A stretch of 45,109 nucleotides of DNA from an uncultured Eubacterium sp. (GTDB lineage: Bacteria; Bacillota; Clostridia; Lachnospirales; Lachnospiraceae): NCBI GenBank assembly GCA_947384955.1, contig CANDJC010000027.1:1-45109 (forward strand), written 5' to 3'. Positions 1-45,109 of the stretch are shown here, piece by piece. How positions within the stretch are numbered: position 1 is the stretch's first letter; each line of letters opens with the position of its first letter. Under the pieces are notes generated by a model. It was given only the letters and a program-made list of their open reading frames with translations. It did not search any database and was not told the origin of the DNA. The translations under genes were made by a program, and so were the position numbers.

Positions 1-110
1 CGTCCCGTCCGGGGCCACAGCGTAAATGCAGAACGCTTAGGGATTCTTAACATTCTGGAGCAGCCGCAGGAAGACCGTGCAAATCCCCTCTCCCGGCGTC
101 CGAGGGGCCA
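1..110 (-). repeat. Structured intergenic repeat, copy R1 (cut by window start), core type B
   Basis: This is one arm of the long palindromic repeat described at R2-R7. Read on the minus strand it begins with the conserved GGACGCC edge (about 96-104), then an outer-stem arm at 64-96 closely related to that of R6, then the inner arm at 28-55 with the conserved CTAAG followed by CGTTCTGC, then the conserved core start near CGGACGGGAC. The partner arms lie before the window. It sits 12 bp past the stop codon of the small membrane protein gene, so it could lie in that operon's 3' untranslated region. Confidence 0.75.
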
Positions 111-121
111 CAATAATCTGC

Positions 122-379
122 CTATACCTGATTCTTTTTCTCTTCGTCCAGCCGATGAAGGGCTTCTTCTAACTCCTGTTCATGACGTCCCTTTGCGAGC
201 CGGTAAATAACTGTATATCCCCATAAAAGGATGGGAACAAGTATGGTGCACATGACAGAGGCCTTAAACATCATCATGCTGTTACCCGTATCAAACAGTG
301 CACAAAACAGTGTGATAAGGTACATCAGAACCAAAAGAACAACACCTGCAGCCGCAAGGATACGTTTTATCCGTTTCAT
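122..379 (-). CDS. Small membrane protein of unknown function
   Basis: An 85-residue protein with two predicted membrane helices (about residues 8-30 and 40-60) and a charged C-terminal tail rich in Glu, Lys and Arg that probably forms a short cytoplasmic helix. The site GGGAG precedes the ATG. It is the last gene of the minus-strand amino-acid transporter operon, 34 bp after the ATPase gene in transcription order, so it may be co-transcribed. I do not recognise a family, and a link to the transporter rests only on position. Confidence 0.65.
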   Translation of the reverse strand: MKRIKRILAAAGVVLLVLMYLITLFCALFDTGNSMMMFKASVMCTILVPILLWGYTVIYRLAKGRHEQELEEALHRLDEEKKNQV

Positions 380-412
380 AAGGCTGTCTCCCTTCTTATA
401 ACATGCCGTCAG

Positions 413-1198
413 CTAACCCTGTGTAAAACGCGACAGAAACTGTTTTGTCCGTTCTTCTTTTGGATGCTCGATGACTTCATGGGGGTCTCCCTGTTCGAGA
501 ATGCATCCGTCATCCATAAAAATAACATGATTTGCAACATCCCTGGCAAATGCCATTTCATGCGTTACAATAATCATGGTGGTCTGCTTTTCAGCAAGCT
601 CCCGGATGACTTTGAGCACTTCACCGGTCAGCTCCGGGTCCAGAGCAGAAGTCGGCTCGTCAAAACAGAGAATATCCGGTGTCAGAGCCAGAGCCCTTGC
701 AATCGCGACCCTCTGGCACTGCCCGCCGGAGAGCTGATGCGGATAATTATTCATCCGGTCAGACAGGCCCATCTGCTCTAAGAGCTGTATGGCAAGTTCC
801 CGGATTTCTTTTTGGATTTCTTTTCGGCGCGATTTGTAGTCCGGCAGCTCTTTTGCGAGCAGTTCTTTGGCAAGCATGACATTTTCAAGAGCGGAATACT
901 GCGGAAACAGGTTAAAGGACTGAAAAACAAGGCCGAAATGCAGCCGTTTTTTTCGAAGGTCTTTTTCATTTTCTGCGTTTGGCGCTGCCGCATCAAACAA
1001 AGTTTCGCCATTGACGCGGATAATGCCGCCATCTGCCCGCTCCAGAAAATTCAGGCACCGTAACAGCGTTGTCTTTCCGCTTCCGGAAGAACCGATAATG
1101 GATACGGCCTGTCCGCGTTCCAGAGAAAAACTGATGTCTTTTAGAACCTGTGTATGTTCAAAGGTTTTGCTTATGTGTTCTGCTTCTAAAACTGGCAT
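413..1198 (-). CDS. Polar amino-acid ABC transporter, ATP-binding protein
   Basis: A 261-residue ATPase of the PAAT family that drives amino-acid import. Visible motifs are the Walker A loop GSSGSGKT (residues 36-43), the signature LSGGQCQR (a Cys where Gln or Arg is usual), Walker B with DEPTSALD, and the switch histidine in VTHE. Length is slightly above the usual 240-250 because of an insert of about 15 residues after the Q-loop (ELLAKELPDYKSRRKEIQ region). AGGAGG lies before the ATG. It follows the permease gene by 19 bp, and the gene order is binding protein, permease, ATPase. Substrate cannot be read from the sequence; glutamine, cystine or another polar amino acid is possible. Confidence 0.93.
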   Translation of the reverse strand: MPVLEAEHISKTFEHTQVLKDISFSLERGQAVSIIGSSGSGKTTLLRCLNFLERADGGIIRVNGETLFDAAAPNAENEKDLRKKRLHFGLVFQSFNLFPQYSALENVMLAKELLAKELPDYKSRRKEIQKEIRELAIQLLEQMGLSDRMNNYPHQLSGGQCQRVAIARALALTPDILCFDEPTSALDPELTGEVLKVIRELAEKQTTMIIVTHEMAFARDVANHVIFMDDGCILEQGDPHEVIEHPKEERTKQFLSRFTQG

Positions 1199-1217
1199 AT
1201 GATTCCTCCTTTTAAGC

Positions 1218-1904
1218 TTAACGGAAATAATCTAATCTGCGTTCCAGCTTTCCAAGACCAATGGTAAGCAGGCCGTTAAAAATCAGATAATAGACAGCCG
1301 TAAAAAATAATGGCCAGATAGCGCCTGAAATACCCTGAGAACCTTTTAAAAACGCCTCTCCTGCCCAGATAAGCTCCTGCAGTGCGATAATGCGGGCGAG
1401 GGAAGTGTCTTTTACAAGTGTAATAATTTCGTTCGACATGGGAGGAACAATCCGCTTAATCATCTGAAGCAGCGTAATTTTAAAGAATATCTGGCTTTTG
1501 GTCATGCCAAGCACCAGACCTGCCTCTGTCTGCCCCGCGGGAATGCCCTGTATGCCTCCGCGGTATATTTCGGAAAAATAACAGGCATAGTTAACGATAA
1601 AGGATACGCTCGCAGCGAGGAAACGTCCGGCTTCTCCGCTGCCCCAGACCGGGCGTTTCAGTACCAGGCTTGGAAAGTAAAAGATAATCAAAAGCTGAAT
1701 CATCAGCGGGGTTCCGCGGATAATCCATACAAAAAAACGGGTAAAATATGCAAGCGGCCGAAACCTGGACATGGAGCCGAAAGAAATGATAAGCCCGAAT
1801 GGAAACGCACCTAAAAGTGTAATAATAAAAAGCTTTAACGTCTGAATAAATCCAACATTCAGCGATTTCAAAACAATTGGAAGCTGTTCGAAAAAAAGTT
1901 CCAT
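1218..1904 (-). CDS. Polar amino-acid ABC transporter, permease
   Basis: A 228-residue inner-membrane permease of the HisM/GlnP type. It has about five membrane helices, an N-terminal segment typical of the family (FIQTLKLFIITLLGAFPFGL), the RGTPLMIQL motif after the second or third helix, and the cytoplasmic EAA loop (EIYRGGIQGIPAGQTEAGLVLG is the family's EAA region) that docks on the ATPase. Its start lies about 95 bp after the binding-protein stop. A terminator-like hairpin in that gap probably lowers its expression relative to the binding protein. Confidence 0.93.
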   Translation of the reverse strand: MELFFEQLPIVLKSLNVGFIQTLKLFIITLLGAFPFGLIISFGSMSRFRPLAYFTRFFVWIIRGTPLMIQLLIIFYFPSLVLKRPVWGSGEAGRFLAASVSFIVNYACYFSEIYRGGIQGIPAGQTEAGLVLGMTKSQIFFKITLLQMIKRIVPPMSNEIITLVKDTSLARIIALQELIWAGEAFLKGSQGISGAIWPLFFTAVYYLIFNGLLTIGLGKLERRLDYFR

Positions 1905-1933
1905 TTATGTATCCTGCCTTTTGTGATGATATG

Positions 1934-1969
1934 AAAAAGGGTATCCCAAGCCGTGCTTTGGAGATACCC
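1934..1969 (-). terminator. Hairpin with T-run between binding protein and permease genes
   Basis: On the minus strand, GGGTATCTCCAAAGC can pair with GCTTGGGATACCC with a two-base bulge and is followed directly by TTTTT. It lies between the first and second genes of the transporter operon. Such partial terminators commonly keep the binding protein more abundant than the membrane parts; that role here is inference. Confidence 0.7.
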
Positions 1970-2000
1970 AGGGTGAAAGCAAAAGCGAACTGATACCCGG

Positions 2001-2912
2001 TTACTGCTGTACGACAGCGGCCTGTACACCATAAGCTTCAGCACATTTCATCATAGTGCCGTCTTCATAGCTTGCAGCAAAAAAGTCATTTAAAGCAGCG
2101 GCAAGGTCAGAGCCTTTCCGGAAGCCGACACCGTATTCTTCACTGTTTAATCCGACAGTATAAGTCAGATTTTCATATCCCGTGCCTTCGCCGACCATTG
2201 CGGCTGCCATCAGAGAATCAATAATAGCTGCATCCGAGGTTCCCGCAGCAACCTCCATTAAAGCGCCGGACTGCTGTTTTACAGGGGTGTAGGACAAATT
2301 GTTAGCCTTTGCCTGTGCTTCGCCGGCACTGCCTGCTTCTACCGCAAAATTCAGTTCGGACAGACTTTCCACATCCTGATATAAGTCAGCTTTGTCGGAA
2401 GGAACGATAACAACCTGTGCATTGTTACAGTAAGGCTTGGAGCATTCCATTGAGCTTAACACTTCGTCAGTCAGAGTCATGCCGTTCCATACGCAGTCAA
2501 TGGTTTTGCCTTCCAGTTCCATTTTTTTGTTGTCCCAGTCGATTTCAATAAATTCTGCCTTTACGCCGAGGCTTTCTGCAAAGGCAGATGCCATGTCGGC
2601 ATCAAATCCAATCCAGTTACCGTCTGCATCTTTATAGTCCATTGGTTCAAAATCCGTAATTCCGACCACAAGGGTGCCTTTTTCTTTTACATAGGCGGTA
2701 TCGCTGTCAGCAGAAGAAGAGGTACTGCTTTCAGAATCGGTACTGCTGCCGTCATCTTCTTTATCCGCGGCGCTGTCTGTCTGGTCATCGGAAGCTGTGT
2801 CTGTCTGAGTATTCGAAGAATCCTGGCTGCTGCCCGGAGCATCAGAACTGCCGCAGGCAGCCAGTGAAAAGGACAGCATCATTGTGAGTGACAGTGCAAT
2901 AAGTTTTTTCAT
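2001..2912 (-). CDS. Amino-acid ABC transporter, substrate-binding lipoprotein
   Basis: A 303-residue lipoprotein with signal peptide and lipobox LAAC, lipidated at Cys20. A Ser/Thr/Asp-rich linker (about residues 21-75) tethers it to the membrane, followed by a bacterial periplasmic-binding-protein type 3 domain beginning KGTLVVGITDFEPM. The motif GFDADMASAFAESLGV is the family's GFDVDLA region. AGGAG precedes the ATG. It is first in the operon, behind a sigma-A-like promoter about 80-110 bp upstream. The ligand is not evident. Confidence 0.93.
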   Translation of the reverse strand: MKKLIALSLTMMLSFSLAACGSSDAPGSSQDSSNTQTDTASDDQTDSAADKEDDGSSTDSESSTSSSADSDTAYVKEKGTLVVGITDFEPMDYKDADGNWIGFDADMASAFAESLGVKAEFIEIDWDNKKMELEGKTIDCVWNGMTLTDEVLSSMECSKPYCNNAQVVIVPSDKADLYQDVESLSELNFAVEAGSAGEAQAKANNLSYTPVKQQSGALMEVAAGTSDAAIIDSLMAAAMVGEGTGYENLTYTVGLNSEEYGVGFRKGSDLAAALNDFFAASYEDGTMMKCAEAYGVQAAVVQQ

Positions 2913-3000
2913 AATGAAAATCTCCTTTTTTCTTAGTTAAAATATATGTATATAATTCGGATAGCGGCTCTGTCTTTTATCATTGCAGAACCACTTTCCT

Positions 3001-3029
3001 ATAATAGCAGTTTACCAGGATGAAGTCAA
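3001..3029 (-). promoter_or_regulatory. Sigma-A promoter of the amino-acid ABC operon
   Basis: On the minus strand TTGACT (3029-3024), a 17-base spacer, and TATTAT (3006-3001). This predicts a transcript start near 2994 and a leader of about 80 bases before the binding-protein gene. I see no riboswitch or T-box in that leader. Confidence 0.7.
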
Positions 3030-3117
3030 TAGAGGACGCATTATTTATAGAAAGGAAAATTTCTAAAAAATTTCAAATCTTATGAATATCTTTTGGGAAA
3101 GCGTCTATACTATAAGT

Positions 3118-3230
3118 AATCCGAAGATGACTTTCCCCCAAAGCAGACTTCGGATTGCATGCAAAAGATACAATAAATACTTTATCCTCCCCCAATTGAA
3201 AAGCTGCCTTCGGGCAGCTTTTCTTATTTT
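3118..3230 (+). ncRNA. Candidate small RNA with C-rich loop and strong terminator
   Basis: No ORF fills this gap, but it has the layout of a small RNA. A possible -10 TATACT lies at 3106-3111 (no convincing -35). Hairpin 1 has 9 perfect pairs (3118-3126 with 3148-3156) and encloses a second stem CTTT/AAAG closing a loop of five C (3135-3139). A single-stranded stretch CCTCCCCC (3186-3193) follows, complementary to Shine-Dalgarno sequences. It ends with a textbook terminator (11 pairs, TTCG loop, T-rich tail). Exposed C-rich stretches resemble those of Gram-positive regulators such as RsaE. Expression and target range are unproven. Confidence 0.45.
3198..3230 (+). terminator. Intrinsic terminator with TTCG tetraloop
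   Basis: GAAAAGCTGCC (3198-3208) pairs with GGCAGCTTTTC (3213-3223) around a TTCG loop, followed by TTATTTT. No upstream plus-strand protein gene needs it, which supports a short untranslated transcript ending here. Confidence 0.8.
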
Positions 3231-3346
3231 CCGGGCGGAACTGGTCAGGATTGGGAATTTAAACTACAGATTCATTGATTTTCTGATATAAATCAGATAT
3301 AATGAATTCAGCTGGCCGGCAATTTCATATAAGAGAGGGATAAAGC

Positions 3347-4015
3347 ATGGGAAGTGAAGATATCGCATATCAGAACAAAGACATAACAAGCAAAATGCTG
3401 GCGGAAAATTTCAAAGGGAAATCATTTCGTGTTTATGGTCTGAACATACCGCCGGTCAGAAGGGCAGAGCCGACAAATATCCCTGCTGTAAAGGCAAATG
3501 AACTCCGTATCGATAATCTTTTTGAGCTTGCGGACGGTTCTGCAGCTATTGTAGATTATGAAAGTGATTATGATAAAGCCGATAAGATAAAATATTTAAA
3601 TTATCTGGCGGGAATCGCCAGCCGTTATCAGAATCAGAAAAAACAATGCCCGATACTGCGCATGATTGTAATCTATACAGGTGACGTTCAAAGGAGTACC
3701 GTATCGTCTGTATACGATATTGGAGCAGTAAAAGTAAATGTGGAGCCTGCATTATTGTCAGAGCTGGATGCGGAAAGTATCTTTGAAAGACTGCATGAAA
3801 AAGTGGAAAAAAAGCAGCGTCTTACAGATGAGGAACTGATGGAACTGATAATTCTTCCGCTTTCCTACCGCAGAAAAGAAGATAAAAAACGTCAGATACG
3901 TGAAAGCGTCAGACTTGCAGCAAAAATTCAGGATAGAAACCAGCAGATTTTTACACTTGCCGGTATACTTGCATTTACTGATAATTTGTATGACGAAGGT
4001 GGCAAGTCTGTTTGA
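3347..4015 (+). pseudogene. N-terminal part of a PD-(D/E)XK-like (Rpn-type?) protein, frameshifted
   Basis: 222 residues that start MGSEDIAYQNKDI, contain the stretch ELRIDNLFELADGSAAIVDYE (residues about 52-72) resembling the Asp...Asp/Glu core of Rpn-like/putative transposase nucleases, and break off at DNLYDEGGKSV. The next frame continues without a gap as a coiled-coil repeat region (3990-4475). I read the two as one gene of about 1.13 kb broken, or switched, by a one-base shift near 3990-4010. GAGAGGG precedes the ATG. Family assignment is tentative. Alternatives are a real truncated product, a programmed +1 frameshift, or a sequencing error. Confidence 0.55.
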
Positions 4016-4475
4016 GAATGAAAAGCAGGAAGCACTGACAAAAGTGGCAAGACTATTTGAGCTGGAAAAACAGGAAGCGCTGACGAAGGCGGCAAGGCAG
4101 TATGAAGAAGATAAGGAGAAAGCGCTGACGAAGGCGGCAAGACAGCATGAAGAGGAAAAGCAGAAAGCGCTGACGAAGGCGGCAAGACAGCATGAAGAGG
4201 AAAAACAGGAAGCGCTGACGAAGGCGGCAAGACAGCATGAAGAGGAAAAACAGAAAGCGCTGACAGAGGCGGCAAGGCAGTATGAAGAAGACAAGGAAGA
4301 AGCGGTGGAAAAAGAGAAACAGAAGGCTGCAGAATCGTATAAACATATTGTGATAAGCATGATTCAGAAAAATTATACAACAAATGAAATTGTTTCGCTT
4401 GTTACGGATTATTCCCGTGAACAAGTTGATGCTTTACGGAAGTCTGTGACAGCGGATACAAAGGATGCACAGTAA
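3990..4475 (+). pseudogene. C-terminal coiled-coil repeat part of the same frameshifted protein
   Basis: In the frame +1 to 3347-4015, an open frame runs from ATG 3990 to the stop at 4475 (161 residues). It opens with VASLFENEKQ, then six 15-residue repeats of the pattern EALTKAARQHEEEKQ, then a C-terminal region with YKHIVISMIQKNYTTNEIVSLV that looks like the ordinary end of Rpn-type proteins. No ribosome site precedes ATG 3990, so independent translation is unlikely. The repeats would form a long charged helix. Confidence 0.5.
4029..4298 (+). repeat. Six tandem 45-bp coding repeats
   Basis: Units start at 4029, 4074, 4119, 4164, 4209 and 4254, each 45 bases coding 15 residues (E/K-A-L-T-K-A-A-R-Q-x-E-E-E/D-K-x). 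Units 3-5 are nearly identical at DNA level, so copy number can change by slippage or recombination without losing frame. Confidence 0.9.
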
Positions 4476-4604
4476 TAGCAGAAAATAGGAGCTTTGTTAT
4501 ATGGATAAGCATCTAATAATATATGGAAGAATCTTTTCTGCCAGTCCGTTTGTTAAAAAAACATCCAGGTTTCAAAGGAAGCTCAGCCTGTAGAATATTC
4601 CGTA

Positions 4605-4640
4605 TAAAAAACGCCTGTGATATTTTTACAGGCGTTTTTA
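4605..4640. terminator. Bidirectional intrinsic terminator
   Basis: A-rich arm plus ACGCCTGT pairs with ACAGGCGT plus T-rich arm around a 9-base loop, with an A-run on one side and a T-run on the other. It can end both the repeat-protein transcript (plus) and the SEC-C gene (minus, stop at 4690). The 4476-4604 stretch before it holds nothing else I recognise. Confidence 0.8.
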
Positions 4641-4689
4641 TATAGATTCGTACTAATGAAAACTGGCGTTACGAAAAATGAAGCTTCTC

Positions 4690-5193
4690 TTATTTATTCA
4701 TACAGCAGTATTTATACTTTTTGCCGCTGCCGCACGGACAAGGCTCATTGCGGCCGATTTTCTTTCCTACAATCACTGTTCCTGATTTTTTCTGCTCCAG
4801 ATACAGTGTTTTTTTGGTATCAGCGTCAAATATCTCATCCCACATAGGAAGATTATAAAGCCAGTCTGCACCGGCGCCTACCATGTTTTTGTATAATTTT
4901 ACTTTGTCAAAGGCAAGGCTTACAAAGGTATCCTCTTCCATCGTATCGATTGGATTCGGTTCTTTCAGACTGTCATTGATGCCGTCTAAAAATCCTGTCA
5001 TTTCCAGAATCGTTAAATTATATTTTTCTGCCAGTTCTTTTACCGTGCCGGATACTTCTTCCTCCGGGTTTACCAGAAGTTTTTCATAAACGCCTTTTTC
5101 CAGCATAAAATATCTCTGCCATAATTTCTGCAGTTCGCCTTTGTTTGTTTTTTCATTATAAACAATTTTTTTCCATTCATCTAATAATGCCAT
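4690..5193 (-). CDS. SEC-C metal-binding domain protein
   Basis: A 167-residue protein ending in a SEC-C motif, [18 protein letters not shown], the Zn-binding tail also found at the C-terminus of SecA. The first 140 residues are helical and of unknown function ([17 protein letters not shown] at the start). In SecA the motif binds Zn and SecB or ribosomes; here a translation- or chaperone-related role is only a guess. It is monocistronic, convergent with the repeat protein, with a terminator after it. The ATG follows a weak ribosome site (GGATGG). Confidence 0.85.
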
Positions 5194-5364
5194 ACTGGTG
5201 TACCATCCTTTTTATTCTGTTTCATTATCTTATTTCAATAATATAAAAATTTTTCTTTGAAACCGCTCAGGCATTATTATACCCCATCTTATTTTGAATG
5301 CCAAGTCCTTTTTACCAGATTTCAAAAGTCTGTGGCAAGGGGAGAGGGGATGGGCTTTTATTTC

Positions 5365-5393
5365 TTGAATTCCCGCTCCAAATCGTATATACT
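5365..5393 (+). promoter_or_regulatory. Sigma-A promoter of the VOC gene
   Basis: TTGAAT (5365-5370), 17-base spacer, TATACT (5388-5393). The expected start near 5400 gives a leader of about 35 bases with GGAGG before the ATG at 5435. Confidence 0.75.
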
Positions 5394-5434
5394 ATAAAAA
5401 ACAGACAAATAAAAACGAAACGGAGGAACACCTC

Positions 5435-5803
5435 ATGAATTTCAAAATGATTCACGAAAACTACAACGTACGAAGTCTTGAAAAATCGCTGGATTTTTAT
5501 GCAAAAGCGCTGGGCTTAAAGGAACACCGCCGCACAGAAGCCGCTGATGGCTCTTTTATTATCGTCTATCTTTCCAATGAACAGTCAGATTTTGAACTGG
5601 AATTAACCTGGATGCGGGATATGGACAGACCTTATAACTTAGGGGACTGCGAATTTCATCTCGCATTTGAGACAGACGATTATGAAGCATCACACAGGCT
5701 GCACGAAGAGATGGGATGCATCTGTTATGAAAATCTGGAAATGGGCATTTATTTTATCAAAGACCCGGACGGTTACTGGCTGGAGATTGTTCCGGGACAC
5801 TGA
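5435..5803 (+). CDS. VOC/glyoxalase I family metalloenzyme
   Basis: A 122-residue protein of the vicinal oxygen chelate fold, close in layout to lactoylglutathione lyase. The four metal-ligand positions expected for glyoxalase I can be placed at H7, E56, H75 and E117, and the ending KDPDGYWLEIVP is typical. Glyoxalase I isomerises the methylglyoxal hemithioacetal; Clostridia often lack glutathione, so another thiol or another substrate is possible. CGGAGG precedes the ATG. It has its own promoter and is followed after 90 bp by the chemoreceptor gene, which also has its own promoter. Confidence 0.85.
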   Translation: MNFKMIHENYNVRSLEKSLDFYAKALGLKEHRRTEAADGSFIIVYLSNEQSDFELELTWMRDMDRPYNLGDCEFHLAFETDDYEASHRLHEEMGCICYENLEMGIYFIKDPDGYWLEIVPGH

Positions 5804-5811
5804 TTTGCTTC

Positions 5812-5840
5812 TTGCATTAGGATTTAAAAAGTTATACAAT
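5812..5840 (+). promoter_or_regulatory. Sigma-A promoter of the chemoreceptor gene
   Basis: TTGCAT (5812-5817), 17-base spacer, TACAAT (5835-5840), starting a few bases after the VOC stop. It gives a leader of about 50 bases ending in AGGAGGGG before ATG 5895. Confidence 0.65.
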
Positions 5841-5894
5841 ACAATTATTATGAAAGCAGAATGAGATGCCGATACGGGTGGCAGGAGGGGCGTT

Positions 5895-7934
5895 ATGAAG
5901 AAACAAAAAGACGGGGCGGGCCGTCCAAGGAAAAAAATTGCAGATGAGATTTTAGTTCAGATAGGCAACAGTGTCCTGGCTGTTTTTCTGATTGTAGCGG
6001 CTGTTACGATTTTAATGGTCAGGAGCGAGATTGTTTCGTCGAAAAGGACAGAGCTTGCGCTGGAATCGGAATCAGCAGTTCATGAGCTGACAGGGTTTTT
6101 GGAGAAATATATCGAAACAGCTGCGCAGCTTGCGGTAAATCCGGATATCCGACAGATTCTGTCTGAAACAAAACCGGGAAGCAGCATACTAGAGCATGAG
6201 AAAATGGATTCTGTCCGGGAATATCTGCAGAATGTAGTAGAGACAGATTCTGAAAATTTTATGGCGGCATGGATTGCGGATATGGATACGAGCGTGCTTA
6301 CACAGTCAGATAATTATACGTCTGACGAGACATGGGTGTTTGAGGAACGTGTCTGGTATTCCTGTATTGAAACAGGCACGACAGTGCTGACAGAACCGTA
6401 TGTGGACCCGAGCAGCGGAAAACAGATATTAAGCGCTGTAACACCTGTTTATGATGCATCAGGCAGTGCTGTGGGTGTTACCGGCGTTGATATTTCGTTA
6501 GACCGCATGACTCAGGTGATGAATGTATACAAAGTCGGAAACAGCGGTTACATATTTCTGATATCTTCTGAGGGCAGAATTGTCTGTCATCCTGAGGAAG
6601 ATATGGTAGAAAAGGAACTTTCAGAAACGGATATTTCAAATAATTTAATCGAAGCAGTTGCCAGTGGAGAGGAGAAATTCTTAAAATACAAGGCGGGCGG
6701 TAAAACGAAATACGGCGTCGTCTGTCTGAGTGAAAGTACAGGCTTTACAGTAGTAAGCAATCTGCCGTTTTGGGAATTTTACAGTCATCTTGTCAGAATC
6801 GTTGCAGCGCTTGGAATTATATTTTTAATCGGCCTGTTTTTGATTGTGCTGAGCATTAAACGCAGTGCGGAAAGACTGACAAAACCGATTCACGAACTGA
6901 ATCATACGGCACAGCAGCTGGCGGCCGGAGATTTAAATGTAGATTTACATATATCGGCCGAAGACGAAATCGGGGAGCTGGGGCATTCCATCGGAGATAC
7001 GGTATCGCGCCTGAAGGAATATATTGTATATATCGATGAAATGGCTGAGGTTCTGACACAGCTGGCTGACGGCAGGCTGGACATTTCGCTGAAAAATGAT
7101 TATCTTGGGGAATTTCAAAAACTCAAGTCAGCCTTAATGAATATTTCGGATTCGATGAACGACGTCATGCTGAATATTCACAGCAGCGCCCAGCAGGTTT
7201 CATCAGGCGCTTCCGACCTTGCGAATGCTTCCCAGGTGCTTGCAGAAGGCGCCGGAATGCAGGCGGCTGCGGTAGACGGGCTTGCGGCAGCGACAGCTTC
7301 GGTGGAAGAACAGGTGCAGGAAAGCAGAAAGGCTGCGGATGATTCTGCGGCAGCGACGATGCGCGTAACGGAGATGATGGAAGAAAATCAGGAAAAAATG
7401 TCAAAGATGATGGAAGCTGTCAGAAAGATTCACGAAACTTCCCAGCAGGTTGTAGGCATTATTCAGACAATCGAGGAAATTGCAGACCAGACCAATCTGC
7501 TTTCATTAAATGCTTCGATTGAAGCAGCCCGTGCGGGAGAAGCCGGAAAAGGATTTGCAGTCGTAGCGGATGAAATCGGCAAGCTTGCCATGGAAAGCTC
7601 GAAGGCGGCAAATATGACAAGAGACCTGATTGGCGTTTCCATGGATGAAATCAATAAAGGCAGCTCGATAGCAGATAAGGTCATGGCTTCGCTGGAAGAA
7701 TCGGTAGACGCAGTCGGCAGAGTGAATGAGATGATTCGAAGAGCAGCCGAGAATACGGCAGTGCAGGCTGATAATATGAAGCAGATACGAAGCGGCATCG
7801 AAGAAGTTGTCCAGGGTGTACAGGATAACTCCGCCGCGGCTCAGGAAGCGTCTGCGACTTCACAGGAGCTGGCTTCGCAGGCAGTTGTGTTAAATGAACT
7901 GGTACAAAGATTTGAATTAAAAAAAGACAGATAA
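5895..7934 (+). CDS. Methyl-accepting chemotaxis protein (dCache-HAMP-MCP signal)
   Basis: A 679-residue transmembrane receptor. Helix 1 lies at about residues 20-44. A dCache-type sensor follows (roughly 45-295; [20 protein letters not shown] and the repeat-like [18 protein letters not shown] are typical), then helix 2 at about 297-322, a HAMP domain ([20 protein letters not shown]), and a long coiled-coil signalling domain. The hairpin tip, [22 protein letters not shown] continuing into [11 protein letters not shown], is the conserved site for CheA/CheW. dCache sensors often bind amino acids or other small organics, but the ligand is unknown. No che genes are nearby, so it is an orphan receptor. 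Confidence 0.95.
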
Positions 7935-7964
7935 CTATTAAAAAACAGGAAAAGAGGGAATGAT

Positions 7965-8177
7965 ATGAGAAAAATTAAAGATTTTTGGGAATCATTAGAT
8001 GGTGCAGCGGCTGTTTCTAAAAGAGAATTATTTTTAGGGATGTTATCCTGTGTGCTTGCAGGCATTGTATTCGGCGTTTTTTTCGGACCGAAGAAAACAT
8101 CCATCATCGGGAGCCATAACGGCTGCGGCAACAGCAGCTGCTGTAACTGCGAGGATGAGCAGGAGCAGTCTGAATAA
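7965..8177 (+). CDS. Small membrane protein with Cys-rich tail
   Basis: A 70-residue protein with one membrane helix (about residues 22-42, LFLGMLSCVLAGIVFGVFFG) and a short C-terminal tail with a CxxxxCCxC cluster and acidic end. The site AGAGGG precedes the ATG. It lies 30 bp after the chemoreceptor gene and may share its transcript. The Cys cluster suggests metal binding or disulphides. Function unknown. Confidence 0.6.
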   Translation: MRKIKDFWESLDGAAAVSKRELFLGMLSCVLAGIVFGVFFGPKKTSIIGSHNGCGNSSCCNCEDEQEQSE

Positions 8178-8186
8178 AGAACCAGG

Positions 8187-8211
8187 AACAGCCCAGCAAG
8201 TCTGGGCTGTT
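8187..8211. other. Hairpin before thrS
   Basis: AACAGCCCA (8187-8195) pairs perfectly with TGGGCTGTT (8203-8211) over a 7-base loop. No T-run follows, so it is at best a weak terminator or a transcript-stability element. The leader is too short for a T-box. Confidence 0.5.
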
Positions 8212-8249
8212 ATAAATAAAAGCAATAAAAAGACAGGAGATACAGATAA

Positions 8250-10217
8250 ATGCAGATTAAATTAAAAGACGGAACAGTGAAAGAATACGATAAAGCTATG
8301 TCCGTATATGATATTGCAAAAGATATCAGCGAAGGGCTTGCACGCGTGGCATGCGCCGGAAATGTAAACGGGGAAATCGTTGATTTGCGGACGGAAATTT
8401 CAAATGACTGTGAGCTGAATATCGTTACCGCAGACAGCAAAGAAGGATTAAAGGTCATCCGTCATACCGCTTCCCATGTAATGGCGCAGGCTGTGAAACG
8501 TCTGTTTCCAAATGCGAAGGTCGCAATCGGCCCGGCAATTGAAGACGGCTTTTATTATGATTTTGACAGCGAGCCTTTTTCCAGGGAAGATTTGGACAAA
8601 ATTGAATCTGAAATGAAAAAAATTATCAAAGAAGGCCATGCGGTTACAAGGTTTACGCTTCCAAGAGATGAGGCTATTGCTTATATGAAGGAACGCGAAG
8701 AGCCTTATAAAATAGAGCTGATTGAAGACCTGCCGCAGGGCAGTGAGATTTCTTTTTATGATCAGGGCGGTTTTGTAGATTTATGCGCAGGCCCTCATTT
8801 AATGTCAGTGAAAGGAATCAAGGCTTACAAGCTGATTTCTTCGTCCATGGCTTACTGGAGAGGCGACGAGCACAAAGCACAGCTGCAGCGTATTTATGCG
8901 ACAGCGTTCAATAAAAAAGACGAGCTGGCGGCTTATCTGGAACATCTGGAGGATATGAAAAAGCGGGATCACAACAAGCTGGGCCGTGAAATGGAATTAT
9001 TTACAACGGTAGATGTGGTCGGCCAGGGACTCCCTCTGTTTGCTCCAAAAGGCACAAAAATGATTATGAAGCTTCAGCGCTGGATTGAAGATTTAGAAGA
9101 TAACGAGTGGGGCTATGTGCGTACAAGGACGCCTCTTATGGCGAAAAGCGATTTGTATAAAATTTCCGGCCACTGGGATCATTATAAAGAAGGAATGTTT
9201 GTGCTCGGAGATGAAGAGACAGACAAAGAAGTGTTTGCACTCCGTCCGATGACATGCCCGTTTCAGTATTATGTATACAAAAATACACAGAAGTCATACC
9301 GCGACCTTCCATACCGCATGAGTGAGACATCGACGTTATTCCGTTCGGAGGATTCCGGTGAAATGCACGGTCTGACGCGCGTACGCCAGTTTACCATTTC
9401 CGAAGGCCATCTGGTCATCCGTCCGGACCAGGCAGAAGAAGAGCTGACCGGGTGCCTGAATCTGGCCAACTATACGCTGTCAACGCTCGGGCTGCAGGAA
9501 GACGTGACCTACCGGCTTTCAAAATGGGATCCGGATAACCGGGAAAAATATCTGGGTGATGAAAGGTACTGGGAATCCACACAGGATGCCTTGCGCAAAA
9601 TTCTTACCGAGCAGAAGCTTCCGTTTGTCGAAGCTGACGGAGAAGCAGCGTTCTATGGGCCGAAAATCGACATACAGGCAAAAAATGTCTATGGAAAAGA
9701 AGATACCATGATTACCATTCAGCTGGACTGTGCAATCGCTGAAAATTTTGACATGTATTATATTGATGAAAACGGTGAGAAAATACGTCCGTATATTATT
9801 CACAGGACATCTTTAGGCTGCTATGAGCGCACGCTCGCCTGGCTGATTGAAAAATACGCCGGAAAATTCCCTACCTGGCTGTGTCCGGAACAGGTACGTG
9901 TGCTGCCGATTTCCGATAAATACAACGCATATGCAGCAAAAATAGAAGCAGAATTAAAGAAAAACGGCATTGACGCGGCCGTTGACAGCCGCTCTGAAAA
10001 AATCGGGTTTAAAATCCGCGCAGCAAGGCTTGACAAACTGCCGTATATGCTGGTAGTCGGACAGCAGGAGGAAGCAGACGGCACGGTTTCGGTACGCAGC
10101 CGTTTTGCCGGAAATGAAGGCGTAAAACCGTTAGCGGAATTTATCGAACAGATTTGCCGGGAAATCCGTACAAAAGAAATCCGAAAGGAACTGCCGGAAG
10201 AAGAAAAAGCAAGATAA
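8250..10217 (+). CDS. thrS: Threonyl-tRNA synthetase
   Basis: A 655-residue class II synthetase that charges tRNA-Thr. Domains in order: TGS (1-60), the editing domain with HxxxH (HTASHVMAQAV, from about residue 72) and the distal Cys/His (CAGPH), the catalytic core with MTCP and the class II motif 2 arginine (FRSEDSGEMHGLTRVRQF), HRTSLG in motif 3, and the C-terminal anticodon-binding domain. The variants MTCPF and TISEGH mark the clostridial ThrRS subgroup instead of the MNCPHH/TQDDAH type. AGGAG precedes the ATG. No T-box leader is present, unlike many Firmicute thrS genes. Confidence 0.96.
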   Translation: MQIKLKDGTVKEYDKAMSVYDIAKDISEGLARVACAGNVNGEIVDLRTEISNDCELNIVTADSKEGLKVIRHTASHVMAQAVKRLFPNAKVAIGPAIEDGFYYDFDSEPFSREDLDKIESEMKKIIKEGHAVTRFTLPRDEAIAYMKEREEPYKIELIEDLPQGSEISFYDQGGFVDLCAGPHLMSVKGIKAYKLISSSMAYWRGDEHKAQLQRIYATAFNKKDELAAYLEHLEDMKKRDHNKLGREMELFTTVDVVGQGLPLFAPKGTKMIMKLQRWIEDLEDNEWGYVRTRTPLMAKSDLYKISGHWDHYKEGMFVLGDEETDKEVFALRPMTCPFQYYVYKNTQKSYRDLPYRMSETSTLFRSEDSGEMHGLTRVRQFTISEGHLVIRPDQAEEELTGCLNLANYTLSTLGLQEDVTYRLSKWDPDNREKYLGDERYWESTQDALRKILTEQKLPFVEADGEAAFYGPKIDIQAKNVYGKEDTMITIQLDCAIAENFDMYYIDENGEKIRPYIIHRTSLGCYERTLAWLIEKYAGKFPTWLCPEQVRVLPISDKYNAYAAKIEAELKKNGIDAAVDSRSEKIGFKIRAARLDKLPYMLVVGQQEEADGTVSVRSRFAGNEGVKPLAEFIEQICREIRTKEIRKELPEEEKAR

Positions 10218-10250
10218 GGCAGGCTCCAAAATCTGGTATCTAAAAATCCC

Positions 10251-10280
10251 TGCATACAATATGATTTTCTACAGATACTA
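10251..10280 (+). promoter_or_regulatory. Candidate forespore (sigma-G/F) promoter of the DUF1540 gene
   Basis: TGCATA (10251-10256), 17-base spacer, GATACTA (10274-10280). The Bacillus sigma-G consensus is TGMATA, 17-18 bases, CATACTA, so only one position differs. A good sigma-A alternative is not evident in this gap. It suggests expression in the developing spore. Confidence 0.5.
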
Positions 10281-10337
10281 TATCTGCATTTAAATACCGA
10301 ATGCCATAAGCATTCTTGTAGTAAAAGGAGGAAAATC

Positions 10338-10652
10338 ATGCCAAGATTAGACTGCAGTGTTATGAACTGCCGGTATAACCAGGACCATGGATGTGTCAGA
10401 GACAATATCAGTGTAGGAGGAGCCACAGCCAAAAGCAGCAGCGAAACATGCTGTGACAGTTTTGAAGAAAAAAGCGGCGATTCCTTTACAAACAGCTTTA
10501 GAGAACCGTCTTTAAAAGTAAATATCCGCTGCGAAGCAAAAAACTGTATGCATAACGATAACTGCAGCTGCCACGCAGACGGGATTGATGTAGGCGGCTC
10601 GAACGCCTGCAAATGCGAGCAGACAGTCTGCGGGACATTTTGTAAAGGATAA
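10338..10652 (+). CDS. Protein with two DUF1540 domains
   Basis: A 104-residue Cys-rich protein made of two DUF1540 units (residues about 3-47 and 60-103), each with the pattern Cx4-5C...C...I-x-VGG-x-A...C-x-x-F. The Cys pattern suggests metal binding, probably zinc, though no function is established. AAGGAGG precedes the ATG. A forespore-type promoter upstream and the sporulation genes nearby suggest a spore-related role; this is inference. It ends in a 14-bp hairpin. Confidence 0.85.
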   Translation: MPRLDCSVMNCRYNQDHGCVRDNISVGGATAKSSSETCCDSFEEKSGDSFTNSFREPSLKVNIRCEAKNCMHNDNCSCHADGIDVGGSNACKCEQTVCGTFCKG

Positions 10653-10665
10653 CTAAAAAAGCATG

Positions 10666-10714
10666 CTTACAGACAGTACGGCTGCGGCAGGGGCCGGGCG
10701 GTACTGTCTGTAAG
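10666..10714 (+). terminator. 14-bp hairpin after the DUF1540 gene
   Basis: CTTACAGACAGTAC (10666-10679) pairs perfectly with GTACTGTCTGTAAG (10701-10714) over a GC-rich 21-base loop. No T-run follows, so it may protect the 3' end more than terminate. Confidence 0.55.
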
Positions 10715-10758
10715 AAATGGTAAAATGCGAAAGAGAAAGAAAGGGGGTATGTTTTGAA

Positions 10759-11322
10759 TTGAGGAAAAAGTCACATATCACACTCGCAAAATACCTGGTG
10801 AAGGAATCCAGGGACAAGGATTTAAAAAAACATAAATATGCATTCTATCTGGGCAGTGTGCTGCCGGATATTAAACCGTCATTTATTTACAGGCGCCATG
10901 AGATGACAGGGACGTTTCCGCAGTGGCAGAAGCGTATCTGCGACTTAGCCCAGTTAAAGGACGCGGAGAAGGAGAAAAAGAGTTCAAAGTATTACAGGCA
11001 TTTAGGAGAAGTATCGCATTATCTGGCAGATTATTTTACATTTCCCCATAACGGCAAGTTTACAGGCGGCTTCAGGGAACACTGCTCTTATGAAGAGGAT
11101 TTGAAAAAAAAGCTGCGCCAGCATATTTTAAGCGGCAAAGCAGCCAGCCGGAAGAAAAAATACATTGAATTTGCAGCTCCGGAAGCTTTGTTTGATTTTG
11201 TCAAAAAAACACATCAGGATTATCTTTCACAGCAGAATACGGTGGAAGACGACATTGCCCATATTGTGCCTATAAACAGCCAGGTTTTAAAGAGCATTAC
11301 TCATTTTCGGAAACGGGCTTAG
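10759..11322 (+). CDS. Zinc-dependent phospholipase C-like protein
   Basis: About 187 residues of the zinc-dependent phospholipase C (PF00882-like) superfamily. Visible are an N-terminal KSHITLAKYL, then GSVLPDIKPSF (the conserved Asp after the helix), HLGEVSHYLADYFTFPHN with the metal-binding His/Asp cluster, and FREHCSYEEDL. I prefer the TTG at 10759, which follows AAGGGGG and puts the family start RKKSH at residue 2. The ATG at 10717 would overlap the end of the upstream hairpin and has no ribosome site. No signal peptide is seen, so a cytoplasmic role, not toxin-like secretion, is likely. Confidence 0.8.
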   Translation: MRKKSHITLAKYLVKESRDKDLKKHKYAFYLGSVLPDIKPSFIYRRHEMTGTFPQWQKRICDLAQLKDAEKEKKSSKYYRHLGEVSHYLADYFTFPHNGKFTGGFREHCSYEEDLKKKLRQHILSGKAASRKKKYIEFAAPEALFDFVKKTHQDYLSQQNTVEDDIAHIVPINSQVLKSITHFRKRA

Positions 11323-11347
11323 CTGGTTCGCGCGTCCGTTTCCGAAA
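11305..11347 (+). terminator. 12-bp hairpin over the stop of the phospholipase-like gene
   Basis: TTTCGGAAACGG (11305-11316) pairs perfectly with CCGTTTCCGAAA (11336-11347). The left arm overlaps the end of the coding region. No T-run follows. It separates this gene from the Spo0A boxes that start three bases later. Confidence 0.5.
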
Positions 11348-11349
11348 CG

Positions 11350-11366
11350 TGTCGAAGGTTGTCGAT
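11350..11366 (+). promoter_or_regulatory. Tandem Spo0A boxes
   Basis: TGTCGAA at 11350-11356 is an exact 0A box, and TGTCGAT at 11360-11366 matches 6 of 7. They are in the same direction, 10 bp apart, which is the arrangement seen for cooperative Spo0A binding. They lie just upstream of the -35 of the Spo0E-like gene. Confidence 0.7.
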
Positions 11367-11375
11367 GTGAAATAA

Positions 11376-11405
11376 TTGACATTTTTTGTAGAATAATAGT
11401 ACAAT
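11376..11405 (+). promoter_or_regulatory. Sigma-A promoter of the Spo0E-like gene
   Basis: TTGACA (11376-11381), 18-base spacer, TACAAT (11400-11405). The two Spo0A boxes end 10 bp upstream of the -35, so phosphorylated Spo0A could activate or repress here. Confidence 0.7.
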
Positions 11406-11455
11406 AGTCTTGCCACAATTAAATTGGCTTATACATAAAACGGAGTGGTGATAAG

Positions 11456-11620
11456 ATGAATCAGCAAAGTACATTAAAGATGGAGATTGAGTCTCTAAGA
11501 AAAAAATTGAATGAGGCAGCAGCCCGGGACCTGAATTCAGAAGAATGCTTCCGCCTTAGCCTGAAACTGGATGCAGCGCTGGAACGATACTACAATGCGG
11601 GCGAAGTAGCGCCGCTATAA
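11456..11620 (+). CDS. Spo0E-like sporulation regulatory protein
   Basis: A 54-residue protein (starts MNQQSTLKMEIE) of the Spo0E family, whose members dephosphorylate Spo0A~P. It has the expected two-helix layout: helix 1 EIESLRKKLNEAA, then a second helix with the family's SxxLD motif in LSLKLDAALERYY. GGAG lies 10 bases before the ATG. It is monocistronic, with a promoter and Spo0A boxes upstream and a strong terminator downstream. The context suggests a feedback loop in which Spo0A controls its own phosphatase. Confidence 0.85.
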   Translation: MNQQSTLKMEIESLRKKLNEAAARDLNSEECFRLSLKLDAALERYYNAGEVAPL

Positions 11621-11667
11621 GCCAGATAAGGCGGAATGACATCTGGTTTTATCTGAATAACCAGGAC

Positions 11668-11705
11668 AAAGAAAGAACGGAATTTCACCGTTCTTTCTTT
11701 TTTTT
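11668..11705 (+). terminator. Strong intrinsic terminator before mraZ
   Basis: AAAGAAAGAACGG pairs perfectly with CCGTTCTTTCTTT (13 bp, 7-base loop), then a T-run. It insulates the cell-division cluster from the Spo0E-like gene. Confidence 0.9.
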
Positions 11706-11717
11706 ATTGAAAAATAC

Positions 11718-11746
11718 TTGTCAAACAGCACAAAGAAGGTTATGAT
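11718..11746 (+). promoter_or_regulatory. Sigma-A promoter of the mraZ cluster
   Basis: TTGTCA (11718-11723), 17-base spacer, TATGAT (11741-11746). The -35 overlaps TTGTCAAA, which also fits a Spo0A box (TTTGTCRAA); this may be chance. The start site would be near 11753, just before the MraZ-type repeats. Confidence 0.7.
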
Positions 11747-11758
11747 AATTTCATAGAC

Positions 11759-11788
11759 GTGGAGGAAAGTGGCTGAGAGTGGAGGAAA
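11759..11788 (+). promoter_or_regulatory. MraZ-type operator: three 10-bp-spaced GTGG repeats
   Basis: GTGGAGGAAA (11759), GTGGCTGAGA (11769) and GTGGAGGAAA (11779) repeat exactly every 10 bp, with a further GTGG at 11800. MraZ is known to bind clustered short G-rich direct repeats one helical turn apart in front of its own gene. These lie just downstream of the predicted start site, as expected for autorepression. Confidence 0.75.
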
Positions 11789-11846
11789 ATGCATGCAGTG
11801 TGGCAGATAAGGGCGGCGGTCAGCTCAGCTTAAGAGGGTATGTGCG

Positions 11847-12278
11847 ATGTTCATGGGTGAATACAATCATACAATCGATGCGAAGGGAAGGCTGATTGTT
11901 CCTTCTAAGTTCAGGGAAAAACTCGGGGAGGAATTTGTGGTCACGAAAGGACTTGACGACTGCCTGTTTGTTTATCCGTTAGAAGAGTGGGCGAATATTG
12001 AAGAAGCTTTTCGCAAAGTACCTCTGACCAATAAAAAAGCAAGGGATTTTGTCCGGTTTTTCTTTGCCGGAGCTGCAGGCTGTGAAACCGATAAGCAGGG
12101 AAGAATCCTTCTGCCGCCAGCTCTCAGGGCTTATGCCGGTCTTGAAAAAGAAATTGTATCTGCGGGTGTTTTAAACCGCGTGGAAATCTGGGACAAGGAG
12201 AAATGGGAGCGCAGCAATGACATCGGAGATATGGATGAAATTGCGGATTATATGGCTGAATTAGGTGTCAGCATTTAA
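11847..12278 (+). CDS. mraZ: Transcriptional regulator MraZ
   Basis: A 143-residue protein with two AbrB/SpoVT-like halves, each holding the family motif: [14 protein letters not shown] (residues about 12-25) and [13 protein letters not shown] (near 83-95). MraZ forms a ring-shaped oligomer that binds repeats before mraZ and tunes the division cluster. GAGGG precedes the ATG. It is first in the cluster and overlaps or nearly abuts rsmH. Confidence 0.96.
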
Positions 12279-12300
12279 GCACCCTGTCATAACAAAACAT

Positions 12301-13242
12301 ATGGGATTTAATCATATTCCGGTACTGCTTCAGGAAACAGTCGCACAGTTAAATATTAAGCCTGACGGAATTTACGTGGACGGGACTTTAGGCGGCGGGG
12401 GACATGCTTACGAGGTGTTAAGCCGCCTGTCTGACAAAGGACGGTTTGTCGGCATGGACCAGGATGCGGATGCCATACAGGCAGCCAGCGTGCATTTAAG
12501 GGAATTTGAAGACCGTATGACCATTATCCGCAGCAATTATGCAGATATGCCGGCACAGCTTCGAACACTCGGCATAGAAAAAGCAGACGGAATTCTCCTG
12601 GACCTGGGTGTGTCGTCGTTTCAGCTCGATACGCCGCAGCGCGGATTTTCCTACCGGGATGAAGATGCACCGTTAGACATGCGTATGGATGACAGACAGC
12701 AGTTAACAGCAAAAGATATCGTGAATGAGTATAGTGAGAAAGAGCTCTTTCGTATAATTCGCGATTTTGGGGAAGACAAATTTGCGAAAAATATTGCAAA
12801 GCACATCGTAAATACAAGAAGAGAAAAAGAGATTCTTACAGCCGGGGAGCTGTGCGCGGTCATCCGCGGCGCAATTCCCATGAAGGTGCAAAAGACGGGC
12901 GGACATCCGGCCAAACGGACTTTTCAGGCGATTCGCATTGAGTTAAACCGCGAACTGGAGGTACTAAAGGACAGCCTGGACGGCATGATAGACCTTTTAA
13001 ACGACGGCGGACGGATTTGTGTGATTACGTTTCATTCTCTGGAAGACCGCATAGTAAAAACGATTTTTAAGAAGAATGAAAATCCATGCATATGTCCTCC
13101 GGATTTTCCTGTCTGTACCTGTGGCAGGGTATCCAAAGGCAGCATGCTAAAAAAGCCGATTGTACCATCTGAAGAAGAATTGAATAATAATAAACGTTCA
13201 AAAAGCGCTAAGCTTAGAGTGTTTGAACGGAAGGAGCATTAA
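12301..13242 (+). CDS. rsmH: 16S rRNA (cytosine-1402-N4)-methyltransferase
   Basis: A SAM-dependent methyltransferase (MraW/RsmH) modifying C1402 in the ribosomal P site. Visible are [10 protein letters not shown] at the start, the SAM loop [41 protein letters not shown], and the C-terminal [10 protein letters not shown] chose ATG 12301 (313 residues) because homologues begin 2-5 residues before H-x-x-VLL. A GTG at 12265 in the same frame would overlap mraZ by 14 bp and add 12 residues. Neither has a strong ribosome site, so translational coupling to mraZ is possible. Confidence 0.95.
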
Positions 13243-13247
13243 AAGAA

Positions 13248-13739
13248 ATGAGCAGAAAGAAAGAGCAGAGACATTATCAGATTCATACGTATGAGGATGG
13301 CAATACAGTCCGGCGCTTAGAAGCTGCACCAGATTATCACGAGGAACGCAGAAAAAGAAAAGAAGAAAGACGGATATCAGAACAAAAGCGCAGGCGCAGA
13401 CGCGCGGCAAGGAGAAACCGGGAACGTGCGCTGAAAATGAACGCCGGCTATGTCGCATTTTTATCGGCATGTGTCGGGTTAGTGGCGCTTACAGCCGTAG
13501 CCTATGTAGACCTGCAGTCAGACCTTATTATCCGTCAGAGAGCGATTGAACAGCTTGAAGGAGAAATTTCTGACCTGAAGCTTGAAAATGATGCGGCTTA
13601 CAAAAGAATTACATCCTCCATTGATTTGAAAGAAGTCAGAAAACAGGCAAAAAAGCTTGGAATGAAATATCCTTCCCAGAAGCAGATTGTCTATTATTCT
13701 ATTGATAATGCAGACTATATGACGCAGTATGCAGACTGA
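13248..13739 (+). CDS. ftsL: FtsL-like cell-division protein
   Basis: A 163-residue bitopic protein. It has a long, very basic cytoplasmic N-terminus (residues 1-65, many Arg/Lys), one membrane helix (about 68-88, GYVAFLSACVGLVALTAVAYV), and an extracytoplasmic leucine-zipper-like coiled coil (about 93-130). FtsL with DivIC and DivIB recruits and activates the septal synthase FtsW-PBP. Position between rsmH and the PBP gene supports the call. Sequence alone cannot separate it from a FtsB/DivIC-type protein. It starts 5 bp after the rsmH stop. Confidence 0.88.
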   Translation: MSRKKEQRHYQIHTYEDGNTVRRLEAAPDYHEERRKRKEERRISEQKRRRRRAARRNRERALKMNAGYVAFLSACVGLVALTAVAYVDLQSDLIIRQRAIEQLEGEISDLKLENDAAYKRITSSIDLKEVRKQAKKLGMKYPSQKQIVYYSIDNADYMTQYAD

Positions 13740-13766
13740 CGGACAGAAAAAAGCAGAAAGAATAGC

Positions 13767-13931
13767 AGCCTGACAGAAAAAAAGCAGTAAAAAACAGAAT
13801 GAATAGAATAACAGACAGCCAGGCTGTAAAATAAAAAGTAAAAACAGGCGGTCTGACAGCAGAATACAGATAGAAAAGCAGACAGTCTGACTGTAAAATG
13901 CAGATTTAAAAAAGTCACAGAAAGGCAGAAT
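13767..13931 (+). repeat. Degenerate short dyad repeats before the first PBP gene
   Basis: This A-rich spacer carries near-copies of a 21-base unit, CAGACAGCCAGGCTGTAAAAT-like at 13812 and 13879, with further partial copies at 13767 and about 13850. The short dyads differ but stay self-complementary: CAGCC-A-GGCTG and CAGTC-T-GACTG. Role unknown. Confidence 0.45.
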
Positions 13932-15920
13932 ATGGCATCAGCACGAAAACCCGCAGGACGGCGCAGAAAGAAAGAGCCGGTTCGTAAATGGATCAGGCTA
14001 AGCCGCAGAAATCATTTGAAAATGATGACAGTATTTTTCTTCATTACTGCAGCATTAGCGGCAATGACGGGGCGCGTGATGTATATTGAACATACAAGCG
14101 GCCAGAAATACCAGAAAATTGTACTTGCAAATGCAAATTATGACAGCAAGACAATTCCTTACCGCAGGGGTGATATTTTAGACCGGAACGGCATTGAGCT
14201 GGCTACAAGCCTGGACGTATATAATCTCATTCTGGATGCATCTGTACTGACAGCAAAAGAAGATTACTTAGAGCCTACGATGAAGGCGCTGATGGAAAGC
14301 TTTCCTGATATACTTTCAGAAACAGAAATACGTACGTTTGTAAGCGAAAATCCGAAGAACCGCTATAAAGTCCTTGCAAAAAGGCTTCCGTACGAAGAAA
14401 TTCAGGTTTTTTTAAATAAGCAGAAGGATAAGGATTCCAAGTCAGCCCAGAATATAAAGGGAATCTGGTTTGAAAAAGAGTACAAGCGCAATTATCCGTA
14501 TAAATCACTTGCCAGTTCCGTAATCGGCTTTACGACTTCCGGAAATGTTGGAATGGCAGGGCTTGAAAATTATTATAACAGTACATTAAACGGCACAAAC
14601 GGCAGGCAGTACGGGTATTTAAATTCCGACAATTCCATGGAAAAAACGATTAAAAATGCAGTGGACGGGAACAATATTGTTACAACGATAGACATGAATA
14701 TCCAGTCTGTTGTAGAAGCTAAAATCAAAGAATTTAACAGAGCATACAAAGATGAGGCAAGACCCGGAAACGGAGCAGAAAGAATCGGCGTTATTATCGA
14801 AGAGCCTGATACAGGCGAAATCCGGGCAATGGCATGCTTTCCGGATTATGATTTGTCCAATCCGCGCTCTTTGGATGGATTTTATACAAAAGAAGAAATC
14901 GAAAAAATGAGCGAAGATGATAAGACAGAGGCGCTGAATCAGATATGGCGCAATTTCTGTATCAGCGATACGTTTGAACCGGGTTCTACGCAAAAGCCGT
15001 TAACAGTTGCGGCCGGATTAGACAGCGGGAAATTAACAGGCAGAGAAACCTTTGAATGCGACGGTTATGAAATGGTTGCAGACCGCAGAATCCGCTGTGT
15101 GGCCCGAAGCGGTCATGGCACGGAAACGTTAGAAAAGGCGCTGATGGATTCATGCAACGATACGCTGATGCAGGCGGTCAGAAGAATTGGCCGGGATATT
15201 TTCTCGGATTATCAGAGTATTTTCGGCATGGGATTTCGGACAAATATTGACCTTCCCGGAGAAGCGAGGACAGATACACTTGTGCGCAGTGCAGAGCAGA
15301 TGTCTTCCGTTGACCTGGCGAGTGCGTCGTTCGGGCAGAATTTTAACTGCACGATGATTCAGATGGTCAGTGCATTCAGTTCTGTCATTAACGGCGGAAA
15401 TTATTACAGGCCTCATATGGTGTCCAGGATTACGGATGAAAACGGAAATCTGGTAGAAGAAATCAAGCCTGAGCTGTTAAAGCAGACGGTATCAAAAGAA
15501 ACAAGCGATAAAATCAAAGAATATTTATTTGCGACTGTCAGCGAGGGAACGGCCAGTGTTGTAAAAGTTCCGGGGTATTCCATGGGCGGCAAGACGGGAA
15601 CGGCGGAGAAGCTGCCGCGTGCGGATAAGAACTATGTAGTATCCTTTATCGGCTATCTGCCGCAGGAACATCCGCAGCTTGTTATTTACGCAGTGATTGA
15701 TACGCCGAACCAGCCGACAGAGGGGGAAGCCCAGGCACACAGCACATTTGCCCAGAATCTGGTGAGGGAGATTTTGGAAGAAATCCTTCCGTATATGAAT
15801 ATTTATAAAGATGAAAAAACAGGCGAAGACGCTTTAAAGAAAAAAGATACCAATATGTACACTGCAATTTCCGGCTATGAGGCGAAAGCAGCATTGGGTG
15901 AGTCTGTAAAATACAATTGA
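13932..15920 (+). CDS. Class B penicillin-binding protein, first copy (FtsI/SpoVD-like)
   Basis: A 662-residue septal transpeptidase. It has a basic cytoplasmic N-terminus, one membrane helix (about 35-52), the PBP dimer domain (YRRGDILDRNGIELATS), and the transpeptidase domain. Active-site motifs are complete: S352-T-Q-K (SxxK), S-C-N (SxN) and K554-T-G-T. No PASTA domains follow, unlike Bacillus SpoVD. It lies after ftsL and before a second class B PBP. Either could serve vegetative division or spore cortex. The ribosome site is weak (AAAGG). Confidence 0.92.
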   Translation: MASARKPAGRRRKKEPVRKWIRLSRRNHLKMMTVFFFITAALAAMTGRVMYIEHTSGQKYQKIVLANANYDSKTIPYRRGDILDRNGIELATSLDVYNLILDASVLTAKEDYLEPTMKALMESFPDILSETEIRTFVSENPKNRYKVLAKRLPYEEIQVFLNKQKDKDSKSAQNIKGIWFEKEYKRNYPYKSLASSVIGFTTSGNVGMAGLENYYNSTLNGTNGRQYGYLNSDNSMEKTIKNAVDGNNIVTTIDMNIQSVVEAKIKEFNRAYKDEARPGNGAERIGVIIEEPDTGEIRAMACFPDYDLSNPRSLDGFYTKEEIEKMSEDDKTEALNQIWRNFCISDTFEPGSTQKPLTVAAGLDSGKLTGRETFECDGYEMVADRRIRCVARSGHGTETLEKALMDSCNDTLMQAVRRIGRDIFSDYQSIFGMGFRTNIDLPGEARTDTLVRSAEQMSSVDLASASFGQNFNCTMIQMVSAFSSVINGGNYYRPHMVSRITDENGNLVEEIKPELLKQTVSKETSDKIKEYLFATVSEGTASVVKVPGYSMGGKTGTAEKLPRADKNYVVSFIGYLPQEHPQLVIYAVIDTPNQPTEGEAQAHSTFAQNLVREILEEILPYMNIYKDEKTGEDALKKKDTNMYTAISGYEAKAALGESVKYN

Positions 15921-15937
15921 TGCGGTAAAAAATACAT

Positions 15938-15984
15938 AACCTCATAATTGCAGAATAAGCTATAATAACTGCTATTATGAGGTT
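15938..15984 (+). promoter_or_regulatory. Inverted repeat that can hide the ribosome site of the second PBP
   Basis: AACCTCATAAT (15938-15948) is exactly complementary to ATTATGAGGTT (15974-15984), with GCAG/CTGC able to extend the stem after one mismatch. The right arm holds GAGG, the only ribosome site of ATG 15991. A folded transcript would block initiation. It could also act as a weak terminator (T-rich tail follows). Confidence 0.6.
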
Positions 15985-15990
15985 TGTTTT

Positions 15991-17751
15991 ATGAATGGGA
16001 CAAAAACACATAACCGCAAAAAAATCGTGACCGTATTTTTCTGCATCTTCCTTGTTATGCTGTTTTTAGCAGGAAGGCTTGTGTATCTGATGGTTTTCCA
16101 GTCGGTATATTACAGCGCGAAGGCACAGGATCTGCATGAAAGAGAGCGCGATATCAAAGCAGCGCGGGGCAAAATTTTAGACATCAACGGCAAGGTGCTC
16201 GCATCAAACCGCAGTGTCTGTACCATTTCTGTCATACACAGCCAGATAAAAGAGCCGGAGCGTGTCATCAAAGTGCTCTCGAAGGAACTGGACATGGATA
16301 CAGAAACCATCCGCAAGCGGGTAGAAAAGTACAGCTCCATCGAGCGGATTAAGTCGAATGTTTCTAAAGAAACCGGAGATAAAATACGGGATTATAAGCT
16401 GGACGGCGTGAAAGTCGACGAAGATTATAAAAGGCATTATCTCTACGGCTCGCTTGCCTCAAAGGTGCTTGGGTTTACCGGAGGCGATAACCAGGGAATC
16501 ATCGGGCTTGAAGTCGTCTATGATGATAAAATGATGGGTACAAACGGCAAAATTTTAACACTGACGGATGCACGAGGCGTGGAGCTTGCAGATGCGGGAG
16601 AGACAAGGCTGAACCCTGTGGACGGAAACAACCTGCGCATCAGCCTGGATTATAATATCCAGATGTATGCCCAGCAGGCAGCTGAAAAAGCCATGCAGGC
16701 CAAAGAAGCCGACAGTGTCAGCATTATTATTATGAAGCCTTCCAACGGGGAAATCATGGCCATGGTAAACCTCCCCGAATTTGACTTAAACAATCCTTAC
16801 GAACTGCCCGAAGGCACACAGTATCAAAACCAGCAGGAAAAGCAGAACCTCTTAAATCAGATGTGGCGGAACGGCTGCATCAATGACACCTACGAGCCTG
16901 GTTCGACATTTAAAGTGATTACGGCATCCGCAGCCTTAGAAGCCGGCGTAGTATCGTTAAACGATAATTTTTACTGTCCGGGATATAAAATCGTAGAAGA
17001 CCGCAGAATCCGCTGTGCGCGTACAAGCGGGCACGGCCCGGAAACATTTGTACAAGGGCTGGAAAATTCCTGCAATCCGGTATTTATTGAACTCGGCATG
17101 CGCCTTGGCACGGAGGAATATTATAAATATTTCAGACAGTTCGGCCTTTTATCCAAAACCGGAATTGACCTGCCGGGAGAGGCAAAAACGATTATGCACG
17201 AAAAAAAGAACATCGGACAGGTAGAACTTGCCACGATTTCATTCGGGCAGTCGTTTCAGATTACGCCGGTGCAGCTTGCTTCTACGATTTCTTCCCTGAT
17301 TAACGGCGGAAAACGCGTAACACCGCATTTCGGCGTTCAGGTGGAGGACCAGGAGGGCAATGCCTTGGAAGTGTTTGATTATACACCGAAAAACCAGATT
17401 TTAAGTGAAAAAACATCAAATACGATGCGCAGCCTGCTGGAAAAGGTGGTGTCTGAAGGCGGTGGAAATAAAGCTTATATTGAAGGATATCAGATTGGAG
17501 GAAAGACGGCTACTTCCCAGACGCTGCCGAGAAGTGCGCACCGTTATATTTCTTCTTTTATGTGCTTCGCACCGGTGGATGAGCCGCAGGTTTTGTGCCT
17601 GGTGATTATTAATAATCCTACCGGGGTTTATTACGGGGGGACGATTGCGGCGCCGGTGGCTAAGGAGATGTTTTTGAATATTCTGCCTTATCTGGGGATT
17701 GAGAGGGATATGTCGCAGGTTACAAAGGAGGGTGGAACGGAGGAGGAGTGA
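15991..17751 (+). CDS. Class B penicillin-binding protein, second copy (SpoVD-like)
   Basis: A 586-residue transpeptidase related to its upstream neighbour. One membrane helix lies at about residues 9-30, then the dimer domain (AARGKILDINGKVLASN) and the transpeptidase domain with S305-T-F-K (SxxK) and S-C-N. The third motif reads K505-T-A-T where KTG is nearly universal, so Gly is replaced by Ala507. No PASTA domain. The start is fixed by GAGG at 15979-15982. Tandem class B PBPs here suggest one for division and one for sporulation; which is which cannot be told from sequence. Confidence 0.9.
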   Translation: MNGTKTHNRKKIVTVFFCIFLVMLFLAGRLVYLMVFQSVYYSAKAQDLHERERDIKAARGKILDINGKVLASNRSVCTISVIHSQIKEPERVIKVLSKELDMDTETIRKRVEKYSSIERIKSNVSKETGDKIRDYKLDGVKVDEDYKRHYLYGSLASKVLGFTGGDNQGIIGLEVVYDDKMMGTNGKILTLTDARGVELADAGETRLNPVDGNNLRISLDYNIQMYAQQAAEKAMQAKEADSVSIIIMKPSNGEIMAMVNLPEFDLNNPYELPEGTQYQNQQEKQNLLNQMWRNGCINDTYEPGSTFKVITASAALEAGVVSLNDNFYCPGYKIVEDRRIRCARTSGHGPETFVQGLENSCNPVFIELGMRLGTEEYYKYFRQFGLLSKTGIDLPGEAKTIMHEKKNIGQVELATISFGQSFQITPVQLASTISSLINGGKRVTPHFGVQVEDQEGNALEVFDYTPKNQILSEKTSNTMRSLLEKVVSEGGGNKAYIEGYQIGGKTATSQTLPRSAHRYISSFMCFAPVDEPQVLCLVIINNPTGVYYGGTIAAPVAKEMFLNILPYLGIERDMSQVTKEGGTEEE

Positions 17752-17815
17752 AAATTTACTAATTAAATGAAAATATGTTTTGAAGTAAGGCGGATGGATT
17801 GCTGAGGGGGATGGC

Positions 17816-18110
17816 TGCGCGGACGCTGGATGGAGATACTTTTTCCTTCTGCAGTTCCGTTTCCGAAAAGTAAGAAGTTCTAAGTTTTCTGCGTCGGGGT
17901 TTTGGTACCGGACGGACCGGCGCCTGATGCCCTGGCTTTACTGGCTGGGTTTAGACTGTGGCTTTGGCAGGCGCCTTTTGGGGACTTCATAGTTTTCGAA
18001 AAAGGAAGGATGCGAGTCCCCAAATCCTGGGTTTTGAGCAGAAAACTAAGAACTTCTAACTTTTCTCCAAAGTCACTGCAGAAGGAAAAAGTATCTCCAT
18101 CCAGCTGATA
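17816..18110 (+). repeat. Structured intergenic repeat, copy R2, core type A
   Basis: Conserved edge GCGGACGC, then an outer stem of 29 perfect pairs (17826-17854 with 18076-18104). An inner stem follows (17871-17892 with 18038-18059) in which both arms carry CTAAG, giving fixed mismatches. The core has two branches: GGCGCCTG...GGCAGGCGCC, and TTGGGGACT closing on AGTCCCCAA before ATCCTGG. The edge CCAGCTGAT closes the copy. No ORF and no T-run. Confidence 0.88.
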
Positions 18111-18610
18111 TTGGAAGAATTTAGGCGGCAGATGAGGAAGATGTGGGATTTTTGAGGATTTTGAAAAGGAGGAGTGCTGAGAGGGAACAAGAAGGTGTCT
18201 CTATCTGGCTGAAAGAGAAAAAAGTTGCAGGAAGTGGAAGCTGTGAGATTTTGGGGATATCAAAAAAAGGAATATCCGGCTGGCATTGGAAGAAAATAAG
18301 TGGAAGGAAGCAGAAGCTGTAAGATTTTGAGGGTATCAAAAAAGGGAAGATTAGAAGAACCAAGAAGGTATCTCTATTCAGCCGGCATTGGGAGAATTTT
18401 AGAAGGAGGAAGGGAGAGCAGAGGAATTTTGAGGATATCAAAAAGGCGGAGTGAGGGAAGATTTGGAGAACATATCACTATCCGGCTGACAGAGAAAGAA
18501 TATGGGTGACAGAAAGGGAAATCAGAAGGATTTTGAGAATTTTGAAAAGAAGAATGGCAGAGAGGGACCAGGAAGGTATTTCTATTCAGCTGAAAGTGAA
18601 GGAAACAGAA
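18091..18610 (+). repeat. Degenerate ~100-bp tandem array, purine-rich
   Basis: About six diverged units start near 18091, 18195, 18271, 18367, 18471 and 18574. Each opens with a relative of GTATCTCCATCCAGCTG and continues with ATTTTGAGGATATCAAAAAGG and AGAAGG-rich sequence. The opening matches the right edge of repeat R2, so the array seems to be seeded from, or to have donated, that edge. The plus strand is strongly A/G-rich. Minus-strand frames here are open only because they read the pyrimidine-rich strand. Downstream to 18880 the DNA is AT-rich with nothing I recognise. Confidence 0.7.
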
Positions 18611-18879
18611 TAGCGGGAAAAAACGGAAAGACTTCAGAGACTTTTGAAAGGATATTGAGCAGTACAGCATAGAGTTCACAATATAGAACAAAAATATTTA
18701 ATCTCTCTTAAAATTATAGCAAAAGACTGAATATAAGCAGAGAAGACTGGCGGCATGAAAAAACTTTTCAATATCCATAATATGTAAAATATAAGCATTC
18801 TATATTATCAATTAAAGTTATATCATAATTATAAAATTAGAATACCTAGCCTCAGACACGAAGCGTAAATCCTGAGAAA

Positions 18880-19175
18880 ACCAGCCGGATAAGCGGGTCT
18901 GCCTTGTCTCAGTGTGACTGTGGAGGAATGTTAGAAGCCCTTAGTATTCTGCTCAGCAGCCAGGATTTGGGGACTCACAGCCTTCCACTTTCAAAATCTT
19001 TGAAGTCCCCAAAAGGCGCCTGCCAAACCCACAGCCTAAATCCAGCCAGCAACGCCAGGGCATCAGGCGCCGGTCCGTCCGCAGCCACAGCCTGGACGCA
19101 GAATACTTAGGGCTTCTTACATTCCTCCACAGTCACACTGAGACAAGGCAGACCCGCTTATCCGGCGTCCGTGCA
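18880..19175 (-). repeat. Structured intergenic repeat, copy R3, core type A
   Basis: The longest stem of the family: 18885-18952 pairs with 19098-19165, 68 positions with only two mismatches. Both mismatches fall where the other copies also mismatch (TAAG/TAAC and CTAAG/CTAAG). The core repeats the type A branches (GGCGCCTGATGCCCTGGC, TTGGGGACTTCA). The outer stem sequence is of the same type as R4, not of its close neighbour R2. Confidence 0.9.
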
Positions 19176-19303
19176 GCCAATTCCCCATCCCCAGCCATCC
19201 AGCACCCGCGCAGCCATCCCCCAAATCCTTCCCCCGCACATCCAGTGCCTCATTCCAGCACCCCCTTAAAATAAGAAAGGAGCTGATTCTGTCTGATTGC
19301 CTC

Positions 19304-19332
19304 TTGAAACCTGAAGAAAAATCCGTTATACT
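19304..19332 (+). promoter_or_regulatory. Sigma-A promoter of mraY
   Basis: TTGAAA (19304-19309), 17-base spacer, TATACT (19327-19332). It means the mraY-ftsZ block has its own promoter, needed because 1.6 kb of repeats separates it from the PBP genes. Confidence 0.75.
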
Positions 19333-19377
19333 TAGTTTTTAGGCAACAGCATGACAAATGAAAGAGGGATAAAGATA

Positions 19378-20346
19378 ATGACACAGCAGCTGATTGATTT
19401 TCGCTACATTTTTGCAGTAATTGTCGCATTTGCGGTCACGGCTCTTCTAGGGCCATTGATGATACCGCTCTTACGAAGGCTGAAGGTAGGAAACACCGAA
19501 CGCGAAGAGTTAAAATCACATCAAAAGAAAACAGGCACGCCGACCATGGGGGGACTGATGATTTTAACGGCAGTGATTATTACTTCGCTGTTTTTCATAT
19601 CCTCCTATCCGAAAATCATACCGATTTTATTTGTGACTGTAGGATTTGGGGTAATTGGATTTTTTGATGATTATTTGAAAGTCGTATTAAAACGTTCGGA
19701 TGGTCTTTTTGCATGGCAGAAAATGATTCTGGAAATTGTAGTCACTGCGATTTTTGCTATATACCTGGCCAGGTTTTCGGATGTGCCGCTTACGATGCTG
19801 ATTCCGTTTTCCGGGGGAAAGTATGCAGATTTTGGCTGGCTTGCGCTGCCGATTCTGTTTTTAGCAGTGATAGGGACGGTTAACGGGGCTAATTTTACGG
19901 ATGGTTTAGACGGGCTTGCTTCGAGTGTGACTGTGTTAATTGCAACATTTTTTTCGGTGGTAGCGATTGGCACAAACAGCGGGATTGAACCGATTACATG
20001 TGCTGTTACCGGAGCACTGCTTGGATTTTTGCTGTTTAACGTATACCCGGCCAGTGTTTTTATGGGAGATACCGGTTCTCTGGCGTTAGGAGGTTTTGTA
20101 GCATCTGCCGCGTATATGATGCAGATGCCGATGTTTATTCTGATTGTGGCTTTGATTTACTGGGTAGAGATTTTATCGGTCATGATTCAGGTAGGGTATT
20201 TTAAGCTTACACACGGAAAACGGATTTTCCGCATGGCTCCGATTCATCATCATTTTGAGCTGGGCGGCTGGTCTGAGACGAAGGTAGTGGCAGTATTTTC
20301 GATTATTACAACGCTTTTATGCCTGGTCGCATATATGGGACTTTAA
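19378..20346 (+). CDS. mraY: Phospho-N-acetylmuramoyl-pentapeptide transferase
   Basis: 322 residues, ten predicted membrane helices. It transfers phospho-MurNAc-pentapeptide to undecaprenyl phosphate, making lipid I. Family motifs are KKTGTPTMGG (cytoplasmic loop), GFFDDYLKV (DDxxK, catalytic Asp pair), NGANFTDGLDGLA (Asp nucleophile region), and APIHHHFELGG near the end. I chose ATG 19378, preceded by AGAGGG; an in-frame ATG at 19351 lacks a ribosome site. Confidence 0.96.
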   Translation: MTQQLIDFRYIFAVIVAFAVTALLGPLMIPLLRRLKVGNTEREELKSHQKKTGTPTMGGLMILTAVIITSLFFISSYPKIIPILFVTVGFGVIGFFDDYLKVVLKRSDGLFAWQKMILEIVVTAIFAIYLARFSDVPLTMLIPFSGGKYADFGWLALPILFLAVIGTVNGANFTDGLDGLASSVTVLIATFFSVVAIGTNSGIEPITCAVTGALLGFLLFNVYPASVFMGDTGSLALGGFVASAAYMMQMPMFILIVALIYWVEILSVMIQVGYFKLTHGKRIFRMAPIHHHFELGGWSETKVVAVFSIITTLLCLVAYMGL

Positions 20347-20368
20347 AGGCGCGTAAGGAGGAAACGCA

Positions 20369-21736
20369 ATGGGCATTGGCAGGAATGAAAAAGTTCTCGT
20401 ATTTGGAGCGGGAAAAAGCGGGATTGCATCCGTAAAACTGCTTTTGGAAAAAGGTGTGGATACTGTATTATATGACAGCAGCACGAAACTGTGCGAAGCG
20501 GATATCCGCAGAAAATCAGATATTTTAAAAGATGTTCCTTTGATACTGGGTGAATTAAAGGATGAAGACATCAGACAGTTTTCTCTTGCAGTATTAAGTC
20601 CGGGAGTTTCTTTAGAGCTGCCGGAGGTAAAAAGATTAAAGGAGCACGGTGTAAAGCTGTGGGGAGAAATCGAGCTGGCTTATCAGTATGCAAAAGGGCG
20701 GCTGGCTGCGATTACCGGGACGAATGGAAAGACGACGACAACAGCTCTGACAGGAGAGATTTTAAAAAGCTATTATCAGGATGTCGTGGTAGCCGGCAAT
20801 ATCGGCATTCCGTATACGTCGCTTGTATCCGGGATGACGCAGGATACCGTAACGGCAGCGGAAATCAGCAGTTTTCAGTTAGAAACAGCGGTAACGTTCT
20901 GCCCGGATGTTTCGGCAGTTTTAAATATTACGCCGGATCATTTAAACAGGCATCATACAATGGAATGTTATATTTCCATAAAAGAATCGATTACAAAGAA
21001 TCAGAAGCCGGGACAGTTCTGCATACTGAATTATGAAGACGAAACACTGCGGGAGTTTGGAAAGACACTTTCTTTAAACGTGATTTATTTTAGCAGCAAA
21101 AGAAAGCTTGAAAAAGGCTTATACTTAGAAAATGATATTATTTATCTGGCAGGGGATGACGGGGTAAAACAGGTTGTCAATGTTCATGAACTGAATCTGC
21201 TGGGCATACATAATTATGAAAATGTAATGGCGGCATCCGCGATAGCGGCTGCGCTCGGCGTTCCGCTGGAAAAAATTACCGAAGTATTGAAAACTTTCCA
21301 GGCAGTCGAGCATAGAATAGAATATACGGGAGAATTTAACGGTGTCCGCTATTACAATGATTCGAAAGCTACGAATACAGATGCCGCCATTCAGGGCATA
21401 CGCGCAATGCAAAGGCCGGTGTATCTGATTGGAGGAGGATACGATAAGCAGGCAGAATATGGCAGCTGGATTGATGCGTTTGAAGGAAAGGTAAAAAAGC
21501 TTGTCTTAATTGGAGAAACGAAAGAAAAGATAGCAAAAGCGGCGAAAGAAAAAGGATTTTTGGATATCGTGATGTGCGGCTCTTTTCAGGAGGCTGTCTG
21601 GTACTGTCACGACCATGCACAGCCGGGGGATGCGGTTTTGCTTTCACCGGCATGTGCGAGCTGGGATATGTTTGAAAGTTATGAAGAACGGGGGAGAAGG
21701 TTTAAAGAAATCGTAAGAGGATTTAAGCTCTGCTGA
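20369..21736 (+). CDS. murD: UDP-N-acetylmuramoylalanine-D-glutamate ligase
   Basis: A 455-residue cytoplasmic Mur ligase adding D-Glu to UDP-MurNAc-L-Ala. The N-terminal Rossmann domain has VFGAGKSGIAS. The ATP loop TGTNGKTT is at residues 116-123, followed by NITPDHLNRH and the C-terminal NDSKATNTDAA stretch. AAGGAGG precedes the ATG, 22 bp after mraY. murE, murF, murC and murG are not in this cluster and must lie elsewhere. Confidence 0.96.
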   Translation: MGIGRNEKVLVFGAGKSGIASVKLLLEKGVDTVLYDSSTKLCEADIRRKSDILKDVPLILGELKDEDIRQFSLAVLSPGVSLELPEVKRLKEHGVKLWGEIELAYQYAKGRLAAITGTNGKTTTTALTGEILKSYYQDVVVAGNIGIPYTSLVSGMTQDTVTAAEISSFQLETAVTFCPDVSAVLNITPDHLNRHHTMECYISIKESITKNQKPGQFCILNYEDETLREFGKTLSLNVIYFSSKRKLEKGLYLENDIIYLAGDDGVKQVVNVHELNLLGIHNYENVMAASAIAAALGVPLEKITEVLKTFQAVEHRIEYTGEFNGVRYYNDSKATNTDAAIQGIRAMQRPVYLIGGGYDKQAEYGSWIDAFEGKVKKLVLIGETKEKIAKAAKEKGFLDIVMCGSFQEAVWYCHDHAQPGDAVLLSPACASWDMFESYEERGRRFKEIVRGFKLC

Positions 21737-21814
21737 CTGGCTGAGCCTTAAGTACCAAAGATGCCGGAAGACAATTCCGGAACGAATGGAAAAGAATAGT
21801 CAGGAGTTGCAAGA

Positions 21815-22945
21815 GTGGGCAGACGGAACAAGGGGAAGCAAAAGAAAACAAAATATTGTGATTACAGTCTGTTTTTTCTGGTGATTTTTCTGCTGGGATT
21901 CGGGCTGGTCATGCTTTACAGTGTCAGTGCTTATAATGCAAATTTAAAATTTAACGATACGATGCATTATTTAAAGCGTCAGGGATTTGCCGCCATACTT
22001 GGAATTACAGCCATGGTTGTGATTTCCAGGATTGATTATCACGTATGGATTCATTTTGGGAATCTTGCTTACTTTCTGGCACTCGGGCTGTGTGTCATTG
22101 TAATTTTTGTAGCAGATGAAAGAAACGGCTCCGCCAGATGGCTGCCGTTAGGGCCGTTAAGCTTCCAGCCGTCTGAGCTGGCAAAGCTGGCCACAATTTT
22201 GTTTTTGTCAGGAATTGTATGCCGCATACCGAAGCAGATTGGAAAATTTTCGAATTTATTGAAAGTCATGGCGATGACGATACCGCTTTTTGTAGTTGTA
22301 GCGTATACAAACCTAAGCACAGCTATAATTATTATGGGAATTTCCATAGTCATTACATTTGTGGCAAGCCCGAAATACTGGCAGTTTATTGCGATGGGTG
22401 TAGTCGGTGTTTTCGGCGGCGGCGTACTGTTTATTATGGCGGCTACCTACCGTATGGACCGTATCGAGGCATGGCTTCATCCGGAAGATTTTACAACCGG
22501 AACGGCGTTTCAGACGCTGCAGGGGCTTTATGCTATCGGTTCCGGCGGGCTGTTTGGCAAAGGACTTGGACAGAGCATGCAAAAGCTGGGCTTTGTGCCG
22601 GAGGCGCAGAATGATATGATTTTTTCGATTATCTGCGAAGAGCTGGGGCTGTTTGGCGCGGTCTGTGTAATCCTGCTGTTTCTGCTGATGATCTGGCGGC
22701 TGATGGTGATAGCAAATAACGCAGCGGATTTATACGGAGCGCTGATTGTATCAGGGATTATGGCACATATTGCTATCCAGGTTATTTTAAATATAGCCGT
22801 TGTTACAAATACGATTCCAAATACCGGTATTACGCTGCCGTTTATCAGCTACGGAGGCACGTCAACCAGTTTTCTTTTAGCAGAAATGGGGCTTGCACTG
22901 GGCGTATCAAGGGGAATCCGGCTGGAAGGTACAGATCATGATTAA
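21815..22945 (+). CDS. SEDS glycosyltransferase FtsW/SpoVE
   Basis: A 376-residue SEDS-family lipid II polymerase with about ten membrane helices, partner of the class B PBPs. Family stretches: FQPSELAKLATILFLSG, GLYAIGSGGLFGKGLGQS, VPEAQNDMIFSIICEELG, and ISYGGTS near the end. It begins at GTG 21815 behind AGGAG. Whether it is the vegetative FtsW or the sporulation SpoVE paralogue cannot be told. It overlaps divIB by 8 bp, indicating coupled translation. Confidence 0.94.
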   Translation: MGRRNKGKQKKTKYCDYSLFFLVIFLLGFGLVMLYSVSAYNANLKFNDTMHYLKRQGFAAILGITAMVVISRIDYHVWIHFGNLAYFLALGLCVIVIFVADERNGSARWLPLGPLSFQPSELAKLATILFLSGIVCRIPKQIGKFSNLLKVMAMTIPLFVVVAYTNLSTAIIIMGISIVITFVASPKYWQFIAMGVVGVFGGGVLFIMAATYRMDRIEAWLHPEDFTTGTAFQTLQGLYAIGSGGLFGKGLGQSMQKLGFVPEAQNDMIFSIICEELGLFGAVCVILLFLLMIWRLMVIANNAADLYGALIVSGIMAHIAIQVILNIAVVTNTIPNTGITLPFISYGGTSTSFLLAEMGLALGVSRGIRLEGTDHD

Positions 22946-23675
22946 AAAAAGGCGAAGAAAGAGGGCAAGAAGAAAACGGACATTACTATCGGTGCTTATT
23001 TTTGCCGGCATTGCAGCGGTACTGCTGTTAATCGGCGTTACAGGCTTTAAACTGAAGGAAGTAAAGGTAACCGGCAATGAGCTGTATACAAATAAGCAGA
23101 TTCGTGAAAGTGTGCTGAATGATGAATACTCATGGAATACACTGTATGTCGTATTAAAGTACAAAATGTTTAAGATGCGGGAAATCCCTTTTATAGATGA
23201 AATGGAGATTGCGATGCTCTCGCCTCATAAAATTCAGATAAAAGTATATGAAAAGGCAATTATCGGGTACATAGAAGCAAATAATCAGAATGTTTACTTT
23301 GATAAAGACGGGTTTGTTGTAGAAATATCAAAAAGACTGATTGAGAATGTTCCAAGAGTCGAAGGCATTGAATGCCGCGAAGTAGTCGTATATGAAAAAT
23401 TAAATCTAAAGGATCAGGATGCCTTAAGCCTCTTGCTGACGTTCTCAAATCAGCTGGAAAAATATGAACTGGTGCCGGAAACAATCGCTTTTCATGAAAC
23501 CGGCCTGTCTGTGGATTTTGGAAACATTCAGGCTGAAATCGGAGATTCGCAGTACCTGATAGAAAAAGTGATGCGTTTAGATGCGATTATTCCGCAGCTT
23601 GCGGACAAAAAAGGCACGCTTCATCTGGAAAACTGGACGCCGCTGAATACGGACGCAGTTTTTGCTCCGGATTAG
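22938..23675 (+). CDS. divIB: Cell-division protein DivIB/FtsQ
   Basis: A 245-residue bitopic protein with a basic cytoplasmic start (KKRRRKRARRKR), a membrane helix at about residues 18-38, a POTRA domain opening KEVKVTGNELYTNKQI, and a FtsQ-type beta domain. It scaffolds FtsL and DivIC at the septum. The start is ATG 22938, inside the end of ftsW, after GGAAGG. Starts further upstream would overlap ftsW with no homology. Confidence 0.92.
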   Translation: MIKKRRRKRARRKRTLLSVLIFAGIAAVLLLIGVTGFKLKEVKVTGNELYTNKQIRESVLNDEYSWNTLYVVLKYKMFKMREIPFIDEMEIAMLSPHKIQIKVYEKAIIGYIEANNQNVYFDKDGFVVEISKRLIENVPRVEGIECREVVVYEKLNLKDQDALSLLLTFSNQLEKYELVPETIAFHETGLSVDFGNIQAEIGDSQYLIEKVMRLDAIIPQLADKKGTLHLENWTPLNTDAVFAPD

Positions 23676-23720
23676 CAGCGCCTGCATGCGGAAGAGAATA
23701 AAATTTTTTGAAAAAACTGG

Positions 23721-23749
23721 TTGATTTCATGCGCAAAAAATAATATGAT
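23721..23749 (+). promoter_or_regulatory. Sigma-A promoter of ftsZ
   Basis: TTGATT (23721-23726), 17-base spacer, TATGAT (23744-23749). It gives ftsZ a separate transcript with a leader of about 65 bases. Confidence 0.65.
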
Positions 23750-23821
23750 AGAATACAGAGTATGTTTTGTGTCTGGATTACACTGGCACAGGATAATGTA
23801 TAAATTAAGGAGGTATTACCT

Positions 23822-25039
23822 TTGCTTGAAATTACAACAACGGAAGCAGATTCCAGTGCAAAAATCATTGTTATCGGAGTCGGTGGGGCAGGTAACAATG
23901 CAGTAAATAGAATGATTGACGAAAATATCGGCGGCGTAGAATTCGTCGGTGTAAATACAGATAAACAGGCCCTGATGCTTTGCAAAGCGCCTACTCTGAT
24001 TCAGATTGGCGAAAAGCTGACGAAAGGGCTCGGAGCAGGGGCAGACCCGGAAGTAGGAATGAAAGCTGCAGAAGAAAGTGCGGACGAGCTGTCTGCTGCC
24101 GTAGAAGGGGCAGATATGATTTTTGTTACCTGCGGCATGGGCGGCGGCACCGGAACAGGCGCAGCTCCGGTCGTAGCAAAAATAGCCAAGGATAAAGGGA
24201 TATTAACAGTTGGTGTCGTGACAAAGCCATTTACATTTGAGGCAAAAGCCCGCATGGTCAACGCGATATCGGGCATTGAGCGCTTAAAAGAAGGCGTAGA
24301 TACTTTAATCGTAATTCCGAATGACAAGCTGTTAGAAATCGTAGACCGCAGAACAACCATGCCGGATGCCTTGAAAAAAGCAGACGAAGTGCTTCAGCAG
24401 GGTGTACAGGGTATTACAGACCTGATTAACCTGCCGGCTTTAATTAACCTGGACTTCGCAGATGTGCAGACCGTTATGAAGGACAAAGGACTGGCACATA
24501 TCGGAATCGGACAGTCGAAAGGCGATGAAAAGGCAATCGAAGCTGTCAAGCTGGCTGTTTCATCCCCTCTGCTGGATACGGATATATGCGGCGCTACGCA
24601 TGTGATTATCAATATTTCAGGGGCAATTTCCCTGCTTGATGCGAACGATGCGGTCGGATATGTGCGCGACTTAGTCGGGGAAAATGCAAATATTATATTC
24701 GGGGCAAAATACGATGAGTCACGCTCTGACGAGGCTACGATTACCGTTATCGCTACCGGAATCGAGGATGTAGAAACCCAGCCGGCTCCTTCCCTGATGC
24801 CAGGCATGACGGGACTGAAATACGCAAATGCCGGGACAGGCATGAACCGTCCTTCACAAGGGGCATTCTCGCCGCGTCCGAGTGCTGCCGGGACCGTGCA
24901 GACGGGCGGCTTTACAATGAATACGGGGGGTGCTGCATCGCAGCCGGTATACGGGATTAATAAGCCGAAAAAACCGGAAAGCTCTGTTCCTGTGAGGGAT
25001 ATTAAAATTCCTGGTTTTCTGCAGAATCCGAAGAAGTAA
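23822..25039 (+). CDS. ftsZ: Cell-division GTPase FtsZ
   Basis: A 405-residue tubulin homologue that forms the Z ring. The tubulin signature GGGTGTG is at residues 107-113, the NTDKQAL loop is present, the GTPase T7 loop (NLDFADV) is complete, and the C-terminal peptide ends in DIKIPGFLQ, the usual binding site for FtsA/SepF. A Gly/Ser/Pro-rich linker lies at about 325-385. The start is TTG 23822 with AAGGAGG 9 bases upstream; no in-frame ATG occurs before residue 31. ftsA is absent from the cluster. Confidence 0.97.
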
Positions 25040-25256
25040 GCTGGATGTCTGATGCATGCGGCGGTAATGTATGATACATATTTGCAGTGAGGTGTTAGCT
25101 GGAAAGGAAGTTTGCGCGGGTGTGCGCGAATGAAAAGGGAATATGTGGATGATTGGGCGAAGGCTGCTTGGGGAGGGATTTTGAATAATCCCGTAATCCG
25201 GGCGGCCTTTTTTCTAGGATTAGGGGGTTTTCTGGTGTGCGGAGGGGGATGGCCTC

Positions 25257-25549
25257 TCGGACGCTGGATAAGTGTGTCTGCCCTGTCTCAGTGTTCCGTT
25301 ACAGAATGTAAGAAGCCCTAAGCATTCTGCATCGAGGCAGTGGCTGCGGACGGACCGGCGCCTGATGCCCTGGCGTTACTGGCTGGGCATACTTAGTGGT
25401 GCTGGCAGGCGCCTTTTGGGGACTTCAGAGTTTTTTCCGGCTGCAGGCACTGCGTCCCCAAATCCTGGGTATTGAGCAGAATGCTAAGGGCTTCTAACAT
25501 TCTTCCACAGTCACACTGAGACAGGGCAGACACACTTATCCAGCTGGTT
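25257..25549 (+). repeat. Structured intergenic repeat, copy R4, core type A
   Basis: Outer stem 25264-25293 pairs with 25514-25543, 30 of 30. Inner stem 25304-25330 pairs with 25476-25502, 25 of 27, with mismatches at the same two places as in R3. Core type A as in R2. Outer stem is of the R3 type (GGATAAG...TCTGCC...TGTCTCAGTG). The preceding gap 25040-25256 holds nothing I recognise. Confidence 0.9.
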
Positions 25550-25568
25550 TTCGCGGGGTTTCAGAGTG

Positions 25569-25630
25569 TCAGACAAACCGCCGCCAGACATTCCATAATC
25601 AGACAAACTGCCGTCAGACAATCTAAAACC
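25569..25630 (+). repeat. Two direct copies of a ~30-bp unit between R4 and R5
   Basis: CAGACAAACCGCCGCCAGACA is followed about 31 bp later by CAGACAAACTGCCGTCAGACA. They fill most of the 100-bp spacer between the two inverted structured repeats. Role unknown. Confidence 0.5.
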
Positions 25631-25643
25631 TGAATTCTATCGA

Positions 25644-25940
25644 AATCAGCTGGATGGAGAAACTTTTTCCTTCGGATGTGACTTTGGAGAAAAATTAGAA
25701 GTTCTTAGTTTTCTGCTCACCACCCAGGATTTGGGGACACACTGTCTGCCTCCATAGAAAACCATGAAGTCCCCAAAAGGCGCCTGCCAGTGTCACTGCA
25801 TAACCCCATCCAATAACGCCAGGGCATCAGGCGCCGGTCCGTCCGCAGCCACTGCCTGGATGCAGAAAACTTAGAACTTCTTATTTTTCGGAAACCGGAA
25901 CATCCGAAGGAAAAAGTTTCTCCATCCAGCGTCCGCGAAG
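25644..25940 (-). repeat. Structured intergenic repeat, copy R5, core type A
   Basis: Outer stem 25650-25678 pairs perfectly with 25901-25929 (29 bp). Inner arms again carry CTAAG on both sides, with the GTTTTCTGC variant as in R2. Outer stem sequence is of the R2 type (GGATGGAGA-ACTTTTTCCTTC). Core type A. It ends about 45 bp before the spoIIGA promoter. Confidence 0.9.
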
Positions 25941-25983
25941 CCACCCCCCTCTCTCCCAAGTTTTCCTGCACAACCCTAAAACT

Positions 25984-26016
25984 TTGACATTTTTTTCCCT
26001 CCCCATCATCTAAAAT
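25984..26016 (+). promoter_or_regulatory. spoIIG-type promoter with long spacing and Spo0A-like box
   Basis: TTGACA (25984-25989) and TAAAAT (26011-26016) are 21 bases apart, too far for ordinary sigma-A use. Bacillus spoIIG has the same oddity (22 bases) and depends on Spo0A. On the minus strand TGTCAAA over the -35 fits a 0A box. A small hairpin GCTGCA-ATTCA-TGCAGC follows at 26025-26041. Confidence 0.55.
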
Positions 26017-26056
26017 AAAAAAGAGCTGCAATTCATGCAGCCTGTCAGAGACGGAG

Positions 26057-26869
26057 GTGGATGCAATATATGAAGTTTACATAGATGTGCTGGCGCTGAA
26101 CAATTTTTTTGCAGATTTAGCAGCTCTTCTGGCGGTCAATATTTTTTTAAGAAGAAGAGTGCGTGCGCACCGCATTTTAGCAGGAGCCGTGCTTGGAACA
26201 GCCGCAAGCTGTGCCGTGTTCATATTTTCAAAGCAGATGGCGGCTTATCTGCTGCTGGTGCATTTTGCTGTAAATCCTGCTGTGATTGTGTTTTGTTTTC
26301 GGGAAAAAACGAAACAGGATTTTTTTGCAGACCTTTGTGCAGGTTACTTTGTATTTCTTCTAATGGGAGGGATAACCGAGTGGCTGTATGAGGGAGGAAA
26401 CGGCTTGTTTTCTTATAAAATGGCGCTTTCTGCGGCTCTGATTCTGCTGTTTGCCGCGGTATGCTGGATAAAAAAGCAGCTGAAAAACCGTGTCCGTTAT
26501 TTTGAAGCACAGGTCAGCCAGAAAGGGAAAAAGATTCGGATAAAAGCGCTTTCGGACAGCGGCAACCTGCTGCGTGACCCTTATACAGGAAAGGCTGTGA
26601 GCATGATTGACCGCAGGGTTTATGAAACGGCGTTTGGCAGGGCAGGGGCGGTGCGGCTGATACCATACGAATCCTTAGGATGCCGGCACGGACTGCTCGA
26701 AGCAGTGACAATTGAGGAATTATGCTATGCATATGGAAGCTGCGAAAAGAAGATTCAAAAGGCTGTGCTGGGACTGGCAGACCATGCATTGTTTGAAAAG
26801 AAACCATATCAGATAATCATAAATCCACAGGAAAATCCAACAGGAGGCAGGTATGAGAAGGACGGATAG
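26057..26869 (+). CDS. spoIIGA: Sporulation sigma-E factor-processing peptidase
   Basis: A 270-residue membrane-bound aspartic protease that cleaves pro-sigma-E at the septum. About five N-terminal helices ([19 protein letters not shown] at the start) are followed by a cytoplasmic protease domain with the motif D167-S-G-N-x-L-x-D-P. The predicted start is GTG 26057, but the best ribosome site (GGAGG, 26053-26057) overlaps that codon. No better in-frame start exists before the first helix, other than a non-standard ATA at 26066. It overlaps sigE by 17 bp, as usual for the spoIIG operon. Confidence 0.92.
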
Positions 26870-27593
26870 TATGCTGCTAAAGATGATAGGGACCTTTCAA
26901 TATATGCTAAAGCTCCCGGAAACAGAAAAGGAAATCTGGTATATCGGGGGTGCGGATGTGCTTCCGTCTCCGCTGGAGCCAGAGAAAGAGAATGAGTGTA
27001 TTGAAAAGCTGGCAGGAGAAGGCAGGGAAACGGAAGAAGCAAAAAGTCTTTTAATCGAGCATAATCTGCGGCTGGTTGTTTACATAGCTAAAAAATTTGA
27101 CAATACAGGTGTCGGCGTCGAGGATTTGATATCCATCGGGACGATTGGACTGATTAAAGCGATTAATACGTTTAATCCTTCTAAAAATATTAAACTGGCT
27201 ACATATGCGTCGCGCTGCATTGAAAACGAAATTCTGATGCATCTGCGCAGAACGAGCAAGACAAAACTGGAAGTATCGATTGATGAGCCGTTAAATGTAG
27301 ACTGGGACGGAAACGAGCTGCTTTTATCGGATATTCTGGGCACGGATGAGGATATTATATCGAAAGACATGGAATCCGAGGTAGAGAAAAAGCTGCTGCG
27401 CAATGCGGTAGACCGTCTGTCCGGGCGGGAACGCATGATTGTGGAGCTGCGGTTTGGCTATAATAAACCGGAGGGAAACGAGATGACGCAGAAAGAGGTC
27501 GCAGACCTTCTGGGAATTTCCCAGTCATATATTTCCAGGCTGGAGAAAAAGATTATGAAGCGGCTTCGCAAAGAAATCGTGCGTTTTGAATAA
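26853..27593 (+). CDS. sigE: RNA polymerase sporulation sigma factor E
   Basis: A 246-residue mother-cell sigma factor made as an inactive precursor. The N-terminal 25-30 residues (pro-sequence) precede [12 protein letters not shown]. Region 2 reads [16 protein letters not shown], then [20 protein letters not shown], and region 4.2 has [27 protein letters not shown] lies before ATG 26853. It is translated with spoIIGA, its activating protease. Confidence 0.97.
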
Positions 27594-27608
27594 ACTGAGC
27601 AGAAAATT

Positions 27609-27645
27609 CCGGTTACAGTTTAGCCGAAGACGGAACTGTAACCGG
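27609..27645 (+). terminator. 12-bp hairpin after sigE
   Basis: CCGGTTACAGTT (27609-27620) pairs perfectly with AACTGTAACCGG (27634-27645). No T-run follows, so termination is uncertain, but its position just after the sigE stop suggests a 3' end. Confidence 0.5.
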
Positions 27646-27668
27646 TATGAGGGAAAGGCATGCTGTTC

Positions 27669-27697
27669 TTTACACAGCTGCCTTTATTTAGTATAAT
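27669..27697 (+). promoter_or_regulatory. Sigma-A promoter of the beta-CASP gene
   Basis: TTTACA (27669-27674), 17-base spacer, TATAAT (27692-27697). A perfect -10 separates this gene from the sporulation operon upstream. Confidence 0.75.
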
Positions 27698-27747
27698 AAA
27701 ACCAGATTCACCCACATAAGAATAAGAACGGGAAAGGAGCTGGTATT

Positions 27748-29358
27748 ATGCTACTGGAATTTTTAGGAGCTGCGCACGAGGTTACGGGAAGCTGCCACTT
27801 TATACAGTCAGCGGGCAAAAGCATGCTGGTGGACTGCGGGATGGAGCAGGGGCCGGATTTATATGAGAATCAGGAAATACCGGTCAATTCTGCGGCGATT
27901 GATTATGTATTTGTAACGCATGCCCATATTGACCATTCCGGACTGCTGCCGCTTTTGTACAGCCATGGGTTCCGCGGCAAAATCTATGCCACAAAAGCGA
28001 CTTGCGAGCTTTGTAACATTATGTTGAAAGACAGTGCCCATATCCAGATGTTTGAAGCCGAGTGGCGCAACCGCAAGGCAAAGCGTGCAGGGAAAAAAGA
28101 AGTAACGCCGCTTTATAATATGGACGATGCCATTGGGGTACTGCAGCATTTTATTCCATGTGAATACGATACGGAAATCGAAATTGACGAAGACGTAAAG
28201 GTGCGTTTTGTGGATGCCGGGCATCTGCTTGGCTCATCGAGCATTGAGCTGTGGATTACGGAAGATGCACAGACAAGAAAGCTCGTATTTTCCGGCGATA
28301 TCGGAACCGGAAACCGTCCGCTTATCAAGAATCCGGAATACATAAAAGAGGCAGATTATGTCATTATGGAGTCTACGTACGGCAACAGGCTGCATGCGGC
28401 GCCGCCGGATTATGCGGTTACGCTGGCAGAAGTAATTAAGGATACATTTATCCGGGGCGGAAATGTGGTCATACCGGCATTTTCCGTAGGCCGTACACAG
28501 GAGCTTTTGTTTTTCATGCGCCGCATCAAAGCGGAGCATCTGCTGCCTGGATTTGAGGATTTTGAAGTCTATGTAGACAGTCCGCTGTCTGTAGAGGCTA
28601 CGAATGTATTTCACAAAAATAACGAAATCTGCTTTAATGAAGAAGCCAAAAAACTGATTGCATCCGGCATCAATCCGATTCGGTTTGAGGGCTTAAAAAC
28701 TTCGGTTACCAGCGATGAATCCAGGGCAATTAACTTTGTAGAGCACCCGATTGTCATTATATCGGCGTCCGGCATGTGTGAGGCCGGCCGTATCCGTCAT
28801 CACTTAAAGCATAACCTGTGGCGGAGCGATTCTACAATTATATTTGTCGGATACCAGGTGCCGGGAACGCTTGGAAATTTCCTGTTAAACGGGACAAAAA
28901 AAGTAAAGCTGTTTGGCGAAACGGTAGAAGTAAAAGCCAAAATACTAAATCTTCCAGGCATCAGCGGACATGCGGATAAAGACCAGCTGACCAGATGGGC
29001 AGGCGCGTTTGCGGAAAGCATGCCGAAGAAATTTTTCATTGTACACGGCGAAGATGCACTGACCGATGCGTTTGCAGCGCATCTGAACCAGCAGTTCGGC
29101 TATGACGCACAGGCGCCGTACAGCGGGGATACATTTGATTTGTTAACAGGCGTGCAGATGAAACAGGGACAGCGCAAGCGCATCGAAAGAGAAGACCGCG
29201 TGAAGTCCATGAAAGCATCTAAAAATGTATTTGCAAGACTTCTGGCAGCAGGCGAACGTATTCTGGGTGTTATCCATAAATCAGAGGGGCGTCCGAATAA
29301 GGAATTAGCGAAATTCGCAGACCAGATTAATGCTTTGTGCGATAAGTGGAGCAAATAA
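27748..29358 (+). CDS. Beta-CASP metallo-beta-lactamase-fold RNase-like protein
   Basis: A 536-residue protein of the RNA-processing branch of the metallo-beta-lactamase fold. H58-x-H60-x-D62-H63 binds the two metals, and MESTYGNR begins the beta-CASP insert. Beta-CASP motifs are VIPAFSVGRTQE and IISASGMCEAGRI, with a final HGE and the RNA-specificity region after it. Relatives cut or trim RNA (CPSF-73, KH-free bacterial types). It is not RNase J by layout. GGAAAGGAG precedes the ATG. A trailing 60 residues (from about 475) is basic and may help RNA contact. Confidence 0.88.
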   Translation: MLLEFLGAAHEVTGSCHFIQSAGKSMLVDCGMEQGPDLYENQEIPVNSAAIDYVFVTHAHIDHSGLLPLLYSHGFRGKIYATKATCELCNIMLKDSAHIQMFEAEWRNRKAKRAGKKEVTPLYNMDDAIGVLQHFIPCEYDTEIEIDEDVKVRFVDAGHLLGSSSIELWITEDAQTRKLVFSGDIGTGNRPLIKNPEYIKEADYVIMESTYGNRLHAAPPDYAVTLAEVIKDTFIRGGNVVIPAFSVGRTQELLFFMRRIKAEHLLPGFEDFEVYVDSPLSVEATNVFHKNNEICFNEEAKKLIASGINPIRFEGLKTSVTSDESRAINFVEHPIVIISASGMCEAGRIRHHLKHNLWRSDSTIIFVGYQVPGTLGNFLLNGTKKVKLFGETVEVKAKILNLPGISGHADKDQLTRWAGAFAESMPKKFFIVHGEDALTDAFAAHLNQQFGYDAQAPYSGDTFDLLTGVQMKQGQRKRIEREDRVKSMKASKNVFARLLAAGERILGVIHKSEGRPNKELAKFADQINALCDKWSK

Positions 29359-29462
29359 AGCGTCCGCTGAGCCGGCCCGCCAGGCAGGAAACGGACTGCC
29401 TGGCAGCAGCCGGTTTCGTGTGCCAGGGGAAAGCCGGCAGCAGGAACTTCTGCAAGTCCTTG

Positions 29463-30245
29463 TCAGGTCAGCGACAGATAATTCTGCATGCTCTTTAACG
29501 CGGATTTTTCCAGCCTTGACACCTGTGCCTGCGAAATATGAATCTCCTCGGCCACCTCCATCTGCGTCTTTCCTTCAAAAAAACGCAGCTTAATAATATA
29601 ATTTTCTCTGTCGTTGAGCCGCTGCATGGCGTCTGATAAAGACAGCGATTCTATCCACTTGGATTCTTTGTTTTTCTTATCGGATATCTGGTCCATGACA
29701 TACAGGGTATCTCCGCCGTCGGTATAGACAGGCTCGTACAGGCTGACCGGCGTCTGAATGGCATCGAGTGCGAAGACGATTTCTGCTTTTGTAAGGCCCG
29801 CTTCTTTTGCGATTTCGTCTAATGTCGGCTCCTGGCTGGAAGTGCGGGTTAAGACTTCTTTTGCGTGGATAGCTTTGTATGCATTATCCCGCAGCGAACG
29901 GGAGACACGAATGCTGTTATTGTCTCTTAAATAGCGGCGGACTTCCCCGATAATCATCGGTACGGCATAAGTCGAGAATTTTACACCCATAGTCGGGTCA
30001 AAGTTATCGATTGATTTAATGAGCCCGATGCATCCAATCTGGAACAGGTCGTCCACGTTTTCATGATGATTGGAAAAGCGCTTGATTACGCTTAAAACGA
30101 GTCGCAGATTGCCGTTAATGTACTGTTCTCTGGCGTCCTGGTCGCCTTCTTTTATTCTTTTAAACAATTCTTCTTTTTCAGATTCTTTTAATACAGGCAG
30201 CTTTGCAGTATTTACGCCGCAGATTTCAACTTTATAGACAGCCAT
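29463..30245 (-). CDS. sigG: RNA polymerase sporulation sigma factor G
   Basis: A 260-residue forespore sigma factor. It starts MAVYKVEICGVNTAKLPVLK, the nearly invariant SigG opening. Region 2 is REQYINGNLRLVLSVIKRF and DDLFQIGCIGLIKSIDNF, and region 4 ends in HISQAQVSRLEKSALKSM. I chose ATG 30245 behind CCGGAGG; longer frames upstream are not conserved. It is in the usual Clostridia/Bacilli vicinity of sigE but inverted, convergent with the beta-CASP gene. A forespore-type promoter lies about 30 bp upstream. Confidence 0.97.
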   Translation of the reverse strand: MAVYKVEICGVNTAKLPVLKESEKEELFKRIKEGDQDAREQYINGNLRLVLSVIKRFSNHHENVDDLFQIGCIGLIKSIDNFDPTMGVKFSTYAVPMIIGEVRRYLRDNNSIRVSRSLRDNAYKAIHAKEVLTRTSSQEPTLDEIAKEAGLTKAEIVFALDAIQTPVSLYEPVYTDGGDTLYVMDQISDKKNKESKWIESLSLSDAMQRLNDRENYIIKLRFFEGKTQMEVAEEIHISQAQVSRLEKSALKSMQNYLSLT

Positions 30246-30272
30246 AGTTAACCTCCGGATTCTTGATAATAA

Positions 30273-30302
30273 AAGAATGCTCGAAATCACAGAAAATATT
30301 CA
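30273..30302 (-). promoter_or_regulatory. Forespore (sigma-F/G) promoter of sigG
   Basis: On the minus strand TGAATA (30302-30297), 17-base spacer, CATTCTT (30279-30273). The -35 is exact for TGMATA and the -10 matches 5 of 7 to CATACTA. The start would be about 20 bases before the sigG ATG. This fits the known autoregulation of sigG. Confidence 0.6.
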
Positions 30303-30403
30303 TAAAATATCCGGCACGTCCGATATATAAATCAGACTATGTCAAAAAGTCCGCCTGCGAAAACGGCTGCAGGGCATCAGAACGAGTACAGGGAGGTCGG
30401 AGT

Positions 30404-30652
30404 ATGGATGATGTATCATTAACCTATACGGGTATTATGAAGCAGGGAAGTGAAAAGATTGTCAGAGTACGGTTTGCAAGGAACGGCGAGAAAGATTTTG
30501 CAGAAGGGGTGATACCCGGCGGGAAAATTGAAAAATCCAGGGGGTTTTCGGATAAGGAGCTGGCGTCGCTTCGGTTTTACCTGAAGGCAAATGAAAAAGA
30601 TTTGTATGAAAAAGCAAAGGAAATTACAGGGTTTCGGGGGTATTTCCGATAA
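30404..30652 (+). CDS. Small conserved hypothetical protein
   Basis: An 82-residue soluble protein starting MDDVSLTYTGIMKQ. A short beta-strand-like half (KIVRVRFARNGEKDFAEGVIPG) is followed by a helical half (DKELASLRFYLKANEKDLYEKAKEI). GGGAGG precedes ATG 30404, which is why I do not extend to earlier ATGs. It is divergent from sigG, so its promoter would lie in the shared gap. Family not recognised. Confidence 0.7.
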   Translation: MDDVSLTYTGIMKQGSEKIVRVRFARNGEKDFAEGVIPGGKIEKSRGFSDKELASLRFYLKANEKDLYEKAKEITGFRGYFR

Positions 30653-30692
30653 CCGTTAAGAAATATTAAAAAAGTCTTAATAATTTAACCAA

Positions 30693-30721
30693 TTGGAACT
30701 TCATAAAAAATCCGTTACAAT
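30693..30721 (+). promoter_or_regulatory. Sigma-A promoter of the two-component system
   Basis: TTGGAA (30693-30698), 17-base spacer, TACAAT (30716-30721). The -10 lies in the left arm of a 12-bp inverted repeat, so a protein bound there would compete with RNA polymerase. Confidence 0.55.
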
Positions 30722-30759
30722 GTATCTGTGATTAATCATAATGCATGTAACGGATTTTT
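30708..30759 (+). terminator. 12-bp inverted repeat with T-tail: terminator of the small gene or operator of the next
   Basis: AAATCCGTTACA (30708-30719) is exactly complementary to TGTAACGGATTT (30746-30757), and T residues continue to 30759. As RNA it can terminate the upstream gene. As DNA it flanks the promoter start of the two-component genes and could bind the response regulator. A smaller palindrome TGATTAATCA sits at its centre (30729-30738). Confidence 0.5.
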
Positions 30760-30816
30760 ATCTGCCCGGGCATGCTTACGGGCCTGATGTTTCATGCAGG
30801 TATTTTGGAGGAAGCT

Positions 30817-31512
30817 ATGTACAATATTCTGGTTTGTGATGATGAAAAAGATATCGTGTCTGCGGTGCGCATTTATTTAAGCAGCGAAGGCTATACGGTA
30901 TATGAGGCTTTTAATGGCAGGGAGGCGCTGGAAGTAATCCAGAGGACGGAAATCCATCTGGTCCTGATGGACATTATGATGCCGCAGATGGACGGGATTG
31001 AAGCAATGGTTAAAATCCGGGAATACAGCAATGTGCCGGTCATACTGCTGACGGCAAAGGGCGAGGATACAGATAAAGTCCTGGGGCTTACGGTTGGAGC
31101 AGACGATTATGTAACCAAGCCGTTTAATCCGGTAGAGCTGCAGGCAAGGGTGAAATCCCAGCTGAGGCGTTATATGCAGTTAGGAGGCGGAAAGCAGAAT
31201 GAAGACCACAGGCTGTGCATCGGCGGCATTGAGCTGGATGATAAGTCTAAGGAGGTCACGTTAGACGGCGAGCCGGTAGCGCTGACCCGTACCGAGTACG
31301 ATATATTAAAGCTTTTAATGGAACATCCTGGCCAGGTATTTTCTCCGGGTGAAATCTATACGCAGGTGTGGAAGGATATTTCTTTCGGAACGGAGAATAC
31401 GGTAGCCGTACATATCCGCCATCTGCGCGAGAAGATTGAATATGACCCGGCGCAGCCCCGCTTTTTAAAAGTGGTCTGGGGAAGAGGTTATAAAATGGAA
31501 GGGGACAAATAA
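30817..31512 (+). CDS. OmpR/VanR-type response regulator
   Basis: A 231-residue DNA-binding regulator. Receiver domain: acidic pair D8-D9, phosphoacceptor D52 in MDIMMP, LLTAK and the conserved Lys in VTKPF. A winged-helix Trans_reg_C domain follows (about 130-230; PVALTRTEYDILKLLMEHPG and ENTVAVHIRHLREKI). I chose ATG 30817, preceded by TGGAGG. It is followed after two bases by the histidine kinase gene, its cognate partner. Target genes are unknown. Confidence 0.94.
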   Translation: MYNILVCDDEKDIVSAVRIYLSSEGYTVYEAFNGREALEVIQRTEIHLVLMDIMMPQMDGIEAMVKIREYSNVPVILLTAKGEDTDKVLGLTVGADDYVTKPFNPVELQARVKSQLRRYMQLGGGKQNEDHRLCIGGIELDDKSKEVTLDGEPVALTRTEYDILKLLMEHPGQVFSPGEIYTQVWKDISFGTENTVAVHIRHLREKIEYDPAQPRFLKVVWGRGYKMEGDK

Positions 31513-31514
31513 AA

Positions 31515-34199
31515 ATGGAAAAATTAAAATCAAGCATGTCAGCGAAGATTATCGCTATGATTCTTATGATGGTATGTCTGGCACTGTTTCTTGGAAGCGC
31601 TGCCGGAATGATGGTTATGGATTCCATGGGCGGCTATCAGATGAAAAAAAGTGAAATGCTGCAGAAAGGATACGAGAAAGTATGCAGTGACTATTCTGTG
31701 ATGGCTATGTCAGGATATGAGGAAGATTTTTGCAGAGAAGAGCTTTCAAAGACAAACTTCCGCTACGGGGTTGTAAAAGCAGACAGTATCAAAGACGCAG
31801 ATTTTCAAAATCCGAAAAGCTATATCGGGGGAAACTTTGACGAAATCCCGGATGGAAAAATCCCGGAAACAGAAGAGCTGCATTTTGAAGAATATGACAT
31901 CAGCGAAAATGCAGATTTTCATATCGGCAGCGGAAACATTCTGGATTCTTATTATGTCATCGGAGGCCAGCCGGAATATTATACCGATGAGTCGTATCCG
32001 TTAAGGGAATATGTCTATGACATGGAATCGAAGAATATTTATGCCCGCGGCGGGAATCAGCTGTTTATGCTTACCGGAAATCTATACGGTGACGGGATAG
32101 ACAGTGCAGAGCCGTTAAGCGGGGCAGAAAAGTTTCTTGCCACACAGGACGGGCAGCCGCGTTTTCAGGAAGATATCTGGGTCATGTCTGACATTGGTCC
32201 TGATATCAGGCTGACGGACCTTAGAATCATACAGAATCCTGAAGCGGAAGGATATGCCGAAGCTTCAAAGAAGGGGTTAACAGATCTGGAAATAAACAAT
32301 AACGTCATTTATACGGTCAGAAGGCATGAGGTGAAAACGCAGCATTATATTGTAGCTTCTTACGCAAGGCAGCCTCTTTTGGGAGAGCAGAGCTTCCGCG
32401 GCGGCGATATGTTTATCCAGATAAAGCTGATTGCTGATTTTGCTTACCGTATGCGGTATCCGGTGATTTTTATTCTTGTGCTGTCATTGATTTTACTGGT
32501 ATTTTCTTTTGGATTTTTAATGTCGGCAGCCGGACACCGGAAAGGCAGGGAGGGCATCAGCATGGGTTTTTGGGATAAGCTGCCGCTGGATTTGTCTTTT
32601 GCCCTGACTGTTTTTGCTGAATGGCTGGCTGCATGCGCAGTAGCTGTCTGCGGCCAGACCGTATTCGGATGGTCAGATGCCGGACTGACGGGACTTGTAT
32701 CTTTTATCGTTGTTTCATCCTGTGCGGGAATGGCGGGGATACTGCTTTTCACTGCATACTGCATGAGCTTTTCGGTGCATGTAAAGCTTGGAAAATGGTG
32801 GCGGCATACGGTAACGTACTGGTGCTGCAGAAAATGCCTGCACCTTCTTAGAAAAATCCTGTATCTGTGTATCCGCATGACAGCAGGCCTTTTTCGAAGT
32901 GCGGCGCTTTTATTCCGGAGCATGACGCTTTTGTGGAAAGCATGGCTGGTGCTGGGTCTGCTGGCATTTGCAGAATTTTTCGTTTTAATGAATAGTTATA
33001 CGGACGGGGACGTCGTCGCGCTCTGGCTGCTGGAAAAAATGATTCTGTATCCGTTTTTGATGGTTCAGCTGATGCAGCTTGTAAAACTGCAGAAAGGAGC
33101 ACAGAAAATCGCAGACGGAGCCCTGGATTATCAGATAGATACCAGGCATATGTTCTGGGAAATTAAAAAGCACGGAGAATGCTTAAACGATATCGGAAAG
33201 GGCATCAACAGCGCCGTAAATGAGCGGATGAAAAGCGAGCACTTTAAAACAGAGCTGATTACCAATGTCTCCCATGATATCAAAACACCTCTGACATCCA
33301 TTATTAACTATGTAGACCTTCTGCAGAAAGAAGAAATTGACAACCCTGTGGTACAGGAATATCTGGAAGTGCTTCACAGACAGTCTGCAAGATTAAAAAA
33401 ACTGATAGAAGATTTAATGGAGGCATCCAAAGCGTCTACCGGAAGCCTGAGCGTGGTGATGGAAAAATGCGAGGCCGGAGTCATGCTGGTACAGACGGTA
33501 GGGGAATTCGAAGAAAAGCTGATGCACAATCAGATTGAACTGCAGATTAAAAAGCCCGAAGCAGATATCTTTATCCACGCAGACAACAGGCATTTATGGC
33601 GTGTATTCGACAATTTAATGAACAATATCTGCAAATATGCCCAGCCGATGACAAGAGCTTATGTAAACCTGGAACAGCAGGAAGGGCAGGCAGTCATTAC
33701 GTTTCGCAATATTTCCAGATATCAGCTGAATATCAGCAGCGAGGAATTAATGGAACGCTTCGTGCGCGGCGACAGCTCCAGAAATACAGAGGGCAGCGGC
33801 CTTGGGATATCCATTGCAAAAAGCCTGACGGAGCTTATGAACGGAGAGTTTGCGCTGGTTGTAGACGGGGATTTGTTTAAGGTGATACTGACATTTCCGC
33901 TGTATGATGCGCAAAAGCCGGAATATCTTCCGCCTGCGGAAAGCTTCAGGGTGTATCGGGAAGATGCGGTGAAAAAAGAACCCAGACTGCTTACGGGGAT
34001 TGCGAACGGTATCCACAGCGCGGGGATGCAGGCAGCCGGATTCGGACAGAATGTGGCGGATAGAAGCGGACGGGCGCTGAGGAGGGCTGGAAGATTTGCG
34101 TATCATGTGAAGGAGGCTGCGAGGCTGGCGAAAGAAGAGGAGAGGATGCAGGAGGATGAGATGAAGGGAGGATGTGAGGAGGTGAAGAAGGCGGAATAG
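31515..34199 (+). CDS. Multi-pass sensor histidine kinase
   Basis: An 894-residue kinase, much larger than the usual partner of a VanR-type regulator. Helix 1 lies at about residues 10-33, then a ~280-residue extracytoplasmic sensor (34-312). About five further helices lie between 314 and 525. HisKA has the phosphoacceptor His587 in VSHDIKTP, and HATPase_c has the N-box NLMNNICKYA and G-boxes (GSGLGISIAKSL). A 90-residue Ala/Arg/Glu-rich C-terminal tail follows the catalytic domain. The translation starts 2 bp after the regulator stop. The signal is unknown. Confidence 0.92.
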   Translation: MEKLKSSMSAKIIAMILMMVCLALFLGSAAGMMVMDSMGGYQMKKSEMLQKGYEKVCSDYSVMAMSGYEEDFCREELSKTNFRYGVVKADSIKDADFQNPKSYIGGNFDEIPDGKIPETEELHFEEYDISENADFHIGSGNILDSYYVIGGQPEYYTDESYPLREYVYDMESKNIYARGGNQLFMLTGNLYGDGIDSAEPLSGAEKFLATQDGQPRFQEDIWVMSDIGPDIRLTDLRIIQNPEAEGYAEASKKGLTDLEINNNVIYTVRRHEVKTQHYIVASYARQPLLGEQSFRGGDMFIQIKLIADFAYRMRYPVIFILVLSLILLVFSFGFLMSAAGHRKGREGISMGFWDKLPLDLSFALTVFAEWLAACAVAVCGQTVFGWSDAGLTGLVSFIVVSSCAGMAGILLFTAYCMSFSVHVKLGKWWRHTVTYWCCRKCLHLLRKILYLCIRMTAGLFRSAALLFRSMTLLWKAWLVLGLLAFAEFFVLMNSYTDGDVVALWLLEKMILYPFLMVQLMQLVKLQKGAQKIADGALDYQIDTRHMFWEIKKHGECLNDIGKGINSAVNERMKSEHFKTELITNVSHDIKTPLTSIINYVDLLQKEEIDNPVVQEYLEVLHRQSARLKKLIEDLMEASKASTGSLSVVMEKCEAGVMLVQTVGEFEEKLMHNQIELQIKKPEADIFIHADNRHLWRVFDNLMNNICKYAQPMTRAYVNLEQQEGQAVITFRNISRYQLNISSEELMERFVRGDSSRNTEGSGLGISIAKSLTELMNGEFALVVDGDLFKVILTFPLYDAQKPEYLPPAESFRVYREDAVKKEPRLLTGIANGIHSAGMQAAGFGQNVADRSGRALRRAGRFAYHVKEAARLAKEEERMQEDEMKGGCEEVKKAE

Positions 34200-34228
34200 A
34201 TTGTGGATGAGGGAGTGGGGGGAGTGGC

Positions 34229-34481
34229 GGCGCGGACGCCGGAAGAGGGGATTTGCCCGGTCTTTCTGCGGCTGCTCCAGAATGTTAAGAAGCCCTAAGC
34301 ATTCTGCGGTTACGCTGTGGTAACGGACGGGACGCGGCACCTATTCGCCCTGGCTGAATGCCAGCAGCTACCGGTGCCGCTTCGGCTTCGCCGCCTGGTT
34401 ATAGAGCAGAATGCTAAGGGCTTCTAAACATTCTTCCAATGCCGCAGAAAGACCGGGCAAATCCCCTCTTCCGGCTGATTT
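34229..34481 (+). repeat. Structured intergenic repeat, copy R6, core type B
   Basis: Outer stem 34239-34271 pairs perfectly with 34442-34474 (33 bp) and resembles that of R1. The inner stem has CTAAG on both arms (GAAGCCCTAAGCATTCTGC, and GCAGAATGCTAAGGGCTTC). The core differs from type A: CGGACGGGACGCGGCACC, a GGTGCCGC return arm, then a CGGCTTCGCCGCCTGG hairpin. It begins about 30 bp after the histidine kinase stop. Confidence 0.9.
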
Positions 34482-34489
34482 CGTAAAGT

Positions 34490-35300
34490 GCTGCGTGTGA
34501 CATTTTGGAGGCAGAGAGGGTGGTTTTTGTGATAGGCAGATGGGGGTGCGGTGATGAGGTGTTTATGGTGGCTGTAAAGTAACACCAGTTTACAAGTTTT
34601 TGATTAGGTACAAGATGTAGATTCAATTATCATGGCTGTGTGCAATATCTAGCCTGGATTTTATAAAAACAACAGTTTAAGCGGATATTTATCCATAAAT
34701 TTAGTGATTATGCGGCTTTGTAAACAAGAGCTTGGAAAAAATGGGGAGACTCGAAAGAGTTCTGGGTTTTAAAAAATACGTGCAATTAGAAAATTTGTAA
34801 TCGATGGATAAAGCATACAAATGCGCCTTACCTGGCTGAGAATGCAGAGATTTCTGGGGAGGTTTTAGGTTTTCAGAGTTACAGGGAAGCAGGGGATTTT
34901 TAATCGGTCTGCTGTCTTTTATGCTTTTTAACTGGAATCTGTGAGCATTAAAGTGAATTGTCAATATTCTATTCTTTTCGGACAGAAGTGAAAGCTTATC
35001 ACAGCCAGTTTTGTAATATTGCCGATTTTCATCTAAATGAAGTTCTGCAAATGTGAAACTAAAAACAGGCCACCCATCATCTAATCCCAAACTTCCGTCT
35101 AAAATACATAAATTCTTCCTTCCAGTCTTTTCATGCAACACTATAATAACAGTTCAGTCCCCCCCATTCACGTTCAAATGCTGACCTCTATAGCATTTAA
35201 GCATTTACACACCGTATGTTTATCATGAAACTCTCCTAAGCGCCAGCGACACTTAAAAAGCACCAGCAACCCAGCTTACTGAGCGTATGTAAAACCTTTC
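34490..35300. other. Gap between R6 and R7: no confident gene
   Basis: About 0.8 kb without a convincing gene. A minus-strand frame of 146 codons (35141-34701) has a plausible protein-like first half (ILDGSLGLDDGWPVFSFTF) and then degenerates. It lacks a good ribosome site and recognisable family. It may be remnant coding DNA trapped between two inverted repeats. No tRNA, transposase or promoter pair was found. Confidence 0.4.
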
Positions 35301-35303
35301 AAT

Positions 35304-35558
35304 AACCAGCCGGATGATGGGAAGATGTCCTGGCTTTCGGTGACATTGGAGGAATGTTTAGAAGCCCTTAGCATTCTGCTATAAAACCAGGCGGCGAAGC
35401 CGAAGCGGCACCGGTAGCTGCTGGCATTCAGCCAGGGCGAATAGGTGCCGCGTCACGTCCGGTGCCACAGCGTAACCGCAGAATGCTTAGGGTTTCTTAA
35501 CATTCCGGAGCCGTCACCGAAAGCCAGGGCATCTTCCCGTCATCCGGCGTCCGCGCCG
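35304..35558 (-). repeat. Structured intergenic repeat, copy R7, core type B
   Basis: Outer stem 35310-35344 pairs with 35513-35547, 33 of 35, with the two exceptions being G-T pairs when read as the plus-strand RNA. Inner arms keep CTAAG on both sides with one extra mismatch. Core type B as in R6. The outer stem sequence is a fourth type, not shared with other copies here. Confidence 0.9.
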
Positions 35559-35609
35559 TCACATCCCCTCCCCCTTCATAATCCCCCGCACAAACCGAAT
35601 ATTATAAAC

Positions 35610-35638
35610 TTGACATTTCCAATTCATAGTGCTTTAAT
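35610..35638 (+). promoter_or_regulatory. Sigma-A promoter of the TrpXYZ-like operon
   Basis: TTGACA (35610-35615), 17-base spacer, TTTAAT (35633-35638). Downstream in the leader, AGAACCAGT (35651-35659) and ACCGGTTCT (35671-35679) form a 9-bp stem with one mismatch just before GGAGG, a possible operator or translational control. No T-box. Confidence 0.7.
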
Positions 35639-35696
35639 AAGAAATGCAAAAGAACCAGTTACATTCACGCACCGGTTCTAAATATGGAGGTCAGAT

Positions 35697-36779
35697 ATGA
35701 AAAAGAAATTAGCAGCAGCATTACTCACAGCACTTACAGCCGCCAGTCTTTCCGCCTGCGGCAGCCAGGATGCGGATTCCGCAAAAGGAACCCAGGACAA
35801 TGCGGACAGTCAGGCAAACGAAGAACAGGATGACAGCGAAGGCGGCGCATCTTATAAAGTCGGCATTGTGCAGTTTGTAGATGATGCGTCTTTAAACCAG
35901 ATTGAGAAGTCACTGGAAAAGGGACTGGATGAAAAGGGGAAGGAACTTGGCGTGACGTTTGAGTATGACGGTTATGTATTTAACGGGCAGGCGGATGCGA
36001 CCGTATTGAATCAGATAGGCGCAGACCTTGTGGCGGATGATGTGGATGCGATTATAGCGATTGCAACGCCTGCTGCACAGGTGATGCAGGCGGCTGTAGA
36101 AGATACACAGATACCGGTTATTTTTTCAGCAGTTACAGACCCTGTGACGGCCGGGCTGGTGGAGGATTTAAATGAACCGGGGGCAAATATTACAGGTACA
36201 TCCGATGCGCTGGATACCAATGCGGTTTTTGACCTGATGTTTGCGGCGAATCCGGATATCAGGTCTGTGGGGCTTTTGTACAGCAAGAGCGAGGATGCCT
36301 CTGCGAAAGCGATTGAAGAGGCAAAGGCATACTGTAAAGAGAAAGGCGTGGAAGTGACAGAAAAAACCGGTACGACGAACGACGAGGTATCTCTTGGCGC
36401 AGACGCTCTGGCGGCAGCCGGTGTAGATGCGGTATTTACACCGACAGATAATACGGTGATGAAGGCGGAGCTTGCCATTTATGAAAAATTTATCGATTCG
36501 AAAATCCCGCATTATACTGGGGCGGATTCTTTTGCGCTAAACGGGGCATTTTTAGGATACGGAGTAAATTACGAGGAGCTTGGCGCTGCTACGGCTGATA
36601 TGGCGGCAGAGGTCCTTGCAAAGGGCGCGGACCCTGCGAAGACGCCTGTACAGATGATGGATAACGGAATTGCTACGGTAAATATTGAAACGGCAGAAAA
36701 AATCGGACTGGATTACAGCGTTTTTTCTGATTTGTGCGAAACGGTAAAAGAGATAAAAACCGCTGAGGAATTTGAATAA
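35697..36779 (+). CDS. ABC transporter substrate-binding lipoprotein (TrpX-like family)
   Basis: A 360-residue lipoprotein with lipobox LSAC, lipidated at Cys21, an acidic linker (about 22-52), and the two-lobed ABC_sub_bind fold (YKVGIVQFVDDASLNQ at the start). Typical motifs are AIATPAAQ, PVIFSAVTDPV, GANITGTSD and the C-terminal NIETAEKIGL. Family members often bind tryptophan or tyrosine, but related groups have other ligands. GGAGG precedes the ATG. It heads the operon. Confidence 0.9.
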   Translation: MKKKLAAALLTALTAASLSACGSQDADSAKGTQDNADSQANEEQDDSEGGASYKVGIVQFVDDASLNQIEKSLEKGLDEKGKELGVTFEYDGYVFNGQADATVLNQIGADLVADDVDAIIAIATPAAQVMQAAVEDTQIPVIFSAVTDPVTAGLVEDLNEPGANITGTSDALDTNAVFDLMFAANPDIRSVGLLYSKSEDASAKAIEEAKAYCKEKGVEVTEKTGTTNDEVSLGADALAAAGVDAVFTPTDNTVMKAELAIYEKFIDSKIPHYTGADSFALNGAFLGYGVNYEELGAATADMAAEVLAKGADPAKTPVQMMDNGIATVNIETAEKIGLDYSVFSDLCETVKEIKTAEEFE

Positions 36780-36795
36780 ATAAAAGGAGTCACGC

Positions 36796-37713
36796 ATGAG
36801 TTCTATTTTTACGGTGTCTATTCTGCAGAGCGCGCTGGAGCTGGGATGTATTTATTCGCTTGTAGCGCTGGCATTATTTGTTTCTTATTCTTTGTTAAAC
36901 ATTGCGGACCTTACAACAGACGGATGCTTTACGCTTGGATGCTCGGTCGGGGCAATGGTAACGCTGGCGGGGCATCCGGTGCTGGCGTTATTTGCGGCGT
37001 TAGCTTCCGGTGCGCTGGCTGGTTCGGTGACGGCTTTCCTGCAGACAAAGATGGGGGTCGAATCAATTCTTGCAGGAATTATTGTCAATACGGGCCTTTA
37101 TACGGTAAATATTGCAGTGATGGGATTTTCTTCCAATGTCAGCCTGTTTAAGTCAGATACTATTTTTACATATGCAAAGGATGCGGTCAGCACGGACTGG
37201 TATAAGCTTATCCTTGCGGCAGTTATTGTGGCTGCGGCCGGGATTTTGCTGTCTTTATTTCTGAATACCAGGCTGGGGCTGTCAATCCGGGCGACTGGAA
37301 ATAATGCGGATATGGTACGGGCATCCAGCATTAATCCGGGGTTTACAGTTACGGTCGGCTTATGTGTGGCAAATGCGCTGACAGGCCTTTCCGGTGCAGT
37401 GTTAGCGCAGTATCAGAAATCCTGTGATATTAACCTTGGCACAGGCATGGTTACCATTGCGCTTGCGAGTCTGATTATCGGCGAGACGCTGACGGGTTCC
37501 GGTTCTATGAAAAAAAGGATTGCCGGCGTTGTGTTCGGAAGCTGCCTGTACCGCTTTCTTGTGGCGGTCGCGCTGCGCCTGAATGTTCCGGCAGAGTGTT
37601 TGAAGCTGGTATCTGCGGTGATTGTGGCGGCTGCGATTGCTTTCCCGCACCTGAAAAAGACAGCTGCGTTTACCAGGCAGAAGATGTCTGCGCGCAGCAG
37701 ACGCATAGATTAA
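36796..37713 (+). CDS. ABC transporter permease (TrpY-like)
   Basis: A 305-residue permease of the BPD_transp_2 (branched-chain/ribose-type) class, with about nine helices. Typical stretches: NIADLTTDGCFTLG near the second helix, TRLGLSIRATGNNADMVRASSIN (the cytoplasmic loop that contacts the ATPase), and GLSGAVLAQYQKSCDINLGTGM. AAAGGAG precedes the ATG, 16 bp after the binding-protein stop. Confidence 0.93.
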   Translation: MSSIFTVSILQSALELGCIYSLVALALFVSYSLLNIADLTTDGCFTLGCSVGAMVTLAGHPVLALFAALASGALAGSVTAFLQTKMGVESILAGIIVNTGLYTVNIAVMGFSSNVSLFKSDTIFTYAKDAVSTDWYKLILAAVIVAAAGILLSLFLNTRLGLSIRATGNNADMVRASSINPGFTVTVGLCVANALTGLSGAVLAQYQKSCDINLGTGMVTIALASLIIGETLTGSGSMKKRIAGVVFGSCLYRFLVAVALRLNVPAECLKLVSAVIVAAAIAFPHLKKTAAFTRQKMSARSRRID

Positions 37714-37729
37714 GGAAGGAGGCACAGCC

Positions 37730-38533
37730 ATGCTTCGTTTAAACAAAATCAGCAAGACGTTCAACAAAGGCACAGTGAATGAAAAAAAAGCTCTTTCCTC
37801 GATTGACCTGCATCTTGAAAAAGGAGATTTTGTTACCATTGTAGGCGGGAACGGCGCTGGGAAATCGACGCTTTTTAATGCCATTACCGGGGCTTTTTAT
37901 GTGGATGAAGGGCAGATTCTTTTAGATGGCGAGGATATTACTTACCGCAGAGACTATATCCGCAGCAGACAAATCGGGCACCTGTTTCAGGATCCTCTGC
38001 GCGGCACGGCGCCTGGCATGACGATTGAAGAAAATCTGGCGCTTGCTTACTTAAGGGCTTCTACCAAAAGGCATGCCTATTTAAGCAGTGTCAGCAAAAG
38101 CGAAAAAAAGATGTTCCGCGAGCGGCTCAGCGAGCTCGGCATGGGACTGGAAGACCGTATGAAGCAGCCGGCAGGCCTTTTATCAGGAGGCCAGCGCCAG
38201 GCGCTGACGCTTTTAATGGCAACGATGGTAACGCCGAAGCTGCTGCTTTTAGATGAACATACGGCGGCGCTTGACCCTGCAGCTGCGGCGAAGGTATTAA
38301 AGCTGACGGAGCAGATTATGAAAGAAAAACAGCTGACCTGCCTGATGGTTACCCACAATATGCACCAGGCGCTGGAACTTGGAAACCGCATGATTATGAT
38401 GGAGCAGGGCTCTGTTATTTTCCATGCAGCAGCAGAAGAAAAAAAGGCGCTTCAGGTTGAGGATTTACTGGAAAAATTCCGTGCCATTGCCGGAAAACAG
38501 CTGGACAATGACCGGATTTTATTATCGGTGTAA
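37730..38533 (+). CDS. ABC transporter ATPase (TrpZ-like)
   Basis: A 267-residue ATPase. Walker A GGNGAGKST is at residues 39-47, signature LSGGQRQ, Walker B with DEHTAALD (His in place of the usual Pro, as is common in this transporter group), and the switch His in VTHN. It starts 16 bp after the permease stop behind AGGAGG. It completes a binding-protein/permease/ATPase importer. Confidence 0.93.
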   Translation: MLRLNKISKTFNKGTVNEKKALSSIDLHLEKGDFVTIVGGNGAGKSTLFNAITGAFYVDEGQILLDGEDITYRRDYIRSRQIGHLFQDPLRGTAPGMTIEENLALAYLRASTKRHAYLSSVSKSEKKMFRERLSELGMGLEDRMKQPAGLLSGGQRQALTLLMATMVTPKLLLLDEHTAALDPAAAAKVLKLTEQIMKEKQLTCLMVTHNMHQALELGNRMIMMEQGSVIFHAAAEEKKALQVEDLLEKFRAIAGKQLDNDRILLSV

Positions 38534-38544
38534 AAGGAGCACAA

Positions 38545-39186
38545 ATGACCGGATATTTCAAAAACATCGGACTGCGCCGGATTGCCGGCATGGTATCAGG
38601 AAACATCATTCTGGGTATCGGAATTGCTGTCTTTCGGGCGTCTCTTTTGGGAAATGACCCGTACAGCGCCATGCTTTTAGCAGGAGCAGAGCATCTGCCC
38701 GTTACATACAGCACGCTGCTGCTGATTGTGAATGCAGCCGTTTTTAGTGTGGAAATTTTATGGGGAAGGCATTTCATCGGAATCGGAACCTTTGTAAACT
38801 GGTTTCTGCTCGGTTATGTGGCAAGTTTTTTTATGGAAGTGTCTGCAGTATTTCAGATACCGGAGCGCGGTCTTTTCATTCGCCTTCTTACCGTTGCCGC
38901 AGGCGTGCTGGTCGTAAGCCTGGGGGTTTCTTTATATCAGTCGGCAGACCTTGGCATTGCGCCGTATGACAGTCTTTCGATGATTATCAGCGAACACTGC
39001 CCGCTGCCTTATTTCTGGTGCCGGCTCGGTACGGATGTGGTATGTACGGCGGTCTGCTTTGCGCTGGGAGGAATCGTAAATGTGGGAACGGCAGTGTGTG
39101 CGTTTGGACTCGGGCCGTTTATTCATTTCTTTGACCGGACGGTGTCTTTCAGGGTGCTTGGGATGGAGCAGCTTAACAGGAAATGA
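38545..39186 (+). CDS. YczE/YitT-type membrane protein
   Basis: A 213-residue protein with about six helices and the repeated family pattern: GNIILGIGIAVFRASLLGNDPYS, and later GVSLYQSADLGIAPYDSLSM. Each half carries a glycine-rich helix followed by a D/N-P-x-D/S motif. Transport or regulation is suspected for relatives but not shown. AAAGGAG precedes the ATG, 11 bp after the ATPase, so it is probably in the same operon and may aid or widen the importer. Confidence 0.8.
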   Translation: MTGYFKNIGLRRIAGMVSGNIILGIGIAVFRASLLGNDPYSAMLLAGAEHLPVTYSTLLLIVNAAVFSVEILWGRHFIGIGTFVNWFLLGYVASFFMEVSAVFQIPERGLFIRLLTVAAGVLVVSLGVSLYQSADLGIAPYDSLSMIISEHCPLPYFWCRLGTDVVCTAVCFALGGIVNVGTAVCAFGLGPFIHFFDRTVSFRVLGMEQLNRK

Positions 39187-39235
39187 CTTTCAATGCTTAT
39201 TCAATTATCTTCCGTCATATTCCGTCTTTACAGCC

Positions 39236-39265
39236 TTGAAAAACCCTCCCTGTCTATGCTATAAT
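39236..39265 (+). promoter_or_regulatory. Sigma-A promoter of the hypothetical-argS pair
   Basis: TTGAAA (39236-39241), 18-base spacer, TATAAT (39260-39265), with TGC directly before the -10 (extended -10). A strong promoter, as expected for a synthetase operon. No T-box in the short leader. Confidence 0.8.
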
Positions 39266-39331
39266 AAACCCATAAAATAAAACGAAAGCCGGACAAAACG
39301 GGCTTTGATTTATAAATCAGGGGGTGTTGGA

Positions 39332-39742
39332 ATGGCAGCGGTATACGCGATTGATTTAATTGCAATCAGAGATAAAAAAAGAAAAATGGACAGCAGCATC
39401 GTCAAAGGCTGGAATGTCCACTATCAGACGCTGGAAGAGGTCGAAGAGCAGGAACGGCTGAAAAAGCAGAAGGAAAGAGAAGAACAGGCAAAGGCGGCCA
39501 GCGAAACCGAAGAGTCAGAAGATTCCGATGAAGTTCATCTGGAGGATAAAAAGGAAGCATTCAACCGCAAGACCGGTTCTTATTCCGGGAACTATGGAAA
39601 AAAACCGGTAAAGGATGCAGAAAAAAAGCATCAAATCGATGCAATTTTAAGTGATAAACCAGACGCCTATAAGTCAGCATTAAGTGCGATAAAATCAGAG
39701 TTTGACAAAGCGGCAGATGAAATCATTGCAGAAAGCAGGTAA
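39332..39742 (+). CDS. Hypothetical charged protein before argS
   Basis: A 136-residue soluble protein. A short conserved-looking start (MAAVYAIDLIAIRDKKRK) leads into a very charged, Glu/Lys-rich region (about residues 35-80) likely to be disordered or coiled. The end is helical. GGGGG precedes ATG 39332. It ends 6 bp before argS, so the two are co-transcribed. Family not recognised. Confidence 0.7.
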   Translation: MAAVYAIDLIAIRDKKRKMDSSIVKGWNVHYQTLEEVEEQERLKKQKEREEQAKAASETEESEDSDEVHLEDKKEAFNRKTGSYSGNYGKKPVKDAEKKHQIDAILSDKPDAYKSALSAIKSEFDKAADEIIAESR

Positions 39743-39748
39743 ACAGAA

Positions 39749-41515
39749 ATGAAAAAGTTAACAGATCAGATGGATGAAGAAGCAGTCAGCGCATTTACCG
39801 CATGCGGATATGACGGAAAATATGCGCATGTGACTGCTTCAAACCGGCCGGATTTATGCGAATTTCAGTGTAACGGCGCGCTGGCTGCCGCAAAGCAGTA
39901 TAAAAAGCCGCCTATGGCAATCGCACAGGAAATTGCTCTCAGACTGGAAAACAGCTCCATTTTCTCAGCTGTCGAAGCTGTAAAGCCGGGATTTTTAAAT
40001 ATCAGGGTAAAGGAAAGCTTTCTGGCAGATTATCTGTGCCAGATGATGGAAGCAGATGATTATGGAAATGAAAAGACCAGCCAGAAACAGACGATTATGA
40101 TAGACTATGGCGGGCCGAATATTGCAAAGCCGCTGCATGTAGGGCATCTGCGTTCTGCCATTATCGGAGAAAGCATCAAGCGCATGGGCCGTTACAGCGG
40201 GCATGAAGTAATCGGGGATGTGCACATGGGCGACTGGGGCCTTCAGATGGGCCTGATTATTACCGAGCTGAAAGAACGAAAGCCAGAGCTTCCTTATTTT
40301 GATGAAGCTTATTCCGGCGAATATCCGAAGGAAGCGCCGTTTACCATTGCAGAGCTGGAAGAAATCTATCCGACGGCAAGCGCAAAGTCAAAGGAAGACG
40401 AAGATTTTAAGGAACGCGCCATGCAGGCTACGTATGAGCTGCAGCATGGGAGGCGGGGATATGCTGCGGTATTAAACCATATTTTGAATGTCTCCGTGGC
40501 AGATTTAAAGAAAAATTATGAAAACTTAAACGTCTCGTTTGATTTATGGAAAGGGGAATCCGACGCACAGCCGTATATTCCGGCGATGGTTCAAAAAATG
40601 AAAGACGACGGCTTTGCCTATGTTTCCGACGGAGCGCTTGTGACAGATGTGAAAGAAGAATCCGATACAAAAGAAATCCCGCCGTGCATGATATTAAAAT
40701 CTGACGGAGCGAGTTTATATACGACAACAGACCTCGCTACGATTGTAGAGCGCATGGAAAAATGGAATCCTGATAAAATCATATACGTAGCAGACAAACG
40801 CCAGGAGCTGCATTTTATACAGGTATTCCGCTGTGCAAAAAAAACAGGGCTTGTAACGGATACTACACAGCTGACGTTTCTTGGGTTTGGCACAATGAAC
40901 GGCAAAGACGGCAGGCCTTTTAAGACACGGGAAGGCGGCGTGATGCGCCTGTCTTCACTGATTGAGGATATCAATGAAGAAATGTACCGCAAGATTTCTG
41001 AAAATCATACCATGAGTGAACAGGAGGCGCGGGAAACTGCAAAAATCGTAGCGCTTTCGGCTGTAAAATACGGTGATTTGTCCAATCAGGCATCCAAGGA
41101 CTATATTTTTGATATCGAGCGGTTTACCTCGTTTGAGGGAAATACAGGGCCGTACCTTCTGTATACAATCGTGCGCATGAAGTCCATTTTAAAAAAATAC
41201 GTCCAGACTGGAAAAGATGCGAAAGGATGTAAGATTCTGCCGGCAGCATCGGAAAGCGAAAAAGCGCTGATGCTTGAAGCCGGACGGTTTATCGGAATCA
41301 TACAGGCGGCGTTTGAGGAATTATCCCCGCATAAGGTCTGTGCTTATCTTTATGACCTGGCTAATGCGTTTAATCACTTTTATCATGAAACAAAAATACT
41401 GGCCGAAGAGGATGAAAAACGCCAGGCAGGCTATATTCAGCTGCTGAATTTATGCAGGGGTATTATGGAAACATGTATTGATGTGCTTGGATTTTCAGCA
41501 CCGGAGCGGATGTAA
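39749..41515 (+). CDS. argS: Arginyl-tRNA synthetase
   Basis: A 588-residue class I synthetase that charges tRNA-Arg. The N-terminal Arg_tRNA_synt_N domain covers about 1-90. HVGH (residues 130-133, within the family's PNIAKPLHVGHLRS) is the HIGH motif. The KMSK region appears as the family's degenerate FKTREGG. The C-terminal DALR anticodon-binding domain has ASKDYIFDIERF and NTGPYLLYT before it. ArgRS often lacks a canonical KMSKS, so this is not abnormal. Terminated by a strong hairpin. Confidence 0.96.
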   Translation: MKKLTDQMDEEAVSAFTACGYDGKYAHVTASNRPDLCEFQCNGALAAAKQYKKPPMAIAQEIALRLENSSIFSAVEAVKPGFLNIRVKESFLADYLCQMMEADDYGNEKTSQKQTIMIDYGGPNIAKPLHVGHLRSAIIGESIKRMGRYSGHEVIGDVHMGDWGLQMGLIITELKERKPELPYFDEAYSGEYPKEAPFTIAELEEIYPTASAKSKEDEDFKERAMQATYELQHGRRGYAAVLNHILNVSVADLKKNYENLNVSFDLWKGESDAQPYIPAMVQKMKDDGFAYVSDGALVTDVKEESDTKEIPPCMILKSDGASLYTTTDLATIVERMEKWNPDKIIYVADKRQELHFIQVFRCAKKTGLVTDTTQLTFLGFGTMNGKDGRPFKTREGGVMRLSSLIEDINEEMYRKISENHTMSEQEARETAKIVALSAVKYGDLSNQASKDYIFDIERFTSFEGNTGPYLLYTIVRMKSILKKYVQTGKDAKGCKILPAASESEKALMLEAGRFIGIIQAAFEELSPHKVCAYLYDLANAFNHFYHETKILAEEDEKRQAGYIQLLNLCRGIMETCIDVLGFSAPERM

Positions 41516-41523
41516 AAAGACAG

Positions 41524-41555
41524 AGCCGGAAACTGCTATGGTTTCCGGCTTTGTT
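41524..41555. terminator. Bidirectional terminator between argS and the LUD gene
   Basis: AGCCGGAAAC (41524-41533) pairs with GTTTCCGGCT (41541-41550) over a 7-base loop, followed by TTGTTTT on the plus strand. The minus strand has a weaker T content. It separates the convergent genes. Confidence 0.85.
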
Positions 41556-41559
41556 TTCT

Positions 41560-42198
41560 CTAGTATCCAAGCTCCTCGCCTACAAGAATCACTTTAATTC
41601 TTCCAATGGTTCCGCTGCGCCTTGTAATTACGGTCTGGCTGCAGATGCAGTCGTCTCCCAGACATTCTGCACAGACTCCGGTTGCTGCGCATGGCGTATT
41701 TTTATTCAGGCGTACGCAGTTTGGCGGCGAAGCAATGTTATGGATACGGCGCAGAGCATCGTCTGTATCCGTTACAATTTTATTCATTCCGACGACTACA
41801 ATCACCTGGTCCGGTCCGTAAATCAGCGCAGCTGCCCGGTTTCCGTTACCGTCTGTGTTGACCAGATGTCCGTCCAGTGTAACTGCATTGCTGCTCATAA
41901 AATAAGTATCGGCATAAAAGGAGTCTCTGTAAGCTTTTTTGATTTCCTCCGGCGTTTTTGCCTGGCTGCGGTCAATCAGGCGGATATCGGGCCGTTTTCT
42001 TAGAGCATCCAGAATGCCTGTTTCAGACAGTGTCATCGAGCCTCCGAAAGAAACGGTGGAATCCGGGGCGGTCAGAGACAGGGCGGTTTTTACAGCCTCT
42101 TCTTTTCCCGGGCAGTAATAGCCTTTCATTCTTCGTCTTTCCAGGTTTTTGATAACGGTCTTTGCCTGGGTTTCATAAAATATCTGTTTTGGATTCAT
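41560..42198 (-). CDS. LUD-domain (lactate-utilisation-like) protein
   Basis: A 212-residue protein of the LUD/DUF162 superfamily. Typical features are SFGGSMTLSETGI, the SSNAVTLDGHLVNTDGNGNR stretch, VVVGMNKIV, and a C-terminal Cys set (CAATGVCAECLGDDCIC) that could hold an Fe-S centre. Related LutC and LutB proteins act in lactate oxidation, but stand-alone members like this have no fixed role. ATG 42198 is chosen behind AGGAGG. No lut partners are adjacent. Confidence 0.87.
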   Translation of the reverse strand: MNPKQIFYETQAKTVIKNLERRRMKGYYCPGKEEAVKTALSLTAPDSTVSFGGSMTLSETGILDALRKRPDIRLIDRSQAKTPEEIKKAYRDSFYADTYFMSSNAVTLDGHLVNTDGNGNRAAALIYGPDQVIVVVGMNKIVTDTDDALRRIHNIASPPNCVRLNKNTPCAATGVCAECLGDDCICSQTVITRRSGTIGRIKVILVGEELGY

Positions 42199-42393
42199 TG
42201 AATACCTCCTGTGAGATTTGATTTGAAAACATAAATCCGGCAGATTTATTGTCCTGTTTTTGGAATGGGTTGTCAAGAACTATTTTATCCCCAAAATCCA
42301 TTGAAAGCTGCTTTGCGATAGGATTTTACACTCCTGAATCACTTTCCTGCGTTTCGTACGGCAGATATGCAGGACTATTTGAGCGGATACATA

Positions 42394-43224
42394 TTATTTT
42401 CTTTTTTTGGCATAGATAATGAAAACAAATAGCAGCGATAACATATTTGATAAGGTGATTCGGATAATCATATATTCATCCGCTCCTGTTTCTGTTACTG
42501 TATGTAAGGAATTGCTTATGAAATTGTTAAATAAATGTTCTGACGCGCCTGTCCAGAGCGTCCCGGACAATGCCGCACACATCCCCCATTCACAGGCTAA
42601 AATACTAGACAGCAGGATATATCCCATGCCCATAAAAGCTGCCGCAGTAAGATTCATGGAACCGTCAGACAGAGGACTGATTACGTTAGTAATATGCCAT
42701 ATCCCGAAAAGCAGAGCCTGTATGATATTAGCTGTCTTTTGAGAATAGCATTGTATGCCGGTTTTAAAAAACAGTCCTCGAAACAGCCCTTCTTCTGCAC
42801 AGACATTTACGATATTGCCAATGATGCATACGATTACTGCTGACAGAGAACTGCCATTTGTATGCGTCTGTGCAAGTGAAAAATTTGTAATATAAAATCG
42901 CAGGGACGGATGCTTTCCCATTGCAAAAAGCACCATAAATTCTGCAGCGTATGAAAGAAAAAAGGTGCTTATGCCAAGAGCAAGACCGTATTTCAAACCG
43001 CTGAATAATCCTTTTTTTGAAAATCCCAAATCACTCCAGTGCAGCCTGAGCAAATCCAGTACAGTCCATATCAGCAAAATGCAGCAGATTTTATGTAAAA
43101 TATTTTCCCCAATCCATGTCTGGTCGGTTTTTACAAACATAATTTCTATCACTCTGATTATCATCAGCAGAATAAACATCATACAGATAATACTTATCGT
43201 CCTTCTTTTCTCGCTTTTTTCCAT
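42394..43224 (-). CDS. CPBP-family intramembrane protease
   Basis: A 276-residue polytopic protein (about eight helices) with the CPBP/Abi motif E144-E145-x-x-x-R149 and the metal-binding H177 in FGIWHITN. Relatives cleave membrane-embedded substrates and are often found near bacteriocin or peptide-signalling genes. I chose ATG 43224, behind AAGGAG; an earlier ATG at 43245 lacks a site. It follows the DUF3021 gene by 34 bp on the same strand and is likely the third gene of the LytTR operon. Confidence 0.88.
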   Translation of the reverse strand: MEKSEKRRTISIICMMFILLMIIRVIEIMFVKTDQTWIGENILHKICCILLIWTVLDLLRLHWSDLGFSKKGLFSGLKYGLALGISTFFLSYAAEFMVLFAMGKHPSLRFYITNFSLAQTHTNGSSLSAVIVCIIGNIVNVCAEEGLFRGLFFKTGIQCYSQKTANIIQALLFGIWHITNVISPLSDGSMNLTAAAFMGMGYILLSSILACEWGMCAALSGTLWTGASEHLFNNFISNSLHTVTETGADEYMIIRITLSNMLSLLFVFIIYAKKRK

Positions 43225-43258
43225 GTCTTTTTCTCCTTGAATCATTCCGTCAGCTGTC

Positions 43259-43657
43259 TTAGTCCTGATTTTTATTTCGGTTCTGAATCAGCAGATTGAT
43301 TTCTTTTGCTTCCTGTTTCATTTGTAACAAATTCAAAAAGAGTGAAATGATATATATGATAATCCCCATACAGACAAGCACCAGAAACGACAGGCTTGTA
43401 AACCAATGGAACAGCTGCCCAAACACAAGGATTTCGCATACGATAAATGTGATTTCCAAAACCATTTCGGTAACAATATTTTTTAATTCCATTTTTTTAA
43501 TACCTGTAATTCCCAAATGAGTAATGATGTTTACACCAAAAGCCTGAAACACTGTTTTTAAATAAATACAGCTCGCATGAAAAGACAGCGCGGCAGCTGA
43601 AAGAAGCAGTAAGGAAATCCCTGTTGTGGCCAGAATATTTACAATATTTTTTTTCAT
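43259..43657 (-). CDS. DUF3021-type membrane protein, likely antagonist of the LytTR regulator
   Basis: A 132-residue protein with four predicted helices (about 7-28, 34-52, 66-88, 90-112) and a short charged tail. Its start overlaps the LytTR gene by 4 bp (ATGA). DUF3021 proteins are typically encoded directly behind a stand-alone LytTR regulator, and in streptococcal LytTR Regulatory Systems a membrane protein restrains its regulator. The same role is inferred here. Confidence 0.82.
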   Translation of the reverse strand: MKKNIVNILATTGISLLLLSAAALSFHASCIYLKTVFQAFGVNIITHLGITGIKKMELKNIVTEMVLEITFIVCEILVFGQLFHWFTSLSFLVLVCMGIIIYIISLFLNLLQMKQEAKEINLLIQNRNKNQD

Positions 43658-44103
43658 TCTTCGTCATCTCCTTCCAGCGCTTTTTTTACATCATTTAAAT
43701 AACTGCGATTGATATTGACTTTTTCACCATTCTTTAAAGCCGCTTCCATTCGGCTGTTAAAAAGAGGTCTGATGCTGTCTAACACGTTTATGTTTAAGAT
43801 ACATGATTTGCTGATTTGTACAAATCCATATGTCTGCAGTCTGCTTTTCAGCTGGTATAACCGGAAATCGGTACGGTACACCGCATTTTCCAGATATACA
43901 AAAGTCTTTTTGTCAACGCTTTCTATGTAATAAATATCCAAAATATTTATCATTCTTTCTGCATTATCACCAGTACATTTTATCTGCATGTCAAAGGACT
44001 GTAAAAAATCTATAATACGATGAACCTGTTTGTCCTTTTGGGAATATTTGATGATGACTTCTATTTCGTTACAGGATAAATTCTGTTCTTCCTTTATTTT
44101 CAT
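43654..44103 (-). CDS. Stand-alone LytTR-domain transcriptional regulator
   Basis: A 149-residue protein with a short N-terminal domain of its own (residues 1-50) instead of a receiver domain. It is followed by a LytTR DNA-binding domain (about 50-145: DIYYIESVDKKTFVYLEN, FVQISKSCILNINVLDSI, KVNINRSYLNDVKKAL). No kinase is nearby. It leads the LytTR-DUF3021-CPBP operon. Three helically phased repeats in front of it are probable binding sites for itself. A GGGGTGAG site precedes the ATG. Confidence 0.9.
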   Translation of the reverse strand: MKIKEEQNLSCNEIEVIIKYSQKDKQVHRIIDFLQSFDMQIKCTGDNAERMINILDIYYIESVDKKTFVYLENAVYRTDFRLYQLKSRLQTYGFVQISKSCILNINVLDSIRPLFNSRMEAALKNGEKVNINRSYLNDVKKALEGDDEE

Positions 44104-44121
44104 TTTCTCACCCCATTAGAA

Positions 44122-44130
44122 GTTATAGCA
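44122..44130 (-). promoter_or_regulatory. Extended -10 promoter of the LytTR operon
   Basis: On the minus strand TGC-TATAAC with no good -35, as expected for a promoter that needs an activator. It is about 20 bp before the LytTR ATG, with the phased repeats 32-100 bp upstream. Confidence 0.5.
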
Positions 44131-44161
44131 TAGTCTTTCGCTAAAAGAAATATCCTTATAA

Positions 44162-44225
44162 CTAAGATACAGTTTCTTTTTACCAAAATACAAATATTCC
44201 CGGATTATGCCTGACTAAGATACAA
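44162..44225 (-). promoter_or_regulatory. Three phased LytTR-type binding repeats
   Basis: CTAAGATACAG (44162-44172), CCAAAATACAA (44183-44193) and CTAAGATACAA (44215-44225) are spaced 21 and 32 bp, about two and three helical turns. LytTR proteins bind direct repeats about 21 bp apart. The last two also share the flanking TATTCCCGGATTATGCC / TATTGCCGGATTACGCC. Confidence 0.6.
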
Positions 44226-44259
44226 ATATTGCCGGATTACGCCTTGCCGCAGGTCTGAA

Positions 44260-44997
44260 TTATGAAAAATTCGTAAAACTGGCTGTTTTTGAAACACTTT
44301 CCGTATGAATATATACATCCATACAGGTCATCCCGTCTTTCTCGTATACATGCTCAAAACAGGACAATATATTTTCTTTTGGCTTTTCGCTGAATCCGTT
44401 TGCCTGCAGATGTGCCAGAATTTTCTTATAGCCATTCTGAATCCGTTCCAATGACGCAGAAAAAGGATGAAATATTGTAATCACCGCATAATCGGCTTCT
44501 TTTTGAAAGGCGGTTTCCACGCCGGGACATTCCGTTTGAAAACCTTCCGGCAGAATATACGCAGCCACATATCCATAAAGGCCGAATCTGCTTTGCATTT
44601 CAGGCGGGACAAACGGGAAATCCCAGCCAATCCTCATTGCATCCGGCTGAAAATCCAGCAGCCCCGAGCGCCTGGCCCAGTCTTCCATATAAGCATTGAC
44701 ATCATTTTCAGGGTTTGGCGTAATCATGACGTATCTTGCCATTTGAAAGGATTTTACTTTTTTGATTGTAATTTCTGAATAAACTTTCTCACAGGCACAT
44801 AAATCTTCTTTTACAAGGGTGTCCAGTCTGCAGGAGAATACATCGCTCAGAGCAATCAGTTTGGGCAGTTCCGGGATGATTTCATCGGCTTCCCAGCGGG
44901 AGATGGTCTGGCGTGAAACAGACATAATTGAGGACAGCTGTTCCTGGGTGAGTTTTTTTTGCTTTCTTAGGTATTGGATGTTTTTTCCGAGGTTCAT
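44260..44997 (-). CDS. XRE-family regulator with effector-binding (GyrI-like) domain
   Basis: A 245-residue regulator. Residues 1-60 form a helix-turn-helix of the XRE type (LTQEQLSSIMSVSRQTISRWE). After a linker, residues about 80-235 form an AraC effector-binding/GyrI-like domain (VMITPNPENDVNAYMEDWARR, PGVETAFQKEADYAVITIFHPF), which binds small molecules in relatives. GGAGC precedes the ATG. It lies upstream of the LytTR operon on the same strand, separated by about 155 bp, and may or may not regulate it. Confidence 0.87.
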   Translation of the reverse strand: MNLGKNIQYLRKQKKLTQEQLSSIMSVSRQTISRWEADEIIPELPKLIALSDVFSCRLDTLVKEDLCACEKVYSEITIKKVKSFQMARYVMITPNPENDVNAYMEDWARRSGLLDFQPDAMRIGWDFPFVPPEMQSRFGLYGYVAAYILPEGFQTECPGVETAFQKEADYAVITIFHPFSASLERIQNGYKKILAHLQANGFSEKPKENILSCFEHVYEKDGMTCMDVYIHTESVSKTASFTNFS

Positions 44998-45034
44998 AAA
45001 GGGCTCCTTTCGAGTGTGTGTTTAATTGGAGGGG

Positions 45035-45109
45035 GGACGCCGGACGGGAAAATTTTTTCCTTCTTATGTTCCGCTTCCAAAAAGCAGGAAGTTCTAAGTT
45101 TTCTGCGGG
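45035..45109 (+). repeat. Structured intergenic repeat, copy R8 (cut by window end)
   Basis: Left part only: edge GGACGCCGGA, an outer arm with TTTTTTCCTTCTTATG (related to R2/R5), then the inner arm GGAAGTTCTAAGTTTTCTGC. The core and right arms lie beyond the window. It sits in front of the XRE regulator gene. Confidence 0.75.

Follow-up and report, generated by a model that had tools for sequence, protein, structure and literature searches.

Long palindromic elements of the TwoAYGGAY kind form divergent pairs in an uncultured Eubacterium genome and are candidate mobile DNA

The genome of an uncultured Eubacterium sp. carries hundreds of palindromic elements of roughly 250-300 bases in its intergenic gaps, usually as inverted pairs. 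They are probably copies of a mobile palindrome that is non-autonomous, related to TwoAYGGAY, and works like a giant REP or REPIN dimer. We studied these elements starting from a window of 45,109 nucleotides, which is one whole contig (G000:C27) of the organism's own 5.06 Mb draft genome (271 contigs). A mobile palindrome was one of three guesses made in a first-pass annotation of this window, and it is the best supported of the three. The paired design of the elements and the templating of their arms are well supported. Sequence comparison at two sites, together with copy number, supports mobility, and a single-strand mechanism and a mobilizing enzyme are inferred.

Architecture and relation to the TwoAYGGAY family

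Eight palindromic copies, six of them complete, had been claimed for the window, and all are present with long, near-perfect, covarying stems. The terminal pairs are likewise as described: CTGG with CCAG in R2, R4, and R5, and CCGG with CCGG in R3, R6, and R7.

R1, positions 1 to 101, plus strand: right half of a copy truncated at the contig end; right arm class C-like
R2, positions 17821 to 18107, minus strand: long-core element, stem class A, with an RF01731 match at 17859-18071
R3, positions 18882 to 19170, plus strand: long-core element, stem class B
R4, positions 25259 to 25546, minus strand: long-core element, stem class B
R5, positions 25647 to 25934, plus strand: long-core element, stem class A
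R6, positions 34234 to 34477, minus strand: short-core element, stem class C
R7, positions 35307 to 35552, plus strand: short-core element, stem class D
R8, positions 45035 to 45109, minus strand: right arm of a copy truncated at the contig end; class A-like

On its proper strand, a full element consists of a GTAAA box about 17 nt upstream, AAAACCAG, and an outer stem (about 35 bp), followed by an internal loop (GGA opposite GGA). The inner stem has 7 + 22 positions, includes two T.T mismatches, and encloses a core of two small hairpins. The matching arms and GCGTCC follow, often with a C run about 10-25 nt further on. Fixed tags flank the stem (CAG at the 5' side and GCGTCC at the 3' side), and the GGA/GGA purine loop is conserved. 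Cores are of two types: those of R2-R5 are long, at about 145 nt, and those of R6 and R7 are short, at about 98 nt. The structure derived from 33 short-core copies has helices of 35 and 27 pairs. Of 86 sampled elements, 84 carry both end tags on the called strand and none carries them on the opposite one, so the strand calls rest on more than the T.T positions. Two short-core elements (L019, about 12758-13063; L035, about 9100-9404) have roughly 160 extra nt between the inner arms.

The first-pass annotation held that these elements have no recognized name. This proved incorrect for R2, which matches Rfam RF01731 (TwoAYGGAY, clan CL00106) at 76.1 bits against a gathering cut-off of 43. The other five full copies and the truncated R1 and R8 have no Rfam match at E <= 1, but they share the arms, ends, and layout of R2. 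TwoAYGGAY is therefore a known family, yet most copies in the window are beyond the reach of the Rfam model. In the organism's own genome, where 63 of 229 candidates were scored, at least 10 matches exceed the cut-off and one falls just below it. Matches above the cut-off occur in at least 7 of 31 genomes (its own and 30 relatives) and in none of 14 control genomes, with the candidates of larger genomes partly scored. Copies in relatives G006, G008, G009, and G016 score 69-109 bits.

The long basal stem and the two-hairpin core of TwoAYGGAY are both found in these elements, and the inner arms are also alike. The differences are that five of the six full copies are unmatched and that none of the six window cores has an AYGGAY terminal loop. 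Among 86 cores from the same genome, 84 have no such loop and 2 have one. AYGGAY words appear twice in each of four G008 cores and once in each of two G009 cores. The elements of G016, which belongs to another genus (L142, L144, and L149-L162), look solitary, and several have AYGGAY loops. Their outer ends read AACTTCC...GGAAGTT, with some outer ends repeated.

In the available published passages, TwoAYGGAY is regarded as an RNA whose function is unknown, and mobility is not mentioned. They cover loops, matches to the CsrA motif, tandem-GA pairs, and structure refinement. They do not describe a longer outer stem with fixed ends, divergent pairs, gain and loss at gene gaps, or templated arms. 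As far as these passages extend, the biology of this catalogued family that we describe is real, striking, and absent from them.

Divergent pairs, spacers, and distribution

The single element had been taken as the unit, which does not hold in this genome, where units are divergent pairs. Each of the three occupied gaps in the window holds a minus-strand element followed by a plus-strand element (R2/R3, R4/R5, and R6/R7). The same (-,+) order was found for all 18 neighbors within 3 kb among the first 100 exact arm matches listed for the genome, and a single (+,+) case appeared among them when the limit was widened to 4 kb. All 32 close pairs among the 86 sampled elements are (-,+) with their CGTC ends outward, and core type is matched in every pair, counting two short cores with the loop insert of about 160 nt. 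RF01731 matches on multi-match contigs, including those of the organism's own genome, gave 13 (-,+) neighbors and 1 (+,+) within 3 kb, a count that leaves out one contig whose matches are 98 kb apart. The exceptions are one (+,+) pair in G006 and the matches in G016, which look solitary. Some copies in the organism's own genome are unpaired, and one of these, at about 15987 in L031, is flanked on each side by a right-hand end, the arrangement expected after two partners lose the sequence between them by deletion.

Partners resemble each other in their cores more than copies from different pairs do. Core likeness within and between pairs is 0.915 versus 0.859 for short cores and 0.895 versus 0.787 for long cores. 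Each of the 10 plain short-core pairs joins unlike stems, which differ at 12-14 of 24 positions (mean 12.9, versus 7.9 for copies from different loci). Long-core pairs follow no such rule, with 7.5 differences within pairs and 6.7 between them.

The spacers of the three window units are as follows.

Spacer R2/R3, positions 18108 to 18881, no strand: 774 bp; carries degenerate repeats at a spacing of 76-104 bp, and stretches like the 5' end of the element recur here (by eye)
Spacer R4/R5, positions 25547 to 25646, no strand: 100 bp
Spacer R6/R7, positions 34478 to 35306, no strand: 829 bp, containing a copy of a spacer-enriched AT-rich repeat

Across 32 units from this genome, spacers range from 84 to 2465 bp. 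They differ from unit to unit, which we count against the mobile-unit reading. Tandem arrays of at least 60 nt are present in 11 of the 32 spacers and account for 15.6% of their bases, compared with 6 of 64 length-matched outer flanks and 1.7% of bases, by a test that misses the degenerate array at 18108-18881. An array is thus rejected as a universal spacer feature. In L021, L030, and window positions 18108-18881, inspection by eye indicated that the repeat unit includes the 5' flank and the first bases of an element. Comparison by blastn revealed a shared match in 61 of 496 spacer pairs, and those inspected correspond to the AT-rich repeat or to short end boxes.

This AT-rich repeat (CACCAGTTTACAAGTTTTTGATT..., with an inverted end) was traced with a 20-nt piece allowing up to 3 mismatches. 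The spacers, 19.9 kb in all, contain 14 matches, spread over 11 of the 32, whereas the remaining 700 kb of sampled sequence contains 7; the reversed control has none. Accordingly, 14 of 21 matches lie in less than 3% of the sampled sequence. Four of the seven matches outside spacers (L017, L020, and two in L035) are located 5' of an element without a listed partner. The repeat may be a second mobile repeat that settles in spacers or a relic of a common inner segment. Its spacer copies are located as follows.

AT-rich repeat in the window: within 34478-35306
AT-rich repeat in other sampled spacers: L019, L025 (two), L028, L031, L033, L127, L131, L132, L136, and L138

Open reading frames of at least 90 aa are present in 5 of the 32 spacers. 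They include a GNAT-like frame in L018 (by eye), one frame in L033, two in L131 (144 and 105 aa), and one of 277 aa in L032; a 98-aa frame in the R2/R3 spacer is taken as chance. Unit L143 of G008 encloses a 427-aa frame, and its flanks read by eye as oligopeptide-transporter components. An autonomous copy within a unit was rejected as none of the spacer frames reads by eye as a transposase.

Copy number was assessed with a 22-nt inner-arm pattern, rather than a covariance model, that includes the two T.T positions and allows several mismatches. At up to 2 mismatches, this pattern has 653 matches in the organism's own genome and none for the reversed control, and at 1.51 matches per sampled element this corresponds to roughly 430 elements. 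The same-genus relatives G001 to G012 have 28, 110, 479, 0, 255, 2, 12, 29, 82, 140, 0, and 0 matches, respectively. Counts are therefore 2-479 in 9 of 12 same-genus relatives, and they are 0-2 in 28 other genomes. The several hundred copies thus belong mainly to a single genus. Among at least 40 named contigs in which the arm pattern occurs exactly, most come from uncultured Eubacterium or Eubacteriaceae assemblies. Carriage by viruses was rejected, because the one exact match in a viral collection is taken as chance.

Distribution along the genome is uneven, with no elements detected in 6 of 10 further 20-kb stretches. Some of the sampled stretches, including four of ten in one sample, come from places where copies had already been listed, and we therefore left densities unestimated. 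Because the core arms serve as the search handle, decayed copies are under-sampled.

Two units of the window lie between genes that could be followed in relatives.

Penicillin-binding protein (PBP) gene, positions 15991 to 17751, plus strand: left of unit R2/R3
mraY-like gene, positions 19351 to 20346, plus strand: right of R2/R3; Glycos_transf_4, with the MraY signature just below cut-off
ftsZ, positions 23822 to 25039, plus strand: left of unit R4/R5
spoIIGA, positions 26057 to 26869, plus strand: right of unit R4/R5

Unit R2/R3 splits the cell-division cluster between the PBP gene and mraY. All 12 same-genus relatives have these genes near each other, and the interval contains no inner arm at up to 4 mismatches (11 gaps were inspected); G010 has a remnant end motif and repeated 3' tails at this site. 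Six relatives cover both ftsZ and spoIIGA; five have 187-309 bp and no element between the genes, and G008 has 789 bp with a canonical-type element of another core type and an apparent decayed partner. The differing element types at shared gaps suggest separate insertions, the alternative being ancestral presence followed by loss. This comparison covers two sites.

Tandem repetition of the element's 3' tail outside the element was seen by eye in L116 of G010 (3060-3470) and in L143 and L145 of G008. A stretch similar to the 3' tail of R3 recurs at about 19197-19222.

Evolution of the stems

Pairing was judged on 33 short-core copies against shuffled copies and slid partners, with the structure derived from the same copies. 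Pairing surpasses that of shuffled copies: 98.6% of 2,427 cells pair, compared with 89.3% after shuffling. Slid partners pair at 37-43%, a control in which taking the structure from the tested copies favors true pairing. Two-sided changes affect 32 of 74 pairs, compared with 17.7 in shuffles.

More information on how the stems change comes from the outer stems, which were not used in the search. Of 83 copies, 55 have an outer stem without any mismatch over 28 bp and 23 have a single mismatch (3 of 86 rows were dropped from this count and from the T.T count below). When 58 stems were compared with their nearest neighbors, 134 positions differed on both sides and 33 on one side, with reciprocal pairs counted twice and 2 of 60 rows dropped. 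Of the two-sided changes, 61 are of transversion type (GC/TA, AT/CG, CG/GC, and AT/TA). The one-sided changes comprise 22 G.T, 6 A.C, and 5 others. Ordinary RNA compensation passes mainly via G.U. Because intermediates are scarce and transversion pairs are common, arm-to-arm copying is favored over stepwise RNA compensation. Template switching is presented as a source of perfect hairpins in the relevant passages of PMC8794818.

Certain mismatches nevertheless persist. The two T.T mismatches are conserved in 83 of 83 and 80 of 83 copies, a conservation that is partly ascertained because the search pattern contains both positions. They are presumably selected, since copying alone would erase them. 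Among residual mismatches in the 83 copies, 23 are G.T and 5 are A.C (p = 0.0009); a looser count that includes the internal loop gives 25 and 14, respectively, with 1 of 60 rows dropped. The excess of G.T over A.C implies that the fold of the TwoAYGGAY strand matters, either as RNA or as single-stranded DNA, although strand-biased mutation could mimic it. The proposal of selection or templated correction for structure is therefore supported: the outer stem leans toward templated correction, with added selection on the mismatches and on one strand.

A probable mobile palindrome and its alternatives

As in MITEs, the elements are non-coding, high in copy number, and gained or lost at orthologous sites (two sites), and the ends of a unit are inverted. 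No parent transposon was seen, and no clear target duplication was found by eye in the flanks of the two gaps or in the sampled flanks. If the elements are mobile, the strand reading ACCAG-stem-CGTCC would fold as single-stranded DNA during replication or mobilization, and a nuclease or transposase supplied in trans would recognize the mismatched hairpin and the unpaired end tags. A polymerase switching from arm to arm would rewrite a mutated arm, such that the stem stays perfect while its sequence drifts. Unlike stems within a pair would probably prevent the two elements from annealing into one giant hairpin that would otherwise be cut or deleted. After insertion, units may in addition be transcribed and affect the ends of messages.

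Several known mobile palindromes resemble these units in part. In CGTC REPs (dRS3), CGTC precedes the hairpin and CCA follows it. Here CCAG comes before the hairpin and CGTC after, and the order thus appears reversed relative to REPs. In the portions of PMC3733652 available, CGTC REPs are palindromes that bear unpaired CGTC at one end and CCA at the other. Most form inverted dimers, which in several families are heterodimers whose stems differ; their spacers vary, no transposase gene is associated with them, and the difference between stems is proposed to guard against cleavage of the hairpins. Our elements have CGTC and CCAG beside the stem, though in an apparently reversed order, and they likewise form inverted dimers in which the members are often unlike, with spacers of variable length and no transposase found. 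However, the REP stems described there are 8-9 bp with a loop of 4-5 nt, whereas those here exceed 60 bp with an internal loop and a branched core, and spacers are 84-2465 bp here versus mostly 20-100 bp. The strings "Firmicutes" and "Clostridi" do not occur in the main text of that paper. REPINs, in the portions of PMC3116915 available, are replicating inverted doublets that are extragenic, show compensatory changes, and leave singlets as remnants. All of these features have parallels here: two inverted palindromes act as a unit, with compensatory changes, extragenic locations, and singlets as remnants. REPINs differ, by the same account, in having short REPs (16-mers) and RAYT genes, whereas the stems here are far longer and counts of Y1 transposases are not linked to the elements. 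Given the longer stems, the branched core, and the apparently reversed tag order, our elements are not members of the REP or REPIN families.

PATEs and IS200/IS605 ends, as far as described in PMC3119063, are similar in having terminal palindromes, no target duplication, and a length too short for a transposase. PATE palindromes are IS605-related, one being given as 22 bp, whereas no such parent was found here. Our searches of the literature on Lachnospiraceae palindromic repeats, bacterial foldback elements, and structured mobile RNAs of the gut found nothing relevant. Eukaryotic foldback transposons have long inverted ends, subterminal repeats, and a variable middle, and parvovirus ends form a T-shaped hairpin with two small arms. 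The likeness to both is one of layout; hosts and enzymes differ.

Candidates for a mobilizing enzyme were also considered. A Y1 (IS200/RAYT) transposase was rejected as the partner because its count is unlinked to the elements (rho 0.02 in 13 same-genus genomes); the organism's own genome has 2 Y1 matches, and G004 has 54 without any element match. No transposase was recognized by eye among the 25 largest families of 1,062 ORFs near elements. These families are mostly dcw and signaling genes, repeated since orthologous loci were included, and three of them are translations of the element itself. One ORF family (7 ORFs at 7 loci, 2 of them within 1.5 kb) reads like an AAA ATPase.

We consider it unlikely, if the strongest of the alternatives, that the TwoAYGGAY fold is a true structured RNA, either cis-regulatory or a small RNA, for example one bound by CsrA at its loops or GGA motifs. 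TwoAYGGAY is filed in Rfam as RNA, and in the passages available its discoverers rated it probably RNA but not cis-regulatory (PMC2864571), while binding by CsrA was proposed from motif matches (PMC4333381). The G.T excess on the TwoAYGGAY strand is also consistent with RNA. CsrA is present in 8 of 10 same-genus genomes with element matches, and CsrA matches correlate with element matches across 13 same-genus genomes (rho 0.56, p = 0.045 uncorrected). However, G006 and G008 (88-89% complete) have RF01731 matches and no CsrA match, and G004, G011, and G012 have CsrA and no element match. With a weak correlation and two RF01731-positive genomes lacking a CsrA match, CsrA was rejected as a required partner. 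Also against an RNA are the hundreds of copies in one genome, which occupy ordinary gaps without preference for gene orientation (co-directional gaps hold 22 of 32 units and make up 114 of 180 background gaps, by simple ORF calls), absence at orthologous gaps, and the lack of AYGGAY in 84 of 86 cores. The 5' flank profile comprises only the GTAAA box and AAAACCAG, with no promoter-like hexamers, and the 61 transversion-type changes are unreachable via G.U. Element-rich genomes of the genus (G000-G012) tend to have extra CsrA-like genes, with up to 6 matches.

Less probable still is that the units are kept as message-end elements, serving as transcription terminators or mRNA 3' stabilizers. Their placement fits this idea: in co-directional gaps, 14 of 22 units lie 19-69 bp past the stop codon of the upstream gene, and 17 of 22 are closer to the stop than to the following start. 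REPs, too, are located mostly downstream of coding regions according to the available parts of PMC3733652. This position may merely reflect the survival of insertions that spare promoters, however, and no T-run adjoins the hairpin in the inspected tails. Convergent gaps are not favored (4 of 32 versus 22 of 180), and a terminator-like orientation bias was rejected from the gap counts. In addition, R4 is located beyond a terminator-like hairpin of ftsZ that relatives have without the unit (by eye).

A DNA site for chromosome organization or replication, acting as an extruded cruciform (bound by a nucleoid protein or forming a fork barrier), would suit large perfect palindromes at high density with no coding content seen in the stems, but it is very improbable given the one-strand G.T excess, which argues against a symmetric two-strand cruciform, element matches from 0 to hundreds within one genus, and the 6 of 10 stretches in which none was detected.

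Returning to the mobile palindrome, a bolder and tentative proposal is that the whole TwoAYGGAY family is self-templating palindromic mobile DNA and not regulatory RNA. Its members would multiply via a folded single strand with arm templating arm, and units of two hairpins with unlike stems would have evolved, as in REP heterodimers, to escape hairpin-cutting enzymes. Each round would restore a perfect stem, and the conserved mismatches would survive as recognition marks. If so, part of the apparent RNA covariation in this family would be a signature of DNA copying. Strong two-sided covariation, usually taken to prove a functional RNA, could then arise at the DNA level in mobile palindromes. 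An identity open to testing is thereby given to an Rfam family that was described in 2010 and whose function is still absent from the published passages available. With hundreds of copies per genome, these elements also provide a system for studying how very long palindromes are tolerated, copied, and corrected.

Two further features were observed in the sampled sequence. The window contains a tandem array at 3991-4352 beneath overlapping ORFs, with a 45-bp unit whose copies are 61-81% alike to the reference copy. In L017, positions 8411-8525 match the FMN riboswitch at 110 bits.
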